Below, one piece after another: positions 1 through 64,000 of a stretch of DNA of 64,000 nucleotides. The notes beneath the pieces were generated by a model, which made no database searches, was not told the origin of the DNA, and saw nothing but the letters and a program-made list of their open reading frames with translations. A program made the position numbers and the translations under genes. The stretch is from Mesobacillus sp. S13 (lineage in GTDB: Bacteria; Bacillota; Bacilli; Bacillales; Cytobacillaceae). Position 1 is the stretch's first letter. Every line of letters starts with the position of its first letter. The stretch is from assembly GCF_020422885.1 (NCBI RefSeq), contig NZ_CP084622.1, forward strand, positions 4,607,001-4,671,000, given 5' to 3'.

Positions 1-676
<676 letters not shown>

Positions 677-696
677 TTATTCACCTCTCTTCCCCG

Positions 697-1068
697 CTAT
701 TTACGTGATTGAAAAGACTGGACAAAAAAATCTATCATAATGACAATATAAGCTGTCATTAATCCCAAAATTGTAAACACAAGGTTTATTTGATCCGGGT
801 ATTCCATTGCAACGATTACAGCAAGTGCTCCGGTAGCAAGCCTCGACATCGAGCCGAGCGATCGCACCTTCTTCCCCTGTACCACCGAATCCCCGAAGTT
901 GTTCATTTTCCTCGCGAGCAGCCATAAATTAAAAAGGCTCAGGCTTGTACCAAAGATCAACCCCGCAAAAACAGATTGATAGCTTGTAAAGCCGTACCCG
1001 AGTACGTATAAAGACAACAAGGTGAATATGTATTTGCGCTGGCGAATAAACAAGTCCTGGATTTCCAT
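697..1068 (-). CDS. atpI: ATP synthase subunit I
   Basis: A 123-residue hydrophobic protein with four predicted membrane helices, matching AtpI of Bacillus atp operons in size and position. AtpI helps assemble the c-ring; this role is known from the family and not visible here. The ATG at 1068 is 6 bases downstream of the atpZ stop codon, which suggests translational coupling, and atpB follows. The sequence begins MEIQDLFIRQRKYIFTLL and the C-terminus is basic (SFQSRK). A shorter reading frame inside the gene is a shadow. Confidence 0.9.
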   Translation of the reverse strand: MEIQDLFIRQRKYIFTLLSLYVLGYGFTSYQSVFAGLIFGTSLSLFNLWLLARKMNNFGDSVVQGKKVRSLGSMSRLATGALAVIVAMEYPDQINLVFTILGLMTAYIVIMIDFFVQSFQSRK

Positions 1069-1074
1069 AGATGG

Positions 1075-1296
1075 CTAGTCTCCCGAAAAGAAGTGTTGGA
1101 TGAGGCGGAGCATGGCATAAACACCTGCCGCCAATCCGATCAGCAATCCGAATATTAAGAAAAGTGGCTCTGTACCAATGGTACGGTCAAGCCATCTCCC
1201 GGAGAAAATGCCAATTAAAATGGAGCCTACCAATTGAGATAGTATAGCGGACATGAGTGCCATCGCTTGTAAAGGGTGGCGGTTGTTTCGGCGCAT
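1075..1296 (-). CDS. atpZ: AtpZ/AtpI-family small membrane protein, first gene of the atp operon
   Basis: A 73-residue protein with two membrane helices (roughly residues 12-34 and 43-66) separated by a short loop with GRWLDRTIGTEP. This is the pattern of the AtpZ family (sometimes called the putative Mg2+/Ca2+ transporter of the ATPase operon). It opens the atp operon, about 120 bases downstream of the predicted promoter at 1427-1455, and is followed at 6 bases by atpI. The two-gene arrangement atpZ-atpI before atpB is common in Bacillaceae. Its function in the complex is an inference from neighbours. Confidence 0.82.
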   Translation of the reverse strand: MRRNNRHPLQAMALMSAILSQLVGSILIGIFSGRWLDRTIGTEPLFLIFGLLIGLAAGVYAMLRLIQHFFSGD

Positions 1297-1426
1297 AAAA
1301 AACGCATCCTCGCATATGAGAATGGGAGCTTCAGGGGGTGAAAAATCATTTTTCGAAAAAACAATATTTTCACAAAAAAAGCTTGCATATCAACATTGAA
1401 AACCTTATCATTTTATGCCCTTTGTA

Positions 1427-1455
1427 AGCATACAATAGCCAAAAGTCAATGTCAA
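1427..1455 (-). promoter_or_regulatory. sigma-A promoter of the atp operon
   Basis: On the minus strand a perfect -35 TTGACA (1450-1455), a 17-base spacer and a -10 TATGCT (1427-1432) predict a start near 1420, giving a leader of about 124 bases before atpZ. No riboswitch or attenuator was recognised in that leader. Confidence 0.75.
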
Positions 1456-1463
1456 TCCATTGG

Positions 1464-1479
1464 GGTGAAAAAATTCACA
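1464..1479 (-). promoter_or_regulatory. Fnr/Crp-like dyad upstream of the atp promoter
   Basis: The minus strand reads TGTGAATTTTTTCACC, one base short of the Fnr/Crp-family consensus TGTGA-N6-TCACA. It is centred at about -51.5 from the predicted atp start, just upstream of the -35 box. A second dyad, TTCACTGTGAA, lies at 1485-1495. Binding by Fnr is an inference; the window also has a better-placed Fnr-type box at the haemoglobin gene. Confidence 0.4.
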
Positions 1480-1605
1480 AAGTTTTCACTGTGAATATAT
1501 ACCATTAACCCTATCTAAGTATTATATTATAAAAACTAATTTTCGATTGCATTTCAGCTCAACTTTTCCAAATGATAGCATGAATTAAATCGAAAATAAT
1601 AAAGA

Positions 1606-1632
1606 GCCGGAAAGGGGGTCACTTTCTCCGGC
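1606..1632 (-). terminator. terminator after the S8 protease gene
   Basis: GC-rich hairpin (GCCGGA-AAG paired with CTTTC-TCCGGC, one bulge) about 70 bases past the protease stop, followed on the minus strand by a T-rich stretch. It separates the protease from the atp promoter region. Confidence 0.6.
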
Positions 1633-1768
1633 CCTAGCATTTTTACATAAAGCAATGTTTAAATCGTTCTCTCCGCCCTTTGCATTTTTACATCATGCAC
1701 TGGTTCAATCATGTTCTTCGGCCCTTACACTTTTACTGATAAAAATCATTGTATCGATCGTGCTCTCC
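1628..1768 (-). repeat. three degenerate 45-48 bp tandem copies across the protease stop codon
   Basis: Read on the minus strand, the segments starting near 1768, 1718 and 1673 align as three copies of a unit of about 45 bases ending in GTAAAAATGC(A/T)AGGGCCGGA-like sequence. The first copy encodes the last residues of the protease, the second holds the stop codon, the third is untranslated. A 45-base unit equals 15 codons, so the copies are near frame-neutral. Confidence 0.55.
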
Positions 1769-3984
1769 CTGCCCTGCTTTCGGGCAAATACTTTCGCAAG
1801 GTACATCCCTTCCTCCGGCAATTTTTCCATAGGTATTTCTTTTCCGACCATTCCTTTTTCCAGCTTCCTCCCCCAATCAAGGAATCCGATGAAACGGTAT
1901 TGATCTGGATCAAAAAGTGCGATGCCGAATTCCTCTGCTCCACCAGGCAAATAGACTTCATACCTGTAGGCTTCGCCATTATCAGCTGGCGCGAAGTCGA
2001 AGCCCATCACACGAGGGTAATCCGGTTCTTCTACAACATAAAGGTATGGAATCCTGATCTTATTTTTCCCATCATCTATAGAAAGGCTGCCGTCATGGAT
2101 TTTATCCCTTAGCAAAGAAGGGCTGGCTATCATTGCAAGCTCCACGTCTTTCGCTTCGTTCGGTCTCAGTGTAAAACTCATCGGAAGCTCCCAATCTATT
2201 CCCTGTTCTTTTTTTGGAATGGAAAATGAATAGGTCCTAGCAGTAGAGCCTGTATTTCTAACAGTCAGTTTCGCACTGTGCTCATGCATGCTGTCGGCAA
2301 GCTGGAATTTACCGAATTGAAGGGAACCAGGACTGACAAGGGTTTCGGTATTGATCGCTGCCTCTAACTGGATCCTTCCCGCTCCTTGCTCGAATGTACG
2401 ATACCTTTTGCCCGTTCGATCTGTAATATCCTTGGCCGTATTCATGATTGCCGACTTGATCTCAGCTGGTGACCATTCTGGATGGGCCTGCTTGATCAGG
2501 GCTGCTGCACCTGCAACATGGGGCGCGGCCATGCTTGTTCCTTGAAGCGGGAGGTAGCCTCCTGGTATTGTACTGTTGATCGCCACGCCAGGCGCAACGA
2601 TATCCGGCTTGATTTCCCATGTGACTGTCACCGGCCCGCGGGAGCTGAAGTCAGCAAGTATATCTTTTTCTTCTATTAAATGAATGCGGATCAGCGTCGA
2701 GTTATTATCGAATTGTTTTTTCAGTGCCAATCCTGCTTCTTTGCTGATTGCAGCCACTGGGATCGGCAGGCTTTCCTCCAGATTCCCGAAGAATGTTCCC
2801 TTAGTGTTGTTATAGATGATTACCCCGATTGCGCCAGCTTCATAGGCGTTTTTCGCTTTTTCGGTAAAAGTAAGCTTTCCCCGTTCTACTAAAACAAGCT
2901 TGTCCCTTACATCATTCATTTCTTCCTTCGTGCCCAGGCCTGCAAATACAAGGTTTTCACTTTGGGTAATATTCCAATTGTCCGAACCCTGTAAAAGTTC
3001 AAGCCTGATTTTATCCGATATCCCTGTTGCGTTAAGATATGGCACCTGCATAGGAGGAGTTGACGCACCAACCGAGATTGCTTTGGAAGCGGTGCCTGGC
3101 GATCCTACTGTCCAACGATTAGGCCCAGAGTTCCCAGAGGAAGTGACCGCCACGATTCCTTCGTCCACCGCCTTGTTAAGCGCGAGGCTGATGGGCAAGT
3201 CAGGACCATTGACGTCATTTCCGAGTGATAGATTCAGGATGTCGACCTTATCCTTTATCGCTTCATCAATAGCAGCAATCACCTGCTCTGTCGTACCACT
3301 TCCTCCTGGCCCAAGCGCGCGGTAAGCAACCAGTTTCGCATCTGGGGCAATCCCTCTCATCCTGCCGTTTGCCGCGATGACGCCAGCCACATGCGTGCCG
3401 TGCAGGGTGCTCCGGAAGCCGGCTCCCTTCGTTTCCATCGGGTCATCATCGCCATCCACCAAGTCATGCCCTCCGGCAAAACTCCTCCGCAAGTCAGGAT
3501 GATCATAATCTATTCCCGTATCGATTACCCCGATTGTTACACCCTTTCCTGTCAGGCGATTGCCATTTTCATCAAGAATTCCATGGACCGCATCCGTTCC
3601 AATCAGTTCAAAATTATCGATAAAACTATCGCTTGGTTTGTAGCGGTTGGGAAGATGGGCGGAGCTTTCCACCTTGTATGTATTCACTTCGGATAAAAAT
3701 TGAATGTCATTTGATTTTTTTAACTTCTCCAGCTCAGACACCGGCCCTTTAATTGAGAATCCATTAATCGCATGTGTAAAGATGCGGCGAAGCTTAGTGT
3801 TCTTGAGTGGTTTTAGCTGATTGTTGATTTCGTGTTCATTGAGTTGTTGCTTCGTTAATACAATTGCGATTTTTTCCGTTTGGGGATCTTCTTGAGGAAT
3901 CGGCGGAAGCTGCAGCTTTTGAGGCTCGAAAGCAGCGAGAATCAGCAATATTGGAAAAATAATCATTAGAGAACGCTTGATCAA
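1705..3984 (-). CDS. secreted S8 (subtilisin-like) serine protease with PA domain, Vpr-like
   Basis: A 759-residue secreted protease. Residues 1-20 form a signal peptide (MIKRSLMIIFPILLILAAFE). An inhibitor-I9 propeptide covers about 37-108. The S8 domain has its triad at Asp155 (VIDTG), His195 (HGTHVAG) and Ser484 (GTSMAAPHVAG), with the oxyanion Asn in SSGNSGP near 285. A protease-associated (PA) domain is inserted at about 340-430, as in minor extracellular protease Vpr. The C-terminal 220 residues look like beta-sandwich. Translation probably starts at a TTG, 8 bases after AAGGGGG. It sits between mnaA and the atp operon, where B. subtilis has no such gene, so it is likely an insertion into the conserved order. 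The substrate is not predictable. Confidence 0.9.
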   Translation of the reverse strand: MIKRSLMIIFPILLILAAFEPQKLQLPPIPQEDPQTEKIAIVLTKQQLNEHEINNQLKPLKNTKLRRIFTHAINGFSIKGPVSELEKLKKSNDIQFLSEVNTYKVESSAHLPNRYKPSDSFIDNFELIGTDAVHGILDENGNRLTGKGVTIGVIDTGIDYDHPDLRRSFAGGHDLVDGDDDPMETKGAGFRSTLHGTHVAGVIAANGRMRGIAPDAKLVAYRALGPGGSGTTEQVIAAIDEAIKDKVDILNLSLGNDVNGPDLPISLALNKAVDEGIVAVTSSGNSGPNRWTVGSPGTASKAISVGASTPPMQVPYLNATGISDKIRLELLQGSDNWNITQSENLVFAGLGTKEEMNDVRDKLVLVERGKLTFTEKAKNAYEAGAIGVIIYNNTKGTFFGNLEESLPIPVAAISKEAGLALKKQFDNNSTLIRIHLIEEKDILADFSSRGPVTVTWEIKPDIVAPGVAINSTIPGGYLPLQGTSMAAPHVAGAAALIKQAHPEWSPAEIKSAIMNTAKDITDRTGKRYRTFEQGAGRIQLEAAINTETLVSPGSLQFGKFQLADSMHEHSAKLTVRNTGSTARTYSFSIPKKEQGIDWELPMSFTLRPNEAKDVELAMIASPSLLRDKIHDGSLSIDDGKNKIRIPYLYVVEEPDYPRVMGFDFAPADNGEAYRYEVYLPGGAEEFGIALFDPDQYRFIGFLDWGRKLEKGMVGKEIPMEKLPEEGMYLAKVFARKQGRESTIDTMIFISKSVRAEEHD

Positions 3985-4056
3985 GACGGAATCCCCCTTT
4001 TTCCGTTTAGGGTTGCAATCGGGGGCTTCTTATATACTTCCAAAAATAGGGTGATG

Positions 4057-4170
4057 GTGCAATTCCTTAGGTTTATCGTGCAATTATGGTGGCTTTTCGC
4101 GCAATTAATTGAGGTGAGAGTGCAATTATTACTGATGTCTGTGCAATTATGATTGATATCCGTGCAATTA
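4057..4170. repeat. phased array of GTGCAATTA, six copies at exactly 21 bp
   Basis: Copies begin at 4057, 4078, 4099, 4120, 4141 and 4162. The core is GTGCAATTA (the third has GCGCAATTA, the first ends AATTC); the 12-base linkers are unrelated. It lies in the 560-base gap upstream of the protease and past the mnaA terminator. A second array of the same motif is at 19242-19332. No coding capacity was found. Confidence 0.9.
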
Positions 4171-4228
4171 TTATTTTTAAACGGCTAGTCCTCTTTCATT
4201 GTTGATTTTCGAGTGCGTATGAGATCTC

Positions 4229-4410
4229 ATAAGCGGAGAATTTCCGGCTACTGTATACGGGGGAAGCTTTGGAAGCAGAAATAAGCGGAGGTATTACGGT
4301 TAACTACTAAAAAAAAGACAAAATTAGTTGATTTTGATTAGCTAACCGGAAAAACTACCCTTATTTTTAAAGAAATAATGCTCGTGTTCAATTTAAGCGG
4401 AATTTCTCCT
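4229..4410. repeat. degenerate AAGCGGA...TTCCG dyads in the mnaA-protease gap
   Basis: AAGCGGAGAATTTCCG occurs at 4230-4245, a weaker copy near 4283 (AAGCGGAGGTATTACGG) and a partial one near 4393 (AAGCGGAATTTCTCC). The same dyad is better preserved at 49446-49625. The rest of this gap is AT-rich with no gene seen. Confidence 0.55.
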
Positions 4411-4504
4411 TTTATTTTACAAATCTAAAATCAACATTTAGTTACAACTGAACTTATTTAGTTAAGAATCTATCAAGTAGCATAAAGCCACAATACACCT
4501 AAAA

Positions 4505-4532
4505 AACACCCCTTTTTTTAAAAAAGAGGTGT
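4505..4532 (-). terminator. terminator after mnaA
   Basis: On the minus strand ACACCTCTTTTTT pairs with AAAAAAGGGGTGT, followed by a T run, 11 bases past the mnaA stop. It closes the upp-mnaA unit. Confidence 0.85.
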
Positions 4533-4543
4533 CTAATCGGTGC

Positions 4544-5686
4544 TTATTTATATTGTTCAGGACGATTTTCAGTGCGTTTGAAGTAATAACGGATGGCTTC
4601 ACAAATGCGTTCAGATGCGCGGCCATCTCCATACGGATTTGAGGCTTTGGCCATTTTTTCATATGCTTCCTGGTCTGTCAGCAATTCTGTTGCCATTTCG
4701 TAAATTGGCTGCTCTTCGTTCCCAGCGAGCTTCAGTGTTCCTGCTTCTATGCCTTCCGGACGCTCGGTTGTGTCGCGAAGAACGAGTACAGGCACACCTA
4801 AAGATGGTGCTTCTTCCTGCACGCCGCCTGAGTCAGTCAGAATCAGGTGGGCACGGGATGCGAAGTTATGAAAATCAATAACATCAAGAGGCTCGATCAG
4901 ATGAATGCGAGGATCATTGCCCAGCACTTCATCTGCCAGTTCACGGACAACAGGATTCAAGTGAACAGGGTAAACAACTTGTACATCTTGCTGCTCATCG
5001 ACGATTCTTTTGATGGCACGGAACATATTGCGCATTGGCTCACCGAGGTTTTCCCGGCGGTGTGCCGTCATCAGGATCAAGCGGTCATCGCCCAGCTTAT
5101 CGAGAACCTCATGCTGATAGGTTTCTTTTACCGTCGTCTTCAATGCATCAATAGCCGTGTTACCGGTTACGAAGATATTCTCATCAGCCTTGTTTTCCCG
5201 CAGCAAATTAGCCGCTGATTTAGAAGTTGGCGCAAAATGAAGATCTGCCATTACTCCTGTCAGCTGACGGTTCATTTCCTCAGGAAACGGAGAATATTTA
5301 TTCCACGTTCTCAATCCTGCCTCGACATGACCGACGACAATCTGATTGTAATAAGCCGCAAGACTGGCCACAAACGTAGTTGTCGTATCCCCATGCACAA
5401 GGACGATATCCGGCTTGACTTCCTTCATTACTTTATCCAGGCCTTCCAACCCTCTTGTTGTTACATCAATCAAAGTTTGGCGATCCTTCATGATGTTTAG
5501 GTCGTGATCTGGCTTGATGTTGAAAATATTCAAAACCTGATCCAGCATTTGGCGGTGCTGGGCGGTTACCGTAACAATTGATTCAAAGTGTTCAGGGTGT
5601 TTCTGTAATTCGAGGACAAGCGGTGCCATTTTAATGGCTTCCGGGCGTGTCCCAAAGATGGTCATTACTTTAATAGGCTTGTTCAT
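4544..5686 (-). CDS. mnaA: UDP-N-acetylglucosamine 2-epimerase (non-hydrolysing)
   Basis: Interconverts UDP-GlcNAc and UDP-ManNAc, the precursor for teichoic acid linkage units. The 380-residue length fits the WecB/MnaA family. Visible family motifs are GTRPEAIKMAPL at the N-terminus, TAQHRQMLD, VHGDTTTTF, HVEAGLRT, TAHRRENLG, and LTDSGGVQEEAPSLG with LVLRDTTERPEG near the C-terminus. The ATG at 5686 is chosen over an upstream GTG because AAGGAG lies 8 bases before it. It starts 12 bases after the upp stop, so the two genes form an operon ending at 4505-4532. In B. subtilis the orthologue is elsewhere; this position next to upp occurs in other Bacillaceae as far as I recall. Confidence 0.95.
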   Translation of the reverse strand: MNKPIKVMTIFGTRPEAIKMAPLVLELQKHPEHFESIVTVTAQHRQMLDQVLNIFNIKPDHDLNIMKDRQTLIDVTTRGLEGLDKVMKEVKPDIVLVHGDTTTTFVASLAAYYNQIVVGHVEAGLRTWNKYSPFPEEMNRQLTGVMADLHFAPTSKSAANLLRENKADENIFVTGNTAIDALKTTVKETYQHEVLDKLGDDRLILMTAHRRENLGEPMRNMFRAIKRIVDEQQDVQVVYPVHLNPVVRELADEVLGNDPRIHLIEPLDVIDFHNFASRAHLILTDSGGVQEEAPSLGVPVLVLRDTTERPEGIEAGTLKLAGNEEQPIYEMATELLTDQEAYEKMAKASNPYGDGRASERICEAIRYYFKRTENRPEQYK

Positions 5687-5698
5687 CGCAAACACTCC

Positions 5699-6328
5699 TT
5701 ATTTAGTCCCGAATAAACGATCTCCTGCGTCTCCTAGTCCAGGTACGATGTATCCGTGGTCGTTCAGCTTTTCATCGAGTGCAGCGATGTAGATATCTAC
5801 ATCAGGGTGAGCTTCTTTTACCGTTTCTACCCCTTCAGGAGCTGCAATCAAACACATGAATTTGATGTGCTTCGCACCGCGTTTTTTAAGAGAGTTGATC
5901 GCTTCGACGGCCGATCCGCCTGTTGCAAGCATTGGATCAACGACGATGAAATCGCGCTCTTCGACGTCACTTGGAAGCTTCACATAATATTCAACCGGCA
6001 TCAATGTTTCCGGATCGCGGTAAAGTCCGATATGGCCGACCTTCGCTGCTGGAATCAGTTTCAAGATACCATCGACCATTCCGATACCTGCACGCAGGAT
6101 TGGGATGATGCCGAGCTTTTTGCCTGATAATACTTTGGATTTTGTCTTTTCGACTGGTGTTTCAATTTCAATTTCCTCAAGAGGCATGTCACGCGTGATT
6201 TCGAACGCCATCAGCGTTGCTACTTCATCGACAAGCTCGCGGAATTCCTTCGTGCCTGTGCTTTTTTCACGGATATAAGTAAGTTTATGCTGGATCAATG
6301 GATGGTCAAATACGTATACTTTTGCCAT
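5699..6328 (-). CDS. upp: uracil phosphoribosyltransferase
   Basis: Salvages uracil to UMP with PRPP. The 209-residue protein starts [20 protein letters not shown] and contains the PRPP-binding segment [11 protein letters not shown] and the C-terminal uracil-binding [13 protein letters not shown]. The ATG at 6328 has AAAAGGAG 8 bases upstream; a longer frame upstream has no RBS. It is the first gene of upp-mnaA and lies between glyA and atp, as in B. subtilis. Its promoter has an unusual dyad in the spacer (6414-6431). Confidence 0.97.
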
Positions 6329-6409
6329 GTGTATCGCTCCTTTTAAAGGTAAATGAGTTGTGAACACCTGTCTGTTGTATGTAAGATCTGTTGAATCACA
6401 CTTCGTATA

Positions 6410-6438
6410 ATTTTACAGAAAAACTTCTGTACAAGCAA
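6410..6438 (-). promoter_or_regulatory. upp promoter with an 18-bp dyad in its spacer
   Basis: Minus-strand -35 TTGCTT (6433-6438), 17-base spacer, -10 TAAAAT (6410-6415). The spacer is filled by the dyad TACAGAAGTTTTTCTGTA (arms of 7 around 4 bases, 6414-6431). A dyad between -35 and -10 is a typical repressor site, but no known operator was recognised. Confidence 0.5.
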
Positions 6439-6464
6439 CCGCAACAGCGTAATGATTTTTGATT

Positions 6465-6623
6465 GAAAAGCGGAAGCGCCTTGGTCAGCCCCGACAAGCG
6501 CTGGAGGGCCGACTGGTGAAGTCGTTCTTTGACTTCAATAGGCGGACTGAAGCGTCTCGAGCTGCTCAAAACTCGAGGAAGACAAGCAAGGATGAAAACT
6601 GGCTAGGCGCTGGAGCTAGACAT
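6465..6623. repeat. family R2 intergenic repeat, copy with 40-odd-base insertion
   Basis: Shares AAAAGCG.AAGCGCCTTGG, CCCGACAAGCGCTGGAGGG, GGTGAAGTCGTTCT and GGCGCTGGAGCTAGACA with the copy at 20057-20176. This copy carries about 40 extra bases after CTCGAG that the other lacks. The ends (AAGCGCC and GGCGCTGGAGCTAGAC) are partly complementary. It lies between glyA and upp. Similar sequences are, from memory, scattered through many Bacillus genomes. Confidence 0.75.
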
Positions 6624-6663
6624 TTCACCGATTGAAATTAAAACCAAACTTTATTTCTATAAA

Positions 6664-6693
6664 AAGCGGTCCTCATTCGTTTGAGGACCGCTG
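6664..6693 (-). terminator. terminator after glyA
   Basis: Hairpin AGCGGTCCTCA/TGAGGACCGCT immediately downstream of the glyA stop, followed by TTTTTAT on the minus strand. Confidence 0.92.
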
Positions 6694-6703
6694 GGTGAAA
6701 AAC

Positions 6704-7945
6704 TTATCTTTCAGGATATAATTCAAACTTGCTTGTTAAGTCTTCAACGCGTTTGCTTGCTTCTTCCAGCTTCGCTTCGTCTTCGTGGTTTTTCAATGTG
6801 AAGGCGATGATTGATGCGATCTCGTCCATTTCCTCATGACCGAAGCCGCGGCTTGTGACGGCAGCTGTACCGATACGGACTCCGCTTGTGACGAATGGAC
6901 TTTCCGGATCGAATGGAATTGTATTCTTATTGACGGTGATGCCGATATCATCAAGAACCTTTTCTGCTACTTTTCCAGTCAGGCCAAGTGAACGCAAATC
7001 AACCAAGAGCAAATGATTGTCTGTACCGCCCGATACAAGGTCGATGCCTTCCTTTTTCAAGCCTTCAGCAAGGCGATTCGCATTGGAAATGATATTCTGT
7101 GCGTATTCTTTAAAAGAATCCTGTAGCGCTTCGCCGAATGCAACAGCTTTTGCAGCGATAACATGCATAAGCGGACCGCCCTGGATGCCAGGGAAGATGG
7201 ATTTATCGATTTTCTTCGCGAATTCTTCTTTGCAGAGAATCATGCCGCCGCGCGGGCCGCGAAGTGTTTTATGAGTAGTCGTTGTGACAAAGTCAGCATA
7301 CGGCACCGGATTCTGGTGCAGGCCTGCTGCGACAAGACCAGCGATATGTGCCATATCGACCATTAAATAAGCGCCTACTTCATCAGCGATTTCACGGAAT
7401 CGCTTGAAGTCGATCGCTCTCGGGTAAGCACTTGCGCCGGCAACAATCAGCTTCGGCTTGTGCTCGCGAGCTTTTTCAAGAACGACATCATAGTTGATTG
7501 TATGTGTATCTTCGTCTACACCATACTCAACGAAGTTATACTGGATGCCGCTGAAGTTGACAGGACTTCCGTGCGTCAAGTGGCCGCCGTGTGAAAGATT
7601 CATCCCAAGCACAGTATCCCCTTGCTCAAGAATCGTAAAATAAACAGCCATATTAGCTTGTGCACCTGAGTGCGGCTGGACATTGACATGCTCCGCGCCG
7701 AAAATTTCCTTCGCGCGGTCACGGGCAATATTTTCAACAACATCAACATGTTCGCATCCGCCATAATAACGGCGGCCAGGATATCCTTCTGCGTACTTAT
7801 TCGTAAGTACAGACCCCTGCGCCTCCATTACCGCTTCACTGACAAAGTTCTCTGATGCAATCAATTCGATTTTCGTACGCTGGCGTTTCAATTCATCCTG
7901 CATTGCAGCGTATAGCTGGTTGTCCTGCTGTGACAAGTTCTTCAC
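6704..7945 (-). CDS. glyA: serine hydroxymethyltransferase
   Basis: PLP enzyme converting serine and tetrahydrofolate to glycine and methylene-THF. The 413-residue protein carries the PLP lysine at Lys226 in [13 protein letters not shown], plus SENF, YAEGYPG and the FPGIQGGP loop. The start is a GTG with a purine-rich GAGGGGGAA upstream. It is a single gene between the ywlG hairpin (8026-8088) and its own terminator. No glycine riboswitch and no clear PurR box were seen in the 146-base gap before it. Confidence 0.98.
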
Positions 7946-8025
7946 TTAAGTTCCCCCTCTTATATGTATTCCCTTGTTCCGTTATTAGAAAATTCATTCT
8001 TATTTTAGCCGATATTATAATGAAA

Positions 8026-8088
8026 GGAAAGGCTGAAGGTAAAAGTAGAACTGGTTATCAGGCCTGCATTTTCCTTCATTGCCTTTCC
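8026..8088 (-). terminator. long hairpin between ywlG and glyA
   Basis: GGAAAGGC and TGAAGG (8026-8039) pair with CCTTCA and GCCTTTCC (8073-8088), with one two-base bulge and a long loop. It starts 4 bases past the ywlG stop. The following minus-strand bases (TTTCATTATAAT) are only weakly T-rich and also contain a possible -10 for glyA, so termination efficiency is uncertain. Confidence 0.5.
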
Positions 8089-8091
8089 CTA

Positions 8092-8673
8092 TCAACAAGA
8101 CTCGTTTTCTTTTGTTTGCTCGTAAACCGCCCTGGTACCGCCAATCAGCTTCGGCCTCGTCTTCGCCAGTGTCACATGCGCATGACCGATGCTTTTCTGC
8201 TGAACACGTACTGGTACAGCGACGTGCTTCATTTGCATGCCGATCAGCGTATCGCCGATATCAATGCCGGCGTCAGCCTTGATGAACTCTACGACCACAG
8301 CATCCTCTAGGTTTTTGTAGGCGTAAGATGCCATAGCACCGCCTGCGTTCCTCACTGGAATCACGGTCACTTCTTCCAGCTGCTTCTGTTCAGCCGTATC
8401 CCGCTCAACGACAATCGCCCGATTCAAATGCTCACAGCACTGGAAGGCCAGCTGGACACCCGTTTTATCCTTCAGTTCGCGAAGCTGGCTGAACACCATT
8501 TCCGCAACCTCGTCTGTACCCGCTGTGCCGATTCGCTTGCCAATGATCTCACTCGTGCTGCAGCCAACGACCAGCACCTGGCCTTTTTTCAGCTGCACCT
8601 GCTCATTAAATTCAGTAAGGATGGAGTTCAATTCTGCTTTCCATTGTTCAATAGACAGTTGTAACGCCTCCAT
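8092..8673 (-). CDS. ywlG: YwlG/TIGR01440 family protein (DUF436), function unknown
   Basis: A conserved Firmicute protein of about 190 residues, present next to glyA as in B. subtilis. Recognisable parts are [27 protein letters not shown] with paired cysteines, and [25 protein letters not shown]. Its biochemical role is not known. The annotated ATG at 8673 has no RBS before it; a GGAGG lies inside the frame and is 8 bases before a CTG at 8658, which could be the real start. It follows rpiB by 34 bases, so it is probably transcribed with it. Confidence 0.85.
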
Positions 8674-8706
8674 TACATTGGTATTTTATTTTCGGAATGC
8701 TCCGGA

Positions 8707-9147
8707 TTATTTATTTTCATACTCCTTGATCTTGCCTACTCGGTTTTCGTGACGGCCGCCTTCATATTCTTCCGAAAGCCACACGGCTGCGATTTCCCGC
8801 GCCAATCCAGGTCCAATTACACGCTCACCCATTGCCAGGACATTGCTGTCATTGTGCTGGCGCGTTGCCTTTGCGCTGAATACATCATGCACAAGCGCAC
8901 AGCGGATTCCTTTTACCTTGTTCGCAGCAATGCTCATGCCGATTCCTGTTCCGCAAATCAGGATTCCTTTATCGAACTCTCCGTTCGCCACTTTCTCGGC
9001 AACCGGAAGTGCATAGTCGGGATAATCAACAGATGTACCGCATTCGCAGCCAAAATCTTCATACTGGATATTCATTTCGTCCATCAAATTCTTGATTTCT
9101 TCACGGATGTTCACTCCGCCATGGTCTGAAGCAATAGCAACTTTCAT
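8707..9147 (-). CDS. rpiB: ribose-5-phosphate isomerase B
   Basis: Interconverts ribose-5-P and ribulose-5-P in the pentose phosphate pathway (YwlF in B. subtilis). 146 residues with the RpiB signatures IASDHGG at the N-terminus, the catalytic-cysteine segment FGCECGTSVDYPDYA, GILICGTGIGMSIAANKVKGIRCA and the conserved HND in RQHNDSNVLAMGER. RBS AGGAGG lies 8 bases before the ATG. It precedes ywlG by 34 bases. In B. subtilis ywlE is its upstream neighbour; here a chemotaxis receptor gene stands between them. Confidence 0.95.
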   Translation of the reverse strand: MKVAIASDHGGVNIREEIKNLMDEMNIQYEDFGCECGTSVDYPDYALPVAEKVANGEFDKGILICGTGIGMSIAANKVKGIRCALVHDVFSAKATRQHNDSNVLAMGERVIGPGLAREIAAVWLSEEYEGGRHENRVGKIKEYENK

Positions 9148-9291
9148 TGTAAAATCCTCCTATGTATTCCCGGCTTGCGGGGCGATCAAATCTATCGTTA
9201 TTTTCTCATATTCGCTCTGAATTATAAAGAAAACGGATTTTTTTCGATTAAATTGGGAGCAGGAAAAAAACTATATACAAAATAGTGATTT

Positions 9292-9430
9292 TATAGCGAG
9301 TTTTCATTTTATATAGCGACTTTTTAATTTATATAGCGAGTTTCTATCTTATATAGCGACTTTTTCATTTTTATAGCGAGAATTTCATTTTTATAGCGAA
9401 TTGGAAATTTCGCGCGATTTTTTCCAATTA
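9292..9430. repeat. phased array of TATAGCGA, six copies at exactly 20 bp, with capping hairpin
   Basis: Copies start at 9292, 9312, 9332, 9352, 9372 and 9392; a decayed copy (TATATACA) sits at 9272, also in phase. The last copy runs into AATTGGAAA ... TTTTTTCCAATT (9399-9430), an inverted repeat that also caps the second array at 45178-45315. It occupies most of the 325-base gap between the receptor terminator and rpiB. No gene was found. Confidence 0.92.
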
Positions 9431-9440
9431 TAAAAAGAAA

Positions 9441-9463
9441 ACCACAGCATCCCCAGCTGTGGT
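9441..9463 (-). terminator. terminator after the chemotaxis receptor gene
   Basis: ACCACAGC/GCTGTGGT hairpin with a 7-base loop, 10 bases past the stop, followed on the minus strand by TTTTCTTTTTAT. Confidence 0.92.
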
Positions 9464-9472
9464 CCCCTAAAA

Positions 9473-10768
9473 TTATAACGAAAACTTCGTAATCGTACCT
9501 TTTAATTTTTCCGCCTGAGTCTTCAGGTCTACCGCCAGTTCTTCAACATTCGCGATGACTTCTGCCTGCTGCTCTGCGGCTGATGCGACGCTTAGTGCTC
9601 CAGCTGAGGTTTCTTCTGCGATTGCCGCCATTTCCTGCGACTGCGTAGAGGTGTGCTGGATTGTTTCCATTTGGGTTTCGACTAGCGCTGTGATCGCATG
9701 GATGACATTTGCCATCTCATGGATTGTCGATGTCATTTCGTCGATCACCTGGTTCGTTCTCTCACCTTTTTTCGCTTCACCGTTCGCGGTTTCAACCTGC
9801 CTGCTGATCTGGCCAACCACATTCCGGACTTCTGTCTGGATGTTTTGGATCAGTTCTGATATTCCCTGAACGGCGTCTGCACTCTGGTCCGCCAGCTTCC
9901 TGACTTCTTCAGCAACGACTGCAAACCCTTTTCCATGCTCTCCAGCACGCGCTGCTTCAATCGAGGCGTTCAATGCGAGCAAATTCGTTTGCGCGGCGAT
10001 ATCGCCAACAAGCTGGATGATTTGCTCTACCTTAGTCGCATTCTCTTCCAATCTTTTTACTGTACCTAGAGATTCACGGTTATCATTTGCAAGTGTTTCG
10101 ATGCCTGAAATCAGTGAGTGGATTGCATTTTTCGATTCCTGCAGGTCTTTGACCATTTCCACAGAGATGGATTCAGATGCTCGCGCTTTTTCCTGGACAT
10201 CCTCGGCGATACGGATGACTTCATCGACAGACTCAGCAGTTGTCTGTGTCGACAATGCTGAGGAGTCAGCTCCCGCAGAGATTTCTTTAATGGTTGTCGA
10301 GATGACGGACGCCTGCTCAGAGGCTGCAGCAGATTGCCCGGAAATCCGGATGACTTTCTCGTTTGTTTCTTTAAAGTTACTATCTATCTGGCTCACCATT
10401 TCGCGCAGGTTTGCGAGCATATTATTGAATGCCAATCCTAAAGATCGGATCTCATCATCTGATTTCGAAACTTCCGCATCCTCGCCAATCTCACCTTGTG
10501 CTGCTTTTAAAGCAGACTGTTCAAGCTTTTGAAGCGGCTTGATAATCAGCCCGGCAGCCATATACGCAAGCAGGCCTGACCAGAAAATCCCCATAGCTAG
10601 AACTGCCGCCGTATAGACGACCGAATTGATCTGGATAAAATTTTGTACATAAGGCTGCAGGAAATAAATAAAAATTGCACTCGTTGAATACGTGATGATC
10701 GCCAACACAGTCGTCAGCATGACCATTTTCTTTCTTAATCCCATTTTGTAGCTGCGTTTAGACCCCAC
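9473..10768 (-). CDS. methyl-accepting chemotaxis protein with almost no extracellular domain
   Basis: A 431-residue receptor. Two membrane helices (about 13-35 and 42-62) are separated by only a few residues, so there is no external ligand domain. A HAMP region follows (about 62-125, ending [10 protein letters not shown]), then the coiled-coil signalling domain with the conserved tip [39 protein letters not shown], split here by position about 250-285, which contacts CheA/CheW. Start is GTG with GGGGG 7 bases before. It lies between ywlE and rpiB, which are adjacent in B. subtilis, so it is an insertion. It probably senses membrane state or a cytoplasmic cue; that is inference. Confidence 0.9.
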
Positions 10769-10810
10769 TGATAATCCCCCTGAAAAATTAATAAAAACTC
10801 CTCAAGGTTT

Positions 10811-11248
10811 TTATCGGATTTTTTCAAGGATTCTTTCGATACTTTTTTGAATTTCTTTAAAAGCTTGGCGATAAATTTGTTCATTTCCGCCAAACGGGTC
10901 TGCTACATCCAGGTTTCCCGGTTCATCAGCAAATTCTTTTAATGTAAAAGTTTTATCAGCCGCAAACGGATACTGATTCATGATCAAGCCTTTATGGCTC
11001 TGTGTCATCGTCAAGACCAGGGTTGCCCAGTCAATCTGTTCCCTTGTCAGTGTCGAGGAGCGATGGTCATGATTGATATTGTTTTCGGTGAGCACAACCT
11101 TCGCGTTGACCGAAGCTTCCGCGCCATTCGGAGCATACACTCCAGCCGATTTCACCTCAACCCCATGCAGCTGCTTGCTTTTTAAAATCGCTTCTGCCAT
11201 CGGGCTGCGGCATGTATTTCCGGTACAGACAAATAAAATGCGCGCCAT
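10811..11248 (-). CDS. ywlE: protein-arginine-phosphatase YwlE
   Basis: Removes phosphate from protein arginine residues, opposing the kinase McsB that marks proteins for ClpCP. The 145-residue low-molecular-weight phosphatase fold shows the P-loop VCTGNTCRSPMAEA with nucleophile Cys8, Thr12 (the residue that favours phosphoarginine over phosphotyrosine in YwlE) and Arg14, and the general-acid segment VADPFGGNEQIYRQAF. RBS AGGAGG precedes the ATG. It ends 42 bases before the receptor gene and starts downstream of mntP, matching the B. subtilis ywl order. Confidence 0.93.
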   Translation of the reverse strand: MARILFVCTGNTCRSPMAEAILKSKQLHGVEVKSAGVYAPNGAEASVNAKVVLTENNINHDHRSSTLTREQIDWATLVLTMTQSHKGLIMNQYPFAADKTFTLKEFADEPGNLDVADPFGGNEQIYRQAFKEIQKSIERILEKIR

Positions 11249-11489
11249 GCTTGTCCCTCCTATGAATAACTTTTCTTCATTATATGATAATTCTTGTGCA
11301 TTTTCATTTAAGATAAAGGCTGCTCTCGTTGCTTTCCGTGCATGATTTAAAAATCGCGCTATAGGGTGTCGGGGTTCTTTTCAAGTTCAAGTTCAGATTA
11401 CTTTTTTACTCGTAAAAAATCCAGGTGCCGTTCTTACTTTTGTTTAAGAAAGCAATAAAGTTACGAAAAGAGCCTAGGCAAAAAAAATA

Positions 11490-11506
11490 CACCTGACGAG
11501 CAGGCG
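11490..11506 (-). terminator. terminator after mntP
   Basis: CGCCTG/CAGGTG hairpin with a 5-base loop on the minus strand, 11 bases past the mntP stop, followed by TATTTTTTTT. Confidence 0.8.
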
Positions 11507-11516
11507 CAAAAAATTT

Positions 11517-12071
11517 TTATAGCGGGAGAAGCAATTTGAGCCCGAATGCGAGCAGAATGCTGCCGCCCAATGCCTCACTGTATGTACCAAGCCATCCCTG
11601 TACTCTTTTTCCAACCAATAAGCCTGCCCACGTAAGCGCCATTGCTGCAGCCCCGAAACAGACTAGCACAAGCAACGTTCTCGCTCCGTAAATTCCAAGA
11701 GTCAGTCCCACTGAAAAACTGTCAAGGCTGACGCTGAGGGCAAAAATAAATAAACCCTTGCCAACCGGTGTGATCAAGCTTGTCTCATCATCTTTGAAGC
11801 TTGCCCAAATCATCTGGACTCCCAGCACAATCAGGAGCAGACCGCCAATATATCCCGCTATCGCCCCAAACTGCTCGGACAAAAATCTCCCTGCCACCAT
11901 TCCCAGCAGCGGCATCCACACATGGAATAAACCAATCGTGACGCCAATTTTAAAGATATGCCTCTTCGTCAGTCTGAACATGCCCATTCCGAGACCTACG
12001 GAAAATGCATCCATTCCCAACGCGAATGCCATCAACATCAGTGTGAATAATTCGCCGGCTATTGCTGTCAT
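11517..12071 (-). CDS. mntP: manganese efflux pump MntP
   Basis: A 184-residue inner-membrane exporter of six helices that removes excess Mn2+ (YwlD). The two family motifs with essential aspartates are visible: [13 protein letters not shown] near residue 20 and [14 protein letters not shown] near 115, as expected for an internal duplication. The RBS is GAGGGGGCG before the ATG. Its neighbours ywlC (upstream) and ywlE (downstream) match B. subtilis. I looked for a yybP-ykoY manganese riboswitch in the 197-base leader and did not see one. Confidence 0.92.
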
Positions 12072-12231
12072 GTCTTCGCCCCCTCGGACTTGCTAATTCA
12101 GCATATGCACGTCCAAAAGGTTTTAGAAGCAGGGAATTTCAGATTGCGAATGATATTAGCAAGGGGCTTTCCCTGACTGGTGTATCGGTTTTTTCCCGTT
12201 AAAAAGGAAACTAAATAACATTCACATTACA

Positions 12232-12259
12232 AAAAGCGCTCCAAAACTGAAGCGCTTTT
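12232..12259 (-). terminator. terminator after ywlC
   Basis: AAAAGCGCT/AGCGCTTTT perfect hairpin, followed on the minus strand by TTTTTGTAAT, 10 bases past the ywlC stop. Confidence 0.88.
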
Positions 12260-12268
12260 CTCCGTGTC

Positions 12269-13312
12269 TTATTTATTAATAATCGGCAGTCCCGATGCTT
12301 TTGATAGCCGGTTCATGATGGCCTGGCCTACACCGTGTTCGGGGAAAATTTCGCCGAAAATGATATCGAGGTCTTTTTGATTGAAGGCCCGGAGTGTATC
12401 ATAAAGTGCTTCGGCGACCGTTTCCAGCTTCGCTCTTTCACCGCATGAAATCACTATGTCAGAGTCATAAAAACTCTTGTTTTCCTTCGTTGTCATCACG
12501 CCGACTTTCAGGCCTTCTCTTCGTTTCTCATTCACAAGCTTCTGGATCTCATCCTTTGTCCCGTCAACAAGGTAGAACGGCGCATTCGGAGCATAGTGGC
12601 GATATTTCATTCCCGGGGATTTTGGCGCCTGGTCTGAATCCTTCAGAGCCGGGTCCACCCCGACTTCACCAACTATCGCTTCCAGCTGTTCCTTCGTTAC
12701 CCCGCCTGGCCTTAAAATCGCCGGGATCTCGCCGGTACAGTCAACAACTGTGGATTCAAGGCCGACACCCGTTGCTCCGCCATTAACAATCCCGGCAATC
12801 CTGCCAGTTAAATCATCGGCAACGTGATTCGCTGTCGTGGGGCTTGGTTTACCTGACAGATTTGCGCTCGGGGCAGCCAACGGCAAACCGGATGCTTCAA
12901 TGAGCGCGAGCGCTACTGGATGGTCGGGCATCCTGACAGCAACTGTGGACAATCCAGCAGTTGCTTTTTCAGAAAGCGCACCATCTTTTTTTTCAAGAAT
13001 GATCGTCAAAGGACCAGGCCAAAAAGCATCCATTAGCACGGCAGCCTGTTCAGGGATTTCTTTTACAAACGAATGAATCTGCTCTCGTTTTGCTATATGA
13101 ATAATCAACGGGTTATCTCCAGGTCTTCCTTTTGCTTCGAATATTTTCATGACAGCTTCATCGCTTTTTGCGTTGCCGCCAAGGCCATAAACTGTTTCAG
13201 TCGGAAAAGCGACTACTTCATTTTGCTTCAGTTTTTGTGCAGCTTCAACGATTTGTGGATATGTTCTTAAATTATCCACAGTCTTATCCACTGTCCACAT
13301 TTGTGTTTGCAT
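12269..13312 (-). CDS. ywlC: L-threonylcarbamoyladenylate synthase (Sua5/YwlC)
   Basis: Makes threonylcarbamoyl-AMP for the t6A modification at tRNA position 37. The YrdC domain (about 20-205) shows VAFPTETVYGLGGNA, KGRPGDNPLI, LPLAAPSANLSGKPSPT and GLESTVVDC; a C-terminal Sua5 domain follows a PKSPGMKYRHYAPNAP linker. Start is placed at the ATG 13312 because AAAGGTGG abuts the upstream ATG and is correctly spaced for this one. The N-terminal coding sequence contains two DnaA-box matches of the cluster at 13272-13491. Confidence 0.94.
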   Translation of the reverse strand: MQTQMWTVDKTVDNLRTYPQIVEAAQKLKQNEVVAFPTETVYGLGGNAKSDEAVMKIFEAKGRPGDNPLIIHIAKREQIHSFVKEIPEQAAVLMDAFWPGPLTIILEKKDGALSEKATAGLSTVAVRMPDHPVALALIEASGLPLAAPSANLSGKPSPTTANHVADDLTGRIAGIVNGGATGVGLESTVVDCTGEIPAILRPGGVTKEQLEAIVGEVGVDPALKDSDQAPKSPGMKYRHYAPNAPFYLVDGTKDEIQKLVNEKRREGLKVGVMTTKENKSFYDSDIVISCGERAKLETVAEALYDTLRAFNQKDLDIIFGEIFPEHGVGQAIMNRLSKASGLPIINK

Positions 13313-13491
13313 GTACATCCACCTTTTACTTCTCGCTATACTAGTCTATTTCTATGAAAGTATAAAAGAAGAATAAGCAGAACTCAAGTTTTTATCCACA
13401 AATTGTGTATAATTTTAACGGATCCGTGGATAACTTTGTGGATTAATCCACAATTTACAGAATTATTTTCATAATGGCGGAGTTATCCACA
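13272..13491. promoter_or_regulatory. DnaA-box cluster at ywlB/ywlC
   Basis: Within 220 bases there are three perfect TTATCCACA boxes (13272-13280, 13392-13400, 13483-13491), one TTATACACA on the minus strand (13404-13412), and four single-mismatch boxes (13284-13292, 13425-13433, 13437-13445, 13444-13452), in both orientations. The cluster spans the start of ywlC, the intergenic gap and the end of ywlB. B. subtilis is reported to have a stable DnaA-binding cluster at ywlC, so this looks conserved. No AT-rich unwinding element or replication gene is nearby, so it is more likely a DnaA-titrating or regulatory site than an origin. Confidence 0.85.
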
Positions 13492-13898
13492 GTTAGAACT
13501 TGTTTTAAATGACTTTTTTCAAGAAGAGAGTCGGGAAGTTCCGATTGATTAACCATTTCAAATCCAAGGCTTGAGAAAAAGGAAACTGCACTCATCTTGT
13601 TCGTAACCAGATATAGCTCTTCCAGCTCCTGATTTTTCGCTGTCAAAAATGCCCGTTTAAACAGAAGCATCAAATCAGGCTGGCCAATCTGCGGGGATAC
13701 GACAAATGATCGAAGCAATCCTGCATTTCCTACCGGCTCTACTCCTAGGCACGCTTTGAGTTCTCCTTCCTGGTTCTCCATTAAAGAAAAATTCTCAATT
13801 GTATCATTCAATCCATCCGGGCTTACTCCTGCCTCTGTTAAAAAAGCTTCCAACTTTGGCAGGTCCTCTTGATTCGCACTCCTGATTTTCCATGTCAT
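13455..13898 (-). CDS. ywlB: GNAT-family N-acetyltransferase YwlB
   Basis: A 147-residue protein of the GCN5-related acetyltransferase fold. The visible pattern is WKIRSANQEDLPKLEAFLTEAGV at the N-terminus and a C-terminal ELYLVTNKMSAVSFFSSLGFEMVNQ, where acetyl-CoA-binding families have the asparagine/phenylalanine-rich strand and helix. The substrate is unknown. The ATG at 13898 is preferred to the upstream GTG because GAGGTG is 6 bases before it. Its 3' end holds a perfect DnaA box. Position before ywlC matches B. subtilis. Confidence 0.82.
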   Translation of the reverse strand: MTWKIRSANQEDLPKLEAFLTEAGVSPDGLNDTIENFSLMENQEGELKACLGVEPVGNAGLLRSFVVSPQIGQPDLMLLFKRAFLTAKNQELEELYLVTNKMSAVSFFSSLGFEMVNQSELPDSLLEKSHLKQVLTVDNSAIMKIIL

Positions 13899-13976
13899 CT
13901 CTATCACCTCAAAATAAGATTCTAGTAAATTAATATGAGAGACATGAAAAAGTAGAACCTAAAAGATAAAAAGAAA

Positions 13977-14010
13977 CACGGCAGCCTTCATTAACATGAA
14001 AGCTGCCGTG
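13977..14010 (-). terminator. terminator after the KGG-repeat stress gene
   Basis: CACGGCAGC/GCTGCCGTG perfect 9-bp stem with a 16-base loop, followed on the minus strand by TTTCTTTTTAT. Confidence 0.9.
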
Positions 14011-14044
14011 CATCCTCTTGATTCCGGTTATCTAAGCCAACTGA

Positions 14045-14431
14045 TTAGTTATTGTTGTTACTGCGGGAATTACCGCCTTTTTCACCGATTTCTTCATAGA
14101 AGCTTCGATCATGGTTTTCAGAGGTCGCTTCTCCGCCTTTGCGGCCGATCTCCTGATAGAAGTCCTTATCGTGGCTTTCTGATGTTGCTTCGCCACCCTT
14201 TTTCCCGATTTCCTGGTAGAATTCGCTGTCATGGCTCTCAGCAGTAGCCTCTCCGCCTTTGCGGCCAATTTCCTGATAGAAATCTTGATCGTGATTGTTC
14301 GAAGTTGCTTCGCCGCCTTTACGGCCGATTTCCTGATAGAATTCGCTGCCATGGTTTTGGCTTGTAGCTTCGCCGCCCATGCGTCCTCGTTCTTCACGTG
14401 ACATCTTATCATTATTATTGTTTTTAGCCAT
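14045..14431 (-). CDS. GsiB-like general stress protein of KGG repeats
   Basis: A very hydrophilic 128-residue protein made of five near-identical 20-residue units, each GGEAT(S/A)xxHDxxFYQEIGRK, ending in a KGG and an Asn-rich tail. This is the KGG (stress-induced repeat) pattern of B. subtilis GsiB, a desiccation- and glucose-starvation-induced protein with LEA-like character. Start is set at the second ATG (14431), because AAGGAGG touches the first ATG but is 9 bases before this one. The DNA repeats have a 60-base period, so copy-number change by slippage is likely. A sigma-B-like promoter lies upstream. Confidence 0.88.
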   Translation of the reverse strand: MAKNNNNDKMSREERGRMGGEATSQNHGSEFYQEIGRKGGEATSNNHDQDFYQEIGRKGGEATAESHDSEFYQEIGKKGGEATSESHDKDFYQEIGRKGGEATSENHDRSFYEEIGEKGGNSRSNNNN

Positions 14432-14487
14432 TTTACTCATCCTCCTTGAAATCTAAGTTTTGATGTTACACTACTTTGAATATCCGG

Positions 14488-14513
14488 ATTCCCCCCACCT
14501 GAAACTATTAAAA
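14488..14513 (-). promoter_or_regulatory. candidate sigma-B promoter of the GsiB-like gene
   Basis: Minus strand TTTTAA (14508-14513, consensus GTTTAA), 14-base spacer, perfect GGGAAT (14488-14493). About 57 bases before the start codon. The match fits the sigma-B control known for gsiB, but the -35 has one mismatch. Confidence 0.5.
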
Positions 14514-14650
14514 AGGGAATGTAATATGCTTGTTTGAAGAATGTAATATTTTTGGAAATTCTGACAGGTATATTTCCTCTCCTACCAAGTATTTCATACG
14601 AGAAGCTAGCTAATGTTTCCTAGCTTCTCATAGTGAAAAATTCTTAAGTG

Positions 14651-14693
14651 AGTGATTTAAGTCACTATGCCACCATTTTTGTCTGGTTATAAT
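14651..14693 (+). promoter_or_regulatory. class II Fnr/Crp-type promoter of the haemoglobin-cupin operon
   Basis: The dyad AGTGATTTAAGTCACT (14651-14666) matches TGTGA-N6-TCACA in eight of ten conserved positions and is a perfect palindrome in its arms. The -10 TATAAT is at 14688-14693, predicting a start at 14700, so the dyad is centred at exactly -41.5, the activating position for Fnr-type regulators. No good -35 exists, as expected for an activated promoter. Regulator identity is inferred. Confidence 0.7.
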
Positions 14694-14737
14694 AAATGTA
14701 ATCAATTGAAAACCTTTCTCAAAAAAGGGGGAACGGG

Positions 14738-15115
14738 ATGGAAATCAAAACAATATACGAGAAGATTGGCGGAGATGAGTCAATCCGCAAGATAGTCGAT
14801 ACATTTTATCCAAAGGTTTACGAAAATGAGGAGCTCAGTCCATTGTTCGAGGGCGATATCAATGAAATCAAACGGAAGCAGTGGATGTTCCTCACCCAGC
14901 TGACTGGAGGCGGTGCACTGTACAGCGAGGAATTTGGACCACCTAATATGAGAGTCAGGCATATGCCATTCGAAATTACACCAGTGCGCGCCCAGGCATG
15001 GCTGAAGCTGATGCATGAAACACTGACAGAAACTGGCTTGATTGACACCGAGGGCGGCAAAGCGCTGTTCGATCGTTTGAGCCAGATCGCACCGATTATG
15101 ATCAATAGACAATAA
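14738..15115 (+). CDS. truncated haemoglobin, group II (YjbI-like)
   Basis: A 125-residue 2/2 globin that binds haem and O2 or NO. The proximal histidine is in MRVRHMPFEI near residue 76, with YPKVYENEELSPLF (helix B/E region, Phe-Tyr), the WMFLTQLTGGG segment and a C-terminal LFDRLSQIAP. This matches group II (trHbO) proteins such as B. subtilis YjbI. The RBS is AAAGGGGGAA. It is followed 15 bases later by a cupin gene and preceded by an Fnr-type promoter, which points to use under low oxygen or nitrosative stress. In B. subtilis yjbI sits with yjbH/spx partners; that context is absent. Confidence 0.92.
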   Translation: MEIKTIYEKIGGDESIRKIVDTFYPKVYENEELSPLFEGDINEIKRKQWMFLTQLTGGGALYSEEFGPPNMRVRHMPFEITPVRAQAWLKLMHETLTETGLIDTEGGKALFDRLSQIAPIMINRQ

Positions 15116-15130
15116 GGAGGAATTTTTATC

Positions 15131-15472
15131 ATGGAAAAACAATCATTGAAACAATACCAGGAATTCAGCGAAGAACGTTTTACGAAAAGAATTGTTTTCA
15201 AAAAAGGTGACAGCACTGTGTTCCTGTTGAACTTCATGCCAGGCCAGGAACTACCAAAACACACGCATCCAGGTACTGAAGTGTTCATTTTAACAATGCA
15301 GGGAGAAGGCACTTTCATTGTTGATGGTGATGAGATCGTGGCCGCAGCAAACGAAACTGTCCACCTTGGAGGCGCAGAAGAACTGGCCTATAAAAACACC
15401 GGATCAGAGCCAGTCACACTTTATGTGATGCTTAACAAGATTCCGGATGAAAGATTTGCGCAGAATATTTAA
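15131..15472 (+). CDS. small cupin-domain protein
   Basis: A 113-residue single-domain cupin. Motif 1 reads PGQELPKHTHPGTEVFILTMQGEGTF (seen about 38-63, histidines in HTHP and Glu as metal ligands) and motif 2 is the weaker VHLGGAEELAYKNTG without a clear His pair match, so a metal site is likely but not certain. RBS AAGGAGG is upstream, 15 bases after the haemoglobin stop, so both are one operon. Function is unknown; pairing with a globin suggests a role in oxygen, NO or sulfur chemistry, which is inference. Confidence 0.82.
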   Translation: MEKQSLKQYQEFSEERFTKRIVFKKGDSTVFLLNFMPGQELPKHTHPGTEVFILTMQGEGTFIVDGDEIVAAANETVHLGGAEELAYKNTGSEPVTLYVMLNKIPDERFAQNI

Positions 15473-15524
15473 GATCAACAAGATTTATGCAAAAGCCCAA
15501 ACAAAGAGCGGAATTTCCCCACCT

Positions 15525-15620
15525 GGTCGATATATTCGGAAAATCCGCTGATATAATTAAAAATGTGGTCGATATATTTAAAAATCCGCTGATATAATTA
15601 AAAATGTGGTCGATATATTT
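15525..15620. repeat. phased array of GATATA, five copies at 20-21 bp
   Basis: GATATA begins at 15529, 15550, 15571, 15591 and 15612. Alternate copies lie in GGTCGATATATT and CCGCTGATATAATT, so there is also a 41-42 bp higher-order repeat. It lies between the convergent cupin and spoIIR genes. The adjacent AGCGGAATTTCC (15508-15519) resembles the AAGCGGA dyad family. Confidence 0.8.
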
Positions 15621-15669
15621 GGAAAATCGCCATTATCTGAACTGCAATCTATCTTCTTAGCTAAAAATA

Positions 15670-15692
15670 GCCCCTGCGGCCTGCGCAGGGGC
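15670..15692 (-). terminator. terminator after spoIIR, possibly bidirectional
   Basis: GCCCCTGCG/CGCAGGGGC perfect 9-bp stem, 5-base loop; minus-strand tail TATTTTTAG, plus-strand tail TTATTTTA. It can serve spoIIR and the convergent haemoglobin-cupin operon. Confidence 0.9.
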
Positions 15693-15697
15693 TTATT

Positions 15698-16405
15698 TTA
15701 TCCGAAAATCCTGTTCCAAATCTCGACGAGGAAGAATGATACCTCCACTTCCTCTTCTTCGCCGCCTTCATATACTTTTTTCTTGTCTTTTTTCTTCTCT
15801 TTTTCACCTTGGTTCTTCTCATCATCAAGCTCAGCATCAGCTGTTTCCACTTTCACGTCGCCCTTGCTGTCATTTTCATCGAAGCCTTCGCTTGTTGCTT
15901 CTCCGTTTGAGAAATCAAGGAAGCATAGTGGCGGATAGAGGACGCACCACCAGTTCGCACCTTCTCCTTCGCCAATCGTGATCAGGATTGCTTCGTACTC
16001 TCCGGCTGGATAGAGGAACTGTCCATATAATTTAGTAGGAAACTGGACTTTGTCAAACTCTGTTTTTACAGATTGGTTTGCACCTTCAGCTGCGATAACC
16101 CCTTCCGCAATCACCTGGATTTCGGGAAGCTTGGATTTGATGACTTCCCTCGCTGCTTCGATCGAAGTGAGCTCCTGAACCCATTTCGTGATTTCTTTGT
16201 TCACTTCGTCGCGGATTAGGCGCTTGATGTTCTGGTCCTTTTCCAGATCGCTGTCAGCAAGGATTCTCAGGCGGATTGCCTCATTCGGGATAATCATTGC
16301 TTCCTTCGCGGTCACTTCATTCTTCGGTGTATATAAACTTAAAATAGTACCTGCACATAGTAATAATATGTATAAAATAGCGGCTGATTTTTTCATCTTT
16401 ATCAT
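15698..16405 (-). CDS. spoIIR: stage II sporulation protein R
   Basis: Forespore-made secreted signal that triggers processing of pro-sigma-E by SpoIIGA in the mother cell. The protein has an N-terminal signal/anchor (MKKSAAILYILLLCAGTIL) and the conserved core IIPNEAIRLRILADSDLEKD, SKLPEIQVIAEGV, QFPTKLYGQFLYPAGEYEA and GANWWCVLYPPLCFLDFS. A charged, low-complexity linker (about 165-215) precedes a short hydrophobic end, as in B. subtilis. The exact start is open between a GTG at 16414 and ATGs at 16405 and 16396. It lies downstream of prmC; no convincing sigma-F promoter was found. Confidence 0.93.
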   Translation of the reverse strand: MIKMKKSAAILYILLLCAGTILSLYTPKNEVTAKEAMIIPNEAIRLRILADSDLEKDQNIKRLIRDEVNKEITKWVQELTSIEAAREVIKSKLPEIQVIAEGVIAAEGANQSVKTEFDKVQFPTKLYGQFLYPAGEYEAILITIGEGEGANWWCVLYPPLCFLDFSNGEATSEGFDENDSKGDVKVETADAELDDEKNQGEKEKKKDKKKVYEGGEEEEVEVSFFLVEIWNRIFG

Positions 16406-16482
16406 TTCTCGCACCGTCCCTTCACTAGTAAACAGTGTGGACAGTTTGATAGATTCTTAAACTAGTAATTTTGAAAAAAAAA

Positions 16483-16509
16483 TTGGACCCCTTTTTGTCA
16501 GGAGTCCAA
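16483..16509 (-). terminator. terminator overlapping the prmC stop codon
   Basis: TTGGAC/GTCCAA stem with further CC/GG pairs and nine Ts on the minus strand. Because prmC ends at 16498, its last codons and stop form one arm of the hairpin. Confidence 0.85.
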
Positions 16510-17364
16510 CTCGGCAAACACCATCCGGTCCTTGCCATTGATATCAAAAACAATCTCTACCTTGGCTTTTGTGAAGGCTTTTTCCAGTAACCCGCGTACT
16601 GCTTCACCCTGGCCGGCACCGATTTCGAAGCCAACGAGCGCTTTTTCTTTTAAAACCAGCGGAAGTTCCTCCATGAACCGGCGATACAAATCCAGACCAT
16701 CTTCTCCGGCAAAAAGCGCCATATGCGGTTCATGCTCGGTGACGATATCGGACATCCATTCCTGGTCCGAAACCGGAATATATGGCGGGTTCGAGATAAC
16801 GACATCCACTTTTTTTCTCTGTAGAATCAGCGGCTGCAGCAGGTCACCATGTAAAAATTCCATGTCCGCACCAAGCTGGCTTGCATTTTTGCTTGCTACC
16901 TCGATCGCGTCTTCCGAAAGGTCAACCGCTGTTACCTTCAATTCCGGTTTTTCCAGCTTCAAGGTAACCGCAATCGCCCCGCTCCCGGTCCCGACGTCGA
17001 CAAGGTCAATCGAATCTCTATCCGGAAAAAGCTTGTCCAGCCGCTGGAGTGTACCATGCACAAGTTCTTCCGTTTCCGGTCTTGGAATTAGCACATGCTC
17101 ATTCACTTGGAAACGGCGGCCGTAAAACTCCTCGCTGCCAATGATATATTGAATCGGCTCGCCAGCGCCATGCCTTTTTACAGCAGCTTGGAATTCGATC
17201 CATACTTCGCCATCCAATTCTTCACGCATGTTCATCAGCATGGTAGTGCGGGACAGCCCCGAATAGTGCCGCAGCAAAAGCTCACCGGCGAACTCCTCGC
17301 GCTTATGTTCTTTTAAAAAAGAAGAAGCCCAATTGAGGGCTTCAAATATTTTCACATTAGTCAT
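16498..17364 (-). CDS. prmC: release factor glutamine methyltransferase
   Basis: Methylates the glutamine of the GGQ motif in release factors. 288 residues from the ATG at 17364: a helical N-terminal substrate domain, then a SAM fold with [11 protein letters not shown] (motif I), the aspartate of VTAVDLS, and the catalytic NPPYIP. The start overlaps the prfA stop by 8 bases, so the two are translationally coupled; a longer upstream frame would lie inside prfA. Its target RF1 is encoded immediately upstream, a standard prfA-prmC pair. Confidence 0.96.
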
Positions 17365-18430
17365 TGTTCGCACTCTCAAGTCTTTGGGACTGGTCTTCCA
17401 TGATAAGCGCTTCGATGATTTCATCCATCTTGCCCTGAAGGATCTGGTCGAGCTTCTGGATTGTCAGTCCGATGCGGTGGTCAGTCACACGGTTTTGCGG
17501 GAAGTTGTACGTACGAATACGCTCGGAGCGGTCCCCTGTACCTACAGCAGATTTACGGACTTGGTCATACTCTGCTTGTGCTTCCTGCTGGAACTTGTCA
17601 TAGACGCGGGCACGAAGTACCTTCATCGCCTTATCTTTGTTTTTATGCTGTGATTTTTCATCCTGGCACGATACGACGATTCCAGTCGGGATGTGTGTCA
17701 GACGTACTGCTGACATTGTCGTGTTAACAGACTGTCCGCCGGCACCGCTGGATGCAAACGCATCAAAGCGAATGTCTTTATCATGCAGCTCGATTTCTAC
17801 TTCCTCAGCTTCTGGAAGACATGCAACAGTAGCTGTTGAAGTATGGATGCGGCCGCCTGACTCTGTTTCCGGAACACGCTGTACACGGTGCGCGCCATTT
17901 TCGAACTTCATTTTGGAATAAGCACCATTACCATTGATCATGAAGATGATTTCCTTGAAGCCGCCTACACCAGTCGTACTGGCATCGATGACTTCCGTTT
18001 TCCAGCCCTGGGATTCCGCATAACGGCTGTACATGCGGTAAAGGTCACCGGCAAATAGGGCAGCTTCATCGCCGCCTGCAGCGCCGCGGATTTCCATGAT
18101 AACGTTCTTGTCATCATTAGGGTCTTTAGGGATAAGAAGAATCTTGATGCGATCTTCAAGCTCCCCAATACGAGGTTCAAGCTCAGAGATTTCTTCCTTA
18201 ACCATTTCGCGCATCTCTGCATCGAGCTTATCCTCGAGCATCGCTTTCGCATCTGTCAACTGCTCTTTAACTTCCTTATATTCACGATAAGCCATGACCG
18301 TTTCCTGGATGTCCGACTGCTCCTTAGAATACTCGCGGAGCTTCTTGGAGTCATTGACAACTTCCGGGTCACTCAATAGCTCATTCAATCTTTCATAACG
18401 ATCCTCAACTGCTTGAAGACGATCAAACAC
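17357..18430 (-). CDS. prfA: peptide chain release factor 1
   Basis: Recognises UAA and UAG and triggers peptide release. The 357-residue protein carries the GGQ loop in [20 protein letters not shown], the PxT stop-codon reader in RVPETESGG, and the C-terminal [23 protein letters not shown]. The start is placed at a GTG (18430) rather than the ATG at 18436, because GAGGTG is 7 bases before the GTG and nearly touches the ATG, and MFDRL aligns with the B. subtilis MLDRL. A strong promoter lies at 18534-18562. It leads the prfA-prmC unit. Confidence 0.97.
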
Positions 18431-18533
18431 GGACATTCACCTCTATTTTAATTGCCTTGAAAATTGGATTAAATTTATTCTTGCCTGTTTATTTCCGCAA
18501 CAGGTCAGATCATTCACATAGCATAACATTCTA

Positions 18534-18562
18534 ATTATAGTATAGCTGACCCCCTCAGTCAA
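18534..18562 (-). promoter_or_regulatory. sigma-A promoter of prfA-prmC
   Basis: Minus-strand TTGACT (18557-18562), 17-base spacer, perfect TATAAT (18534-18539). Leader of about 97 bases before prfA. Confidence 0.8.
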
Positions 18563-18576
18563 AGCCATTGTGACTG

Positions 18577-18625
18577 GAAAAGCGTAAGCGCCTCAGTCAG
18601 CCCCAAGAATAAATGCGTAAGCGCC
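18577..18625. repeat. short remnant of family R2 repeat
   Basis: GAAAAGCGTAAGCGCCTCAGTCAGCCCC plus a second GCGTAAGCGCC resemble the left end of the R2 copies at 6465 and 20057 (first motif given at 18577-18604). It is adjacent to the terminator at 18634. Confidence 0.5.
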
Positions 18626-18633
18626 AAAAAAAA

Positions 18634-18660
18634 CAGCATGCCCTTTTTACGAGCATGCTG
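18634..18660 (-). terminator. terminator after the sporulation lipoprotein gene
   Basis: CAGCATGC/GCATGCTG stem and eight Ts on the minus strand, 16 bases past the stop. Confidence 0.92.
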
Positions 18661-18675
18661 CTGCAGTGCGAAATT

Positions 18676-19125
18676 CTATTGAATATCTACATTAATGTCA
18701 TAGCGCGGTAATGCTCTCGTCAACTTTTGCTGCAGTGTCTTTTGGGCATTTTCACGGTCTTTCCTGGTCACGCGTCCTTCAAGCTGTGCGGTTACGTTCA
18801 TTTCACCGCCGTTGATCCAGATGGAGCCTGGCTCGTATCCAGCGTCAGAAATGACATCCTTCGCTTTTTGGACATCCTGGGAATAACTATGGTGGTTCTC
18901 GTTATCCGTGTTCAGCAAATTCGGGTTCTGGTCGGTCATCGTCATGCCATTATCCCGATCCTTGGTGAAATTCGGGCCATCTCCCTCACGGACACCGTCA
19001 TCATCTCTGTTCAGGCCAACGCCAGCCTGGTCTTCATTTTTGTCATAGACTGATTCTGTATTATCCTGGCCACATCCTGAAACCATAACCACTGCAAACA
19101 CAATCAACATGAGTAATTTTTTCAA
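18676..19125 (-). CDS. YhcN/YlaJ-family sporulation lipoprotein
   Basis: A 149-residue lipoprotein. The signal KKLLMLIVFAVVMVSGCGQ ends in a lipobox with Cys at about 18. The middle is Asp/Asn-rich and disordered; the C-terminal 70 residues (QDVQKAKDVISDAGYEPGSI, then WINGGEMNVTAQLEG) match the YhcN/YlaJ family of spore-associated lipoproteins. A TTG start at 19125 is chosen because GGGAGGTG lies 7 bases before it; the longer frame upstream has no RBS and would bury the lipobox. It is a single gene between tdk and prfA. Membrane location is clear; the sporulation role is from the family. Confidence 0.8.
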   Translation of the reverse strand: MKKLLMLIVFAVVMVSGCGQDNTESVYDKNEDQAGVGLNRDDDGVREGDGPNFTKDRDNGMTMTDQNPNLLNTDNENHHSYSQDVQKAKDVISDAGYEPGSIWINGGEMNVTAQLEGRVTRKDRENAQKTLQQKLTRALPRYDINVDIQ

Positions 19126-19241
19126 ATTATGGCACCTCCCGTCGTTATCTTGCCCTCTGGAGGTACCAACCATGCCCAAAATTAGCTCCTTTTTAGCAAA
19201 ATCAGCTACTAGAAAAATTATCTTCTTACTTAGCGGCTATT

Positions 19242-19332
19242 ATTGCACGGTACAGAGCCATAATTGCACGCTCAAAACCATTAATTGCACGCTCAATTGT
19301 TATTTTTGCACCGATAAGTGACGTAATTGCAC
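19242..19332. repeat. phased array of GTGCAATTA (inverted), five copies at exactly 21 bp
   Basis: The complement core (T)AATTGCAC is in register at 19242, 19263, 19284, 19305 and 19326 (start of ATTGCAC); the fourth is TTTGCAC. Same motif and pitch as at 4057-4170, on the opposite strand. It lies in the gap between the lipoprotein gene and the tdk terminator. Confidence 0.9.
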
Positions 19333-19372
19333 ATTCAGCCAATATAAGGGAATTTTGACCCTTACATAAAAA

Positions 19373-19397
19373 AATCCCCCCCGCTGCCGGGAGGATT
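19373..19397 (-). terminator. terminator after tdk
   Basis: AATCCTCCCGG/CGGGGGGATT hairpin 8 bases past the tdk stop, followed by seven Ts on the minus strand. Confidence 0.88.
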
Positions 19398-19404
19398 AAA
19401 CATA

Positions 19405-20025
19405 CTATGTCAAGCTTTCCGTCGTTTTTTCGAGTTTCAGCTCGTTTGGTGATTTAGGTACTTCATGATGATGTCTGCATCGCGGTTCGTATGATTCGGA
19501 TGCGCCAACGAGAATGATTGGGTCATCATAAGAGGCTGGTTTGCCGTTGATCAAGCGCTGTGTACGGCTTGATGGCGATCCGCAGACTGCACATACAGCT
19601 TGAAGCTTGGTCACATTTTCAGCAACAGCCATCAACGCAGGCATCAGCCCGAAAGGCTCGCCGCGAAAATCCTGGTCAAGGCCGGCAACGATGACGCGGT
19701 AGCCGCTGTCTGCCAGGTGCTGGACAACCGGAAGGATTTCATTGTCAAAAAATTGCACTTCATCAATCGCAATGACATCGATATCAGGGTTGATATGCTT
19801 GAAAATATCAGTAGAGTTGGCAATAGGCTTTGCAGTAACTGCAGTTCCGTTGTGTGATACAACCGATTCTTCGCTGTAGCGGTTATCAATCGCAGGCTTG
19901 AATACAGCAATCTTTTGCTTGGCGAATTGAGTTCTGCGCACGCGGCGGATTAGTTCCTCGGATTTCCCCGAGAACATGCTGCCGCAAATCAATTCGATCC
20001 AACCGCTTTGTTTCATAACGTACAT
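19405..20025 (-). CDS. tdk: thymidine kinase
   Basis: Phosphorylates thymidine to dTMP with ATP. The 206-residue protein has the Walker [19 protein letters not shown], the DEVQFFD segment with the catalytic Glu, the lasso region [13 protein letters not shown] and zinc cysteines in CAVCG and the C-terminal CRHHH. The ATG at 20025 has AAGGAGAGG before it. The open frame continues 35 codons upstream, but that part is largely the R2 repeat at 20057 and is not coding. It lies between rpmE and prfA as in B. subtilis. Confidence 0.96.
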
Positions 20026-20056
20026 GGTCGGCCTCTCCTTCCTCGATGGAAAATTT

Positions 20057-20176
20057 AAAAGCGTAAGCGCCTTGGGCAGATCCCGACAAGCGCTGGAGGG
20101 CCGAACGGTGAAGTCGTTCTGTGACTTCATCGAGCGGACCGAAGCGACTCGAGGGTCTAGGCGCTGGAGCTAGACA
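20057..20176. repeat. family R2 intergenic repeat, compact copy
   Basis: A 120-base element upstream of tdk sharing most of its length with 6465-6623. The ends AAAAGCGTAAGCGCC and GGCGCTGGAGCTAGAC, and internal GAAGTCGTTCTGTGACTTC dyad, suggest a folded structure. The rest of the 400-base tdk-rpmE gap is AT-rich with no further gene. Confidence 0.75.
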
Positions 20177-20381
20177 ATTCTCATATTTAAAAACTAAAAG
20201 CTGCTTTCGTAGAATTACGGCTTTTTCATGCCATAAAGGTACGAAAAAAGCCTGATTAAAAGTTCGACACTTTTTTCAGCTTTTTCCATTATAACAAAAA
20301 TCAGTGCTGAATCTAGACACATTAATAAAGTTCACAAAAATAAATTTATGTACCCGATTTCTTCAAAAAAAGCAAAATAAA

Positions 20382-20414
20382 AAACAGGCAAGTCGCAAAG
20401 CTTCTTGCCTGTTT
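20382..20414 (-). terminator. terminator after rpmE
   Basis: AAACAGGCAAG/CTTGCCTGTTT perfect 11-bp stem followed by TTTTATTTTGC on the minus strand. Confidence 0.92.
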
Positions 20415-20431
20415 GGTTTCTTATATTACTA

Positions 20432-20641
20432 TTACTGGTTGTTTTTAAGACCGTATTTCTTGTTGAAGCGGTCAACACGTCCGCCAGCTTCAGCAAACTT
20501 CTGACGTCCAGTATAGAATGGGTGGCACTCAGAGCAAGTTTCAACGCGAATCTCGTTCTTTACAGAACCAGTTTCGAATTCGTTACCGCATGCGCAAGTC
20601 ACCTTAACTGTTTTGTAGTTTGGATGAATTCCTGATTTCAT
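20432..20641 (-). CDS. rpmE: 50S ribosomal protein L31 (zinc-binding type)
   Basis: The 69-residue L31 starts [19 protein letters not shown] and keeps all four zinc cysteines (CAC, later CSEC), so it is the C+ form that is replaced by a non-zinc paralogue under zinc starvation in B. subtilis. The start is the second ATG at 20641, with AAGGAG 9 bases before it; the RBS touches the first ATG. It has its own strong promoter and terminator between tdk and rho. Confidence 0.97.
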
Positions 20642-20691
20642 TCTTTTCATCTCCTTCCGCCCTGAATCATATCCGAAACAGAGTTATAATC

Positions 20692-20757
20692 AACGGTTAG
20701 ACCGTTATTGGAAAAACACACTGACCTCATTATAACAAGTCCACCTATATATTTCAA
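20692..20757 (-). promoter_or_regulatory. rpmE promoter and leader hairpin
   Basis: Minus-strand TTGAAA (20752-20757), 17-base spacer, TATAAT (20729-20734). In the leader, AACGGT/ACCGTT (20692-20706) forms a short hairpin about 50 bases before the start codon. Whether L31 binds it is unknown. Confidence 0.72.
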
Positions 20758-20784
20758 GTCAGTTTTTACGTCCAGAATTTGGAA

Positions 20785-22056
20785 TTACGAACGCTTGTTA
20801 TTTCCCTTCATTTCTTCACCAAGGACAGCGAAGAAATCTTCGTTCGACTTGGATAATCTCAGTTTACGCAGGAATTTTTCCGCGAAATCCGGTGAATCCG
20901 ACATTGATTTGCGGATAGCCCAAAGCTTGTCCAGGTGATCCTTAGGAATAAGAAGCTCTTCTTTACGCGTTCCGGATCTGCGGATGTCGATTGCCGGGAA
21001 GATCCTTCTTTCAGCAAGTGAACGATCAAGGTGAAGTTCCATATTACCTGTTCCCTTGAACTCTTCATAAATAACATCATCCATGCGGGAGCCTGTATCA
21101 ACAAGCGCTGTTGCAAGGATCGTCAAGCTGCCGCCTTCCTCGATATTACGGGCAGCACCGAAAAAGCGCTTCGGACGGTGGAATGCCGCAGGGTCAATAC
21201 CACCGGATAATGTACGTCCGCTTGGCGGGATGACAAGGTTATAGGCACGAGCAAGACGAGTGATGCTGTCCATCAGGATGATGACATCACGCTTGTGTTC
21301 AACAAGGCGCATAGCACGCTCAAGCACAAGTTCAGCGACCTTGATATGGTTTTCAGGCACTTCGTCAAAAGTGGAGCTGACCACATCTCCAGCAACGGAA
21401 CGCTCGATATCAGTTACCTCTTCCGGACGCTCATCGATCAACAACACGATCAGTTCTGCTTCCGGATGGTTTGTCGTAATGCTGTTGGCGATTTCTTTTA
21501 ACAGCATCGTTTTACCAGCCTTTGGAGGAGCAACGATCAAGCCACGCTGGCCAAATCCGACCGGTGCGATGACATCCATGATCCTGGTCGAAACTTTGTT
21601 GTGCGTCGTTTCCAGTTTCATCTGGCGATCAGGATACAGCGGCGTCAAACCAGGGAAGTGAACCCTTTCCTTTGCCGATTCAGGGTCATCACCATTGACT
21701 GCCTCCACCTGAAGCAAGCCGAAATATCGTTCATTCTCTTTAGGAGGACGGACCTTACCCGATACTTTATCCCCGTTCCTTAAATCAAAACGGCGGATCT
21801 GTGATGCCGAGATATAAATGTCCTCAGAGCTTGGCGAGTAGTTGATCGGGCGCAGGAATCCAAACCCTTCAGATTGGATGATCTCCAGGACACCTTCCAT
21901 GAAAAAGTAGCCCTGCTGCTCTGCACGCGCTTTTAAAATAGCAAAAATAAGTTCTTTTTTCGTTAATTTGCTGTAGTAAGAGACTTTATACTCCTTTGCG
22001 AGTTCATAAAGCTCTTTCAATTTCATATTTTCTAAGCTTGAAATATTTACTTCCAT
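20785..22056 (-). CDS. rho: transcription termination factor Rho
   Basis: Hexameric RNA-dependent ATPase. 423 residues: N-terminal SAP-like helices ([14 protein letters not shown]), cold-shock-type RNA-binding domain with EGFGFLRP and [19 protein letters not shown], Walker [14 protein letters not shown], Walker [19 protein letters not shown]-loop [14 protein letters not shown] and R-loop KGTGNMEL. The protein is very close to B. subtilis Rho. It lies between glpX and rpmE, the conserved order. The 278-base gap to glpX contains a CCCTTT/AAAGGG hairpin (22263-22300) without a clear T run. Confidence 0.98.
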
Positions 22057-22334
22057 AATGTCACCACGCCTTAAAATATTTCGATTTCCCCCATAAAAAA
22101 TGTATTAAGAATATCAGCGTATGGATGGAAAAAGAAGAAATGAGTTCCTTTGAAGGTTGTAAGAAGGAATTAATGAAGGTATACAACTGGTTTGTTTTTC
22201 TAGTATTAAAACAATTTTCATTTTACCCTTAAACAGGAAAAATAATCAATCTTTTTATTTATCAGTTCCCTTTACCTACATAGTGCGGCAAAGGGAGCTG
22301 ATTTGTAAGGGTTTTCGGTTCATTAAAAAAAATA

Positions 22335-23297
22335 TTATTTCATTACCAGGTGAGGCTTTTTCTTCAGGCTGTGTTGTCCCTCAATAAAGCGGACTGTTCC
22401 TGATTTTGCACGCATTACGACGGAGTGGGTCGATCCGTAAGAGCCTTTGAACTGGACTCCTTTTAGAAGCTCACCATCGGTTACGCCAGTTGCTGCGAAA
22501 ATGGCATCTTCTCCGCGGACGAAATCTTCCATAAGAAGGACTTTGCTTACATCTATGCCCATTTTTTTACAGCGCTCGAGCTCTGCATCATTTTGCGGAA
22601 GCAGTTTACCCTGGATTTCACCGCCTAGGCTTTTCAGCGCTACCGCAGCAATGACACCCTCCGGTGCTCCGCCAGAACCAAACAGGATATCCACGCCTGT
22701 AAAATCAAACGCGGTGTTGATGGCGCCTGCTACATCGCCGTCATTGATTAATTTGATCCTTGCTCCAGCATCACGAAGCTGGGCAATGATATGTTCATGG
22801 CGAGGGCGGTTTAAAACCGTCGCTACAACATCCTCAATATCCTTGTTCTTCGCTTTCGCCACTGCCTTCAGGTTATCAAGAACGGAAGCATTGATATCCA
22901 CCATTCCTACCGCTTCAGGACCTACCGCCAGTTTATCCATGTACATGTCTGGTGCATGAAGCAGGTTGCCGTTATCTGCTACCGCGAGAACAGCTAGGGC
23001 ATTCCAGCCGCCGGACGCTACAATATTTGTTCCTTCCAAAGGATCGACTGCGACATCCAAACGCGGGCCATAGCCTGTACCAAGCTTTTCACCGATATAT
23101 AGCATCGGCGCTTCGTCCATTTCCCCTTCACCGATCACGACTGTACCTTTCATCGGGATGGTGTCAAACACATCTCTCATCGCTGACGTTGCAGCATCGT
23201 CAGCTTCGTCTTTTTTACCGCGTCCCATCCAGCGGGCTGAAGCAAGCGCCGCTGCCTCTGTCACGCGGACAAGCTCCATCGTTAAGCTACGTTCCAT
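22335..23297 (-). CDS. glpX: fructose-1,6-bisphosphatase class II
   Basis: Gluconeogenic removal of phosphate from fructose-1,6-P2 (also active on sedoheptulose-1,7-P2 in some species). The 320-residue protein shows [18 protein letters not shown], the metal site VDPLEGTN and the GSGGAPEGV loop of the GlpX family. RBS AGGGG is 8 bases before the ATG. It corresponds to B. subtilis ywjI, next to murA and rho. Confidence 0.96.
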
Positions 23298-23380
23298 ATG
23301 ATCATCCCCTAATCATGAAAGGCGCTAATGCCCATCTACAAAAGGTATACCTCTTTAAATTCCTTCGTATTCAGTCCTAG

Positions 23381-23411
23381 CATAATCAGCATCTCCTCAA
23401 TGCCGATTATG
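23381..23411 (-). other. strong hairpin in the murA-glpX gap
   Basis: CATAATCAGCAT pairs with ATGCCGATTATG (12 bp, one mismatch) around a 7-base loop. A second hairpin, AGCCGC/GCGGCT, is near 23455-23472. Neither has a good T run, so they are not ordinary terminators; they may be part of the glpX leader or a processing site. Confidence 0.5.
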
Positions 23412-23552
23412 TCTATGAAACTGCTTAGAAGAGAAACTTTTATGTAGCCGCAGTTTGGCGGCTGCATAATCAAATAGGTTATACTACTTTACGGTTTAGA
23501 TAAGCATTAGCACCACTATTTGTATTGTACAACTTCCATTGTACTATACTTT

Positions 23553-24839
23553 TTATGATTTTTTTACTTCTTCTTGCTCTTCAGATGTCATATCTTCACG
23601 CCAAATCGTAGCACCAAGCCCATTAAGCTTTTCAACAATGTGGCTGTAGCCGCGATCGATATGGTCTACACCGGTGATTTCGGTGACGCCTTCTGCCATA
23701 AGTCCGGCAATGACAAGCGCCGCTCCGGCTCGGAGGTCACTCGCCTTTACCTTAGCTCCCTGCAACTTCACAGGTCCGCTAATGATCGCCGATCTGCCTT
23801 CGACTTTGATATTGGCATTCATTCTTCTCAGTTCGTCAATATGTTTGAAACGTGCCCCGTAAATCGTATCTGTTACAACACTGGAACCTTCCGCTCTGGT
23901 TAAAAGCGCTGTGAATGGCTGCTGCAGATCCGTCGGGAAGCCTGGGTAAACCAGGGTTTTGATATCGACTGCTTTATACAGTTCAGACGGCGCAACATAT
24001 ATTTGCTCGTCACTGGCTTCAATTTTAGCGCCCATTTCCTTCAGCTTGGCCACAAGTGACTCAATATGCTGAGGAATGACATTATCAATCGTCACACCAT
24101 CACCAATAGCAGCGCCGAGGATCAGGTAGGTACCAGCTTCAATGCGGTCAGGAATGATCGTATGGCGGCAACCATGAAGCTCGTCTACACCATCAATCCG
24201 GATGACATCCGTTCCTGCGCCTTTGATTTTCGCTCCCATATTGGTAAGCAAAGTAGCAACATCAATGATTTCCGGCTCTTTTGCCGCATTTTCAATGATG
24301 GTACGCCCTTTTGCACGGACAGCAGCAAGCATGATGTTGATTGTTGCCCCAACGCTGACGACGTCAAGATAAATCCTCGCACCGCGAAGCTCGTCGGCAC
24401 GAAGGTAAATCGCGCCCTGCTCATTTGTCACACTCGCACCAAGAGCTTCGAATCCTTTTATATGCTGGTCAATCGGCCTTGGACCCAAATGGCAGCCGCC
24501 CGGCAGACCAATGACAGCCTTTTTGAAACGGCCCAGCATAGCTCCCATTAGATAGTATGAAGCTCGCAGCTTTTTCACTTTTCCATTCGGCAAAGGCATG
24601 GAAATCATGGAAGACGGATCTACCGTCATTTCATTGTTCGAGAATTCAACAGAACCGCCGATCTCCTCCATTAAGTCCTTGAGCATATGAACGTCGGAAA
24701 TATCCGGCAAACCTTCAATGGTCACAGGCGATTCAGCCAGAATCGTTGCTGGGATCAAGGCCACTGCGCTGTTTTTCGCGCCGCTGACCCGTACAGTCCC
24801 TTTTAAAGGATAGCCGCCTGCAATCTTAAGCTTTTCCAT
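23553..24839 (-). CDS. murAB: UDP-N-acetylglucosamine 1-carboxyvinyltransferase (MurZ/MurAB paralogue)
   Basis: First committed step of peptidoglycan synthesis, adding enolpyruvate to UDP-GlcNAc; target of fosfomycin. 428 residues starting [24 protein letters not shown] (to about residue 24), with catalytic Cys116 in [13 protein letters not shown]. The ATG at 24839 follows GAAGGGAG. In B. subtilis the gene between glpX and tal is the second, non-essential paralogue murAB (murZ), so this is probably the same; the primary murA would be near the atp operon outside the window. The 450-base upstream gap holds the R1 element and the tal end. Confidence 0.95.
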
Positions 24840-25071
24840 TTTTGACTCCCTTCTAAGCCGTGATGTATTAAGGTCAAGCTGGAGATGCAAACTTTTACAG
24901 CTAAGACCAGTATAGGCTCTACTTAGATTTGATTACCGAAATCAACAAGGTATATTTTTCCATTAAAAACACGCAGATTCCGGGAGTTTTCTATTTCTTT
25001 AGTTTACACGATATTCCCAAATTCATGTAATAAAATGCAAAAAAGTTTAAATTGGGTAAAACTTCCTAATT

Positions 25072-25106
25072 AGAGTTGATTTTTTTCAGTAAAAAACCAA
25101 CTCTTT
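25072..25106 (-). terminator. probable terminator after tal
   Basis: AGAGTTG and CAACTCT flank complementary T and A runs; on the minus strand the stem is GAGTTGGTTTTTT/AAAAAAATCAACTC. It lies 185 bases past tal, beyond the R1 element, so it is far for a normal terminator. Confidence 0.4.
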
Positions 25107-25110
25107 GAAC

Positions 25111-25250
25111 CTGGCTGTTGATTTCCGTTCCGGGCACTCGCTTTCCGCGGGGCGTGCGGTGAGCCTCCTCAGCGCTAAAGCGCTTGCGGGGTCTCACCTG
25201 ACCCGCTGATCCCGGAGGAGTCGAGTACCCTCCACTACAATCAACAGGTG
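25111..25250. repeat. family R1 MITE-like element, copy A
   Basis: About 140 bases bounded by GCTGTTGATT and AATCAACAGG inverted ends, with GCTTTCCGCGG near one end, GCGGGGTCTC in the middle and (C/G)AGGAGTC near the other. Copy B is at 27169-27308 and a decayed copy at 31607-31739. There is no reading frame inside. Similar sequences are common in Bacillus genomes from memory. Confidence 0.8.
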
Positions 25251-25291
25251 CTTATAATTTCTCTTCCTTCATCACACAGTTTTTAAAAAAA

Positions 25292-25939
25292 TTACTGTCC
25301 TCGTGATTCCCAGTCTTTCAAAAATGCTTCGATGCCTTTGTCTGTTAGCGGGTGGCTGAACATTTGCTGGATGACTTTGTATGGCACGGTTGCGATGTGT
25401 GCTCCTCTTAGTGCTGCGTCTGTTACGTGTTGTGGATGACGGATGGACGCTGCGATGATTTCTGTGTCGATTCCGTGGATGGTGAAGATGTCCGCAATCG
25501 TTGAAATCAGGTCTAGTCCGTTATGGCCGATGTCATCCAGGCGGCCAAGGAATGGTGATACGTATGTAGCTCCCGCTCTTGCTGCAAGCAATGCCTGGTT
25601 GGCGCTGAAGACCAATGTTACATTTGTTTTGATTCCCTCTTTTGAGAATACAGAAACAGCTTTCAAACCTTCTGGTGTCATCGGAACTTTGATGGTGATG
25701 TTAGGAGCGATTGCTGCAAGTTCTTTCCCCTCTTTGATCATGCCTTCTGCATCCAGTGCGATGACTTCTGCACTAACAGAACCAGGGACTAACTCGGTGA
25801 TTTCCTTCAGACGGTCCTCAAATTTCACATTCTTTTCTTTTGCCACGAGTGAAGGGTTGGTTGTAACCCCTGATAAAATTCCCAGTGTATAGGCCTCGCG
25901 GATTTCTTCCATATTCGCAGTATCGATAAAAAACTTCAT
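25292..25939 (-). CDS. tal: transaldolase (FSA-like, YwjH)
   Basis: 215-residue class I aldolase-fold enzyme of the non-oxidative pentose phosphate pathway. It starts [16 protein letters not shown] and contains GVTTNPSLV, the Schiff-base lysine in [15 protein letters not shown], and [12 protein letters not shown]. The short form belongs to the transaldolase/fructose-6-P aldolase group. ATG at 25939 has GGAGG 9 bases before it; the longer frame lacks an RBS. A terminator separates it from fba, so it may have its own promoter in the narrow gap or depend on read-through. Confidence 0.95.
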
Positions 25940-25990
25940 TTGTAAACGCCTCCAGTCGACAAAATTTTCAATCATATATAAATGGACAAA

Positions 25991-26013
25991 AACCGCCTTA
26001 TTGTAAGGCGGTT
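25991..26013 (-). terminator. terminator after fba
   Basis: AACCGCCTTA/TAAGGCGGTT with a 3-base loop and TTTTTGT after it, 25 bases past the fba stop. Confidence 0.88.
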
Positions 26014-26038
26014 TAATTATAACAAATTTCTATTGCTT

Positions 26039-26896
26039 TTACGCTTTGTTAGAAGAACCGAATTCGCGCATTTTGCCGATTACCGTTTCTTTGATTGCGT
26101 CACGAGCTGGTCCAAGATATTTACGAGGATCGTACTCGTTAGGCTTTTCAGCCAATACTTGACGCACAACTTTAGCTGAAGCAATTTGGTTTTCAGTATT
26201 TACATTGACTTTAGCTGTTCCGAAAGAGATAGCTTTCTGGATGTCTTTTGTAGGGATTCCAGTTCCGCCGTGCAGTACCAATGGTACGCCTGCAGTCTTG
26301 TTGATCTCTTCCATTTCTTTGAAGCCAAGGTTCGGTTCGCCTTTGTAAGGTCCGTGAACAGATCCAAGTGCTGGAGCCAGGCAGTCGATGCCAGTGCGTT
26401 GAACTAGTTCTTCACACTCTTTAGGATCAGCATAGATCACGCCATCTGCAACGACATCGTCTTCCTGTCCGCCGACTACTCCTAATTCAGCTTCTACAGA
26501 AACACCTTTTGAGTGAGCGTATTCTACCACTTTTGAAGTGATTTCAATGTTCTCTTCGAAAGGTCCGTGTGAAGCATCGATCATAACAGATGTGAAACCT
26601 GCGTCGATTGCTTCCTTACACTTATCGTAGCTTGAACCATGGTCAAGGTGGATTGCGACAGGAACTGTAGTTTTATAGTCCTCCATCAAACCTTCTACCA
26701 TTTTGACAACAGTCTTGAAGCCGCCCATGTAGCGTGCAGCACCTTCAGAAACACCAAGGATTACTGGTGACTTCTCAGCTTCTGCAGCTTGAAGGATCGC
26801 TTGAGTGAACTCAAGGTTATTTAAGTTAAACTGCCCAACAGCGTAGCCTTCTGCATTCGCTTTTTTAAGCATTTCTGTCATTGAAACTAAAGGCAT
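26039..26896 (-). CDS. fbaA: fructose-bisphosphate aldolase class II
   Basis: Zinc aldolase of glycolysis and gluconeogenesis. 285 residues starting [20 protein letters not shown], with [10 protein letters not shown] (zinc His and catalytic Asp), VEAELG, and the phosphate-binding [17 protein letters not shown]. The ATG at 26896 has AAGGAGG before it. It lies between spo0F and tal as in B. subtilis. The 508-base upstream gap contains an extended -10 promoter (27029), the R1 copy B and the spo0F terminator. Confidence 0.97.
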
Positions 26897-27028
26897 ATCA
26901 TTTCCTCCTTCGTTATGATCAATCGTCATTTGACTATGCTACCCTTTAAAAGGATTTCCTTCTCTGCTTTTGATTATGTACCCGAGATGGCATTCATCAA
27001 AACGAATGATCCTGTGGAATTCATAAGT

Positions 27029-27057
27029 ATCATACCAGAAGAAAATCAGAAATGCCA
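27029..27057 (-). promoter_or_regulatory. probable fbaA promoter (extended -10)
   Basis: Minus strand TGGTATGAT: TATGAT at 27029-27034 preceded by TG at the extended position; the -35 (TGGCAT, 17 bases upstream) is weak. It gives a leader of about 125 bases. Confidence 0.5.
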
Positions 27058-27168
27058 TTGTTCTAGCCTTGTTTTTGCAAGTGTCATAAAAATGCTATAA
27101 AGCAAGCGTTTTCAATAGTTTCACTAGTGTGGAAACTCTGTTTTTCTATTTTTCAGGGCTCTCTTAAA

Positions 27169-27308
27169 CCTGGCTGTTGATTTTCGTTCCAGGCGCTTCG
27201 CTTTCCGCGGGCAGTCGGGGAGCCTACTCAGCGCAAGCGCCTGCGGGGTCTCCCCAGGACATTCTCATCCCGCAGGAGTCTACGCGCCTTCCACTACAAT
27301 CAACAGGG
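27169..27308. repeat. family R1 MITE-like element, copy B
   Basis: Same architecture as copy A: CCTGGCTGTTGATT at one end and AATCAACAGGG at the other, with TTCGCTTTCCGCGGGC and CTGCGGGGTCTCCCC inside. It lies between fbaA and spo0F. Confidence 0.8.
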
Positions 27309-27356
27309 CTTAAAACAACATTGGGCTTTAACAGAGCCTTTTTTTAAAAAAGAAAA

Positions 27357-27379
27357 GCCCTCGAAGTAATCGAGAGGGC
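27357..27379 (-). terminator. terminator after spo0F
   Basis: GCCCTC/GAGGGC hairpin 26 bases past the stop with TTTTCTTTTTT following on the minus strand. Confidence 0.85.
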
Positions 27380-27404
27380 CTTCCTATGTAATCAATATTG
27401 ATAC

Positions 27405-27773
27405 TTAAGATACGGTTTGTGAGTATTTCTTTACTGCTGCCCGGATGTCGTCGATATCAAATGGTTTTGCGAAGTGGGTCAGCGCACCTAAATCCATTGC
27501 TTCCTGGATCATATCGAGCTCGCCGTAAGCGGTCATGATGATGACGCGGATGTCCGGATCGATTACCTTCATTCTTTTTAGAATTTCAATTCCATCCATT
27601 CCAGGAATCTTCATGTCCAAAAGAACGAGATCAGGTGGATGCTTTTTAACGATATCCAGGGCCTGGACGCCATTTGCAGCCTGATAAGTTTGATAACCTT
27701 CTTTTTGCAGCACTTCATTAAGTAGAATTCTGATGCCAAACTGGTCGTCTACAATAAGTATTTTTTCTTTCAT
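27405..27773 (-). CDS. spo0F: sporulation phosphorelay response regulator Spo0F
   Basis: A 122-residue single-domain receiver that carries phosphate from sensor kinases to Spo0B. Acid pocket Asp9-Asp10 (ILIVDDQFG), phosphoacceptor Asp53 ([13 protein letters not shown]), Thr in VIIMTAYGE and Lys103 in HFAKPFD are all present, and there is no output domain. The stand-alone receiver next to fbaA and ywjG is diagnostic of Spo0F. The promoter region has a sigma-H site and a 0A box. Confidence 0.97.
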
Positions 27774-27856
27774 GCCGCTTCTTCCCCCTAATAAATGTAT
27801 TATGTTATTAAATGTATTTGTCTAGGAAACGGTTTCGTCTTATCCCCATTTACACA

Positions 27857-27909
27857 ATTCGTTAAAAATCTTGAAATTCCTCCCATATTCTTAAACTTAT
27901 TTTTCGACA
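27857..27909 (-). promoter_or_regulatory. sigma-H promoter and 0A box of spo0F
   Basis: Minus strand GGAGGAATT (27875-27883), 11 bases, AACGAAT (27857-27863) matches RnAGGAwWW-N11-RnnGAAT. A perfect 0A box TGTCGAA lies at 27903-27909, 20 bases upstream of the -35. Sigma-H and Spo0A control of spo0F is established in B. subtilis. Confidence 0.75.
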
Positions 27910-27972
27910 GATGCTTTTTCATTCCCATTGTAGTACTTTATAATCAGTATTGGCAAAAACGGAGGTGCTTTT

Positions 27973-28494
27973 ATGTTAAAAATGTTTTCGACACAGCTGG
28001 CAGGTCTGTTCAACAGGCTTCAGGAAAAGGAAGAGTTCTCAATTGAGGATGGAGCGCGACTGCTGGCACAAGCTGCAGCTGGTGAGGGCAGAGTATATAT
28101 TTTCGGGACAAACGAAATGCAGGCGGTAGCCCTTGAAGCGGTCTATGGCGAGGAACCATTGCAATCCGCAGCGATTTTAACAGAGGAGGTTGAACTTGAG
28201 GCTGCTGACCGCGTTCTGATTGTAAGCCGCTACGCAGACGATCAAGAGGCTGTTGAGACAGCGCGAGAACTACAGGATAAAGGGATTCCATTTGTCGCCA
28301 TCTCCACTGTCCGCGATGATCAAGAAGCTGAAAGTCTAAATGCGATGGCTGACGTGCACATCGATTTAAAAATAAAAAAAGGACTCCTGCCTGATGAAAT
28401 GGGAAACAGAGTCGGTTACCCCACGTCGATTGTTGCCTTATTCATTTATTTCGGATTGAAATTCACGATTGAAGAGATGTTGGAGGAGTACTAA
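27973..28494 (+). CDS. ywjG: YwjG, DUF2529 family protein
   Basis: A 173-residue protein found between spo0F and pyrG in Bacillus. It has a Rossmann-like pattern reminiscent of SIS sugar-phosphate domains (GRVYIFGTNEMQAVALEAV, then ADRVLIVSRYADDQEAVETA, then IPFVAISTV) and ends with an amphipathic helix. No catalytic residues are recognised and the function is unknown. RBS GGAGGTG precedes the ATG. It is transcribed divergently from spo0F, with a TATAAT at 27939-27944, and convergently with pyrG. Confidence 0.85.
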   Translation: MLKMFSTQLAGLFNRLQEKEEFSIEDGARLLAQAAAGEGRVYIFGTNEMQAVALEAVYGEEPLQSAAILTEEVELEAADRVLIVSRYADDQEAVETARELQDKGIPFVAISTVRDDQEAESLNAMADVHIDLKIKKGLLPDEMGNRVGYPTSIVALFIYFGLKFTIEEMLEEY

Positions 28495-28505
28495 TAAAAG
28501 CTAAA

Positions 28506-28530
28506 AAAGCCGGTGAATATCACCGGCTTT
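28506..28530. terminator. bidirectional terminator between ywjG and pyrG
   Basis: AAAGCCGGTGA/TCACCGGCTTT perfect stem with a 3-base loop; A run on one side and T-rich tails in both directions. Confidence 0.9.
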
Positions 28531-28548
28531 CGCTTATTATCCCGCGGA

Positions 28549-30195
<1,647 letters not shown>

Positions 30196-30288
30196 TTAAT
30201 TGATTTATTAAAAAAATTTTTAACGATATCATCGGCCTGCAGTTTATGGTGCAAACCTGTTTGCCTGGGGGTTTCTGGACAAAATAAA

Positions 30289-30397
30289 AAAACGCCCCGC
30301 ATACATAGTATGGGGAGCGTTTTGTAGCTGTTTTACATAATCGTCCTTTTTTAAGGAGCCCAAAAAGTATTCTACAGCCGGTCCTATTAAAAGTCAA
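30289..30397 (-). promoter_or_regulatory. pyrG promoter, GGGCTC start and attenuator
   Basis: TTGACT (30392-30397), 17-base spacer, TAGAAT (30369-30374); 7 bases later the transcript would begin GGGCTC at 30361. A terminator (AACGC-CCCC-AT stem, T run) covers 30289-30323; its upstream arm contains the C/U-rich CGCTCCCC. In B. subtilis, low CTP makes polymerase stutter extra Gs at GGGC, and the poly-G pairs with this arm to prevent termination. All needed elements are visible. Confidence 0.88.
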
Positions 30398-30405
30398 GCC
30401 GTTAA

Positions 30406-30969
30406 TTACAGTTCTTCATCCTCGTCATCTTCATCTTCGAGTGGAAGTTCTTCATCTTCGTCTTCGTCTTCTAATAATTCGTCATCATCGTCAAAGTCGT
30501 CAGTGTCTTCAAGATCCTCATCGAAATCTTCATCATCATCTTCATCTTCATCGTCTACGGAATCATCTTCATCAAATTCGTCGATGTCATCAAAGTCAAG
30601 ATCTTCTTCATCGATTTCATCGAATTCGTCAAGGTCGAGGTCATCCTCATCCACTGCCTTCTTCGACTTCTTCTTCTTAGGCTTGACTGTCGTAACATTA
30701 TCTTCTTCGATTTGGTCAACAGGATACCAGACGCGAAGCCCCCAGCGTCCTTCTCCCTGGGACATGAAACGTCCATCTATGTTTATATCTGTATAGAACT
30801 GAACCATTTTTTCATTTACATCGGCCTCGTCCAATTCAAGAATGCTCTTGATTTCAGCCATCATTTCTTGGAACGTGATCGCTTGCTTCTTTTCTTTTAA
30901 CATTTCGTAGGCAACTTCAATCAATGACATTTCTTGAAGCTCTTCTTTTGAGTATTGACTTAAACTCAA
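30406..30969 (-). CDS. rpoE: RNA polymerase delta subunit
   Basis: Gram-positive specific RNAP subunit that increases specificity and recycling. The folded N-terminal domain (about 1-90; SQYSKEELQEMSLIEVAYEM, FYTDINIDGRF, GRWGLRVWYP) is followed by a lysine patch (KPKKKKSKKAV) and a tail of about 85 residues almost all Asp and Glu. A TTG start at 30969 (MSLSQYSK) is preferred over the GTG at 30978 because AAAGGAAG is 8 bases before it and almost touches the GTG. The reverse-strand serine-rich frames here are shadows of the acidic tail. Confidence 0.95.
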   Translation of the reverse strand: MSLSQYSKEELQEMSLIEVAYEMLKEKKQAITFQEMMAEIKSILELDEADVNEKMVQFYTDINIDGRFMSQGEGRWGLRVWYPVDQIEEDNVTTVKPKKKKSKKAVDEDDLDLDEFDEIDEEDLDFDDIDEFDEDDSVDDEDEDDDEDFDEDLEDTDDFDDDDELLEDEDEDEELPLEDEDDEDEEL

Positions 30970-31086
30970 TCTTCGCACTTCCTTTCTCTATTCCAGGCCT
31001 TACCCGGCCCTGCGTCCGAAAACAAGGAAAATATCCCAGAATGCATATTCTACATTATAAACAAATTCTAAACCTTTATGCCAGTT

Positions 31087-31302
31087 TTATCTGTCGTTTT
31101 CTTGCCTTTTTTCGCTTTCATTGCCTACTTTCCTGCTGCCAGTCCTTTTTCGCTTTTTCAGCTGGGTATAGGCCAGGAAAAAGAAGACAATCGAAAGAAG
31201 GAAAAATGATATCGCACCGAGCTGACGCTGGTAGAGATAATACATGCCTGCAGCTGCAATGACAGCACCTGCCGTTAACAACACTGATCTCACAAATTTC
31301 AC
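31087..31302 (-). CDS. small membrane protein of unknown function
   Basis: 71 residues with two membrane helices (about 5-22 and 29-46) and a highly charged tail rich in Lys, Arg and Glu. No family was recognised. Starts are GTG; the one at 31302 is very close to AGGA, so the GTG at 31290 (RSVLLTAG) may be used. It lies alone between the icmF end region and rpoE on the same strand and could be co-transcribed with rpoE. Existence as a gene is likely but not certain. Confidence 0.55.
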   Translation of the reverse strand: MKFVRSVLLTAGAVIAAAGMYYLYQRQLGAISFFLLSIVFFFLAYTQLKKRKRTGSRKVGNESEKRQENDR

Positions 31303-31486
31303 ATCCTGAAGTAGGTCGTATGTATGAGCTGATACCTAGATTATATAAGATTATTTGGCAAAAGATATGAAAAATTCTATAAAAGTTATGATTACAAACC
31401 AAATTCCACCTTAAATCCGGATCCTCTTGTGAAAAACCGGACCATTTTCTAGGTAAAGCTAGTTTACGAAATAGAATGAACAAAAT

Positions 31487-31523
31487 GCAAGGTGGCTCAT
31501 AGTTTTCCTACAAGCCACCTTGC
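31487..31523 (-). terminator. probable terminator of the icmF operon
   Basis: GCAAGGTGGCT/AGCCACCTTGC perfect 11-bp stem with a 15-base loop, then ATTTTGTTC on the minus strand. It lies 280 bases past icmF, beyond the R1 remnant; no nearer terminator was seen. Confidence 0.6.
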
Positions 31524-31606
31524 CCAATCTAGGTCCATTGCAAAAAGCTCTAATGCCACGTCCTACCTTTATACACAATCTTTTAGAATTTTAAACTCTG
31601 TTAAAC

Positions 31607-31739
31607 TCGGCTGTGGGGTTTCACCTGGCCAGATGATCCCGCAGGACATTGATTGAGCTTCCTCGAACCTGCCCACGCACGATGAAAATGCGTTAGCATT
31701 TTCGGAGGAGTCTTCGCGCATTCCATTGCAATCAACAGG
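31607..31739. repeat. decayed family R1 element with insertion
   Basis: Retains the right half of R1: GGGGTTTCACCTGGCC, GATGATCCCGCAGGA and the AATCAACAGG end, but about 50 bases (with a GAAAATGCGTTAGCATTTTC dyad) are inserted before GGAGGAGTC. It fills much of the 500-base gap between icmF and the small membrane gene; the rest is AT-rich with no gene seen. Confidence 0.6.
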
Positions 31740-31802
31740 ATGTAAAAACAACCTTCAGCTTTAACAAAGCCAAATTTTAAACAAGCTGCACTTGAACTTG
31801 CT

Positions 31803-34800
31803 TTACATATTCCTGCGGAACTGGCCGCCTACTTCATAAAGCGCTCGGGTAATTTGGCCAAGGCTCGCGTATTTCACCGTTTCCATCAGCTCTGCAAAAA
31901 TATTGCCTCCGCTAACAGCAGTTTCCTTCAGGCGAATGAGCGCTTCTTGTGATTCATCTTTGTTTTTACCCTTGAAGGCTTCAAGGTTTTGAATCTGGGT
32001 TTCTTTTTCCTCTTTTGTCGCACGAGCAAGCTCCATCTTGTCGATTTCTTCCTCGGATGGAGGATTTGGATTCAGGTAGGTGTTCACACCAATGATTGGC
32101 AGTTCCCCTGAATGCTTCTTCATCTCATAGTACATCGATTCATCCTGGATTTTGCCGCGCTGATACTGTGTTTCCATTGCGCCGAGCACGCCTCCGCGGT
32201 CATTGATCCGTTCAAATTCCTGAAGGACTGCTTCCTCTACCAGATCAGTCAGCTCTTCAATGATGAACGCACCCTGCAGTGGATTCTCGTTTTTCGTCAA
32301 ACCGTGCTCCTTCGTGATGATCATCTGGATGGCCATCGCACGTCGGACTGATTCCTCCGTAGGCGTGGTGATGGCTTCGTCATAGGCATTCGTATGAAGC
32401 GAGTTGCAGTTATCATGAAGGGCCATCAATGCCTGAAGTGTTGTACGGATATCATTGAAATCTATTTCCTGTGCATGAAGAGACCGGCCGGAAGTCTGGA
32501 TATGATACTTCAGCTTCTGGCTTCGCTCATTTGCACCATACTTGTTCTTCATTACAGTCGCCCAAATACGGCGAGCTACGCGGCCGATCACGGAATACTC
32601 AGGATCAAGGCCGTTCGAGAAGAAGAAGCTCAGGTTCGGTGCAAAATCATCAATGTTCATGCCTCTGCTCAAATAGTATTCAACATACGTGAACCCATTT
32701 GACAGCGTGAAGGCCAGCTGGGAGATCGGGTTCGCGCCTGCTTCAGCAATATGATAGCCGGAAATTGAAACAGAATAATAGTTCCGGACTTTCTCGTCGA
32801 TAAAATACTGCTGGATGTCGCCCATCATTCTCAGTGCGAATTCAGTCGAGAAGATACAAGTATTTTGTCCCTGGTCTTCTTTTAAAATATCCGCCTGCAC
32901 CGTTCCACGAACTGTTTGGAGCGTCATTTCCTTCACTTGAGCAAACTCTTCGTCATTCAGCTTGCGGCCAAGTTCTTCTTCCTTCTTTTGTACCTGCTGT
33001 TCAATTGCAGTGTTCATGAACATCGCCAGGATGATCGGTGCCGGTCCGTTGATGGTCATCGAAACCGATGTTGACGGATGGCAAAGGTCAAATCCTGAAT
33101 ACAGCTTTTTCATGTCATCAAGCGAACAAACGCTGACACCGCTCTCGCCGACCTTACCGTAAATATCTGGGCGATAATCAGGATCTTCACCGTATAGGGT
33201 TACAGAGTCAAAAGCTGTGCTCAATCGCTTCGCATTGTCGTCCTTGGAAAGATAATGGAAACGGCGGTTCGTCCGTTCCGGTGTCCCTTCACCAGCAAAC
33301 TGGCGCTTTGGATCCTCACCCTCACGTTTGAACGGGAATACCCCCGCTGTATAAGGGAAGCTTCCTGGCACGTTCTCAAGGTAAACCCAGCGAAGAATTT
33401 CGCCGTAATCCTTATACTTCGGCAATGCCACTTTAGGGATGCTCAAACCTGACAGGCTCTTCGTCCTTAGCTCCGTGACAATTTCCTTATCGCGAATCTT
33501 TGTCACGAACTGGTCAGCACTGTACTTCTCCTTGAGGGATTGCCAGTTTTCGAGTATATATTTGGATTCAGGAGTCAGCTTCTTCTCTACTTCTTCTTTT
33601 AATACTTGAAGTGAGGAAACGACTTCGCTGTTTGTTTCTCTTTCTTTTACTGCTTCGATTGTCCCTTCAATCTGGAATAATCTGCGAGCAAGGTCTGCCT
33701 GCTCCGCAGCAAGCTTATGGTATCCTCGTACTGTTTCCGAAATCTCACGAAGATAATAACGACGATCATTCGGGATGATGACATTCTGCTTTTCGACTAC
33801 AGCATTGGTAGAAAAAGATGTCGTCCAGTTTGTCCCTGCTTTTTCATTGATTGTATTGACAAGTGCAGCAAACAGCGCGTTCGTGCCAGGGTCGTTGAAC
33901 TGGCTGGCAATTGTTCCGTACACAGGCATTTCATCAAGCTCTTTATCAAAAAACATATGGCTGCGCTGATACTGCTTCTGTACCTGGCGCTTAGCGTCCT
34001 CAGAGCCTTTGCGTTCAAATTTATTGATGACGATCAGATCCGCATAATCAATCATGTCGATTTTCTCAAGCTGTGATGGCGCACCGAATTCACTTGTCAT
34101 CACATACATGGAAACATCACACACATCAGTGATTCCCGCATTGCCCTGTCCGATTCCGCTTGTTTCGACGATGACGAGGTCGAAGCCCGCTGCTTTGACG
34201 ACATCAATCGCATCTTTAATTGCCAGCGATAGTTCTGATCTTGACTGTCTTGTTGCCAGGCTTCGCATATAAACGCGCGGAGAGAAGATTGCGTTCATGC
34301 GGATGCGGTCTCCTAGAAGGGCGCCGCCTGTTTTTTGTTTTGTCGGGTCTACTGACAAAATTGCAACACGCTTTTCAGGTATTTCATTGATGAATCTCCT
34401 GATTAGTTCGTCTGTTAATGAGCTTTTTCCTGCACCGCCCGTACCGGTGATTCCGACTACTGGAACCGATTTGGTCATCGTCTTTACTTTTTCCATCAAG
34501 CTTTCCACAGCGGCAGCGGTTTCTTTTTCAGAACTGACATGCTGCTCGGCAAGCGTGATCAGCTTGGCAACCGCATTCAAGTCACCCGCTTCCAGCTTCT
34601 CAATTTCCTCTACGCCTTCTGGAGTAACGGTTGGGAAATCACATTCCTTGATCATCTGCTGGATCATGCCGTTTAGGCCATATTTCCGGCCGTCTTCCGG
34701 TGAAAAAATGCGGGCGATCCCGTATTCATGAAGCTCTTTTATTTCCCGAGGAATGATAACGCCGCCGCCACCGCCGTAAATGCGGATATGGGAAGCGCCT

Positions 34801-35069
34801 TTTTCCTTCAGCAAGTCATACATATACTTAAAATATTCGACGTGCCCGCCTTGATAGGAAGAAATCGCAATTCCCTGTGCGTCTTCCTGGATTGCGGCAT
34901 TGACGACCTCTTCAACGGAACGGTTATGACCCAGGTGGATGACCTCGCCACCCATTGACTGGATAATCCTTCGCATGATGTTGATTGAGGCATCGTGGCC
35001 GTCAAACAAACTTGAAGCTGTCACAAAGCGAATATGGTTCTTTGGTTGATACATTTCCGGCATACTCAT
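31803..35069 (-). CDS. icmF: fused isobutyryl-CoA mutase IcmF
   Basis: Adenosylcobalamin enzyme interconverting isobutyryl-CoA and n-butyryl-CoA (and related branched acyl-CoAs), fused to its own G-protein chaperone. 1088 residues from ATG 35069. Order: B12-binding domain (about 10-140) with cobalt-ligand His25 in DGHDASI; MeaI-type GTPase (about 195-420) with [13 protein letters not shown] and VINKFERKG; linker; (beta/alpha)8 mutase domain (about 570-1088) with [10 protein letters not shown] and [16 protein letters not shown]. Its ATG overlaps the regulator stop (ATGA). It is the last gene of the acyl-CoA degradation operon and links branched-chain to straight-chain oxidation. Confidence 0.95.
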
Positions 35070-35725
35070 TTTGTTCCCCCTGTTCCTAATTTCATTTCCG
35101 ACCCCTTGATTCCCTTGAAAAGCAGTTCTGTCTGAAGCTCTGTATACTCTTCGAGAGTGTAGAGCTTTTGCAGTGCCCAGCGGCGGAATCCCCACATCTG
35201 GCCCTGCACAAAAATATCATGGGCGATGATTTTGACATGTTTATCATCCAGGTCAAGCTCGCCATTTTCGACGCAGCGCTGGATCACATCCTCGAACATC
35301 CCCACCATCTCGATTTCTTTTTTCAGCACGTATGGAAGAGCATCCTTTGTCAGCGACTTTACCTCCTGGTACATGACGAGTACTTCATCCTGCAGATCGT
35401 CCATGACTTTGAAGTAATTGGCGATTCCGACCTTCAGGCTCTCGAGCGTCCCCTGGTTCGTGTCGAGATTTTCCTGAAGGCGGTCGCGGACCTCGTCATA
35501 GATGCTGTCACAGACAAGATAGAGCACATCTTCCTTCGTGCGGATATATTCATAAAGGGTGCCGATGCTAAAGCCTGAAGCCCGGGCAATTTCTCTGGTA
35601 GTCGTGCGGTGGAAGCCCTTCTGCTTGAAAAGGGTAACGGCCCCTTTTATCATCTGGTCGCGCCTTTTTTTCACAAGTCGCTCATCTTTTACCGACGCCT
35701 GCACTTCTCGCTTTTTCATCAACAT
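35066..35725 (-). CDS. TetR-family regulator, FadR-like
   Basis: 219 residues: N-terminal TetR helix-turn-helix (about 20-70) with [34 protein letters not shown], split as seen at about 36-68, and an all-helical ligand-binding C-terminal domain. Placement inside an acyl-CoA degradation operon, 13 bases after acd and overlapping icmF by 4, argues that it senses acyl-CoA and represses this operon. The FadR-like box at 42842-42859 is the obvious operator. It could be a FadR paralogue; direct proof of ligand or target is not in the sequence. Confidence 0.85.
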
Positions 35726-35737
35726 CTACCCGCCTTA

Positions 35738-36877
35738 TTATTTCGTCAGCATCCTGGAGATTACGAGGCGCTGGATTTCCTGTGTTCCTTCATAAATCTG
35801 TGTGATTTTCGCGTCACGCATGAAGCGTTCGACTGGGTAATCCTTCGTGTAGCCGTAGCCGCCGAATACCTGGACAGCTTCAGTTGTTACTTTCATCGCT
35901 GTGTCACCGGCAAACAATTTGGACATCGCAGATTCCTTGCCGTATGGAAGACCTTCAGACTCTAGCCATGCAGCCTGGTAGGTTAATAGTCTTGAAGCTT
36001 CAACGGAAGTAGCCATATCAGCTAGCTTGAAGCCGATTCCCTGGTTCGCTGCGATTGGCTTACCGAACTGCTGGCGTTCCTTTGCATAATCAACAGCAGC
36101 ATCAAGTGCGCCCTGAGCGATACCAACCGCCTGTGCAGCAATACCGTTACGTCCGCCATCAAGCGTCATCATCGCTATTTTGAAGCCTTCGCCAACTTCG
36201 CCAAGGATGTTTTCCTTTGGAACGCGGCAGTCTTCAAAGATGATTTCAGTTGTAGGAGATGAACGGATGCCGAGCTTTTTCTCCTTCTTGCCGACAGAGA
36301 ATCCAGGGAAGTTGCTTTCCACGATGAAGGCAGTTGTTCCCTTATGCTTGCTGGACGGATCAGTCAAAGCGAAGACAACATAAATATCCGCTACACCGCC
36401 GTTTGTGATGAAAATCTTTGATCCGTTAAGCACATAATGGTCGCCGTCTTCTTTTGCCGTCGTTCTCATCGCACCTGCATCCGAACCGCTGCCTGGCTCA
36501 GTCAGGCCGTATGCGCCGATGCTCTTTCCTTCAGCCATCGGGCGCAAGTACTTTTGCTTCTGCTCTTCGTTTCCGAACTTGAAGATTGGCCAGCCAGCAA
36601 GTGATGTATGTGCTGACAGCATAACCCCTGTGGACGCACAAACACGGGATAATTCCTCAACTGCGATGCAGTATGCAAGATAGTCAGAGCCGATGCCGCC
36701 ATACTCTTCAGGCCACGGAATACCAGTCAGGCCAAGCTCCGCCATCTTGTCAAAAATCTCGCGGTCAAAGCGTTCCTCTTCATCACGCTCTGCAGCTGTA
36801 GGAGCCACTTCATTCCTCGCAAAATCACGGACCATTTTTCGGATCATTTCATGTTCTTCAGATAATCGAAAATTCAT
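35738..36877 (-). CDS. acdA: acyl-CoA dehydrogenase (AcdA-like)
   Basis: FAD enzyme for the first step of beta-oxidation. 379 residues with [19 protein letters not shown] and [15 protein letters not shown] (flavin binding), [20 protein letters not shown], and the C-terminal signature [34 protein letters not shown]; the catalytic Glu is in IYEGTQE. It is most like the short-chain/branched-chain type. A second, related dehydrogenase gene lies directly upstream. In B. subtilis a single acdA lies between ywjF and rpoE, so one copy is the orthologue; this one is nearer to rpoE. Confidence 0.93.
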
Positions 36878-36947
36878 TATAGTTTCCTCCGTTACTGTTG
36901 GATTAGTTTCTATAGGTAGCTGTTACACTTAACTCGCTGATTACACG

Positions 36948-37050
36948 TTTTTCTTGACAACTTTGCTTCTTCTACTGCCAAACCTGTCATGATTCCGAGC
37001 TTTTCTTGACAGCTTTGCTGCTTTCACACCCAAACCTGTCATCACACCGA
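36948..37050. repeat. 52-bp tandem duplication between the two acd genes
   Basis: Two copies of a 51-52 base unit with TTTTCTTGACA(A/G)CTTTGCT at the start and CCAAACCTGTCAT near the end (36948-36998 and 37000-37050), about 78 percent identical by eye. The unit lies in the 176-base gap and each copy contains TTGACA on the plus strand and TGTCAAGAAAA on the minus strand. Confidence 0.7.
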
Positions 37051-37052
37051 AT

Positions 37053-38183
37053 TTACAATTGCTTACTAATAACAATTTTCTGTATCTCACTAGTACCTTC
37101 ATAGATCTCTGTGACTTTGGCGTCGCGGAAGTAGCGTTCGACTGGGTAGTCTTTTGTGTAACCGTAGCCGCCGAAGACCTGGATGGCTTCTGTTGTGACT
37201 TCTACTGCTGTACGTGATGTGAACAGCTTTGCCATGGATGCTTCCAAACCACATTTTTGTCCTTCTGAACGTAATTGGGCAGCGCGATAGATTAATAGTT
37301 TTGCTGCTTCAACTGAAGTTGCCATGTCCGCAAGCTTGAATCCGACGCCTTGCTGGGCAGCGATTGGTTTGCCGAACTGGACTCTTTCTTTTGCATAGGC
37401 AGTCGCAGCTTCCAATGCAGCTTCTGCAATACCGAGAGCTTGTGCGGCAATACCGATTCGTCCGGAGTCAAGGTTGCTCATCGCGATCTTGAACCCTTCG
37501 CCTTCCTGGCCAAGCAGGTTTTCTGCCGGCACCTTCATATCTTCAAATGTCAGCTGAACTGTACGAGACCCATAAAGGCCCATCTTGTGCTCATCTTTAC
37601 CGACGATGAAGCCCGGGGTATCTTTTTCAACGATAAAAGTGGAAACACCTTTAGGGCCAGCTTCTGGATTAGTCGAAGCAAACACAATATACACATCAGC
37701 TTCTCCGCCGTTTGTGATGAACACCTTTGATCCGTTCAACACATAGTGTCCATCCTTTTTGACCGCCCGCGTTTTCAGGCTGGCCGCATCCGAACCTGCA
37801 CTTGGCTCCGTCAGACAGAATGCCCCAAGATATTCGCCTGCAGCAAGCTTAGGCACAAATTTCTTCTTTTGTTCTTCGGTACCAAAATACAAAATCGGAT
37901 TTGTTCCGACGGAAGTATGAACGGATAAGATGACACCCACCGTGGCGCTGACCTTGGAGATCTCGTGGATTGCAATGATGTAGGAGATGAAATCCATCTC
38001 CGAGCCGCCATATTCTTCAGGAACAGGGATTCCCATCAGGCCCAGCTCGCCCATCTTCCTTAAAATCTCCCTCGGAAAATCGCCCTCTTCCATTTTTTCA
38101 ACAAATGGAGCGATTTCGGTTTGCGCGAAGTCCCGCACCATTTTGCGCATCATTTCCTGTTCTTCTGTAAATCTTAGATTCAT
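37053..38183 (-). CDS. acyl-CoA dehydrogenase, second copy
   Basis: 376 residues, about half identical to the neighbouring dehydrogenase, with [55 protein letters not shown] and catalytic Glu in IYEGTSEIQ. Similar to butyryl-CoA dehydrogenase and B. subtilis MmgC. The start is the second of two adjacent ATGs (38183) after GGGGAGGG. Together with hbd and thiolase it gives a butyryl-CoA pathway into which the IcmF product feeds; that assignment is inference from context. Confidence 0.93.
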
Positions 38184-38243
38184 CATTAACCCTCCCCACG
38201 TCCAGACAATCAATCATGTATGGACGGATTCACGAAAAAATAA

Positions 38244-39095
38244 TTACTCGTAAGTATAGAAACCGCGGCCTGATTTTTTACCTAACCAGCCTGCTTTTAC
38301 ATATTTCCTTAACAGCGGGCAAGGGCGGTACTTGTCATCGCCAAAGCCTTCGTGGAGTGTTTCCATGATATAAAGGCAAGTATCAAGACCGATGAAATCA
38401 GCAAGGGTCAGCGGTCCCATTGGGTGGTTCATGCCAAGCTTCATGACTTCATCGATTGCTTCCTTCGTCGCGACACCCTCATACAAGGTGTAAATTGCTT
38501 CGTTGATCATCGGCATCAGAATTCGGTTTGAAACGAAGCCTGGGAAGTCATTCACTTCAACAGGGACTTTTTCCAATGTTTTGGTGATGTCTTCGATTGT
38601 TTGATAGACTTCATCTGCCGTCGCCAATCCGCGGATGATTTCGACGAGCTTCATAACAGGCACAGGATTCATGAAATGCATGCCGATTACTTTTTCCGGA
38701 CGCTTTGTCGCTGCCGCAATTTCGGTGATTGGCAATGATGATGTATTGGAAGCAAGGATTGCGTGTTCGGGTGCAATTTCATCAAGCTGGGCAAAGATCT
38801 TTGCCTTGATGTCCATGTTTTCAACTGCTGCCTCGATGACGAGGTCAACCTTTGCAGCATCCTGCAGGTCACTTGAAGAGGTAATTCTACCGACAATCTC
38901 GTCCAGCTGTTCAGCTGTCACCCTGCCTTTGTCTACCTGACGGGTCAGGTTTTTCTTGATGCCAGCCAGTCCTCGTTCAACAAATTCGGGCTTAAGGTCA
39001 TTCAAAAATACATCGTATCCTGCCTGCGCGCATACTTGTGCAATACCTGAACCCATTTGTCCCGCGCCGATTACCATAATCGTTTTTACACTCAT
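38244..39095 (-). CDS. 3-hydroxybutyryl-CoA dehydrogenase
   Basis: NAD(P)-dependent oxidation of 3-hydroxyacyl-CoA. 283 residues: Rossmann fold with [16 protein letters not shown], catalytic Ser-His pair in [13 protein letters not shown] and [15 protein letters not shown], and [18 protein letters not shown] with C-terminal [21 protein letters not shown]. This is the Hbd/MmgB type that prefers short chains. ATG at 39095 follows GAGGAGGAG. It lies between thiolase (63 bases upstream) and acd (60 bases downstream). Confidence 0.95.
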
Positions 39096-39158
39096 TCTTT
39101 CTCCTCCTCTAATCAATGGAGGGCAAATTAACTGCCCTCCCGTCTATTGTCAAAATTC

Positions 39159-40346
39159 TTATTGCTTCGGAACCTCGATCATCACTGCGTCACCCTGGCC
39201 TCCGCCTGAGCAGATGGCCGCAATGCCGACCCCGCCGCCGCGGCGCTTCAGTTCATGCATCAAAGTAAGGATGATGCGTGCCCCACTCGCTCCGATTGGG
39301 TGTCCAAGTGCGACCGCACCGCCGTTCACATTAATTTTTTCTGGATCGAGGTTTGCGATACGGCCGCTTGTCAATGCGACTGCTGCAAATGCTTCGTTGA
39401 TTTCGAAAAGGTCGATTTCCTCTAGGGACTTCCCTGTTTTCTTCAGCAATTCGTTAATGACAATTCCTGGTGTTTTCGGAAAGTCCTTTGCTTCTGTAGC
39501 GATGGCCGCGTGTGCAAGGATGACGCCCTGCGGCTTCCTGCCTTCACGTTCTGCACGCTCTTCGCTCATCAATACAAGGGCAGCTGCACCGTCATTGACA
39601 CCTGGTGCATTTCCTGCCGTGATCGTGCCTTCGGAATTGAATACAGGACCGAGCTTTGCCAGCTTTTCTAGAGAAGTATCCTTTCTTGGTGCTTCATCAT
39701 GCTGAACAAGGATTGGGTCTCCCTTTCGCTGCGGGACTTCAACCGGAACGATCTCTTCAGCAAGCTTTCCGGATTCGATCGCTTCGATTGCTCGCTGGTG
39801 GCTGCGGTAAGACCACTCATCTTGTTCTTCGCGGCTGATTTCATATTCTTTCGCTACTTCATTTCCATATGTGCCCATGTGTACGCCTTTAAAACTGCAA
39901 GTGAGTCCATCATGGACCATCAAATCCTTCACCTGTCCATCGCCCATCCTCAATCCCCAGCGTGCTTTTGGCAAAATATAAGGTGCGTTGCTCATGGACT
40001 CCATTCCGCCAGCTACGATGACTTCTTCTTCTCCTGCACGGATCATCAGGTCACCAAGTGTCAAGCTGCGCATACCGGATGCACACACTTTGTTGATGGT
40101 TTCTGTCTTCACTTCCCATGGAATCCCTGCTGCCCTTGCTGCCTGGCGTGAAGGAAGCTGTCCCTGTCCTCCCTGAAGGACGGTTCCAAGAATGACTTCT
40201 CCGACTTCCTCAGGTTTTACTTCCGCACGGGATAATGCTTCTTTAATGGCGATGCCGCCAAGCTGGCTTGCTGTAAAGCTGCTGAGCGCTCCTCCCATCT
40301 TGCCGATTGGTGTTCTTGCCCCTGCTAAAATGACTGTTCTTCCCAT
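39159..40346 (-). CDS. acetyl-CoA acetyltransferase (thiolase)
   Basis: Cleaves or forms acetoacetyl-CoA. 395 residues with the acyl-cysteine in TINKVCASGMRSL (about Cys88), GGMESMSNAPY, NEAFAA, and the C-terminal GGAVALGHPIGASGARI and CSGGGQGDA with the second catalytic Cys. Start at the second ATG (40346), 8 bases after GGGAG. It follows ywjF after a 294-base gap holding a possible TetR operator and a cre-like site, so it may also be expressed from its own promoter. Confidence 0.95.
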   Translation of the reverse strand: MGRTVILAGARTPIGKMGGALSSFTASQLGGIAIKEALSRAEVKPEEVGEVILGTVLQGGQGQLPSRQAARAAGIPWEVKTETINKVCASGMRSLTLGDLMIRAGEEEVIVAGGMESMSNAPYILPKARWGLRMGDGQVKDLMVHDGLTCSFKGVHMGTYGNEVAKEYEISREEQDEWSYRSHQRAIEAIESGKLAEEIVPVEVPQRKGDPILVQHDEAPRKDTSLEKLAKLGPVFNSEGTITAGNAPGVNDGAAALVLMSEERAEREGRKPQGVILAHAAIATEAKDFPKTPGIVINELLKKTGKSLEEIDLFEINEAFAAVALTSGRIANLDPEKINVNGGAVALGHPIGASGARIILTLMHELKRRGGGVGIAAICSGGGQGDAVMIEVPKQ

Positions 40347-40414
40347 TGCCATCTCTCCCTTTCAATCTATTAATTTTTGATAATGAAAAAAATCTCAATC
40401 CAGCTTTCATTGAG

Positions 40415-40432
40415 TGACTGAACGCTCGCTCG
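40415..40432. promoter_or_regulatory. possible second regulator site before the thiolase gene
   Basis: TGACTGAACGCTCGCTCG has the TGACTGA half-site seen in the ywjF operator, 4 bases, then a half-site with three differences from TCATTCA. It is 70 bases upstream of the thiolase start. No clear promoter overlaps it. Confidence 0.3.
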
Positions 40433-40503
40433 AAACTGGTCCAAAAAAAATTTGTGTATGCTTGTTTATGTGAGGTTCTAAGGTGATTTATTGCCGAAGG
40501 GTA

Positions 40504-40518
40504 ATGTAAGCGCTTTAT
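40504..40518 (+). promoter_or_regulatory. cre-like site in the ywjF-thiolase gap
   Basis: ATGTAAGCGCTTTAT fits the cre consensus WTGNAANCGNWNNCW with one mismatch. CcpA repression of fatty acid degradation would be reasonable but this is a single imperfect site. Confidence 0.35.
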
Positions 40519-40640
40519 CATATTATTCATTTTACTTTAAAAATAGTAGAAATTGAAACACTTTGCTAAAAATTCTGTCTTATGTCGAATTTTAACTGTG
40601 AGTCAACTTCTACTATTCATGTTTTGAGTATTAATTTTTA

Positions 40641-42752
40641 TTAAGAAACAAGCGGTTTGATTTCACCGAAAACGGATTTTTCAAGAAGTTCGGCTACGTC
40701 TAAAGTATCGACGTTTTCTTCTACTTCCTTTGCTTTCGTTCCGTCGGACAGCATGGTCAGGCAGTATGGGCATCCGGAACTGATGACGGATGGGTTTACT
40801 GCAAGTGCTTGTTCTGTACGTGATACATTGATTCTGTGTCCTGTTTCTTCTTCCATCCACATCAAGCCGCCGCCAGCACCACAGCACATTGCTGTATCGC
40901 GGTTACGTTCCATTTCCTTCAGGTCCACACCTGGAATCGCCTTGAGGATGTCACGCGGTGCGTCATAAACCTCGTTGTAGCGTCCAAGATAGCAGGAATC
41001 GTGGAAAGTGATCGTTTCGTTCACTGCATGCTTTGGAGTCAGCCTTCCTTCTTTCACAAGTTGTGCAAGAAGCTCGGTATGGTGATAAACCTCACCTTCA
41101 AAGCCGAAATCAGGATACTCGTTCTTAAAGATATTGTATGCGTGAGGGTCGATCGTCACGATCTTCTTCACTTCATTTTTTTCGAACTCTTCAATATTCT
41201 TTGTCGCAAGCTCCTGGAATAAGAACTCGTTTCCAAGGCGGCGCGGTGTATCTCCGGAGTTCTTCTCCTTGTTTCCAAGGATGGCGAACTTGACGCCTGC
41301 TTCATTCAATAGCTTAGCGAATGAAAGAGCGATCTTTTGGCTGCGGTTATCGAATGAACCCATCGCACCAACCCAGAATAAATATTCGAATTCTTCGTCT
41401 GCCTTTTTCATTTCTTTTACCGTAGGAATGACAACATCGTCGCGAAGCTCACGCCAGTTTTCCTTTTCCTTGCGGTTCAAGCCCCATGGGTTGCCCTGTC
41501 GCTCGATATTGGTCATCGCGCGCTGTGCATCAGCATCCATCTTACCTTCAGTTAAAACAAGGTAACGACGGAGGTCGATGATTTTGTCCACGTGTTCGTT
41601 CATGACCGGACACTGGTCTTCACAGTTACGGCAAGTTGTACAAGCCCAGATTTCTTCCTCTGTGATGACATCGCCGATCATGCTCGGGCTGTATGCGAGC
41701 CCTGCTGCAGCTTCATTAGCACCCTGTCCAGCAGCTGATAATGCAAGTTGGTTGCCTTTTGTATTTGAAAAAGCGAAAGTAGGCACCCAAGGCTGTTTTG
41801 ATGTGACAGCCGCACCTGTAAGTGTCAAATGGTCACGCAGCTTGACGATCAGGTCCATTGGCGACAGCATTTTTCCAGTGCCTGTTGCCGGACACATATT
41901 TGTACAGCGTCCACATTCCACGCAAGCATAAAAGTCGATCATTTGTTCATAATTGAAATCAGTGATTTTACCAGCACCGAATGTTTCCTGCGTTTCATCT
42001 TCAAAGTCAATCTTCGTAATTTTTCCTGGCGAATCAACCCTTGTCAAATAAACATTGGCTGGTCCGGCAATCAAGTGAGCATGCTTGGATTGCGGTACGT
42101 ACACAAGGAACGCAAGCAGGAACAGCAAGTGAATCCACCATGCGATATAGAAAATCGTGATGGCCGCTGCCTCAGGAATTCCGCTGAAAGCTGCCGCAAT
42201 GAGAGATGCGACTGGTTCAGTCCATGTTCCTTCATGGCCGTGCCAGATCATGCTCATACCATTTCCAAGCAATACGGAAAGCATTAATCCGCCAATGAAC
42301 AGAAGGACAAGCCCATTTTTAAAGCCGCGCTTCAAACGGACTAGCTTTTCTACATAACGACGGTAAAAAGCCCAAACTACTGCTACAAGAATTGTTAGCG
42401 TAACGAGTTCCTGGAAAAATGTGAATCCTGGATAAAGCGGACCTAGCGGCAAATGCGAACCAGGCTTTATCCCCTTCCAGATAAAGTCTATTGCCCCAAA
42501 TTGGACAAGAAGGAAGCCATAAAAAAACATAACGTGGATCGCACCGCTTTTCTTGTCCTTCAAAAGCCTTTTCTGGCCAAAAACATGGACAAGAATTCTC
42601 CTCCAGCGATCCTTGATATCATCATCAAACTCAGATTTCTTGCCGAGCTTGATGTACTCGATTCTCGTCTTCACGACATAAACAAACAAGCTGATGGCGT
42701 AAGCGGTTACAAGTAAGAACGCAATAAGATTAATCCATAGCAAACCGTTCAT
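40641..42752 (-). CDS. ywjF: membrane iron-sulfur oxidoreductase YwjF (ETF:quinone-type)
   Basis: 703 residues. Six or so N-terminal membrane helices (about 1-240), then two [4Fe-4S] motifs CVECGRCTNMCP and CTTCRNCEDQCP, then two CCG domains (CCGAGGG and SGCPYC near the C-terminus) of the HdrB/GlpC type. It probably takes electrons from ETF, reduced by the acyl-CoA dehydrogenases encoded downstream, to menaquinone; this is established only by analogy. The ATG at 42752 is 11 bases after AAAGGGG. It is the first gene of the operon and its promoter carries a FadR-like box. Confidence 0.9.
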   Translation of the reverse strand: MNGLLWINLIAFLLVTAYAISLFVYVVKTRIEYIKLGKKSEFDDDIKDRWRRILVHVFGQKRLLKDKKSGAIHVMFFYGFLLVQFGAIDFIWKGIKPGSHLPLGPLYPGFTFFQELVTLTILVAVVWAFYRRYVEKLVRLKRGFKNGLVLLFIGGLMLSVLLGNGMSMIWHGHEGTWTEPVASLIAAAFSGIPEAAAITIFYIAWWIHLLFLLAFLVYVPQSKHAHLIAGPANVYLTRVDSPGKITKIDFEDETQETFGAGKITDFNYEQMIDFYACVECGRCTNMCPATGTGKMLSPMDLIVKLRDHLTLTGAAVTSKQPWVPTFAFSNTKGNQLALSAAGQGANEAAAGLAYSPSMIGDVITEEEIWACTTCRNCEDQCPVMNEHVDKIIDLRRYLVLTEGKMDADAQRAMTNIERQGNPWGLNRKEKENWRELRDDVVIPTVKEMKKADEEFEYLFWVGAMGSFDNRSQKIALSFAKLLNEAGVKFAILGNKEKNSGDTPRRLGNEFLFQELATKNIEEFEKNEVKKIVTIDPHAYNIFKNEYPDFGFEGEVYHHTELLAQLVKEGRLTPKHAVNETITFHDSCYLGRYNEVYDAPRDILKAIPGVDLKEMERNRDTAMCCGAGGGLMWMEEETGHRINVSRTEQALAVNPSVISSGCPYCLTMLSDGTKAKEVEENVDTLDVAELLEKSVFGEIKPLVS

Positions 42753-42832
42753 AAAATCATTTACCCCTTTCGATGCTATTTTTGGATGAAAATTTCTAAC
42801 CAAATAAATTTTCTGAATATACCTTTAACTAC

Positions 42833-42860
42833 ATTATATAATGAATGAGCATTCAGTCAA
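42833..42860 (-). promoter_or_regulatory. ywjF operon promoter with FadR-like operator
   Basis: TTGACT (42855-42860), 16-base spacer, TATAAT (42833-42838). The 18-mer TGACTGAATGCTCATTCA (42842-42859) overlaps the -35 and fills the spacer; it matches the B. subtilis FadR pattern TGAATGA-N4-TCATTCA with one mismatch. Such overlap fits repression that is lifted by acyl-CoA. Confidence 0.8.
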
Positions 42861-42978
42861 CTCATTTCCTTTCATTTCTGAAAATTGTTTATACTTCTGC
42901 TTTTAAAGGAAACTTAACATATATGAAGCAATTTCGGCAAAAATAAAGAAAATACTTTTTTAAGGGAGCCGAATTGCT

Positions 42979-44166
42979 ATGGATTTTGGATGGATTTTGC
43001 TTGCGATAATAGCTGGGCTTGCCCTATGGATCTATATGGATTTCCTGCTTGGCAGAAAAAAGCATCTGGAAAGCGCGAAGACAAATACACTGCCAATACG
43101 GGAAAGTGACCTTGAGATTTTTACCGAAGGTCCTAAATTGTTCGAGAACCTTTTTTCCGAGTTAAAAAACGCAAAACAGCACATTCACATTTTGTTTTAT
43201 ATCGTCAAGGATGATAAAATCAGCCAGGAATTCATATCGATTCTAAAAGAACGAGCCAAGGCTGGAGTTGAGGTCAGGCTTTTGGTTGACTGGGTTGGCA
43301 GTGGATTGAAGCGTAAAACGATCAGCTCTCTGAAAGCTGCTGGTGTTGAACTCGCCTTTTCACAAATGCCCAAATTGCCTTTCTTGTTTTATACCTCGCA
43401 GGTGCGGAACCACCGGAAGATTACTGTGATCGATGGTTCTACTGCCTATCTCGGCGGCTTCAATATCGGAAAAGAATATAATAATCAGGAGCCGAAGCTC
43501 TCACCTTGGCGTGATTACCATCTGAAAATGACCGGTGAAGGCGTGGTCGACCTGCAAACAGAATTCCTTGAGGATTGGCATGCGGCTGCGAAAGTCAACT
43601 TGCTGCAAAATAAAGCCTATTTCCCTTCTCTCGAAAAAGGGATGGTCAAACAGCAACTTGTTCCAACTGAAGGCATTTTGCTTGAGGAATTGATATCAGA
43701 CCTGATCAGCAAGTCAAAGACATCCATTTTCATCGGGACACCTTACTTCATTCCGAGCAAAAGGATTTTTGGTTTATTGAGAGAGGCGATTTCAAGAGGG
43801 GTTTCCGTAACGATCCTTGTTCCGCTCGTTTCCGACCATATCCTTGTTAAAGAAGCTTCCTATCCATATCTAAGGACACTGATTAAGGATGGTGCCGAAG
43901 TCTACCAGTTTTTGAATGGCTTTTACCATGCAAAAATCCTGCTTGTGGATGATGAGATTTGTGACATTGGCACGGCCAACTTTGATAAAAGAAGCATGTT
44001 CTTGAATTATGAATTGAATTGCCTTATTTATAATGGTGACTTTATTAAAAAAGTTAAAAGGATCCTGACAGAAGACATCCTGAACTCCAGGAAGGCTGCC
44101 TTAGATGACTTCAAACATGCGTTGCTAAAGGAAAAAGCCGCGAGTACGATTTCCTACTTTTTATAA
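42979..44166 (+). CDS. clsB: cardiolipin synthase-like phospholipase D protein (ClsB/YwjE)
   Basis: 395 residues: one N-terminal membrane helix (about 4-24), then two HKD motifs, [18 protein letters not shown] (about 152) and [20 protein letters not shown] (about 317). It forms cardiolipin from phosphatidylglycerol in this family. Only one helix is present, as in B. subtilis YwjE (ClsB). RBS AAGGGAG. It is divergent from ywjF and followed 28 bases later by uvsE, the order ywjF-ywjE-ywjD of B. subtilis. Confidence 0.9.
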
Positions 44167-44194
44167 AAGAGCCAGGCAACAAAGGAGTGTCGCT

Positions 44195-45154
44195 ATGATT
44201 ATTCGGTTGGGCTATGTATCCACCGCCATCAGCCTGTGGGATGCATCTCCCTCCAAGGCACTTACATTCGCTCGTTACGGACAGCTGCCAAAGGAAGAAC
44301 GGCATGAAAAGCTGCTGTCGGTAACCTATCAAAACCTTGTGAACACGGAAAGAATGATTCATTACAATATCGCCCATGATATCCCATTGTATCGATTCTC
44401 AAGTTCGATCGCGCCGCTTGCGACCCACCCGGAGGTCAAGTGGGATTATGTGACCCCGTTCCGTGAAAAATGGCTGGAAATCGGCGCATTGGTAAAAAAA
44501 CATGGGCTGCGAACAAGTTTCCATCCAAACCAATACACGCTGTTCACTTCACCGAGAGAGGAAGTGACGGCCAATGCCATCATCGATATGGAATATCATT
44601 ACGGAATGCTCAAAGCGATGGGACTGGAGAATGACGCGCTGATCAATATTCATATTGGCGGGGCTTACGGCAACAAGGAAGAGACGATTTTGCGTTTTCA
44701 TGAAAACTTCGCAAAGCTGCCTGCCCATATCAAAAAAATCACCACGCTTGAAAACGATGATAAAACCTATAATACGTCGGAAACACTGGGTGCCTGTATA
44801 AAAGAGGATGTAGCCTTTATGTTCGATTATCACCACCATATGGCGAATCTCTGTGAAGAATCACTGGAGAACCTGCTTCCTGCCGGCTTCGCAACCTGGG
44901 AACGGACCGGGCTGAAGCCTAAGATCCATATCTCCTCCCCAAAATCCGAAAAAGCGTATCGTTCACACGCCGATTATGTTGATCCAGATTTCATCCTGCC
45001 ATTGATCGAAATACTGAAGGGTATCGGCCAGGACGTCGATTTCATGATTGAAGCGAAGGAAAAGGACAAAGCAGCTTTAAAGCTCGTCGAGGATTTGGCT
45101 AAAATCCGCGGAGTGAAGCGGATTGGCGGGGCTGCTTTGGAGTGGAAAACTTAA
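44195..45154 (+). CDS. uvsE: UV DNA damage endonuclease
   Basis: Nicks DNA 5' to UV photoproducts; TIM-barrel metal enzyme (YwjD in B. subtilis). 319 residues starting [20 protein letters not shown], with metal-ligand segments [26 protein letters not shown] and FDYHHHMAN, and KIHISSPK and FMIEAKEKD near the C-terminus. RBS AAAGGAGTG. It forms an operon with clsB. In B. subtilis uvsE protects spores; here no specific sporulation promoter was seen. Confidence 0.95.
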
Positions 45155-45177
45155 TTCCCCTTCCATTAATCAGGTTT

Positions 45178-45315
45178 TATAGCGCAAATTTTATTTTTAT
45201 AGCGAGATTTTGTTTTTTATAACGAGTTTTTCATTTATATAGCGAAATGATCGTTTATATAGCGAGAATCCATTTTATATAGCGAACTGGAAAATCTGCT
45301 GTATTTTTTCCAATT
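45178..45315. repeat. phased array of TATAGCGA, six copies at exactly 20 bp, with capping hairpin
   Basis: Copies start at 45178, 45198, 45218 (TATAACGA), 45238, 45258 and 45278; linkers differ. The last runs into AACTGGAAAAT ... TTTTTTCCAATTG (45285-45315), the same cap as in the array at 9292-9430. It lies between uvsE and the argS terminator. Confidence 0.92.
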
Positions 45316-45320
45316 GAAAA

Positions 45321-45350
45321 AGAGACCCAGCCATCTTCGGCTGGGTCTCT
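45321..45350. terminator. terminator between uvsE and argS
   Basis: AGAGACCCAGCC/GGCTGGGTCTCT perfect 12-bp stem with a 6-base loop. It serves argS (minus) and may also stop uvsE transcripts. Confidence 0.9.
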
Positions 45351-45362
45351 TCATATTAGAAA

Positions 45363-47033
45363 TTACATCTTCTCCGGTGCAGATACTCCAATCAACTCAA
45401 GTGCATTCTTCAATGTGATTTGCGCTGTCTTGATCAATGAAAGACGTGCTATTGTTCTTTCTTTATTCTCCAGATCAAGTACTTTTTCAGCATTGTAGAA
45501 GCTGTGGAATACGGATGCCAGCTCGAAAATGTAGTTTGAGATTCGGTGCGGCATGCGCTTCTGGGCTGCTTCAGCAACGGCCAGCGGGAATTCGCCAAGC
45601 TTTTTCAGCAGGTCGATTTCCTTCTCGGACTGGATGTGCTTGAAGTCTGCCTCAATGTCAAAAATCAAGCCTTGCTCAGCTGCAGAACGCAGGATGCTGT
45701 TGATGCGGGCATGTGCATACTGTGCGTAGAACACTGGGTTTTCATTGGACTGGGAAACAGCCAAATCAAGATCGAAGTCCATATGAGTGTCCGCGCTTCT
45801 CATCGCGAAGAAGTAACGAACTGCATCCAAACCTACTTCATCAATCAGGTCACGCATTGTGACAGCCTTGCCTGTACGCTTGCTCATCTTCATCTTCTCG
45901 CCATTCTTGTATAAATGGACGAGCTGGATGATTTCAACTTCAAGCGCATCCCGGCCATAGCCTAACGCCTCGATTGCTGCCTTCATACGCGGGATATAAC
46001 CATGATGGTCCGCTCCCCAGATGTTGATCAGCTTCTCAAAACCGCGCTCAAGCTTGTCCTTATGGTAAGCAATATCTGGCAGCAGGTAAGTGTATGATCC
46101 ATCCTGCTTGATCAGCACGCGGTCCTTGTCATCACCAAGCTCTGATGAACGGAACCATGTTGCGCCATCCTCTTCAAAGATATGGCCATTTGAACGCAAT
46201 GCATCAAGAGCCACATCGATTTTTCCATTTTGGTATAGAGAAGTTTCTGAATACCAAACATCGAACCTGACACGGAAGTTCTCAAGATCCTGCTTCAGCT
46301 TTTCCATTTCATATTTCAAGCCGTACTCACGGAAAGCATCGAAGCGCTCCTGGTCCGGAACATTCACGTACTTATCGCCGAATTCTTCAGCAAGCTTGTG
46401 CCCGATTCCAATAATATCAGCACCATGGTAACCGTCCTCAGGCATCGGCTTGTCCATGCCAAGCGCCTGGAAGTAACGTGCCTCAACAGAAAGCGCTAGA
46501 TTATTGATCTGGTTACCAGCGTCATTGATATAGTATTCACGGGACACATCATATCCAGCCTTGGCAAGAACATTGCACAATGAATCGCCGACAGCCGCGC
46601 CACGAGCATGTCCCAGGTGAAGGTCACCGGTCGGGTTGGCAGAAACGAACTCGACCTGGATCTTCTCGCCATTTCCTACATTTGATTCACCATATTTGTC
46701 GCCTGCTTCAAGGATTGCCGGAATCAAGTCCGTCAAATAGCTGTTATCCATATAAAAGTTGATGAACCCTGGTCCTGCGATTTCGATCTTCTCAATGGAT
46801 GCCTTGCTGTTATCGAAGTTTTCGATCAACTGCTCTGCAATCTGGCGAGGGGCCTTTTTCGCCATGCGCGCAAGCTGCATCGCCATATTCGTAGAGTAAT
46901 CCCCATGTGCTTTTTCCTTTGGCGTCTCTAAAATAACAGCCGGAATTTGGGCTTCCTCAGCAAGGCCCGCTTTGATGATCGCCTGCTTGATTTCTTCCTT
47001 CAGCTTCAATTGAACCTGTTCAACTATATTCAT
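45363..47033 (-). CDS. argS: arginyl-tRNA synthetase
   Basis: Class I synthetase of 556 residues. The HIGH motif appears as [12 protein letters not shown], preceded by FVSANPTGD; the KMSK motif is [12 protein letters not shown]; an N-terminal Add1 domain (about 1-90) and a C-terminal DALR anticodon-binding domain (about 440-556, [11 protein letters not shown]) are present. Its ATG overlaps the ywiB stop by 4 bases. No T-box leader is seen. The order ywiB-argS matches B. subtilis. Confidence 0.98.
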
Positions 47034-47473
47034 TTGCCTTCCTCCTTATATTTGATCGTTAAATGGTATGTACCTGCATTCGCGCCCTGTATAGCCATAT
47101 CATACAGCAAGTCCACATGGCCCTCCTGCTTTGTCTCGTTAAAATCCGTGTCGAGCCGCTTCGTGAGCGCCGAGGTTTCGAGCAGACCATATTGAGTTTT
47201 ATAGTTACCCGGAGTTTTTTTATTCAGCAGAAAATGAAGCCTCATCTTGATCGCGCCGCTGCGCATGATCAGCACTTCGTCCCCTGATATTTTTACTGTT
47301 GTATGGACATCTCCTTCCTCCATCACTTCATCATATTGGAGGTACGAGCTGTTTGCCTTTTTATAGTATCGGCCAAAAGTGGTCAATTCAAAAGTTTCCT
47401 TCTCTTTGCCACTGTAAATCGCCGTTTTAACCGTCACCTTGACAGGAATCTGATCAGCGGGTTTACTAGACAC
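47030..47473 (-). CDS. ywiB: YwiB, DUF1934 beta-barrel protein
   Basis: A 147-residue protein of the DUF1934/YwiB family, predicted as a lipocalin-like beta barrel with alternating strands ([59 protein letters not shown]). Function is unknown. The GTG at 47473 is better spaced to AAAAGGG than the GTG at 47482. It is the first gene of ywiB-argS. Confidence 0.82.
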
Positions 47474-47562
47474 CGTTAACACGCCCTTTTCTTATCCAGC
47501 TTCAGCGCTTTAGCTGTTCTGACCAAGTCGCTAAGCTTTTCTATCTTCATTATAACTTTATA

Positions 47563-47591
47563 AGTATAAATATTCTCCTTTGAAAGTGCAA
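47563..47591 (-). promoter_or_regulatory. sigma-A promoter of ywiB-argS
   Basis: Minus-strand TTGCAC (47586-47591), 17-base spacer, TATACT (47563-47568); about 80 bases before the ywiB start. Confidence 0.7.
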
Positions 47592-47708
47592 GGTTCGCAG
47601 GGGAAATGCCATATGAATCTGAGGGAAATTCAAGGGGACATGTAAAGGGTTTTGTCCCTCTCCATATCGGGTATTGATAACCAAGACCTATTAAAGGAGG
47701 TGCACCAC

Positions 47709-47861
47709 ATGAGAATCGAAGTAAAATGCGAAGTAGAAAACTGTAAATACTGGGCAGAAGGCGATCAATGTGTGGCTGACTCTATCATGGTCGTAGCCAA
47801 TAGAGGAAATCAGGCAGTAAATGAAAAAGAAACCATTTGTGATACGTTTGAAAAGATGTAA
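47709..47861 (+). CDS. DUF1540 small cysteine-containing protein
   Basis: 50 residues starting MRIEVKCEVENCKYWAEGD, with four cysteines (C7, C12, C20 and C44) in a pattern typical of DUF1540, a family of small probable metal-binding proteins in spore formers. AAAGGAGGTG precedes the ATG by 6 bases. The longer frame to 47652 has no RBS. It stands alone, divergent from ywiB-argS. Function is unknown; the family is often found in sporulating Firmicutes. Confidence 0.85.
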   Translation: MRIEVKCEVENCKYWAEGDQCVADSIMVVANRGNQAVNEKETICDTFEKM

Positions 47862-47867
47862 AACCTA

Positions 47868-47907
47868 AAAACCGGCTGGACACTTCACAATGTGCCAGCC
47901 GGTTTTT
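47868..47907. terminator. bidirectional terminator between the DUF1540 gene and atoE
   Basis: AAAACCGGCTGG/CCAGCCGGTTTTT long stem with A and T runs on both sides. Confidence 0.9.
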
Positions 47908-47955
47908 ACATGATCTAATTAATTCCTCGAGTCCTTACAAAGTTCTGTGAAAAAT

Positions 47956-49275
47956 CTAGAAAAAGAGCATTCCAACCGAGATGATAACCCCTGAAACTAT
48001 TAGCATCAGGACACAATATCCCATGATGTCTTTTGCCTTGAGTCCGGCAATCGCGAGTGCTGGCAATGCCCAGAATGGCTGGATCAGGTTGGTCCATGCA
48101 TCGCCCCAGGCAACGGCCATCGCTGTTTTTGGGATGGATACTCCGAGTGTTTGTGCTGCGTCCAGCATGACTGGCGCCTGGACCGCCCACTGTCCCCCGC
48201 CAGACGGTACAAAGAAGTTGACAAGACCAGCGCTCAGGAATGTGAAGAATGGGAACGTGAATTCATTGGAAATCGATACGAAGCCCTCCGACATGACCGC
48301 TGCCAGGCCGGATGCTGTCATCATTCCCATGATTCCCGCGTAAAAAGGGAACTGGATGATGATTCCGCTCGCTCCTTTTACCGCATTCACGACAGCCTCA
48401 AGGAAACGCTTCGGCGTGCCATGGAACAGGATTCCGAGGAACAAGAACAGGAAGTTGACAATATCCAGATTCAGCTTAAATCCGTTTGTAGCAAAATAGT
48501 AAAATAAAAATACAAGGCCAAGAATACCAATCAACAAAGAAATGATTTTGCTGTTTTCCAGTTTTTCTGCAGGTGTCATCGCTCCCTGCTCGAGTGCGGC
48601 TGCCTGAACATCCGCTTCAAGCAATGCAGGGTCTACAGCCACCGTTTGATCCTTTGACGGCATCATCAAGCGGTTAACCAGTGGCAATACGAGAAGCATG
48701 ATTAAGATAATCAGCAGGTTGAACCCTGCAAAAATCGTCTGATCCGTCGAGATGATCCCAATCAGGTCCTGAGAAAAATGTCCTTCCGTCGCAATCGTCA
48801 GCGGAATCGAACCCGAGATTCCGCCGTGCCAGACGATAAATCCTCCGTAAGCGCTTGCAATTAACAGCCTGTAGTCCACATTTTGAACCTTTTTCGCCAG
48901 CTCTTTCGCAAACAATGCGCCAATGACCAAGCCAAAGCCCCAGTTAATCAAACTGGCAATCATCGATACGACTGTGACAATGATGATGGCCTGGCCAGGA
49001 GATTTTGCAATTGAAGCAAGTGACCCCAGGCCCCTTTTAAATACATTGCTGCTCGCTAGGACATGACCTGTTACGAGCACAAGCACCATCTGCATCGAGA
49101 ATGTCAGCAAGCTCCAGAAACCGCCACCCCAATGCTGGGCCATCTGATACGGACCGCTATCGGTAAAAATAAGGCCTAATCCAAATACAACAAAAGTTAA
49201 GATGATGACAAAAATGAATGGATCAGGCAGATACCGTTGCATAATGCGGTTGAAAAAAGAAACTAATGTTTTCAT
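47956..49275 (-). CDS. atoE: short-chain fatty acid transporter (AtoE family)
   Basis: 439 residues with about eleven membrane helices, typical of the AtoE/TIGR00366 family that takes up short-chain fatty acids such as butyrate. Recognisable are YLPDPFIFVIILTFVV, GFGLVIGALFAKELA, YGGFIVWHGGISGSIPL and the C-terminal VNFFVPSGGGQWAVQAPVML. It is a single gene not present at this place in B. subtilis. It fits functionally with the acyl-CoA operon 6 kb away, but there is no shared operator visible. Confidence 0.9.
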   Translation of the reverse strand: MKTLVSFFNRIMQRYLPDPFIFVIILTFVVFGLGLIFTDSGPYQMAQHWGGGFWSLLTFSMQMVLVLVTGHVLASSNVFKRGLGSLASIAKSPGQAIIIVTVVSMIASLINWGFGLVIGALFAKELAKKVQNVDYRLLIASAYGGFIVWHGGISGSIPLTIATEGHFSQDLIGIISTDQTIFAGFNLLIILIMLLVLPLVNRLMMPSKDQTVAVDPALLEADVQAAALEQGAMTPAEKLENSKIISLLIGILGLVFLFYYFATNGFKLNLDIVNFLFLFLGILFHGTPKRFLEAVVNAVKGASGIIIQFPFYAGIMGMMTASGLAAVMSEGFVSISNEFTFPFFTFLSAGLVNFFVPSGGGQWAVQAPVMLDAAQTLGVSIPKTAMAVAWGDAWTNLIQPFWALPALAIAGLKAKDIMGYCVLMLIVSGVIISVGMLFF

Positions 49276-49445
49276 CCTTTTTACCTCCCTTTTAGTGATT
49301 ACTTACATAATCATTATATTTTCTATATTATTCGGAATATTCCTTCCTATGAAAGTAACTATTAGGAACAGGTCGTAGTTTTATTCAGAATATGACCTAA
49401 AATACCAATACTTAAAGACCTTAGATTCCTTTAAGAGATGTCTAT

Positions 49446-49625
49446 AAGCGGAGATTTTCCGTTTATTTGCATGCAGGGGCTCGTTTCGGAGGTAAATAAG
49501 GGGAGATTTTCCGATTAATTTAAGAAAAACCTTCTAATATTGTTTTTTAAGAGTACATAGACGGAATCTCTCCGGCTATTTAGTCCTTTTTTTATAAAAA
49601 TTTAAGATTAAGCGGAATTTTTCCG
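49446..49625. repeat. AAGCGGA...TTTTCCG dyads, four copies
   Basis: AAGCGGAGATTTTCCG (49446), AAGGGGAGATTTTCCG (49498), AGACGGAATCTCTCCG (49559) and AAGCGGAATTTTTCCG (49610), spaced 52, 61 and 51 bases. Each is an imperfect palindrome CGGA-N5-TCCG, mostly followed by (n)nTAT. They occupy the 469-base atoE-speB gap together with the speB terminator. Weaker copies are at 4229-4410. Confidence 0.8.
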
Positions 49626-49682
49626 TCTATCAGTTCAGGTTTCTTAACCTGGGACCCAACCGGACTGGATCAGTAAAACCAA

Positions 49683-49724
49683 CACGAAAAAGACGTATGC
49701 CAATTCATACGTCTTTTTTCGTGT
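49683..49724 (-). terminator. terminator after speB
   Basis: CACGAAAAAGACGTATG/CATACGTCTTTTTTCGTG, an unusually long stem with a 6-base loop, 20 bases past the stop. Confidence 0.88.
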
Positions 49725-49744
49725 GTATTAAAATGGGACCAAGT

Positions 49745-50617
49745 TTATTTTACAAACCCGAGCAGCATTTCACGGATGATTTTACTAGCTGTGTTTGCAG
49801 TCATTTCGGATGTATCATAGATTGGTGCGACCTCGACAAGGTCTGCTCCGACTACGTTCACACCCGAGTTAGCGATGGCATGAATTGACGCAAGAAGTTC
49901 CTTGGAAGTGATTCCGCCAGCGTCGACTGTTCCTGTTCCAGGTGCATGTGCAGGATCAAGAACGTCAATGTCGATCGTGACATAAACCGGACGGCCAGCA
50001 AGCGTCGGCAATACTTCCTTTAAAGGTTCAAGGACTTCGAACTTGGAAATATGCATGCCCACTTCCTTTGCCCACTCAAATTCTTCCTTCATGCCAGAAC
50101 GGATTCCAAAAGAGTAAACATTTTTCGGTCCAATGTGTTCAGCAATCTTGCGGATTGGCGTTGAATGCGACAGCGGTTCGCCTTCATAGTTTTCACGCAG
50201 ATCTGTATGCGCATCAAAGTGGATGATGGCAAGGTCTTCGTATTTTTTCGCAAAAGCCTTCATGACTGGCCAAGACACCAGATGCTCTCCGCCCATGCCA
50301 AGCGGGAATTTCTCTTCCGCCAAAAGCTTGTCAACATATTCCTCAATCAAATCAAGGCTTTTCTGGGCATTGCCGAATGGCAGCGGGATGTCTCCAGCAT
50401 CGAAATAGTTCAGATCAGCCATCTCGCGGTCAAGGTAAGGGCTGTACTCTTCAAGACCGATCGATACCTCACGGATGCGGGTCGGGCCGAAGCGTGAACC
50501 AGGACGGTAGCTGACGGTCCAGTCCATAGGCATACCGTAAAGGACCGCCTTGCTTTCGTTATAATTGGAATGGCTTCCGATAAAAACATTGCCAGAATAA
50601 GCTTCATCAAAACGCAT
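49745..50617 (-). CDS. speB: agmatinase
   Basis: Hydrolyses agmatine to putrescine and urea. 290 residues of the ureohydrolase fold with binuclear Mn ligands in GGEHLVSWPVM, IIHFDAHTDLR and TIDIDVLDPAHAPGTGT. The ATG at 50617 follows AAAGAGGTG; the upstream frame start is not supported. It follows speE by 148 bases, and speE uses its product, so the pair makes spermidine. Same order as B. subtilis. Confidence 0.96.
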   Translation of the reverse strand: MRFDEAYSGNVFIGSHSNYNESKAVLYGMPMDWTVSYRPGSRFGPTRIREVSIGLEEYSPYLDREMADLNYFDAGDIPLPFGNAQKSLDLIEEYVDKLLAEEKFPLGMGGEHLVSWPVMKAFAKKYEDLAIIHFDAHTDLRENYEGEPLSHSTPIRKIAEHIGPKNVYSFGIRSGMKEEFEWAKEVGMHISKFEVLEPLKEVLPTLAGRPVYVTIDIDVLDPAHAPGTGTVDAGGITSKELLASIHAIANSGVNVVGADLVEVAPIYDTSEMTANTASKIIREMLLGFVK

Positions 50618-50683
50618 ATCAAGCACCTCTTTCAAGTTGTTTTTTTATGAATTTTAAAAGCGATATAATATATCACTTCGGGA

Positions 50684-50707
50684 AATGTCTAGCTCCAACG
50701 CTTTTCA
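50684..50707. repeat. R2 end remnant in the speE-speB gap
   Basis: TGTCTAGCTCCAACGCTTTT matches the R2 end in reverse. A small CCCGG/CCGGG hairpin (50719-50735) lies next to it and may be a weak speE terminator. Confidence 0.45.
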
Positions 50708-50765
50708 CATTAAAATGGCCCCCGGAATTACCGGGAAGCCGAATAGACATTGTGCTGAATCCAGA

Positions 50766-51593
50766 TTATTTTACAAGGTCGCCAACGAATTTAGGCAATA
50801 CGAAAGCGGCTTTGTGAAGTTCTTTCGTGTAGTACTTTGTTTCGATGTCGTGGAAGCGGTCTTCGCTCACTTCTAGCGGGTCATGCTTCTTAGAACCAAG
50901 TGTAAATGCCCACATTCCGCTTGGGTATGTTGGGATGTTCGCGATGTAAAGGCGTGTGATCGGGAAGATTTCCTTCACATCCTTCTGGACATTGCGGATG
51001 AGGTCAGCCTTGAACCATGGGTTGTCAGACTGGGCAACAAATATTCCGTCTTCCTTCAATGCTTTGGAAATTCCAGCGTAAAAACCTTTTGTGAATAGGT
51101 TTACTGCCGGGCCGACTGGCTCAGTGGAGTCAACCATGATGACATCGTACTGGTTGTCGCTTTCTGCGATATGCATGAAGCCGTCGCCAACCTGGACATC
51201 CACGCGTGGATCTTCAAGCTTGCCTGCGATTTCAGGCAGGTACTTCTTAGAGTACTCAATTACCTTTCCATCGATATCAACAAGAGTCGCCTTTTTCACG
51301 CTAGGGTGCTTAAGGACTTCACGGATTACGCCTCCGTCTCCGCCACCTACAACCAATACATGCTCAGGGTTTGGGTGCGTGAATAATGGAATATGTGCAA
51401 CCATCTCGTGGTAAACGAACTCATCTTTAACAGAAGTCATGACCATGTCGTCAAGAAGAAGCATATTGCCCCACTCTTCTGTTTCCACCATATCAAGCTT
51501 CTGGAATTCTGTCTGTTCTGTATGTAGCGTCTTGTTCACTTTCATTGTGATACCAAAGTTTTCTGTCTGCTTTTCTGTAAACCAAAGACCCAT
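50766..51593 (-). CDS. speE: spermidine synthase
   Basis: Transfers aminopropyl from decarboxylated SAM to putrescine. 275 residues with the gatekeeping [39 protein letters not shown] (51.3 kb) as the nucleotide-binding motif, DSTEPVGPA as the catalytic Asp loop, and [10 protein letters not shown]. The ATG at 51593 follows GGAAGGAAG. It leads the speE-speB unit and is divergent from pbpG. Confidence 0.96.
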
Positions 51594-51810
51594 TTTTTCT
51601 TCCTTCCTTTCGGCAAAAAAATTTTCCGTCATGTTGCGGCGAATTTTCATGGCGAGCAGCTCTACTGGCTGTCCAAACTTTTATATGAACCAAGCATTGC
51701 GCTTACATTTATTTCTTATGTTTCCCCAACATCACGAATACAAACATCAGAAAAAGTATAGTTGAATCTAGCAAAAATGCAAGCAAAAATTTAATTATCT
51801 TTCATTCTAT

Positions 51811-51840
51811 GTTTAAAAGCTGCTGTTTTTTTTCATACTG
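51811..51840 (+). promoter_or_regulatory. candidate forespore (sigma-G/F-like) promoter of pbpG
   Basis: GTTTA (51811-51815), 18-base spacer, CATACTG (51834-51840), 33 bases before the start codon. Compared with the sigma-G consensus GHATR-N18-CATNHTA there is one mismatch in each box. B. subtilis pbpG is forespore-expressed, which supports it. Confidence 0.45.
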
Positions 51841-51872
51841 ATACTATCTATCTTTTTGAGGGGGAAAGCAGT

Positions 51873-53936
51873 ATGGAACTGATGACTGACCAGCGGTTTC
51901 GCAAAACAATCAAATATTTGCGTGCTTTGATCTTTTTCGGGCTTGCAGGGGTTGCGCTGGCGACAATACTCTATTTTTCCCTGATTGGCTATGCGAAACT
52001 GCAGGGACCGCCTCCTCTGGCTGTGCCGCAATCAACCTTGTTTTTTTCAGATGATGGAACGGTGATCGGTGAGAGTCACTCCGGCCAGAAGCGCTATTGG
52101 GTGGCACTCAAGGATATCTCCCCTCATTTGATCAATGCCACGATTTCAATAGAGGACAGAACCTTTTTTACCCATAATGGGTTTGATTATAAGCGGATTG
52201 CCGGCGCTGCGCTTGCTGACTTGAAGGCGATGGCCAAGGTTCAGGGTGCGAGCACGATCACTCAGCAGTACGCAAGGAATCTTTACCTCGAACATGACAA
52301 GACATGGAAACGAAAGGCGACTGAAGCACTTTATACATTGCGTCTTGAGATGAACTATTCCAAGGATGAAATTCTCGAAGGGTATCTGAATACGATTTAT
52401 TATGGCAATGGTGCATACGGTGTCCAGGCCGCAAGCCGTTATTATTTTGGCAAAGACGCGAAGGATTTATCCCTGGCTGAAGCTTCCATGCTGGCAGGAA
52501 TCCCGAAAGGCCCAAGCATTTATTCCCCTTTTGCTTCCATGGAAAAAGCAAAGCAGCGTCAGCGGACGATTTTAAATACGATGGAGACAAATGGATATAT
52601 CACCGAACTTGCTTCACAAAAAGCGAGCATTGAAAAATTGAAGCTTATTGGAGAGCATCAGCATTCCCGGATTGGTACGGCTCCTTACTTCCAGGACGCT
52701 GTACAAAATGCGCTTAGAAATGCATTGAATTTTGATGACCGGACCATTTCACTCGGCGGGTTGAGAGTGTATACGACACTAAATCTGGATCAACAGGAAA
52801 TCGCGGAAAAGTCGATTGATAAAATGATTGCTTCCGATTCTGAAATCCAGACTGGCTTTGTGGCGATGAACCCGAAGAATGGACATGTAATGGCACTTGT
52901 GGGCGGCAGGAATTATGAGGAGAGCCCGTTCAACCGTGCGGTACAGGCTGTCAGGCAGCCAGGATCGACGATGAAACCGATCCTGTATTACGCAGCACTT
53001 GAAAATGGATTCACTCCATCTTCCACCATGAAAAGCCAGCTGACGACGTTCATGTTCGATGATGGGCGTTCAGAATATACGCCGCACAATTTTAACAACA
53101 AATACGCGGAAGACGATATTACGATGGCACAGGCCTTGGCGTTGTCGGATAATGTTTATGCCGTAAAAACCCATCTGTTCCTGGGTGAGGAAACGCTGGT
53201 TGAAACGGCGAAACGCTTCGGAATCAAATCGGAGATGGACAAGGTTCCCTCACTTGCGCTCGGAACCTCAGGTGTCAGGGTGATAGATATGGCCAATGCT
53301 TATAGTATTCTGGCGAATGGCGGCAAAAAAGTAGAACCAGTACTCATTAAAAAGGTCGAAAATCATAAGGGTGAAGTGATATACGAATATAAGGCTGAAA
53401 AAGCTGAGGTTTTGAAGCCGGAACTTGCCTCTGTGATGACACATATGCTGACAGGGATTTTTGATAAAAAGCTCAATGGATATTCTTCTGTCACAGGAAG
53501 CACGCTGATTAAAAAAATGACCAGGCCCTATGCGGCGAAGTCAGGGACGACCGAAACAGACAGCTGGATGATTGGCTATTCCCCACAGCTCGTTTCCGCA
53601 GTATGGACAGGTTATGATAAAGGAAAGCCTATTGAATTGACTGTCGAAAAATCGTACGCAAAAAACATTTGGCTCGATTTTATGGAAAAAGCCCTTGATG
53701 ATGAGCCTGTTAAAAAATTCAAGGCTGCAAAGGGGACTGTTGCCGTCTATGTTGACCCTGCCAATGGCAAGCTCGCTTCGGAAGGTTGTCCTGTGAAAAG
53801 GCAGACTTTGTTCGCTGCAGGAACAGAGCCTACTGAATACTGTACAGACCATTTGGACCATGAAAAACAGAAAGAAGAGAAGCCTAAGAAGGATAAGGAA
53901 AAGAAACCTTGGTACAAGCGGATTTTTGGATTATAG
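51873..53936 (+). CDS. pbpG: class A penicillin-binding protein (PbpG/PBP2d type)
   Basis: Bifunctional peptidoglycan synthase, 687 residues. One membrane helix (about 17-40); glycosyltransferase domain (about 60-235) with catalytic Glu94 in ISIEDRTFFTHNGFD and QGASTITQQYARN; transpeptidase domain with Ser365-x-x-Lys368 (GSTMKP), SDN at 425 and KSGT at 556; a lysine-rich C-terminal tail. RBS GAGGGGGAA. In B. subtilis pbpG (ywhE), between speE and ywhD, makes spore germ cell wall redundantly with PbpF; the same position here supports the same role. Confidence 0.93.
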   Translation: MELMTDQRFRKTIKYLRALIFFGLAGVALATILYFSLIGYAKLQGPPPLAVPQSTLFFSDDGTVIGESHSGQKRYWVALKDISPHLINATISIEDRTFFTHNGFDYKRIAGAALADLKAMAKVQGASTITQQYARNLYLEHDKTWKRKATEALYTLRLEMNYSKDEILEGYLNTIYYGNGAYGVQAASRYYFGKDAKDLSLAEASMLAGIPKGPSIYSPFASMEKAKQRQRTILNTMETNGYITELASQKASIEKLKLIGEHQHSRIGTAPYFQDAVQNALRNALNFDDRTISLGGLRVYTTLNLDQQEIAEKSIDKMIASDSEIQTGFVAMNPKNGHVMALVGGRNYEESPFNRAVQAVRQPGSTMKPILYYAALENGFTPSSTMKSQLTTFMFDDGRSEYTPHNFNNKYAEDDITMAQALALSDNVYAVKTHLFLGEETLVETAKRFGIKSEMDKVPSLALGTSGVRVIDMANAYSILANGGKKVEPVLIKKVENHKGEVIYEYKAEKAEVLKPELASVMTHMLTGIFDKKLNGYSSVTGSTLIKKMTRPYAAKSGTTETDSWMIGYSPQLVSAVWTGYDKGKPIELTVEKSYAKNIWLDFMEKALDDEPVKKFKAAKGTVAVYVDPANGKLASEGCPVKRQTLFAAGTEPTEYCTDHLDHEKQKEEKPKKDKEKKPWYKRIFGL

Positions 53937-53976
53937 AGCAACAATAATTATCTCAATATAATAAGAAGAAAAAAGA

Positions 53977-54007
53977 AAAACCCCGGAAGCAAGCCTCCGG
54001 GGTTTTT
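53977..54007 (+). terminator. terminator after pbpG
   Basis: AAAACCCCGGA/TCCGGGGTTTTT stem with an 8-base loop, 40 bases past the stop. Confidence 0.92.
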
Positions 54008-54141
54008 CTCGTCCTAGCATAAAATGTGTTTTACGCTGTTATCAGTTTACTTTTTTTATTCCATTTGAGCAAGCCAGATATTGTCATCTACTGTTAAATG
54101 TCACAATTTAGACAAATTATTAGGAGAATTATCCAAATATA

Positions 54142-54657
54142 TTAATTGGCCAGTAAGTCTGATTTCAGCTTCTCTTCAGACCGTTCCCACATTCCGGAAT
54201 CATGTTTTTTCAGGAAATCAGAAAGGATGTGTTTTGATTTTTCATCCATATGGTCGACGATAATATGACGCTTGATCGATTTATCGAGTCTGTTCACATG
54301 CTCTGGCAGCGATTTGTAGCCTCGGCGGATTTCGCGATTGACGGTCATTTCGCAGGCTGTGACACCAGCGTAATAAGGTCCCTCTTCCTTCCTGTCAATG
54401 GTCACCCAGACGACCCAGTAAAGCTTAGCGTCCGGTACCTCATTACGGTCTGGCAGGAATTTGATTCCTTTCTCGACAGCACTGCGCGCGTGCATTGCGC
54501 CTACCTCAACAGAAGCCTCGCCTGCGTCGACGTCCACGATGACCGGAGAAACATTATCAAGTGTGAGAACACCTTTTCCGAAACCCTTATGGCCGTCCAT
54601 CGGGTCATTTTTGATAATATTGAATCCTATATTCTTCTTGCCCTTGTTTTCTTCCAT
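54142..54657 (-). CDS. ywhD: YwhD family protein, function unknown
   Basis: A 171-residue conserved Bacillaceae protein (IGFNIIKNDPMDGHKGFGKG, VDVDAGEASVEVGAMHARS, GPYYAGVTACEMTVNREIRRGYKSLPEHVNR). No domain with known function is recognised. AAGGAGG precedes the ATG. It follows ywhC by 23 bases, as in B. subtilis, and is convergent with pbpG. Confidence 0.9.
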   Translation of the reverse strand: MEENKGKKNIGFNIIKNDPMDGHKGFGKGVLTLDNVSPVIVDVDAGEASVEVGAMHARSAVEKGIKFLPDRNEVPDAKLYWVVWVTIDRKEEGPYYAGVTACEMTVNREIRRGYKSLPEHVNRLDKSIKRHIIVDHMDEKSKHILSDFLKKHDSGMWERSEEKLKSDLLAN

Positions 54658-54680
54658 GTTGGAAACCTCCTTAAAATAAA

Positions 54681-55319
54681 TCAGAAAAATAGATTGTATA
54701 TTCCATCCGTCACAGCCGGAATCAAGTATTGGAACAGCGGCTGGATTGTATATCGGTCAAGGGGCGTGATGACTAGAATCAGGAAGATGATCGATCCATA
54801 CGCCTCGTATTGGGTCATTTTCGCCCTGATATCTGCTGGTGCCAGATCCTCGATGATCCGGTAGCCATCAAGCGGCGGGAACGGCAATAAATTGAAGACG
54901 AACAGCATCGCATTCAGCCCGATAAAGATATTGAGGAAGTCCAGAAAAAACTCCGGAACCCCAGGTGCCAATCCAAGCATGACAAATATGTACCAAATCG
55001 CAAATGCCAGGAAGACGAGAATTAGATTGCTTACTGGCCCGGCAACCGATACGAGCACTCCGGCCAGCCTTGGATTTTTAAACATGAATCGATTGACTGG
55101 TACCGGCCTTGCCCAGCCGAACCCAGCGATGAAAATCAAAATGGTCCCCAGCGGATCCAAATGTTTGACCGGATTCAGAGTCAACCGTCCCTGTCTCTGG
55201 GCAGTCGGGTCGCCAAACTTATACGCCACCCAGGCATGCGCGAATTCATGGACCGCGAAAGCGATCATCAACGCGGCAGCCACATACGGAATTTCCTCTA
55301 ACGAATAGGGTAAGCTCAC
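54681..55319 (-). CDS. ywhC: site-2 protease family membrane metalloprotease (M50, YwhC)
   Basis: A 212-residue intramembrane zinc protease-like protein with five or six helices. HEFAH (HExxH) is in the first helix (AFAVHEFAHAW, His23 and His27) and the second metal motif NLLPFPPLDGYRI supplies Asp. This is the short, PDZ-less M50 group. Start is a GTG with AAGGGGAA upstream. Substrate is unknown. It heads a two-gene unit with ywhD and is divergent from ywhB. Confidence 0.9.
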   Translation of the reverse strand: MSLPYSLEEIPYVAAALMIAFAVHEFAHAWVAYKFGDPTAQRQGRLTLNPVKHLDPLGTILIFIAGFGWARPVPVNRFMFKNPRLAGVLVSVAGPVSNLILVFLAFAIWYIFVMLGLAPGVPEFFLDFLNIFIGLNAMLFVFNLLPFPPLDGYRIIEDLAPADIRAKMTQYEAYGSIIFLILVITPLDRYTIQPLFQYLIPAVTDGIYNLFF

Positions 55320-55472
55320 ATTCCATTCCCCTTTTTTGTCTTTTCCTTAAAGTATAACTCATATTTATGTGAATGTGAAAAAGACAATCTCCCACCGGAC
55401 TTGCGAAATTCCGCGAATTATGGAAAACTCAATTTAGATTGTTTTATCAACCATTTCAAGGAGGCAATGCAC

Positions 55473-55658
55473 ATGCCATACGTAACAGTTAAAATGATTG
55501 AAGGCCGCACAGAAGACCAAAAGAAAGCACTAGTTGAAAAAGTTACCGACGCTGTCAGCGAAACAACTGGCGCACCAAAAGAAAAAGTCGTCGTGTTCAT
55601 CGAGGAAATGTCAAAGAACCACTATGCTGTAGCAGGTAAGCGATTGAGTGACGAATAG
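55473..55658 (+). CDS. ywhB: 4-oxalocrotonate tautomerase family protein (YwhB)
   Basis: A 61-residue tautomerase. After Met removal Pro1 (MPYVTVKMIEGR) is the catalytic base; the family arginines and VVVFIEEMSKNHYAVAGK are present. RBS AAGGAGG 8 bases before the ATG; the longer frame upstream is unsupported. The physiological substrate in Bacillus is not known. It sits next to ywhC as in B. subtilis. Confidence 0.93.
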   Translation: MPYVTVKMIEGRTEDQKKALVEKVTDAVSETTGAPKEKVVVFIEEMSKNHYAVAGKRLSDE

Positions 55659-55668
55659 AGTGTACTTA

Positions 55669-55690
55669 AAGCTCAGAGGAATCTGGGCTT
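55669..55690 (+). terminator. terminator after ywhB
   Basis: AAGCTCAGA/TCTGGGCTT hairpin (one G-T pair) with TTTTTTC after it, 10 bases past the stop. Confidence 0.85.
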
Positions 55691-55753
55691 TTTTCTTTTT
55701 TGTTACCAGTTTACTTGATACTTACCTGTTCCAGGCTCATTTTTCCTCTTATT

Positions 55754-55996
55754 GTGCCCATGACTCTCGATTTTCCTTTTCACGGGCACATGTTTCCCCT
55801 TCTTGTGACCGTGATTCTCGTTTTCCTCTTTTCACGGGCACTGTTTCCCCTTCTTGTGACCGTGATTCTCGTTTTCCTCTTTTCATGGGCACATGTTTCC
55901 ATTTCTTGTGACCGTACTCCCTCAATTTCCTCTTTCACGGACACATGTTTCCCCTTCTTGTGACCGTGATTCTCGTTTTCCTCTTTTCACGGGCAC
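55754..55996. repeat. alternating-orientation array of GTG(A/C)CCGTGA
   Basis: Forward copies (GTGACCGTG or variants) begin at 55754, 55805, 55856, 55908 and 55960; reverse copies (CACGGGCAC or variants) at 55781, 55833, 55884, 55936 and 55988. Same-orientation pitch is 51-52 bases. Linkers are pyrimidine-rich on the plus strand (TTTCCCCTTCTT, TCTCGTTTTCCTCTTTT). It fills the 407-base gap between convergent ywhB and ywgA. The frames that run through it are not genes. Confidence 0.9.
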
Positions 55997-56065
55997 ATAT
56001 TTCCCTTTCTAACAAAAAATCGAGTACAAAACCCAATAAAGGGTCCCATACTCGATTCATAATTC

Positions 56066-56581
56066 TTATGCTAATAATTGCCTTGATTTAGTTTTCAAAC
56101 TGGCGATATAGGCGTATGCTTCATCGATTTCTTCATCTGTGTATTTCTGGCTCTTTTTCACGGTCTGGATTTTTTCCCGGACCTCGTCTTCTGGCAAGTT
56201 ATCAAAATACAAAACAGTTGAAACGAGTTCAAGGAATCTTGCATTCTGGTCGTTGATGTCGGTCAGGCAGTCACCCAGGCATGGCATCTCGACACTGTTT
56301 GCACCCAGGAATTCCTGTCCTGCTTCTGTCAGGGTATAGCGGTATTGGTAGTAACCGCCCTTCTTTTCCTTCACTTCATCCAGGAACCCCATATTGCAAA
56401 GCTCTTCCACTCGAAGGGTCAGCTCTTCTGAATATGGTCCGTAAAAATGGAACTGGAATCGTTCCTGGAAAGGGAATTCCATCTTTTTGGCGATATAGAT
56501 CATTTTCTGCAGCTTTTTCCTGCCGATGACCTCTCCGGAAACTGAAATGGCATGTATGATTTTAGCGTGGTCTTTTAACAA
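56066..56581 (-). CDS. ywgA: YwgA family protein
   Basis: A 171-residue protein of unknown function, conserved next to ywfO in Bacillus. The N-terminal part (VIGRKKLQKMIYIAKKMEFPF, then FHFYGPYSEELTLRVEEL, then YRYTLTEAGQEFL) resembles a winged-helix/Panacea-like fold and could bind nucleic acid or protein. The C-terminal third is helical and ends basic. A TTG start is used with AGGAG 10 bases upstream. It begins 18 bases after the ywfO stop, so both form an operon. Confidence 0.85.
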   Translation of the reverse strand: MLKDHAKIIHAISVSGEVIGRKKLQKMIYIAKKMEFPFQERFQFHFYGPYSEELTLRVEELCNMGFLDEVKEKKGGYYQYRYTLTEAGQEFLGANSVEMPCLGDCLTDINDQNARFLELVSTVLYFDNLPEDEVREKIQTVKKSQKYTDEEIDEAYAYIASLKTKSRQLLA

Positions 56582-56599
56582 AACGCGTCAACTCCTGTA

Positions 56600-57916
56600 T
56601 CAAATGGTCCCATTGTCTAAGTTCAACTCAAGAATCTGTGCAATCTGTTCAATCTCAGGGCGTGTTTTTTCCTTCTCCAGGAAATCGGAAGGATAATATA
56701 GTTTATGGTCTGTCCGCCTTTTACCGGAAATGGCGTCGACAATCTCTGACTCGCGCGATAGCTCGCGGATTTCCCCGTTTTTCTTCAGCAGATGAATGGG
56801 AAGGCGTTCTTCCTCTTCACCCGGTCGGTAAAAATCGTATGGCAGGTCAGATGATGAATCCACAACCAGGTAATATTCAGGATCAAGACCCGCCTGCTCG
56901 AATAACACCGAAAGCTTCGCCAGTTTCTTGTATTCTTTGGCAGGGTCGAACTCGACATATTTAAAGAGATTGCGGTTATTGAAGCGGCGGCACAAATCGC
57001 TCAGGATCTGGTCATCTTCTTCTTCCCATATCTGAAAATAGTAGAGGAAGACAGCTTCATCTAATTTTAAGTAGTCTTGCAGTGTCATACGATCTTCAAA
57101 TATCGAGTAAAAATGGTGCGGTTTATGTTTAAAAGTGTAGTTTTGCTCATGAAGGTGTTTGGCACGGTGCAGGATTTTCGTCAGGATGACCTCAGCACTT
57201 CTTGTCACTGGATGGAAATAAACCTGCCAATACATCTGGTAGCGGCTCATTATGTAGTCCTCGACAGCATGCATCCCGCTCTGCTTGATGACAACCTGGT
57301 CCTCTCGCGGGCGCATGACTCGCAAAATCCGTTCCATATCAAAATGTCCGTAACTGACTCCGGTAAAATAGGCATCTCTCTGCAGGTAATCCATCCGGTC
57401 AGCGTCAATCTGGCTCGAAATCAGGCTGATGACAAGCTTATTTTCATACGTTTTTTCAATAACCTCAGCAACCTTTTTTGGAAAGTCCAGCGCGACTCGT
57501 GTCAGCACCTGATTCACTTCGGTATCGCCAAGGATGATTTCCCTTGTAAAATCTTCATGGTCAAGGTCGAATACCTTCTCGAATGAATGCGAGAACGGCC
57601 CATGTCCAAGGTCATGGAGCAAAGCTGCACATAGGGAAAGCAGTCTTTCTCCTTCATTCCATTCAGGACGGGATGCAAATGCATTGTCCACGATCCGTCG
57701 CGTGATTTCATAGACGCCCAATGAATGGTTGAAACGGCTATGTTCAGCTCCGTGGAAGGTCAGGTATGTGGTGCCGAGCTGCTTGATCCTTCTCAATCGC
57801 TGGAACTCCTTCGTCCCGATTAGATCCCAGATCACCCGGTCACGGACATGGACATAGCGGTGTACTGGATCTTTGAATACTTTTTCTTCAAGTAATTTTT
57901 CTTCCGAATATCCCAT
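56600..57916 (-). CDS. ywfO: HD-domain phosphohydrolase YwfO
   Basis: 438 residues, SAMHD1/dGTPase-like. Metal ligands H...HD...D are seen in GAEHSRFNHSLGV (about 60), LLHDLGHGPFSHSFE (HD at about 100) and SSQIDADRMDYLQRDAYFTG. Related bacterial enzymes hydrolyse dNTPs; the exact substrate here is not known. It is followed by ywgA 18 bases later. In B. subtilis ywfO lies in the same cluster. Confidence 0.92.
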   Translation of the reverse strand: MGYSEEKLLEEKVFKDPVHRYVHVRDRVIWDLIGTKEFQRLRRIKQLGTTYLTFHGAEHSRFNHSLGVYEITRRIVDNAFASRPEWNEGERLLSLCAALLHDLGHGPFSHSFEKVFDLDHEDFTREIILGDTEVNQVLTRVALDFPKKVAEVIEKTYENKLVISLISSQIDADRMDYLQRDAYFTGVSYGHFDMERILRVMRPREDQVVIKQSGMHAVEDYIMSRYQMYWQVYFHPVTRSAEVILTKILHRAKHLHEQNYTFKHKPHHFYSIFEDRMTLQDYLKLDEAVFLYYFQIWEEEDDQILSDLCRRFNNRNLFKYVEFDPAKEYKKLAKLSVLFEQAGLDPEYYLVVDSSSDLPYDFYRPGEEEERLPIHLLKKNGEIRELSRESEIVDAISGKRRTDHKLYYPSDFLEKEKTRPEIEQIAQILELNLDNGTI

Positions 57917-58094
57917 CGTTCCCCTTCTTCCTGATTAGCTTGTTTTTATTATAGCTTGTTTCGTTCGTCAATTCATCTCGATTTTCTGCAAATTTTTACA
58001 AAAATTGCATATCCAGCTATCCTACTACCTTTAATTCCAACATTCATGGATTTATAAACAAGGTTGTAGTTTGCCAGTTTCCTTAGGAAAAAAA

Positions 58095-58124
58095 ATCACC
58101 TCTAAACATGTGTTTAAAGGTGAT
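58095..58124 (-). terminator. terminator after the DUF1450 gene
   Basis: ATCACCT-TAAACA/TGTTTA-AGGTGAT long stem followed by eight Ts on the minus strand. Confidence 0.9.
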
Positions 58125-58169
58125 GTATTTAGGCTTTGCCGGAAGCCATTATATAAAAGATATAAAAAA

Positions 58170-58391
58170 CTACTTAAGTTTCTTTTGGACTTTTTCCATG
58201 AGCTCTTCTTCAGTTAGTGCTGCAACTGGCCGGTTGTTCACGAATGCGAATGTTTTTTTCCTGCCTGGTCCGCAATATGACTGGCAGCCGATGTCGACAG
58301 TCGCTTCAGAATCCAGTTGTTTCAGCTTCGGAATCAATGTTTTAAGGTTTACGGCCTGACAATCGTCGCAAACACGGAATTCGTTTGCCAT
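58170..58391 (-). CDS. DUF1450 (YuzB-like) small protein
   Basis: 73 residues with two cysteine pairs: VCDDCQ near the N-terminus and [21 protein letters not shown] in the middle (about 37-57), a thioredoxin-like [2Fe-2S] ferredoxin-type arrangement typical of DUF1450 proteins. AAAGGG lies 9 bases before the ATG at 58391. Function is unknown; a redox or iron-sulfur role is inferred from the cysteines. It is a single gene between ywfO and rsfA. Confidence 0.85.
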
Positions 58392-58419
58392 ATAGGACAA
58401 CCCTTTCTATAAATACTGT

Positions 58420-58490
58420 CCAGCTCTAGCGCCAGTCTTTAAAATCCTCTGCAAAATCAGGAAATCCTGTCTCTGAAAATGGCGCCTCTG
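58420..58490. repeat. R2-like remnant upstream of the DUF1450 gene
   Basis: TGTCCAGCTCTAGCGCC (58421-58437) matches the R2 end in reverse and ATGGCGCCTCTGCTTTTC lies 40 bases further. The rest of this 315-base gap holds the rsfA promoter and AT-rich sequence. Confidence 0.4.
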
Positions 58491-58628
58491 CTTTTCGTTT
58501 TAGACTAAAGGGTATTTTACCTCTTATTTAAAATGAATGCAAGCTGTTGAACAGGTCCATTTGCTTATCTATTTAATTGAAAAACACGTATTTTACGCGA
58601 AAAATCTACTATCCTTCCATTTTACGAT

Positions 58629-58658
58629 GTATAAGCTTTCAAATTTCAGGACAAGATT
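58629..58658 (+). promoter_or_regulatory. sigma-F-like promoter of rsfA
   Basis: GTATA (58629-58633), exactly 15 bases, GGACAAGATT (58649-58658), against the sigma-F consensus GYWTA-N15-GGNRANANTW with two mismatches. It is 48 bases before the start codon. rsfA is known as a sigma-F gene in B. subtilis. Confidence 0.65.
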
Positions 58659-58706
58659 GAAATATAAGTTTCAATAGTTGACCAAAGTAAAAGGGAGTTG
58701 AAGAAA

Positions 58707-59573
58707 ATGAAGACACGCCAGGATGCCTGGACGGAAGAGAATGATTTATTGCTAGCTGAAACCGTACTGAGACATGTGAGAGAAGGCAGCACACAATTGA
58801 ACGCATTTGAAGAGGTGGGCGACAAGCTTGATCGTACATCAGCCGCTTGTGGATTCCGCTGGAACGCAGTCGTGAGGCATAACTATGAAAAAGCATTGCA
58901 GCTTGCAAAAAAGCAGCGAAAACAGAGACAGAGAATCCTAGGAAAAGATCAGGGCGGCAAAAAGAAACTGCTATATAATCCTCCGGTACCTACGCTTGAT
59001 GAAAGTTTGACAGGCTCTATCCAAGAAACAGAACAGCCAGAAGCTCAGCCAACCTTCGACCTGTCCATGCTCGAGCAGGATGACAAGCAAATTGACGCCG
59101 CACTCATGGCTGAAATGCAAGATTTAGTGAATAAGAATCAGGAACAAAAGGATTATTCTACTGAAGCGGCAGCGGAAATGGCCGAAGTGCCTGTCCAGGA
59201 GCCACAGCAAAGAGTTAGCCAGACGGTGTATACAGCGCCTGCACGGCATACTGTACCGCCAACTGGCCTGACAATGGGACATGTCATCGCCTATCTGCAG
59301 AGCCTGAGTGGTTCATCGCTTCAGGTAGATATTTATAAGAGCGAGAATGAAAGATTGAAGCGTGAAATCAATAGTTTAAGAAAGCATAATGAAGAACTTC
59401 AGCAGAAAATAAACAGGCTGGAAGAAAATACGAACACGATGCAAGAAGATTACGAAACTCTGATGAAAATCATGAACCGCGCTCGGAAGCTGGCTCTGTT
59501 TGAAGAAGAAGAGCGTCCGGCAACGAAGTTCAAGATGGACCGCAATGGCAATCTCGAAAAAGTCGCTGAATAG
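58707..59573 (+). CDS. rsfA: prespore-specific regulator RsfA
   Basis: Forespore transcription regulator that adjusts the sigma-F regulon. 288 residues: an N-terminal Myb/SANT-like DNA-binding domain (about 1-60; [21 protein letters not shown], later [16 protein letters not shown] with the spaced tryptophans), a basic patch, a long disordered Gln/Glu-rich middle, and a C-terminal coiled coil (about 215-265). The ATG at 58707 has AAGGGAG 9 bases upstream, which touches the upstream TTG. The sigma-F-like promoter supports the identification. Confidence 0.92.
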
Positions 59574-59660
59574 AATTCTAGTTACTAAATAGATAGATGG
59601 TAGATGGAGAAGGAAAGTTGGTAACAGCCCCCTCTTATACTCCTTATAAAAGGAGCCTAA

Positions 59661-59691
59661 AAAAGCCGGAAAACATTGGTTTCCGGCTTTT
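59661..59691. terminator. bidirectional terminator between rsfA and lipL
   Basis: AAAAGCCGGAAA/TTTCCGGCTTTT stem with a 7-base loop and A/T runs on both sides. Confidence 0.9.
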
Positions 59692-59714
59692 GTGCTTTTT
59701 ATAGATTCATCTGC

Positions 59715-60560
59715 CTATTCCCGTGGCTCAAGAAACTTCTCATTCCGCTCGATTACCCGATTGTAATAGTGGTCAAATAGCTCAATCTCATGGCTGTCCA
59801 GATAGCCTGATACCAGTTCATTGCTGTTTGCGTTAAGAAATTTCAAAAACCGCATCATTACATCCTGGATCGTCATATGAACTCCGAATAATTCGGATAG
59901 CGACGCCATGACTTCCGGCTGGACATTCGGATAGATGAATTTGGTCTGTTCCCCTTTTTTAGAGATATTATAAAATTCACGGATCAGTTGAGCCCTCTGG
60001 CTTCCGCTCCCCGTCACGCAAAGATAGATCTGGACGGCGACCCCTTTTTTCAGGCGGCGCTGCGAGATTCCGGCAAATTTTTTTCCATCAATGCTTAAAT
60101 CATAGCTTCCCGGACAATAGGAAGCGGAAATTTCCCTTGCTTCTATTTCTTTATTAAAATCAGCAAACAATTCCTTGATCAATAACCACATAGCATCATA
60201 GCCGCGGTTGATATCGATTCCTTTTTCCTTCTCAGGCAAGATCAGTGATAGATTCAGGACCCCTTCATCGAGCACAACGGCAAGTCCCCCAGAGTTGCGA
60301 ACAATATATTGGTAGCCCTGCTCTTTAAGATAATCCAGTCCTTCCTGAAGGTGTGGGAGACGTGTATCCTGGATTCCGAGGACGACTGTGTCGTGGTGCA
60401 CCCATGCTCTTGCCGTAGCCGAGGACAGGCCTGTGCCAACCGATTCACACAATGTATCATCAGTCCCGAACGACTGAAGAGCATGAAAGTGTGCACCCAG
60501 CACGGACTGGTCGATCAATCTCCACTTATCCTGACGCAATAAATTAAGCGCCTCATCCAT
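59715..60560 (-). CDS. lipL: octanoyl-[GcvH]:protein N-octanoyltransferase LipL
   Basis: Moves octanoyl from GcvH to E2 subunits in the Bacillus lipoate pathway, acting after LipM. 281 residues of the biotin/lipoate ligase fold: [39 protein letters not shown], the catalytic Cys in [23 protein letters not shown] with the conserved Lys (59.9-60.1 kb). RBS AGAGGAAA. It lies between pta and rsfA as ywfL does in B. subtilis. Confidence 0.94.
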
Positions 60561-60639
60561 CGTGATTTCCTCTTTTCTTTCTGTAGCTTAGTCGTTGATA
60601 TTATAGCATATAGAGGTGAATCAGCTAACACTGCAAAAA

Positions 60640-60667
60640 AAGCCGATCGAAAAATTTCGACCGGCTT
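60640..60667 (-). terminator. terminator after pta
   Basis: AAGCCG-TCGAAA/TTTCGA-CGGCTT hairpin 12 bases past the stop, then seven Ts on the minus strand. Confidence 0.9.
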
Positions 60668-60679
60668 GAATGATGTATT

Positions 60680-61657
60680 TTACTTGCTGAGTGCCTGTGC
60701 TGCTGTGATCAATGCCAGCTTGTACACGTCTTCTTCGCTGCAGCCGCGGGACAGGTCGTTTACCGGACGGTTCAAGCCCTGGAGAATCGGCCCTACTGCT
60801 TCGAATCCGCCTAGGCGCTGAGCGATTTTATAGCCGATATTGCCTGCTTCAAGGCTTGGAAATACGAAAACATTCGCATTGCCCATGATGACTGAATCCG
60901 GAGCTTTCTTTTCAGCAACGGATGGAACGAATGCCGCGTCGAACTGGAACTCGCCATCAACGATCAACAAGGGGTCACGAAGCTTGGCTTCTTCAACTGC
61001 TTTTGATACTCTTTCCGTCTCAGGAGACACAGCTGAGCCTTTTGTAGAAAAGCTTAGCATAGCCACGCGCGGCTCGACGTCGAACATTCTTGCTGTCTTC
61101 GCACTTTCAACCGCGATTTCAGCCAGGTCCTGGCTGTCAGGCGCGATATTGATCGCACAGTCAGCGAATACATACTTCTCATCTTCACGTACCATGATGA
61201 AGACACCAGAAGTCTTGCGCACGCCTTCCTTCGTCTTGATGATCTGCAATGCAGGCCTTACAGTGTCCGCAGTGGAATGTGCTGCGCCGCTTACAAGACC
61301 GTCTGCTTTGTTCGAATACACAAGCATCGTGCCGAAGTAGTTTTCATCCAGCAGAATTTTGCGTGCTTGCTCTTCGGTTGCTTTTCCTTTACGTCTTTCC
61401 ACAAATGCAGCAACAAGCTCATCCATCATCGCGAAGTTGGCAGGGTCATATATTTCTGCTGCCTCCAGCGATACATCCATGTCAGCTGCCTTCGCTTGGA
61501 TCTGTTCAATATTCCCTACTAAAATTGGTGTTAGTACTCCGTCTGCAGCCAGTCTTCCCGCTGCTGCCAGAATCCGTTCGTCGAGGCCTTCCGGAAACAC
61601 GATCCGTAAATTTTGTCCGCTTAATTTGGCTTTTAAGCCTTCAAATAAATCACTCAT
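60680..61657 (-). CDS. pta: phosphate acetyltransferase
   Basis: Converts acetyl-CoA and phosphate to acetyl-P for overflow metabolism. 325 residues with RIVFPEGLDERIL, SGAAHSTADTVRPALQIIKT, FADCAINIAPDSQDLAEIA, MLSFSTKGSA and the C-terminal NVFVFPSLEAGNIGYKI, QRLGGFEAVGPILQG. RBS AAAGGAGGAG. Its promoter has a perfect cre directly upstream of the -35, the activating position known for CcpA at B. subtilis pta. Confidence 0.97.
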   Translation of the reverse strand: MSDLFEGLKAKLSGQNLRIVFPEGLDERILAAAGRLAADGVLTPILVGNIEQIQAKAADMDVSLEAAEIYDPANFAMMDELVAAFVERRKGKATEEQARKILLDENYFGTMLVYSNKADGLVSGAAHSTADTVRPALQIIKTKEGVRKTSGVFIMVREDEKYVFADCAINIAPDSQDLAEIAVESAKTARMFDVEPRVAMLSFSTKGSAVSPETERVSKAVEEAKLRDPLLIVDGEFQFDAAFVPSVAEKKAPDSVIMGNANVFVFPSLEAGNIGYKIAQRLGGFEAVGPILQGLNRPVNDLSRGCSEEDVYKLALITAAQALSK

Positions 61658-61685
61658 GCTGACTCCTCCTTTAATCTATACCTCT

Positions 61686-61730
61686 AGCATACTTTACCAG
61701 CATTAAAATTCAAGAATGTTACCGTTTACA
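61686..61730 (-). promoter_or_regulatory. pta promoter with upstream cre
   Basis: TTGAAT (61708-61713), 16-base spacer, TATGCT (61686-61691), start near 61679. The minus-strand TGTAAACGGTAACA (61717-61730) fits the cre consensus TGWNANCGNTNWCA at every position and ends 3 bases before the -35, centred near -44. Confidence 0.85.
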
Positions 61731-61910
61731 CCCACGAAGTCTTTTTATTGAAAATTTTCAAGCATGTATTCCTGCCCCTTTTACTATTTGCAATCTTTAA
61801 CAAAATATCCTTTTTCCGCTCAGTATAAACAAACGGGTTTTATAAACATGACGAATGGAGAAACTATGATATGATATTGGTATATTGATGATTTTTAGGA
61901 GTGATATAAA

Positions 61911-62654
61911 ATGACTGAAGCAGCACAGACTTTGGATGGCTGGTATTCCCTTCATGACTTCCGTACCGTCGATTGGACAACATGGAAGATGCTTCCGGCA
62001 GAAGAGCGCCAGGAGATTATCCAGGAATTCCTTGGACTAGTCGAAAAATGGAATAAAACACAGGCAGAAAAACAGGGAAGCCATGCCCTTTATACAATCG
62101 TTGGGCAAAAAGCAGATTTCATGATGATGATTCTGCGCCCTACTATGGAAGAATTGAATGAGATCGAAACAGAATTCAACAAGTCCAGACTTGCTGAATA
62201 CACGATTCCTGCTCATTCCTATGTATCCGTTGTCGAGCTGAGCAACTATCTGCCAGCAGGCGAAGATCCATACCAGAACCCGCAAGTCCTTGCACGCCTT
62301 TATCCTGAGCTGCCAAAGGCGAAGTATGTTTGCTTCTATCCAATGGACAAGCGCCGCCAGGGCGAAGACAACTGGTACATGCTTCCCATGGAAGACCGCC
62401 GCAATATGATGCGCAGCCACGGCATGATCGGCCGCCAGTATGCTGGCAAAGTTAAGCAGATCATCACTGGTTCCGTAGGCTTCGATGATTATGAATGGGG
62501 CGTAACATTGTTCGCGGACGATGTCCTTCAATTCAAGAAGCTTGTATACGAAATGCGTTTTGACGAAGTGAGTGCACGCTACGGCGAATTCGGTTCTTTC
62601 TTCGTAGGAAACCTGCTTGAAGAAGACAAAGTAGCCACATTCTTGCATGTATAA
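61911..62654 (+). CDS. hemQ: coproheme decarboxylase HemQ
   Basis: Final step of the Gram-positive coproporphyrin-dependent haem pathway; chlorite dismutase fold. 247 residues with [18 protein letters not shown], the Tyr in [23 protein letters not shown] and proximal His in [15 protein letters not shown], plus [34 protein letters not shown]. It is divergent from pta, as ywfI in B. subtilis. Confidence 0.97.
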
Positions 62655-62670
62655 CAGAAGATAAACCCAA

Positions 62671-62700
62671 TCCCCAGGCAACGGCCTGGGGATTTTTTTT
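62671..62700 (+). terminator. terminator after hemQ
   Basis: CCCCAGGC/GCCTGGGG with a 4-base loop and eight Ts, 17 bases past the stop. Confidence 0.93.
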
Positions 62701-62900
62701 ATGTTTTGGAGTCTCTTATCGGCCCTGAAACTATGTTCGTTCGAAAATGTTCGAGTCATAAAATCAAGCTTCCTTCATATGTATTGAATAGTGAGGATTC
62801 ATTTTACTTGTACTTCATCCTGAAAAGCTCAACTTCACCACTTACATAGATAGAGGTGAATTTGAAGGAAAGGAAAAAATACCTTTAAGGAGGCTACACA

Positions 62901-63428
62901 ATGACTCAATACAATAATCCATATTATAACTACAGAACCTACCCGCAAATGTACCAGCCGTATAGCGGCACTGATGAGAAACAAACCACTCAAGGCCAGA
63001 TGGGACAGATGGCTCAGATGGGACAAATGGGTCAAGCAGGATTTCCACAAGCAACTACCTTCCCTGCCCAGTCCGGCGGAGCCATGCCAGGTATGCCGGG
63101 CGCTGTGCCAGGAGCAGTAGCAGGTGCTCAAGTACCGGGAATGCTGCCAATTGAAGCATCCTATATTGAAAACATCCTTCGCCTGAATAAAGGCAAACTC
63201 GCTACTGTCTATGCGACATTTGAAAACAACACTGAATGGAACGCAAAAATTTTCCAGGGTATCATTGAAGCTGCGGGAAGGGATCATCTGATTCTCAGTG
63301 ACCCTCAAACAGGAAAACGAGTTTTGCTGCCGATGATTTACCTTGATTACGTCACGTTTGATGAAGAAATTGAATATGATTATCCATTTGGCGGCGGAGC
63401 AGGTTTGACTGCTTATCCACCACGTTAA
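62901..63428 (+). CDS. gerQ: spore coat/germination protein GerQ
   Basis: Coat protein needed for the cortex lytic enzyme CwlJ, cross-linked by the spore transglutaminase. 175 residues: a Tyr/Asn/Gln-rich N-terminus (NPYYNYRTYPQMYQPY), a QMGQ-type short repeat (about 33-46) and a Gly/Pro/Ala linker, then the conserved domain (about 82-165; PIEASYIENILRLNKGKL, ATVYATFENN, FQGIIEAAGRDHLILSDP). RBS AAGGAGG. The lysine and glutamine content fits cross-linking. No clear sigma-E promoter was found. Confidence 0.93.
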   Translation: MTQYNNPYYNYRTYPQMYQPYSGTDEKQTTQGQMGQMAQMGQMGQAGFPQATTFPAQSGGAMPGMPGAVPGAVAGAQVPGMLPIEASYIENILRLNKGKLATVYATFENNTEWNAKIFQGIIEAAGRDHLILSDPQTGKRVLLPMIYLDYVTFDEEIEYDYPFGGGAGLTAYPPR

Positions 63429-63448
63429 TTTAATACCCATTTTTTCTT

Positions 63449-63466
63449 AAACGGCTTCGGCCGTTT
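63449..63466 (+). terminator. terminator after gerQ
   Basis: AAACGG-CTTCGG-CCGTTT hairpin followed by TTTTATTTTT. Confidence 0.88.
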
Positions 63467-63563
63467 TTTATTTTTCTAAGCCCTCAGTATCTTGACAACA
63501 TTACACTTGAAAAATAAACTTTATATACCTAATTTTTCTAATTATGAATCTGGGGGGGATAGT

Positions 63564-64000
63564 ATGGTTTCAAATGACAGCAATATTAAACTGGTAGTAG
63601 CGGGCTTGCTTCTTGGTATCCTGATGGCCGCGATGGACAATACGATCGTTGCGACTGCAATGGGGACCATTGTTTCAGATCTTGGTGACTTCGATAAGTT
63701 TGTGTGGGTCACCTCAGCTTATATGGTTACAGTGATGGCTGGAATGCCGATCTTCGGGAAACTGTCAGATATGTATGGAAGGAAACGATTTTACATATTT
63801 GGATTGCTTGTATTTTTAATTGGCTCAGCACTTTGCGGCATCGCTGAAACGATGGTGCAGCTCAGCATCTACCGGGCCATTCAGGGTATTGGCGGCGGAG
63901 CGTTGATGCCGATTGCCTTCACGATTGTCTTTGATATTTTCCCGCCTGAGAAACGCGGGAAAATGACCGGCCTGCTTGGTGCTGTTTTCGGAACATCAAG
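63564..64000 (+). CDS. MFS drug exporter of the DHA2/EmrB-QacA group (partial)
   Basis: The first 145 codons of a 14-helix drug:proton antiporter; the frame is open at the window end. The start ATG at 63564 follows TGGGGGGG. Visible motifs are MAAMDNTIVATAMGTIV (motif D1 of the DHA2 group in helix 1), GKLSDMYGRKRFYIFG (motif A in loop 2-3) and YRAIQGIGGGALMPIAFTIV (helix 4, with the conserved Arg). Substrate cannot be told. It is not part of the conserved ywd-ywf order as I recall it. Confidence 0.9.
   Translation, partial: MVSNDSNIKLVVAGLLLGILMAAMDNTIVATAMGTIVSDLGDFDKFVWVTSAYMVTVMAGMPIFGKLSDMYGRKRFYIFGLLVFLIGSALCGIAETMVQLSIYRAIQGIGGGALMPIAFTIVFDIFPPEKRGKMTGLLGAVFGTS

What the first reader, a model, noticed from the sequence alone, without database searches (positions are those of the whole stretch)
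9292..9430. TATAGCGA arrays with an exact 20-bp pitch and a shared capping hairpin
Both copies (9292-9430 and 45178-45315) have six TATAGCGA units exactly 20 bases apart, variable AT-rich linkers, and end in the same AA(T/C)TGGAAA...TTTTTTCCAATT inverted repeat, directly before a gene terminator. A shared start-to-end architecture with unrelated linkers means selection on spacing, not simple duplication. The element could be a phased protein-binding array, a bent-DNA or nucleoid site, or a structured RNA end.
Basis: seen in the sequence. Interest (0 to 1): 0.78.

Follow-up and report, generated by a model that had tools for sequence, protein, structure and literature searches.

The report
Capped six-unit phased DNA repeat arrays
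The bacterium carries dozens of short DNA arrays, each built of about six look-alike sites two helix turns apart and mostly closed at one end by the same small palindrome; they sit between genes, are kept across related species, and look like landing pads for a DNA-binding protein that is not yet known.

Summary
In detail: two TATAGCGA arrays at exact 20-bp pitch, each closed by the same inverted repeat (the second copy has four exact cores and two with one mismatch). The host genome has 23 such arrays. Exact pairs occur in 18 of 21 genomes of its genus (Mesobacillus, inferred) and in 0 of 172 genomes of 24 other genera of the family.

They belong to a catalogued but unexplained class, the Bacillus tandem repeats of constant 20-21 nt size (PMC8161180). 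The architecture I did not find described: about six units; a palindromic cap at one end; a second family (core TATTGGCGA) with the same cap and length; and a third, uncapped family (TATCGACC/TATCAGCGG) that takes the place of TATAGCGA at one site in three relatives. In orthologous arrays cores mismatch at 5.0%, linkers at 38.9%.

Arrays alone fold worse than shuffles as RNA. None of 40 flanking ORFs scanned is a mobile-element protein. Best reading: helically phased protein-binding arrays of set size with an architectural or insulating role. The protein and the role are inferred.

The parts
9292..9399 (+). Type A array 1: six exact TATAGCGA cores, 20-bp pitch, A/T-rich 12-base linkers
9400..9429 (+). 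Cap of array 1: inverted repeat ATTGGAAA...TTTTTTCCAATT
   Evidence: cap found at 27 sites of the genome
9441..9463 (-). Terminator-like stem-loop of the minus-strand chemoreceptor gene, next to the cap (neighbour, not part of the element)
   Evidence: read; one search shows it is a tendency, not a rule
45178..45285 (+). Type A array 2: six units at 20-bp pitch, four exact TATAGCGA plus TATAGCGC and TATAACGA
45286..45315 (+). Cap of array 2: ACTGGAAA...TTTTTTCCAATT
45322..45350 (.). Terminator-like stem-loop between the convergent UvdE-family gene and argS (neighbour)
   Evidence: read
15525..15636 (-). Type B array: TATCGACC / TATCAGCGG units at 21/20-bp pitch, preceded by a unit with ATAATGGCGA (15627-15636); no cap
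8707..9147 (-). rpiB-like gene (LacAB_rpiB), reads away from array 1
9473..10768 (-). Chemoreceptor gene (HAMP, MCPsignal), reads toward the cap of array 1
44195..45154 (+). UvdE-family endonuclease gene, reads toward array 2
45363..47033 (-). argS (arginyl-tRNA synthetase), reads toward the cap of array 2

Best explanation
Each element is a double-stranded DNA landing pad: about six copies of a short core on one face of the helix (20-21 bp is two turns), arranged as 40/41-bp pairs, about 120 bp in all, and in families A and C closed at one end by a palindromic cap. The most likely mechanism is that a DNA-binding protein, or a few related ones, binds the cores cooperatively, helped by the bend of the phased T-tracts, and forms a complex of set size and polarity; the cap marks or seals one end. 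Lying between transcription units, mostly past one gene's terminator and often short of the next promoter, and mostly in the origin half of the chromosome, such complexes would act as architectural or insulating elements. Shown by sequence: pitch, core, six-unit length, cap, position, conservation, and replacement of one core family by another at one site. Inferred: the protein, the cooperative binding, and the architectural or insulating role.
For: Pitch 20 in 486 of 513 steps, 106 arrays. Six units commonest (57 of 126) and the exact-core fraction falls from 0.79-0.97 for units 1-6 to 0.29 (28 arrays) at unit 7, counted from the cap. Core mismatch 86/1720 against linker mismatch 831/2136 in 37 orthologous pairs. 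Cap by a relaxed pattern after 114 of 126 type A arrays against 33 of 2394 control positions. A second core family with the same cap, 25 of 47 arrays having six units. Type B in place of type A at the rpiB site in 3 of 21 genomes, same orientation, at least two switches on the argS tree. Predicted curvature 1.153 against 1.052 for shuffles. Not RNA-structured. Arrays lie between genes: 1 of 106 overlaps a mechanically called ORF. Origin-proximal half holds 39 of 48 A+B+C arrays of the own genome.
Against: No binding protein was identified or looked for. Core conservation is overstated because arrays were called by their cores, and unit gain and loss inflates linker mismatch. Unit number differs in 255 of 314 orthologous pairs, so six may be a founding length and not a selected one. 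Type B has no such cap. The origin bias is weaker for B (8 of 10) and C (11 of 15) alone, is 3 of 5 in G003, and could reflect the greater age of origin-proximal DNA.
Confidence: 0.5

Rival explanations
1. Old non-autonomous mobile elements: direct repeats beside a palindrome, like the repeat-plus-hairpin ends bound by HUH-type nucleases (analogy recalled), scattered to intergenic sites by an enzyme acting in trans and then drifting.
For: Dispersed copies with sharp ends: similarity between paralogous arrays runs from near the first unit to the cap end and stops. The caps are palindromes. Presence and absence at a site vary among species.
Against: No near-identical copies in the own genome: 14 of 1436 hit pairs reach 85% over 100 bp, one of them being two arrays of the same locus. 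Many arrays sit at orthologous sites: 25 of 34 flank-defined groups have more than one member. No mobile gene in 40 flanking ORFs. I did not find an empty site clean enough to show a target duplication.
Confidence: 0.2
2. Function-free satellites: slippage and recombination expand 20- or 40-bp units, and the constant size comes from the replication or repair machinery.
For: Unit number changes quickly (it differs in 255 of 314 orthologous pairs) and linkers are more alike two units apart, as 40-bp duplication would give.
Against: Slippage would keep linkers as alike as cores, but cores stay near-exact while linkers diverge. It explains neither the six-unit length nor one cap shared by two core families.
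Confidence: 0.15
3. RNA element: arrays are transcribed as 3' untranslated regions or small RNAs and work as sponges or processing signals.
For: The cap can form a 9-12 bp hairpin; at positions 2 and 6 some changes are compensated (83 of 105 flanks scored). In 39 of 97 arrays the gene on the far side reads into the array. PMC8161180 raises the small-RNA idea.
Against: Arrays alone are less structured than shuffles on both strands, and with the cap mean z is +0.31 and +0.59 (40 arrays). The cap-side gene, where it reads toward the array (73 of 103), often has a strong stem-loop before it (28 of 45 in tandem, 9 of 19 in convergent arrangement). The one Rfam match of the window is elsewhere.
Confidence: 0.1

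Closest known systems
Constant-size 20-21 nt tandem repeats of Bacillus (Subirana and Messeguer 2021, PMC8161180; parts 1-3 of 5 of the text and the tables section read)
   Same: Non-coding tandem repeats of constant 20-21 nt size, several sequence families per genome, a short signal kept in all units, species- or genus-specific; B. selenatarsenatis is listed with 30 repeats of 20-21 nt and 49 of 51-53 nt, shared with B. boroniphilus and B. subterraneus.
   Different: The paper's main text does not contain the words hairpin, terminator or intergenic; I saw in it no cap, no six-unit length and no replacement of one family by another at one site.
RemA target sites and LrpC wrapping (PMC8481266, passages only)
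   Same: Protein rings or octamers that wrap AT-rich, periodically repeated DNA; the epsA region has at least six periodic protected stretches.
   Different: RemA repeats are 7-bp protected stretches about 10 bp apart at a promoter; here the pitch is 20-21 bp, the core is sharp, there is a cap, and arrays lie between genes.
TAACTGA direct repeats (PMC4679880, abstract and outline only)
   Same: Many sets of an intergenic heptamer direct repeat of unknown function in one genome.
   Different: Mostly just upstream of start codons and read there as post-transcriptional sites; different core and taxa.
REP and bcr-type dispersed intergenic repeats (listing and abstract starts only; otherwise recalled)
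   Same: Short dispersed intergenic elements with a palindromic part.
   Different: Those are stem-loop units; here most of the element is a phased direct-repeat array and the palindrome is an end cap.
Plasmid iterons and DnaA-box clusters (recalled, not tested)
   Same: Arrays of protein sites about two helix turns apart (iterons).
   Different: Different cores, dozens of chromosomal copies; no replication gene among the flanking ORFs scanned.

Membership tests
20-21 nt constant-size Bacillus tandem repeats (PMC8161180) | Unit of 20-21 nt, most units of equal length | tested here: met
   Pitch 20 in 486 of 513 steps (type A); 20 or 21 in 200 of 202 steps (type C)
20-21 nt constant-size Bacillus tandem repeats (PMC8161180) | At least four repeats | tested here: met
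   Six units in both window arrays; 117 of 126 type A arrays have four or more
20-21 nt constant-size Bacillus tandem repeats (PMC8161180) | Several sequence families per genome with a short conserved signal, limited to species or genus | tested here: met
   Families A, B and C in the own genome; A and B pairs only in one of 25 genera of the family, C in two
20-21 nt constant-size Bacillus tandem repeats (PMC8161180) | Not protein-coding | tested here: met
   1 of 106 arrays overlaps a mechanically called ORF; the pitch is not a multiple of three
RemA-type wrapped operator | About 10-bp periodic, poorly conserved 7-bp sites | tested here: not met
   Sharp 8-bp core at 20-bp pitch
RemA-type wrapped operator | Binding by RemA or LrpC | not testable with these tools
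   Needs pulldown, EMSA or ChIP
Mobile element of MITE or REP type | Near-identical dispersed copies | tested here: not met
   Best distinct-locus paralogue pair about 87% over 150 bp; 14 of 1436 hit pairs reach 85% over 100 bp
Mobile element of MITE or REP type | Target-site duplication at a filled versus an empty site | tested here: inconclusive
   Empty sites (G017, G011 at rpiB) are too diverged to read a junction
Structured RNA | Folding better than dinucleotide shuffles | tested here: not met
   Mean z +1.29/+1.43 without and +0.31/+0.59 with the cap, 40 arrays
Structured RNA | Match to a described RNA family | tested here: not met
   Only Rfam match in the window is an L31 leader at 20651-20683

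The most novel reading that the evidence does not exclude
A modular class of bacterial chromosome element in which pitch (two turns), length (six sites, three 40/41-bp pairs) and polarity (a one-sided palindromic cap) are set by a conserved assembly while the recognition core is free to be swapped: TATAGCGA and TATTGGCGA share one cap, and TATCGACC/TATCAGCGG can take over the same site. It would be a dedicated, genus-wide insulator or chromosome-folding module and would explain why the 20-21 nt Bacillus repeats keep their size but not their sequence.
Probability: 0.3. Interest if true: 0.8.

Novelty: new variant of a known kind. Interest (0 to 1): 0.6.

Why it matters
Why many Bacillus genomes keep repeats of a fixed 20-21 nt size but free sequence is an open question in print. 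These arrays give it handles: a defined start, a defined end, a usual length of six units, a shared cap to fish with, matched core families as natural controls, and an orthologous site where one family stands in for another. If a protein is found, it would define a new chromosome-organising or insulating system in a group of environmental bacteria.

Tried and rejected
Structured RNA: not supported by fold z-scores. Coding repeat: the pitch of 20 is not a multiple of three and 1 of 106 arrays overlaps a called ORF. Part of a transposon: of 46 flanking ORFs of the own genome's type A arrays I scanned 40 and left out six short ones; 37 of 40 match a Pfam family, none a mobile-element one, and three match nothing. 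Array plus terminator as one element: a stem-loop of -8 kcal/mol or better on the cap side is common when the cap-side gene reads toward the array (28 of 45 in tandem, 9 of 19 in convergent arrangement) and less so otherwise (4 of 19, 4 of 10), so I read the terminator as a neighbour. Strand of the cap from G-U against A-C pairs: not decisive, base frequencies explain most of it. Strand against replication: 16 of 23 arrays point against the fork, one-sided p 0.047, weak and expected from gene orientation. Plasmid homology: two 29-base matches in Priestia plasmids at E 0.07, judged chance. The letters TATAGCGA inside paper texts: 268 papers, 20 listed, none about these repeats by title.

Full report
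WHAT IS THERE. Window 9292-9399 holds six exact TATAGCGA at 20-bp pitch, then a 30-nt inverted repeat (9400-9429), then the terminator-like stem-loop of a minus-strand chemoreceptor gene. Window 45178-45285 holds six units at the same pitch, four exact, then the same kind of cap (45286-45315) and a stem-loop between a convergent UvdE-family gene and argS. Eleven TATAGCGA in the window against 1.20 expected, 0 of 100 shuffles as high, make chance untenable.

GENOME AND GENUS. The window is 4607001-4671000 of a one-contig genome of 4,806,131 bases. It has 88 core pairs in the 8-16 linker range, 87 with exactly 12; the reversed control gives 0. They form 23 arrays. Exact pairs occur in 18 of 21 genomes of the genus and in 0 of 172 genomes of 24 other genera of the family; a three-unit pattern occurs in 0 of 292 genomes of 116 other genera in a draw from the order. 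A named collection returned Mesobacillus subterraneus, M. selenatarsenatis and M. boroniphilus, and records titled Bacillus sp., Cytobacillus oceanisediminis or Chryseobacterium sp. that I take to be mislabelled or unrevised. The genus name is an inference.

ANATOMY. I called 106 arrays in the own genome and in 80 of the 120 named stretches (one own array was split by the caller, so 23 loci give 24 calls), and 126 after adding orthologous loci. Pitch is 20 in 486 of 513 steps. Linkers are A/T-rich with constrained positions (382 linkers) and are most alike two units apart (0.660 against 0.590 and 0.583; 0.544 between arrays), so the underlying period is 40 bp. Six units is the commonest length (57 of 126), and the exact-core fraction falls from 0.79-0.97 for units 1-6 counted from the cap to 0.29 at unit 7. 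A cap follows the last core in 114 of 126 arrays by a relaxed pattern, against 33 of 2394 control positions; by a strict pattern it is at the cap end in 81 of 106 and at the other end in 3 of 106.

THE CAP AND THE OTHER FAMILIES. A pattern for the cap alone, TGGAAA-N(8-16)-TTTTTTCCA, hits 17-43 times in each of five genomes of the genus and 0-5 times in each of 56 other genomes of the family (both strands, self-complementary sites counted twice). In the own genome it marks 27 distinct sites: 12 end TATAGCGA arrays, and 15 end arrays with another core, TATTGGCGA (type C; one of these has two units). Over 47 type C arrays steps are 20 (118), 21 (82) or 19 (2), 25 arrays have six units, 37 have a strict cap at the cap end and 0 at the other end. 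Fourteen of the 47 had been chosen by their cap. Of the other 33, 23 have the strict cap, five more have it by eye with one or two changed bases, one Mesobacillus locus lacks it, and the four loci from another genus lack it. Type C pairs occur in 20 of 21 genomes of the genus and in four of one other genus, where the loci I read have 21-bp pitch. Type B (TATCGACC and TATCAGCGG at 21/20 pitch; window 15525-15636) shows no such cap; in 18 of 28 arrays a unit with TTGGCGA or ATAGCGA lies just upstream. Type B pairs occur in 14 of 21 genomes of the genus and in none of 172 others. G011, the one genome of the genus without exact A or C pairs, has in a 160-kb sample a decayed array that ends in the bare palindrome AACTGGTACCAGTT.

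EVOLUTION. At the rpiB-chemoreceptor site, found through rpiB and not through the array, 16 of 21 genomes have type A (one short and decayed), three (G016, G002, G004) have type B in the same orientation, and two (G017, G011) have none. On an argS tree with a partly unresolved backbone G004 groups apart from G016 and G002, so at least two switches are needed. In the 260 bases beside argS, 8 of 20 genomes have type A, eight have no array and four have another neighbouring gene. In 37 ungapped orthologous pairs, which are not independent, cores mismatch at 86 of 1720 and linkers at 831 of 2136 positions; unit number differs in 255 of 314 orthologous pairs. Two cautions: arrays were called by their cores, which lowers core mismatch, and unit gain and loss raises linker mismatch. 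Among 39 own-genome arrays, similarity between copies runs from near the first unit to the cap end and then stops, and there are no near-identical copies at different loci.

PLACE. The gene on the cap side reads toward the array in 73 of 103 cases, and the gene on the far side reads away from it in 58 of 97. dnaA starts at base 1. The origin-proximal half holds 20 of 23 A, 8 of 10 B and 11 of 15 C arrays, 39 of 48 together, p 7.6e-6 against an even spread. The C set is those with a perfect cap; at least one more C array exists near 167 kb (L267). Four other one-contig genomes show 3 of 5, 10 of 11, 8 of 9 and 17 of 18 for capped type A ends; these share orthologues, and a fifth (G020) was not tested because its start lies elsewhere. 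Flanking genes are ordinary and show no common theme.

MECHANISM. I favour DNA over RNA. Arrays fold worse than shuffles on both strands (40 arrays). Predicted curvature exceeds shuffles in 89 of 103 (1.153 against 1.052; left-flank control 1.086), though the model's best pitch is 21 and its angles were recalled. Exact cores, one-face spacing, a usual length and a one-sided cap are what a cooperative complex of set size would need. RemA and LrpC show that Bacillus-group proteins can wrap DNA around rings or octamers (PMC8481266, passages); nothing here ties them to these arrays. The protein and the architectural or insulating role are inference.

KNOWN OR NEW. Subirana and Messeguer (PMC8161180) catalogued 20-21 and 52 nt repeats of constant size in Bacillus, list B. 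selenatarsenatis with 30 and 49 of them, and already suggest nucleoid proteins or small RNAs. The finding therefore belongs to a known, unexplained kind. New as far as my searches reach are the cap, the six-unit length, one cap shared by two core families, replacement of one family by another at one site, the placement and the origin bias. I rate it a new variant of a known kind, interest 0.6.

Noticed in passing
window 55734-56010: Tandem array of 51/52-bp period, about 5.4 copies, of the size of the 52-nt Bacillus class in PMC8161180.
   Followed up: partly
window 15525-15636, minus strand: Type B array (TATCGACC/TATCAGCGG) with a leading ATAATGGCGA unit; the same family replaces type A at the rpiB site in G016, G002 and G004.
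   Followed up: yes
G000 316163-316372 (L031, L244) and 3854784-3855172 (L045, L256): A type A and a type C array lie within a few hundred bases of each other, in tandem at the first place and on opposite strands at the second.
   Followed up: partly
L290 11480-11580 (G011): Decayed 20-bp array ending in the loopless palindrome AACTGGTACCAGTT, then a terminator-like stem-loop.
   Followed up: partly
L279-L282 (G101, G105, G126, G136; genus g18): TATTGGCGA units at 21-bp pitch in another genus, without the Mesobacillus cap.
   Followed up: partly
L292 1487-2100 and 3590-4523 (G011): Long tandem arrays of 40-bp (15 copies) and 42-bp (22 copies) period.
   Followed up: no
window 14108-14377: 60-bp tandem repeat that overlaps minus-strand ORFs; PMC8161180 describes a 60-nt coding repeat of a general stress protein. 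Link not tested.
   Followed up: no
window 20651-20683: L31-Firmicutes ribosomal protein leader, minus strand (RF03156).
   Followed up: no
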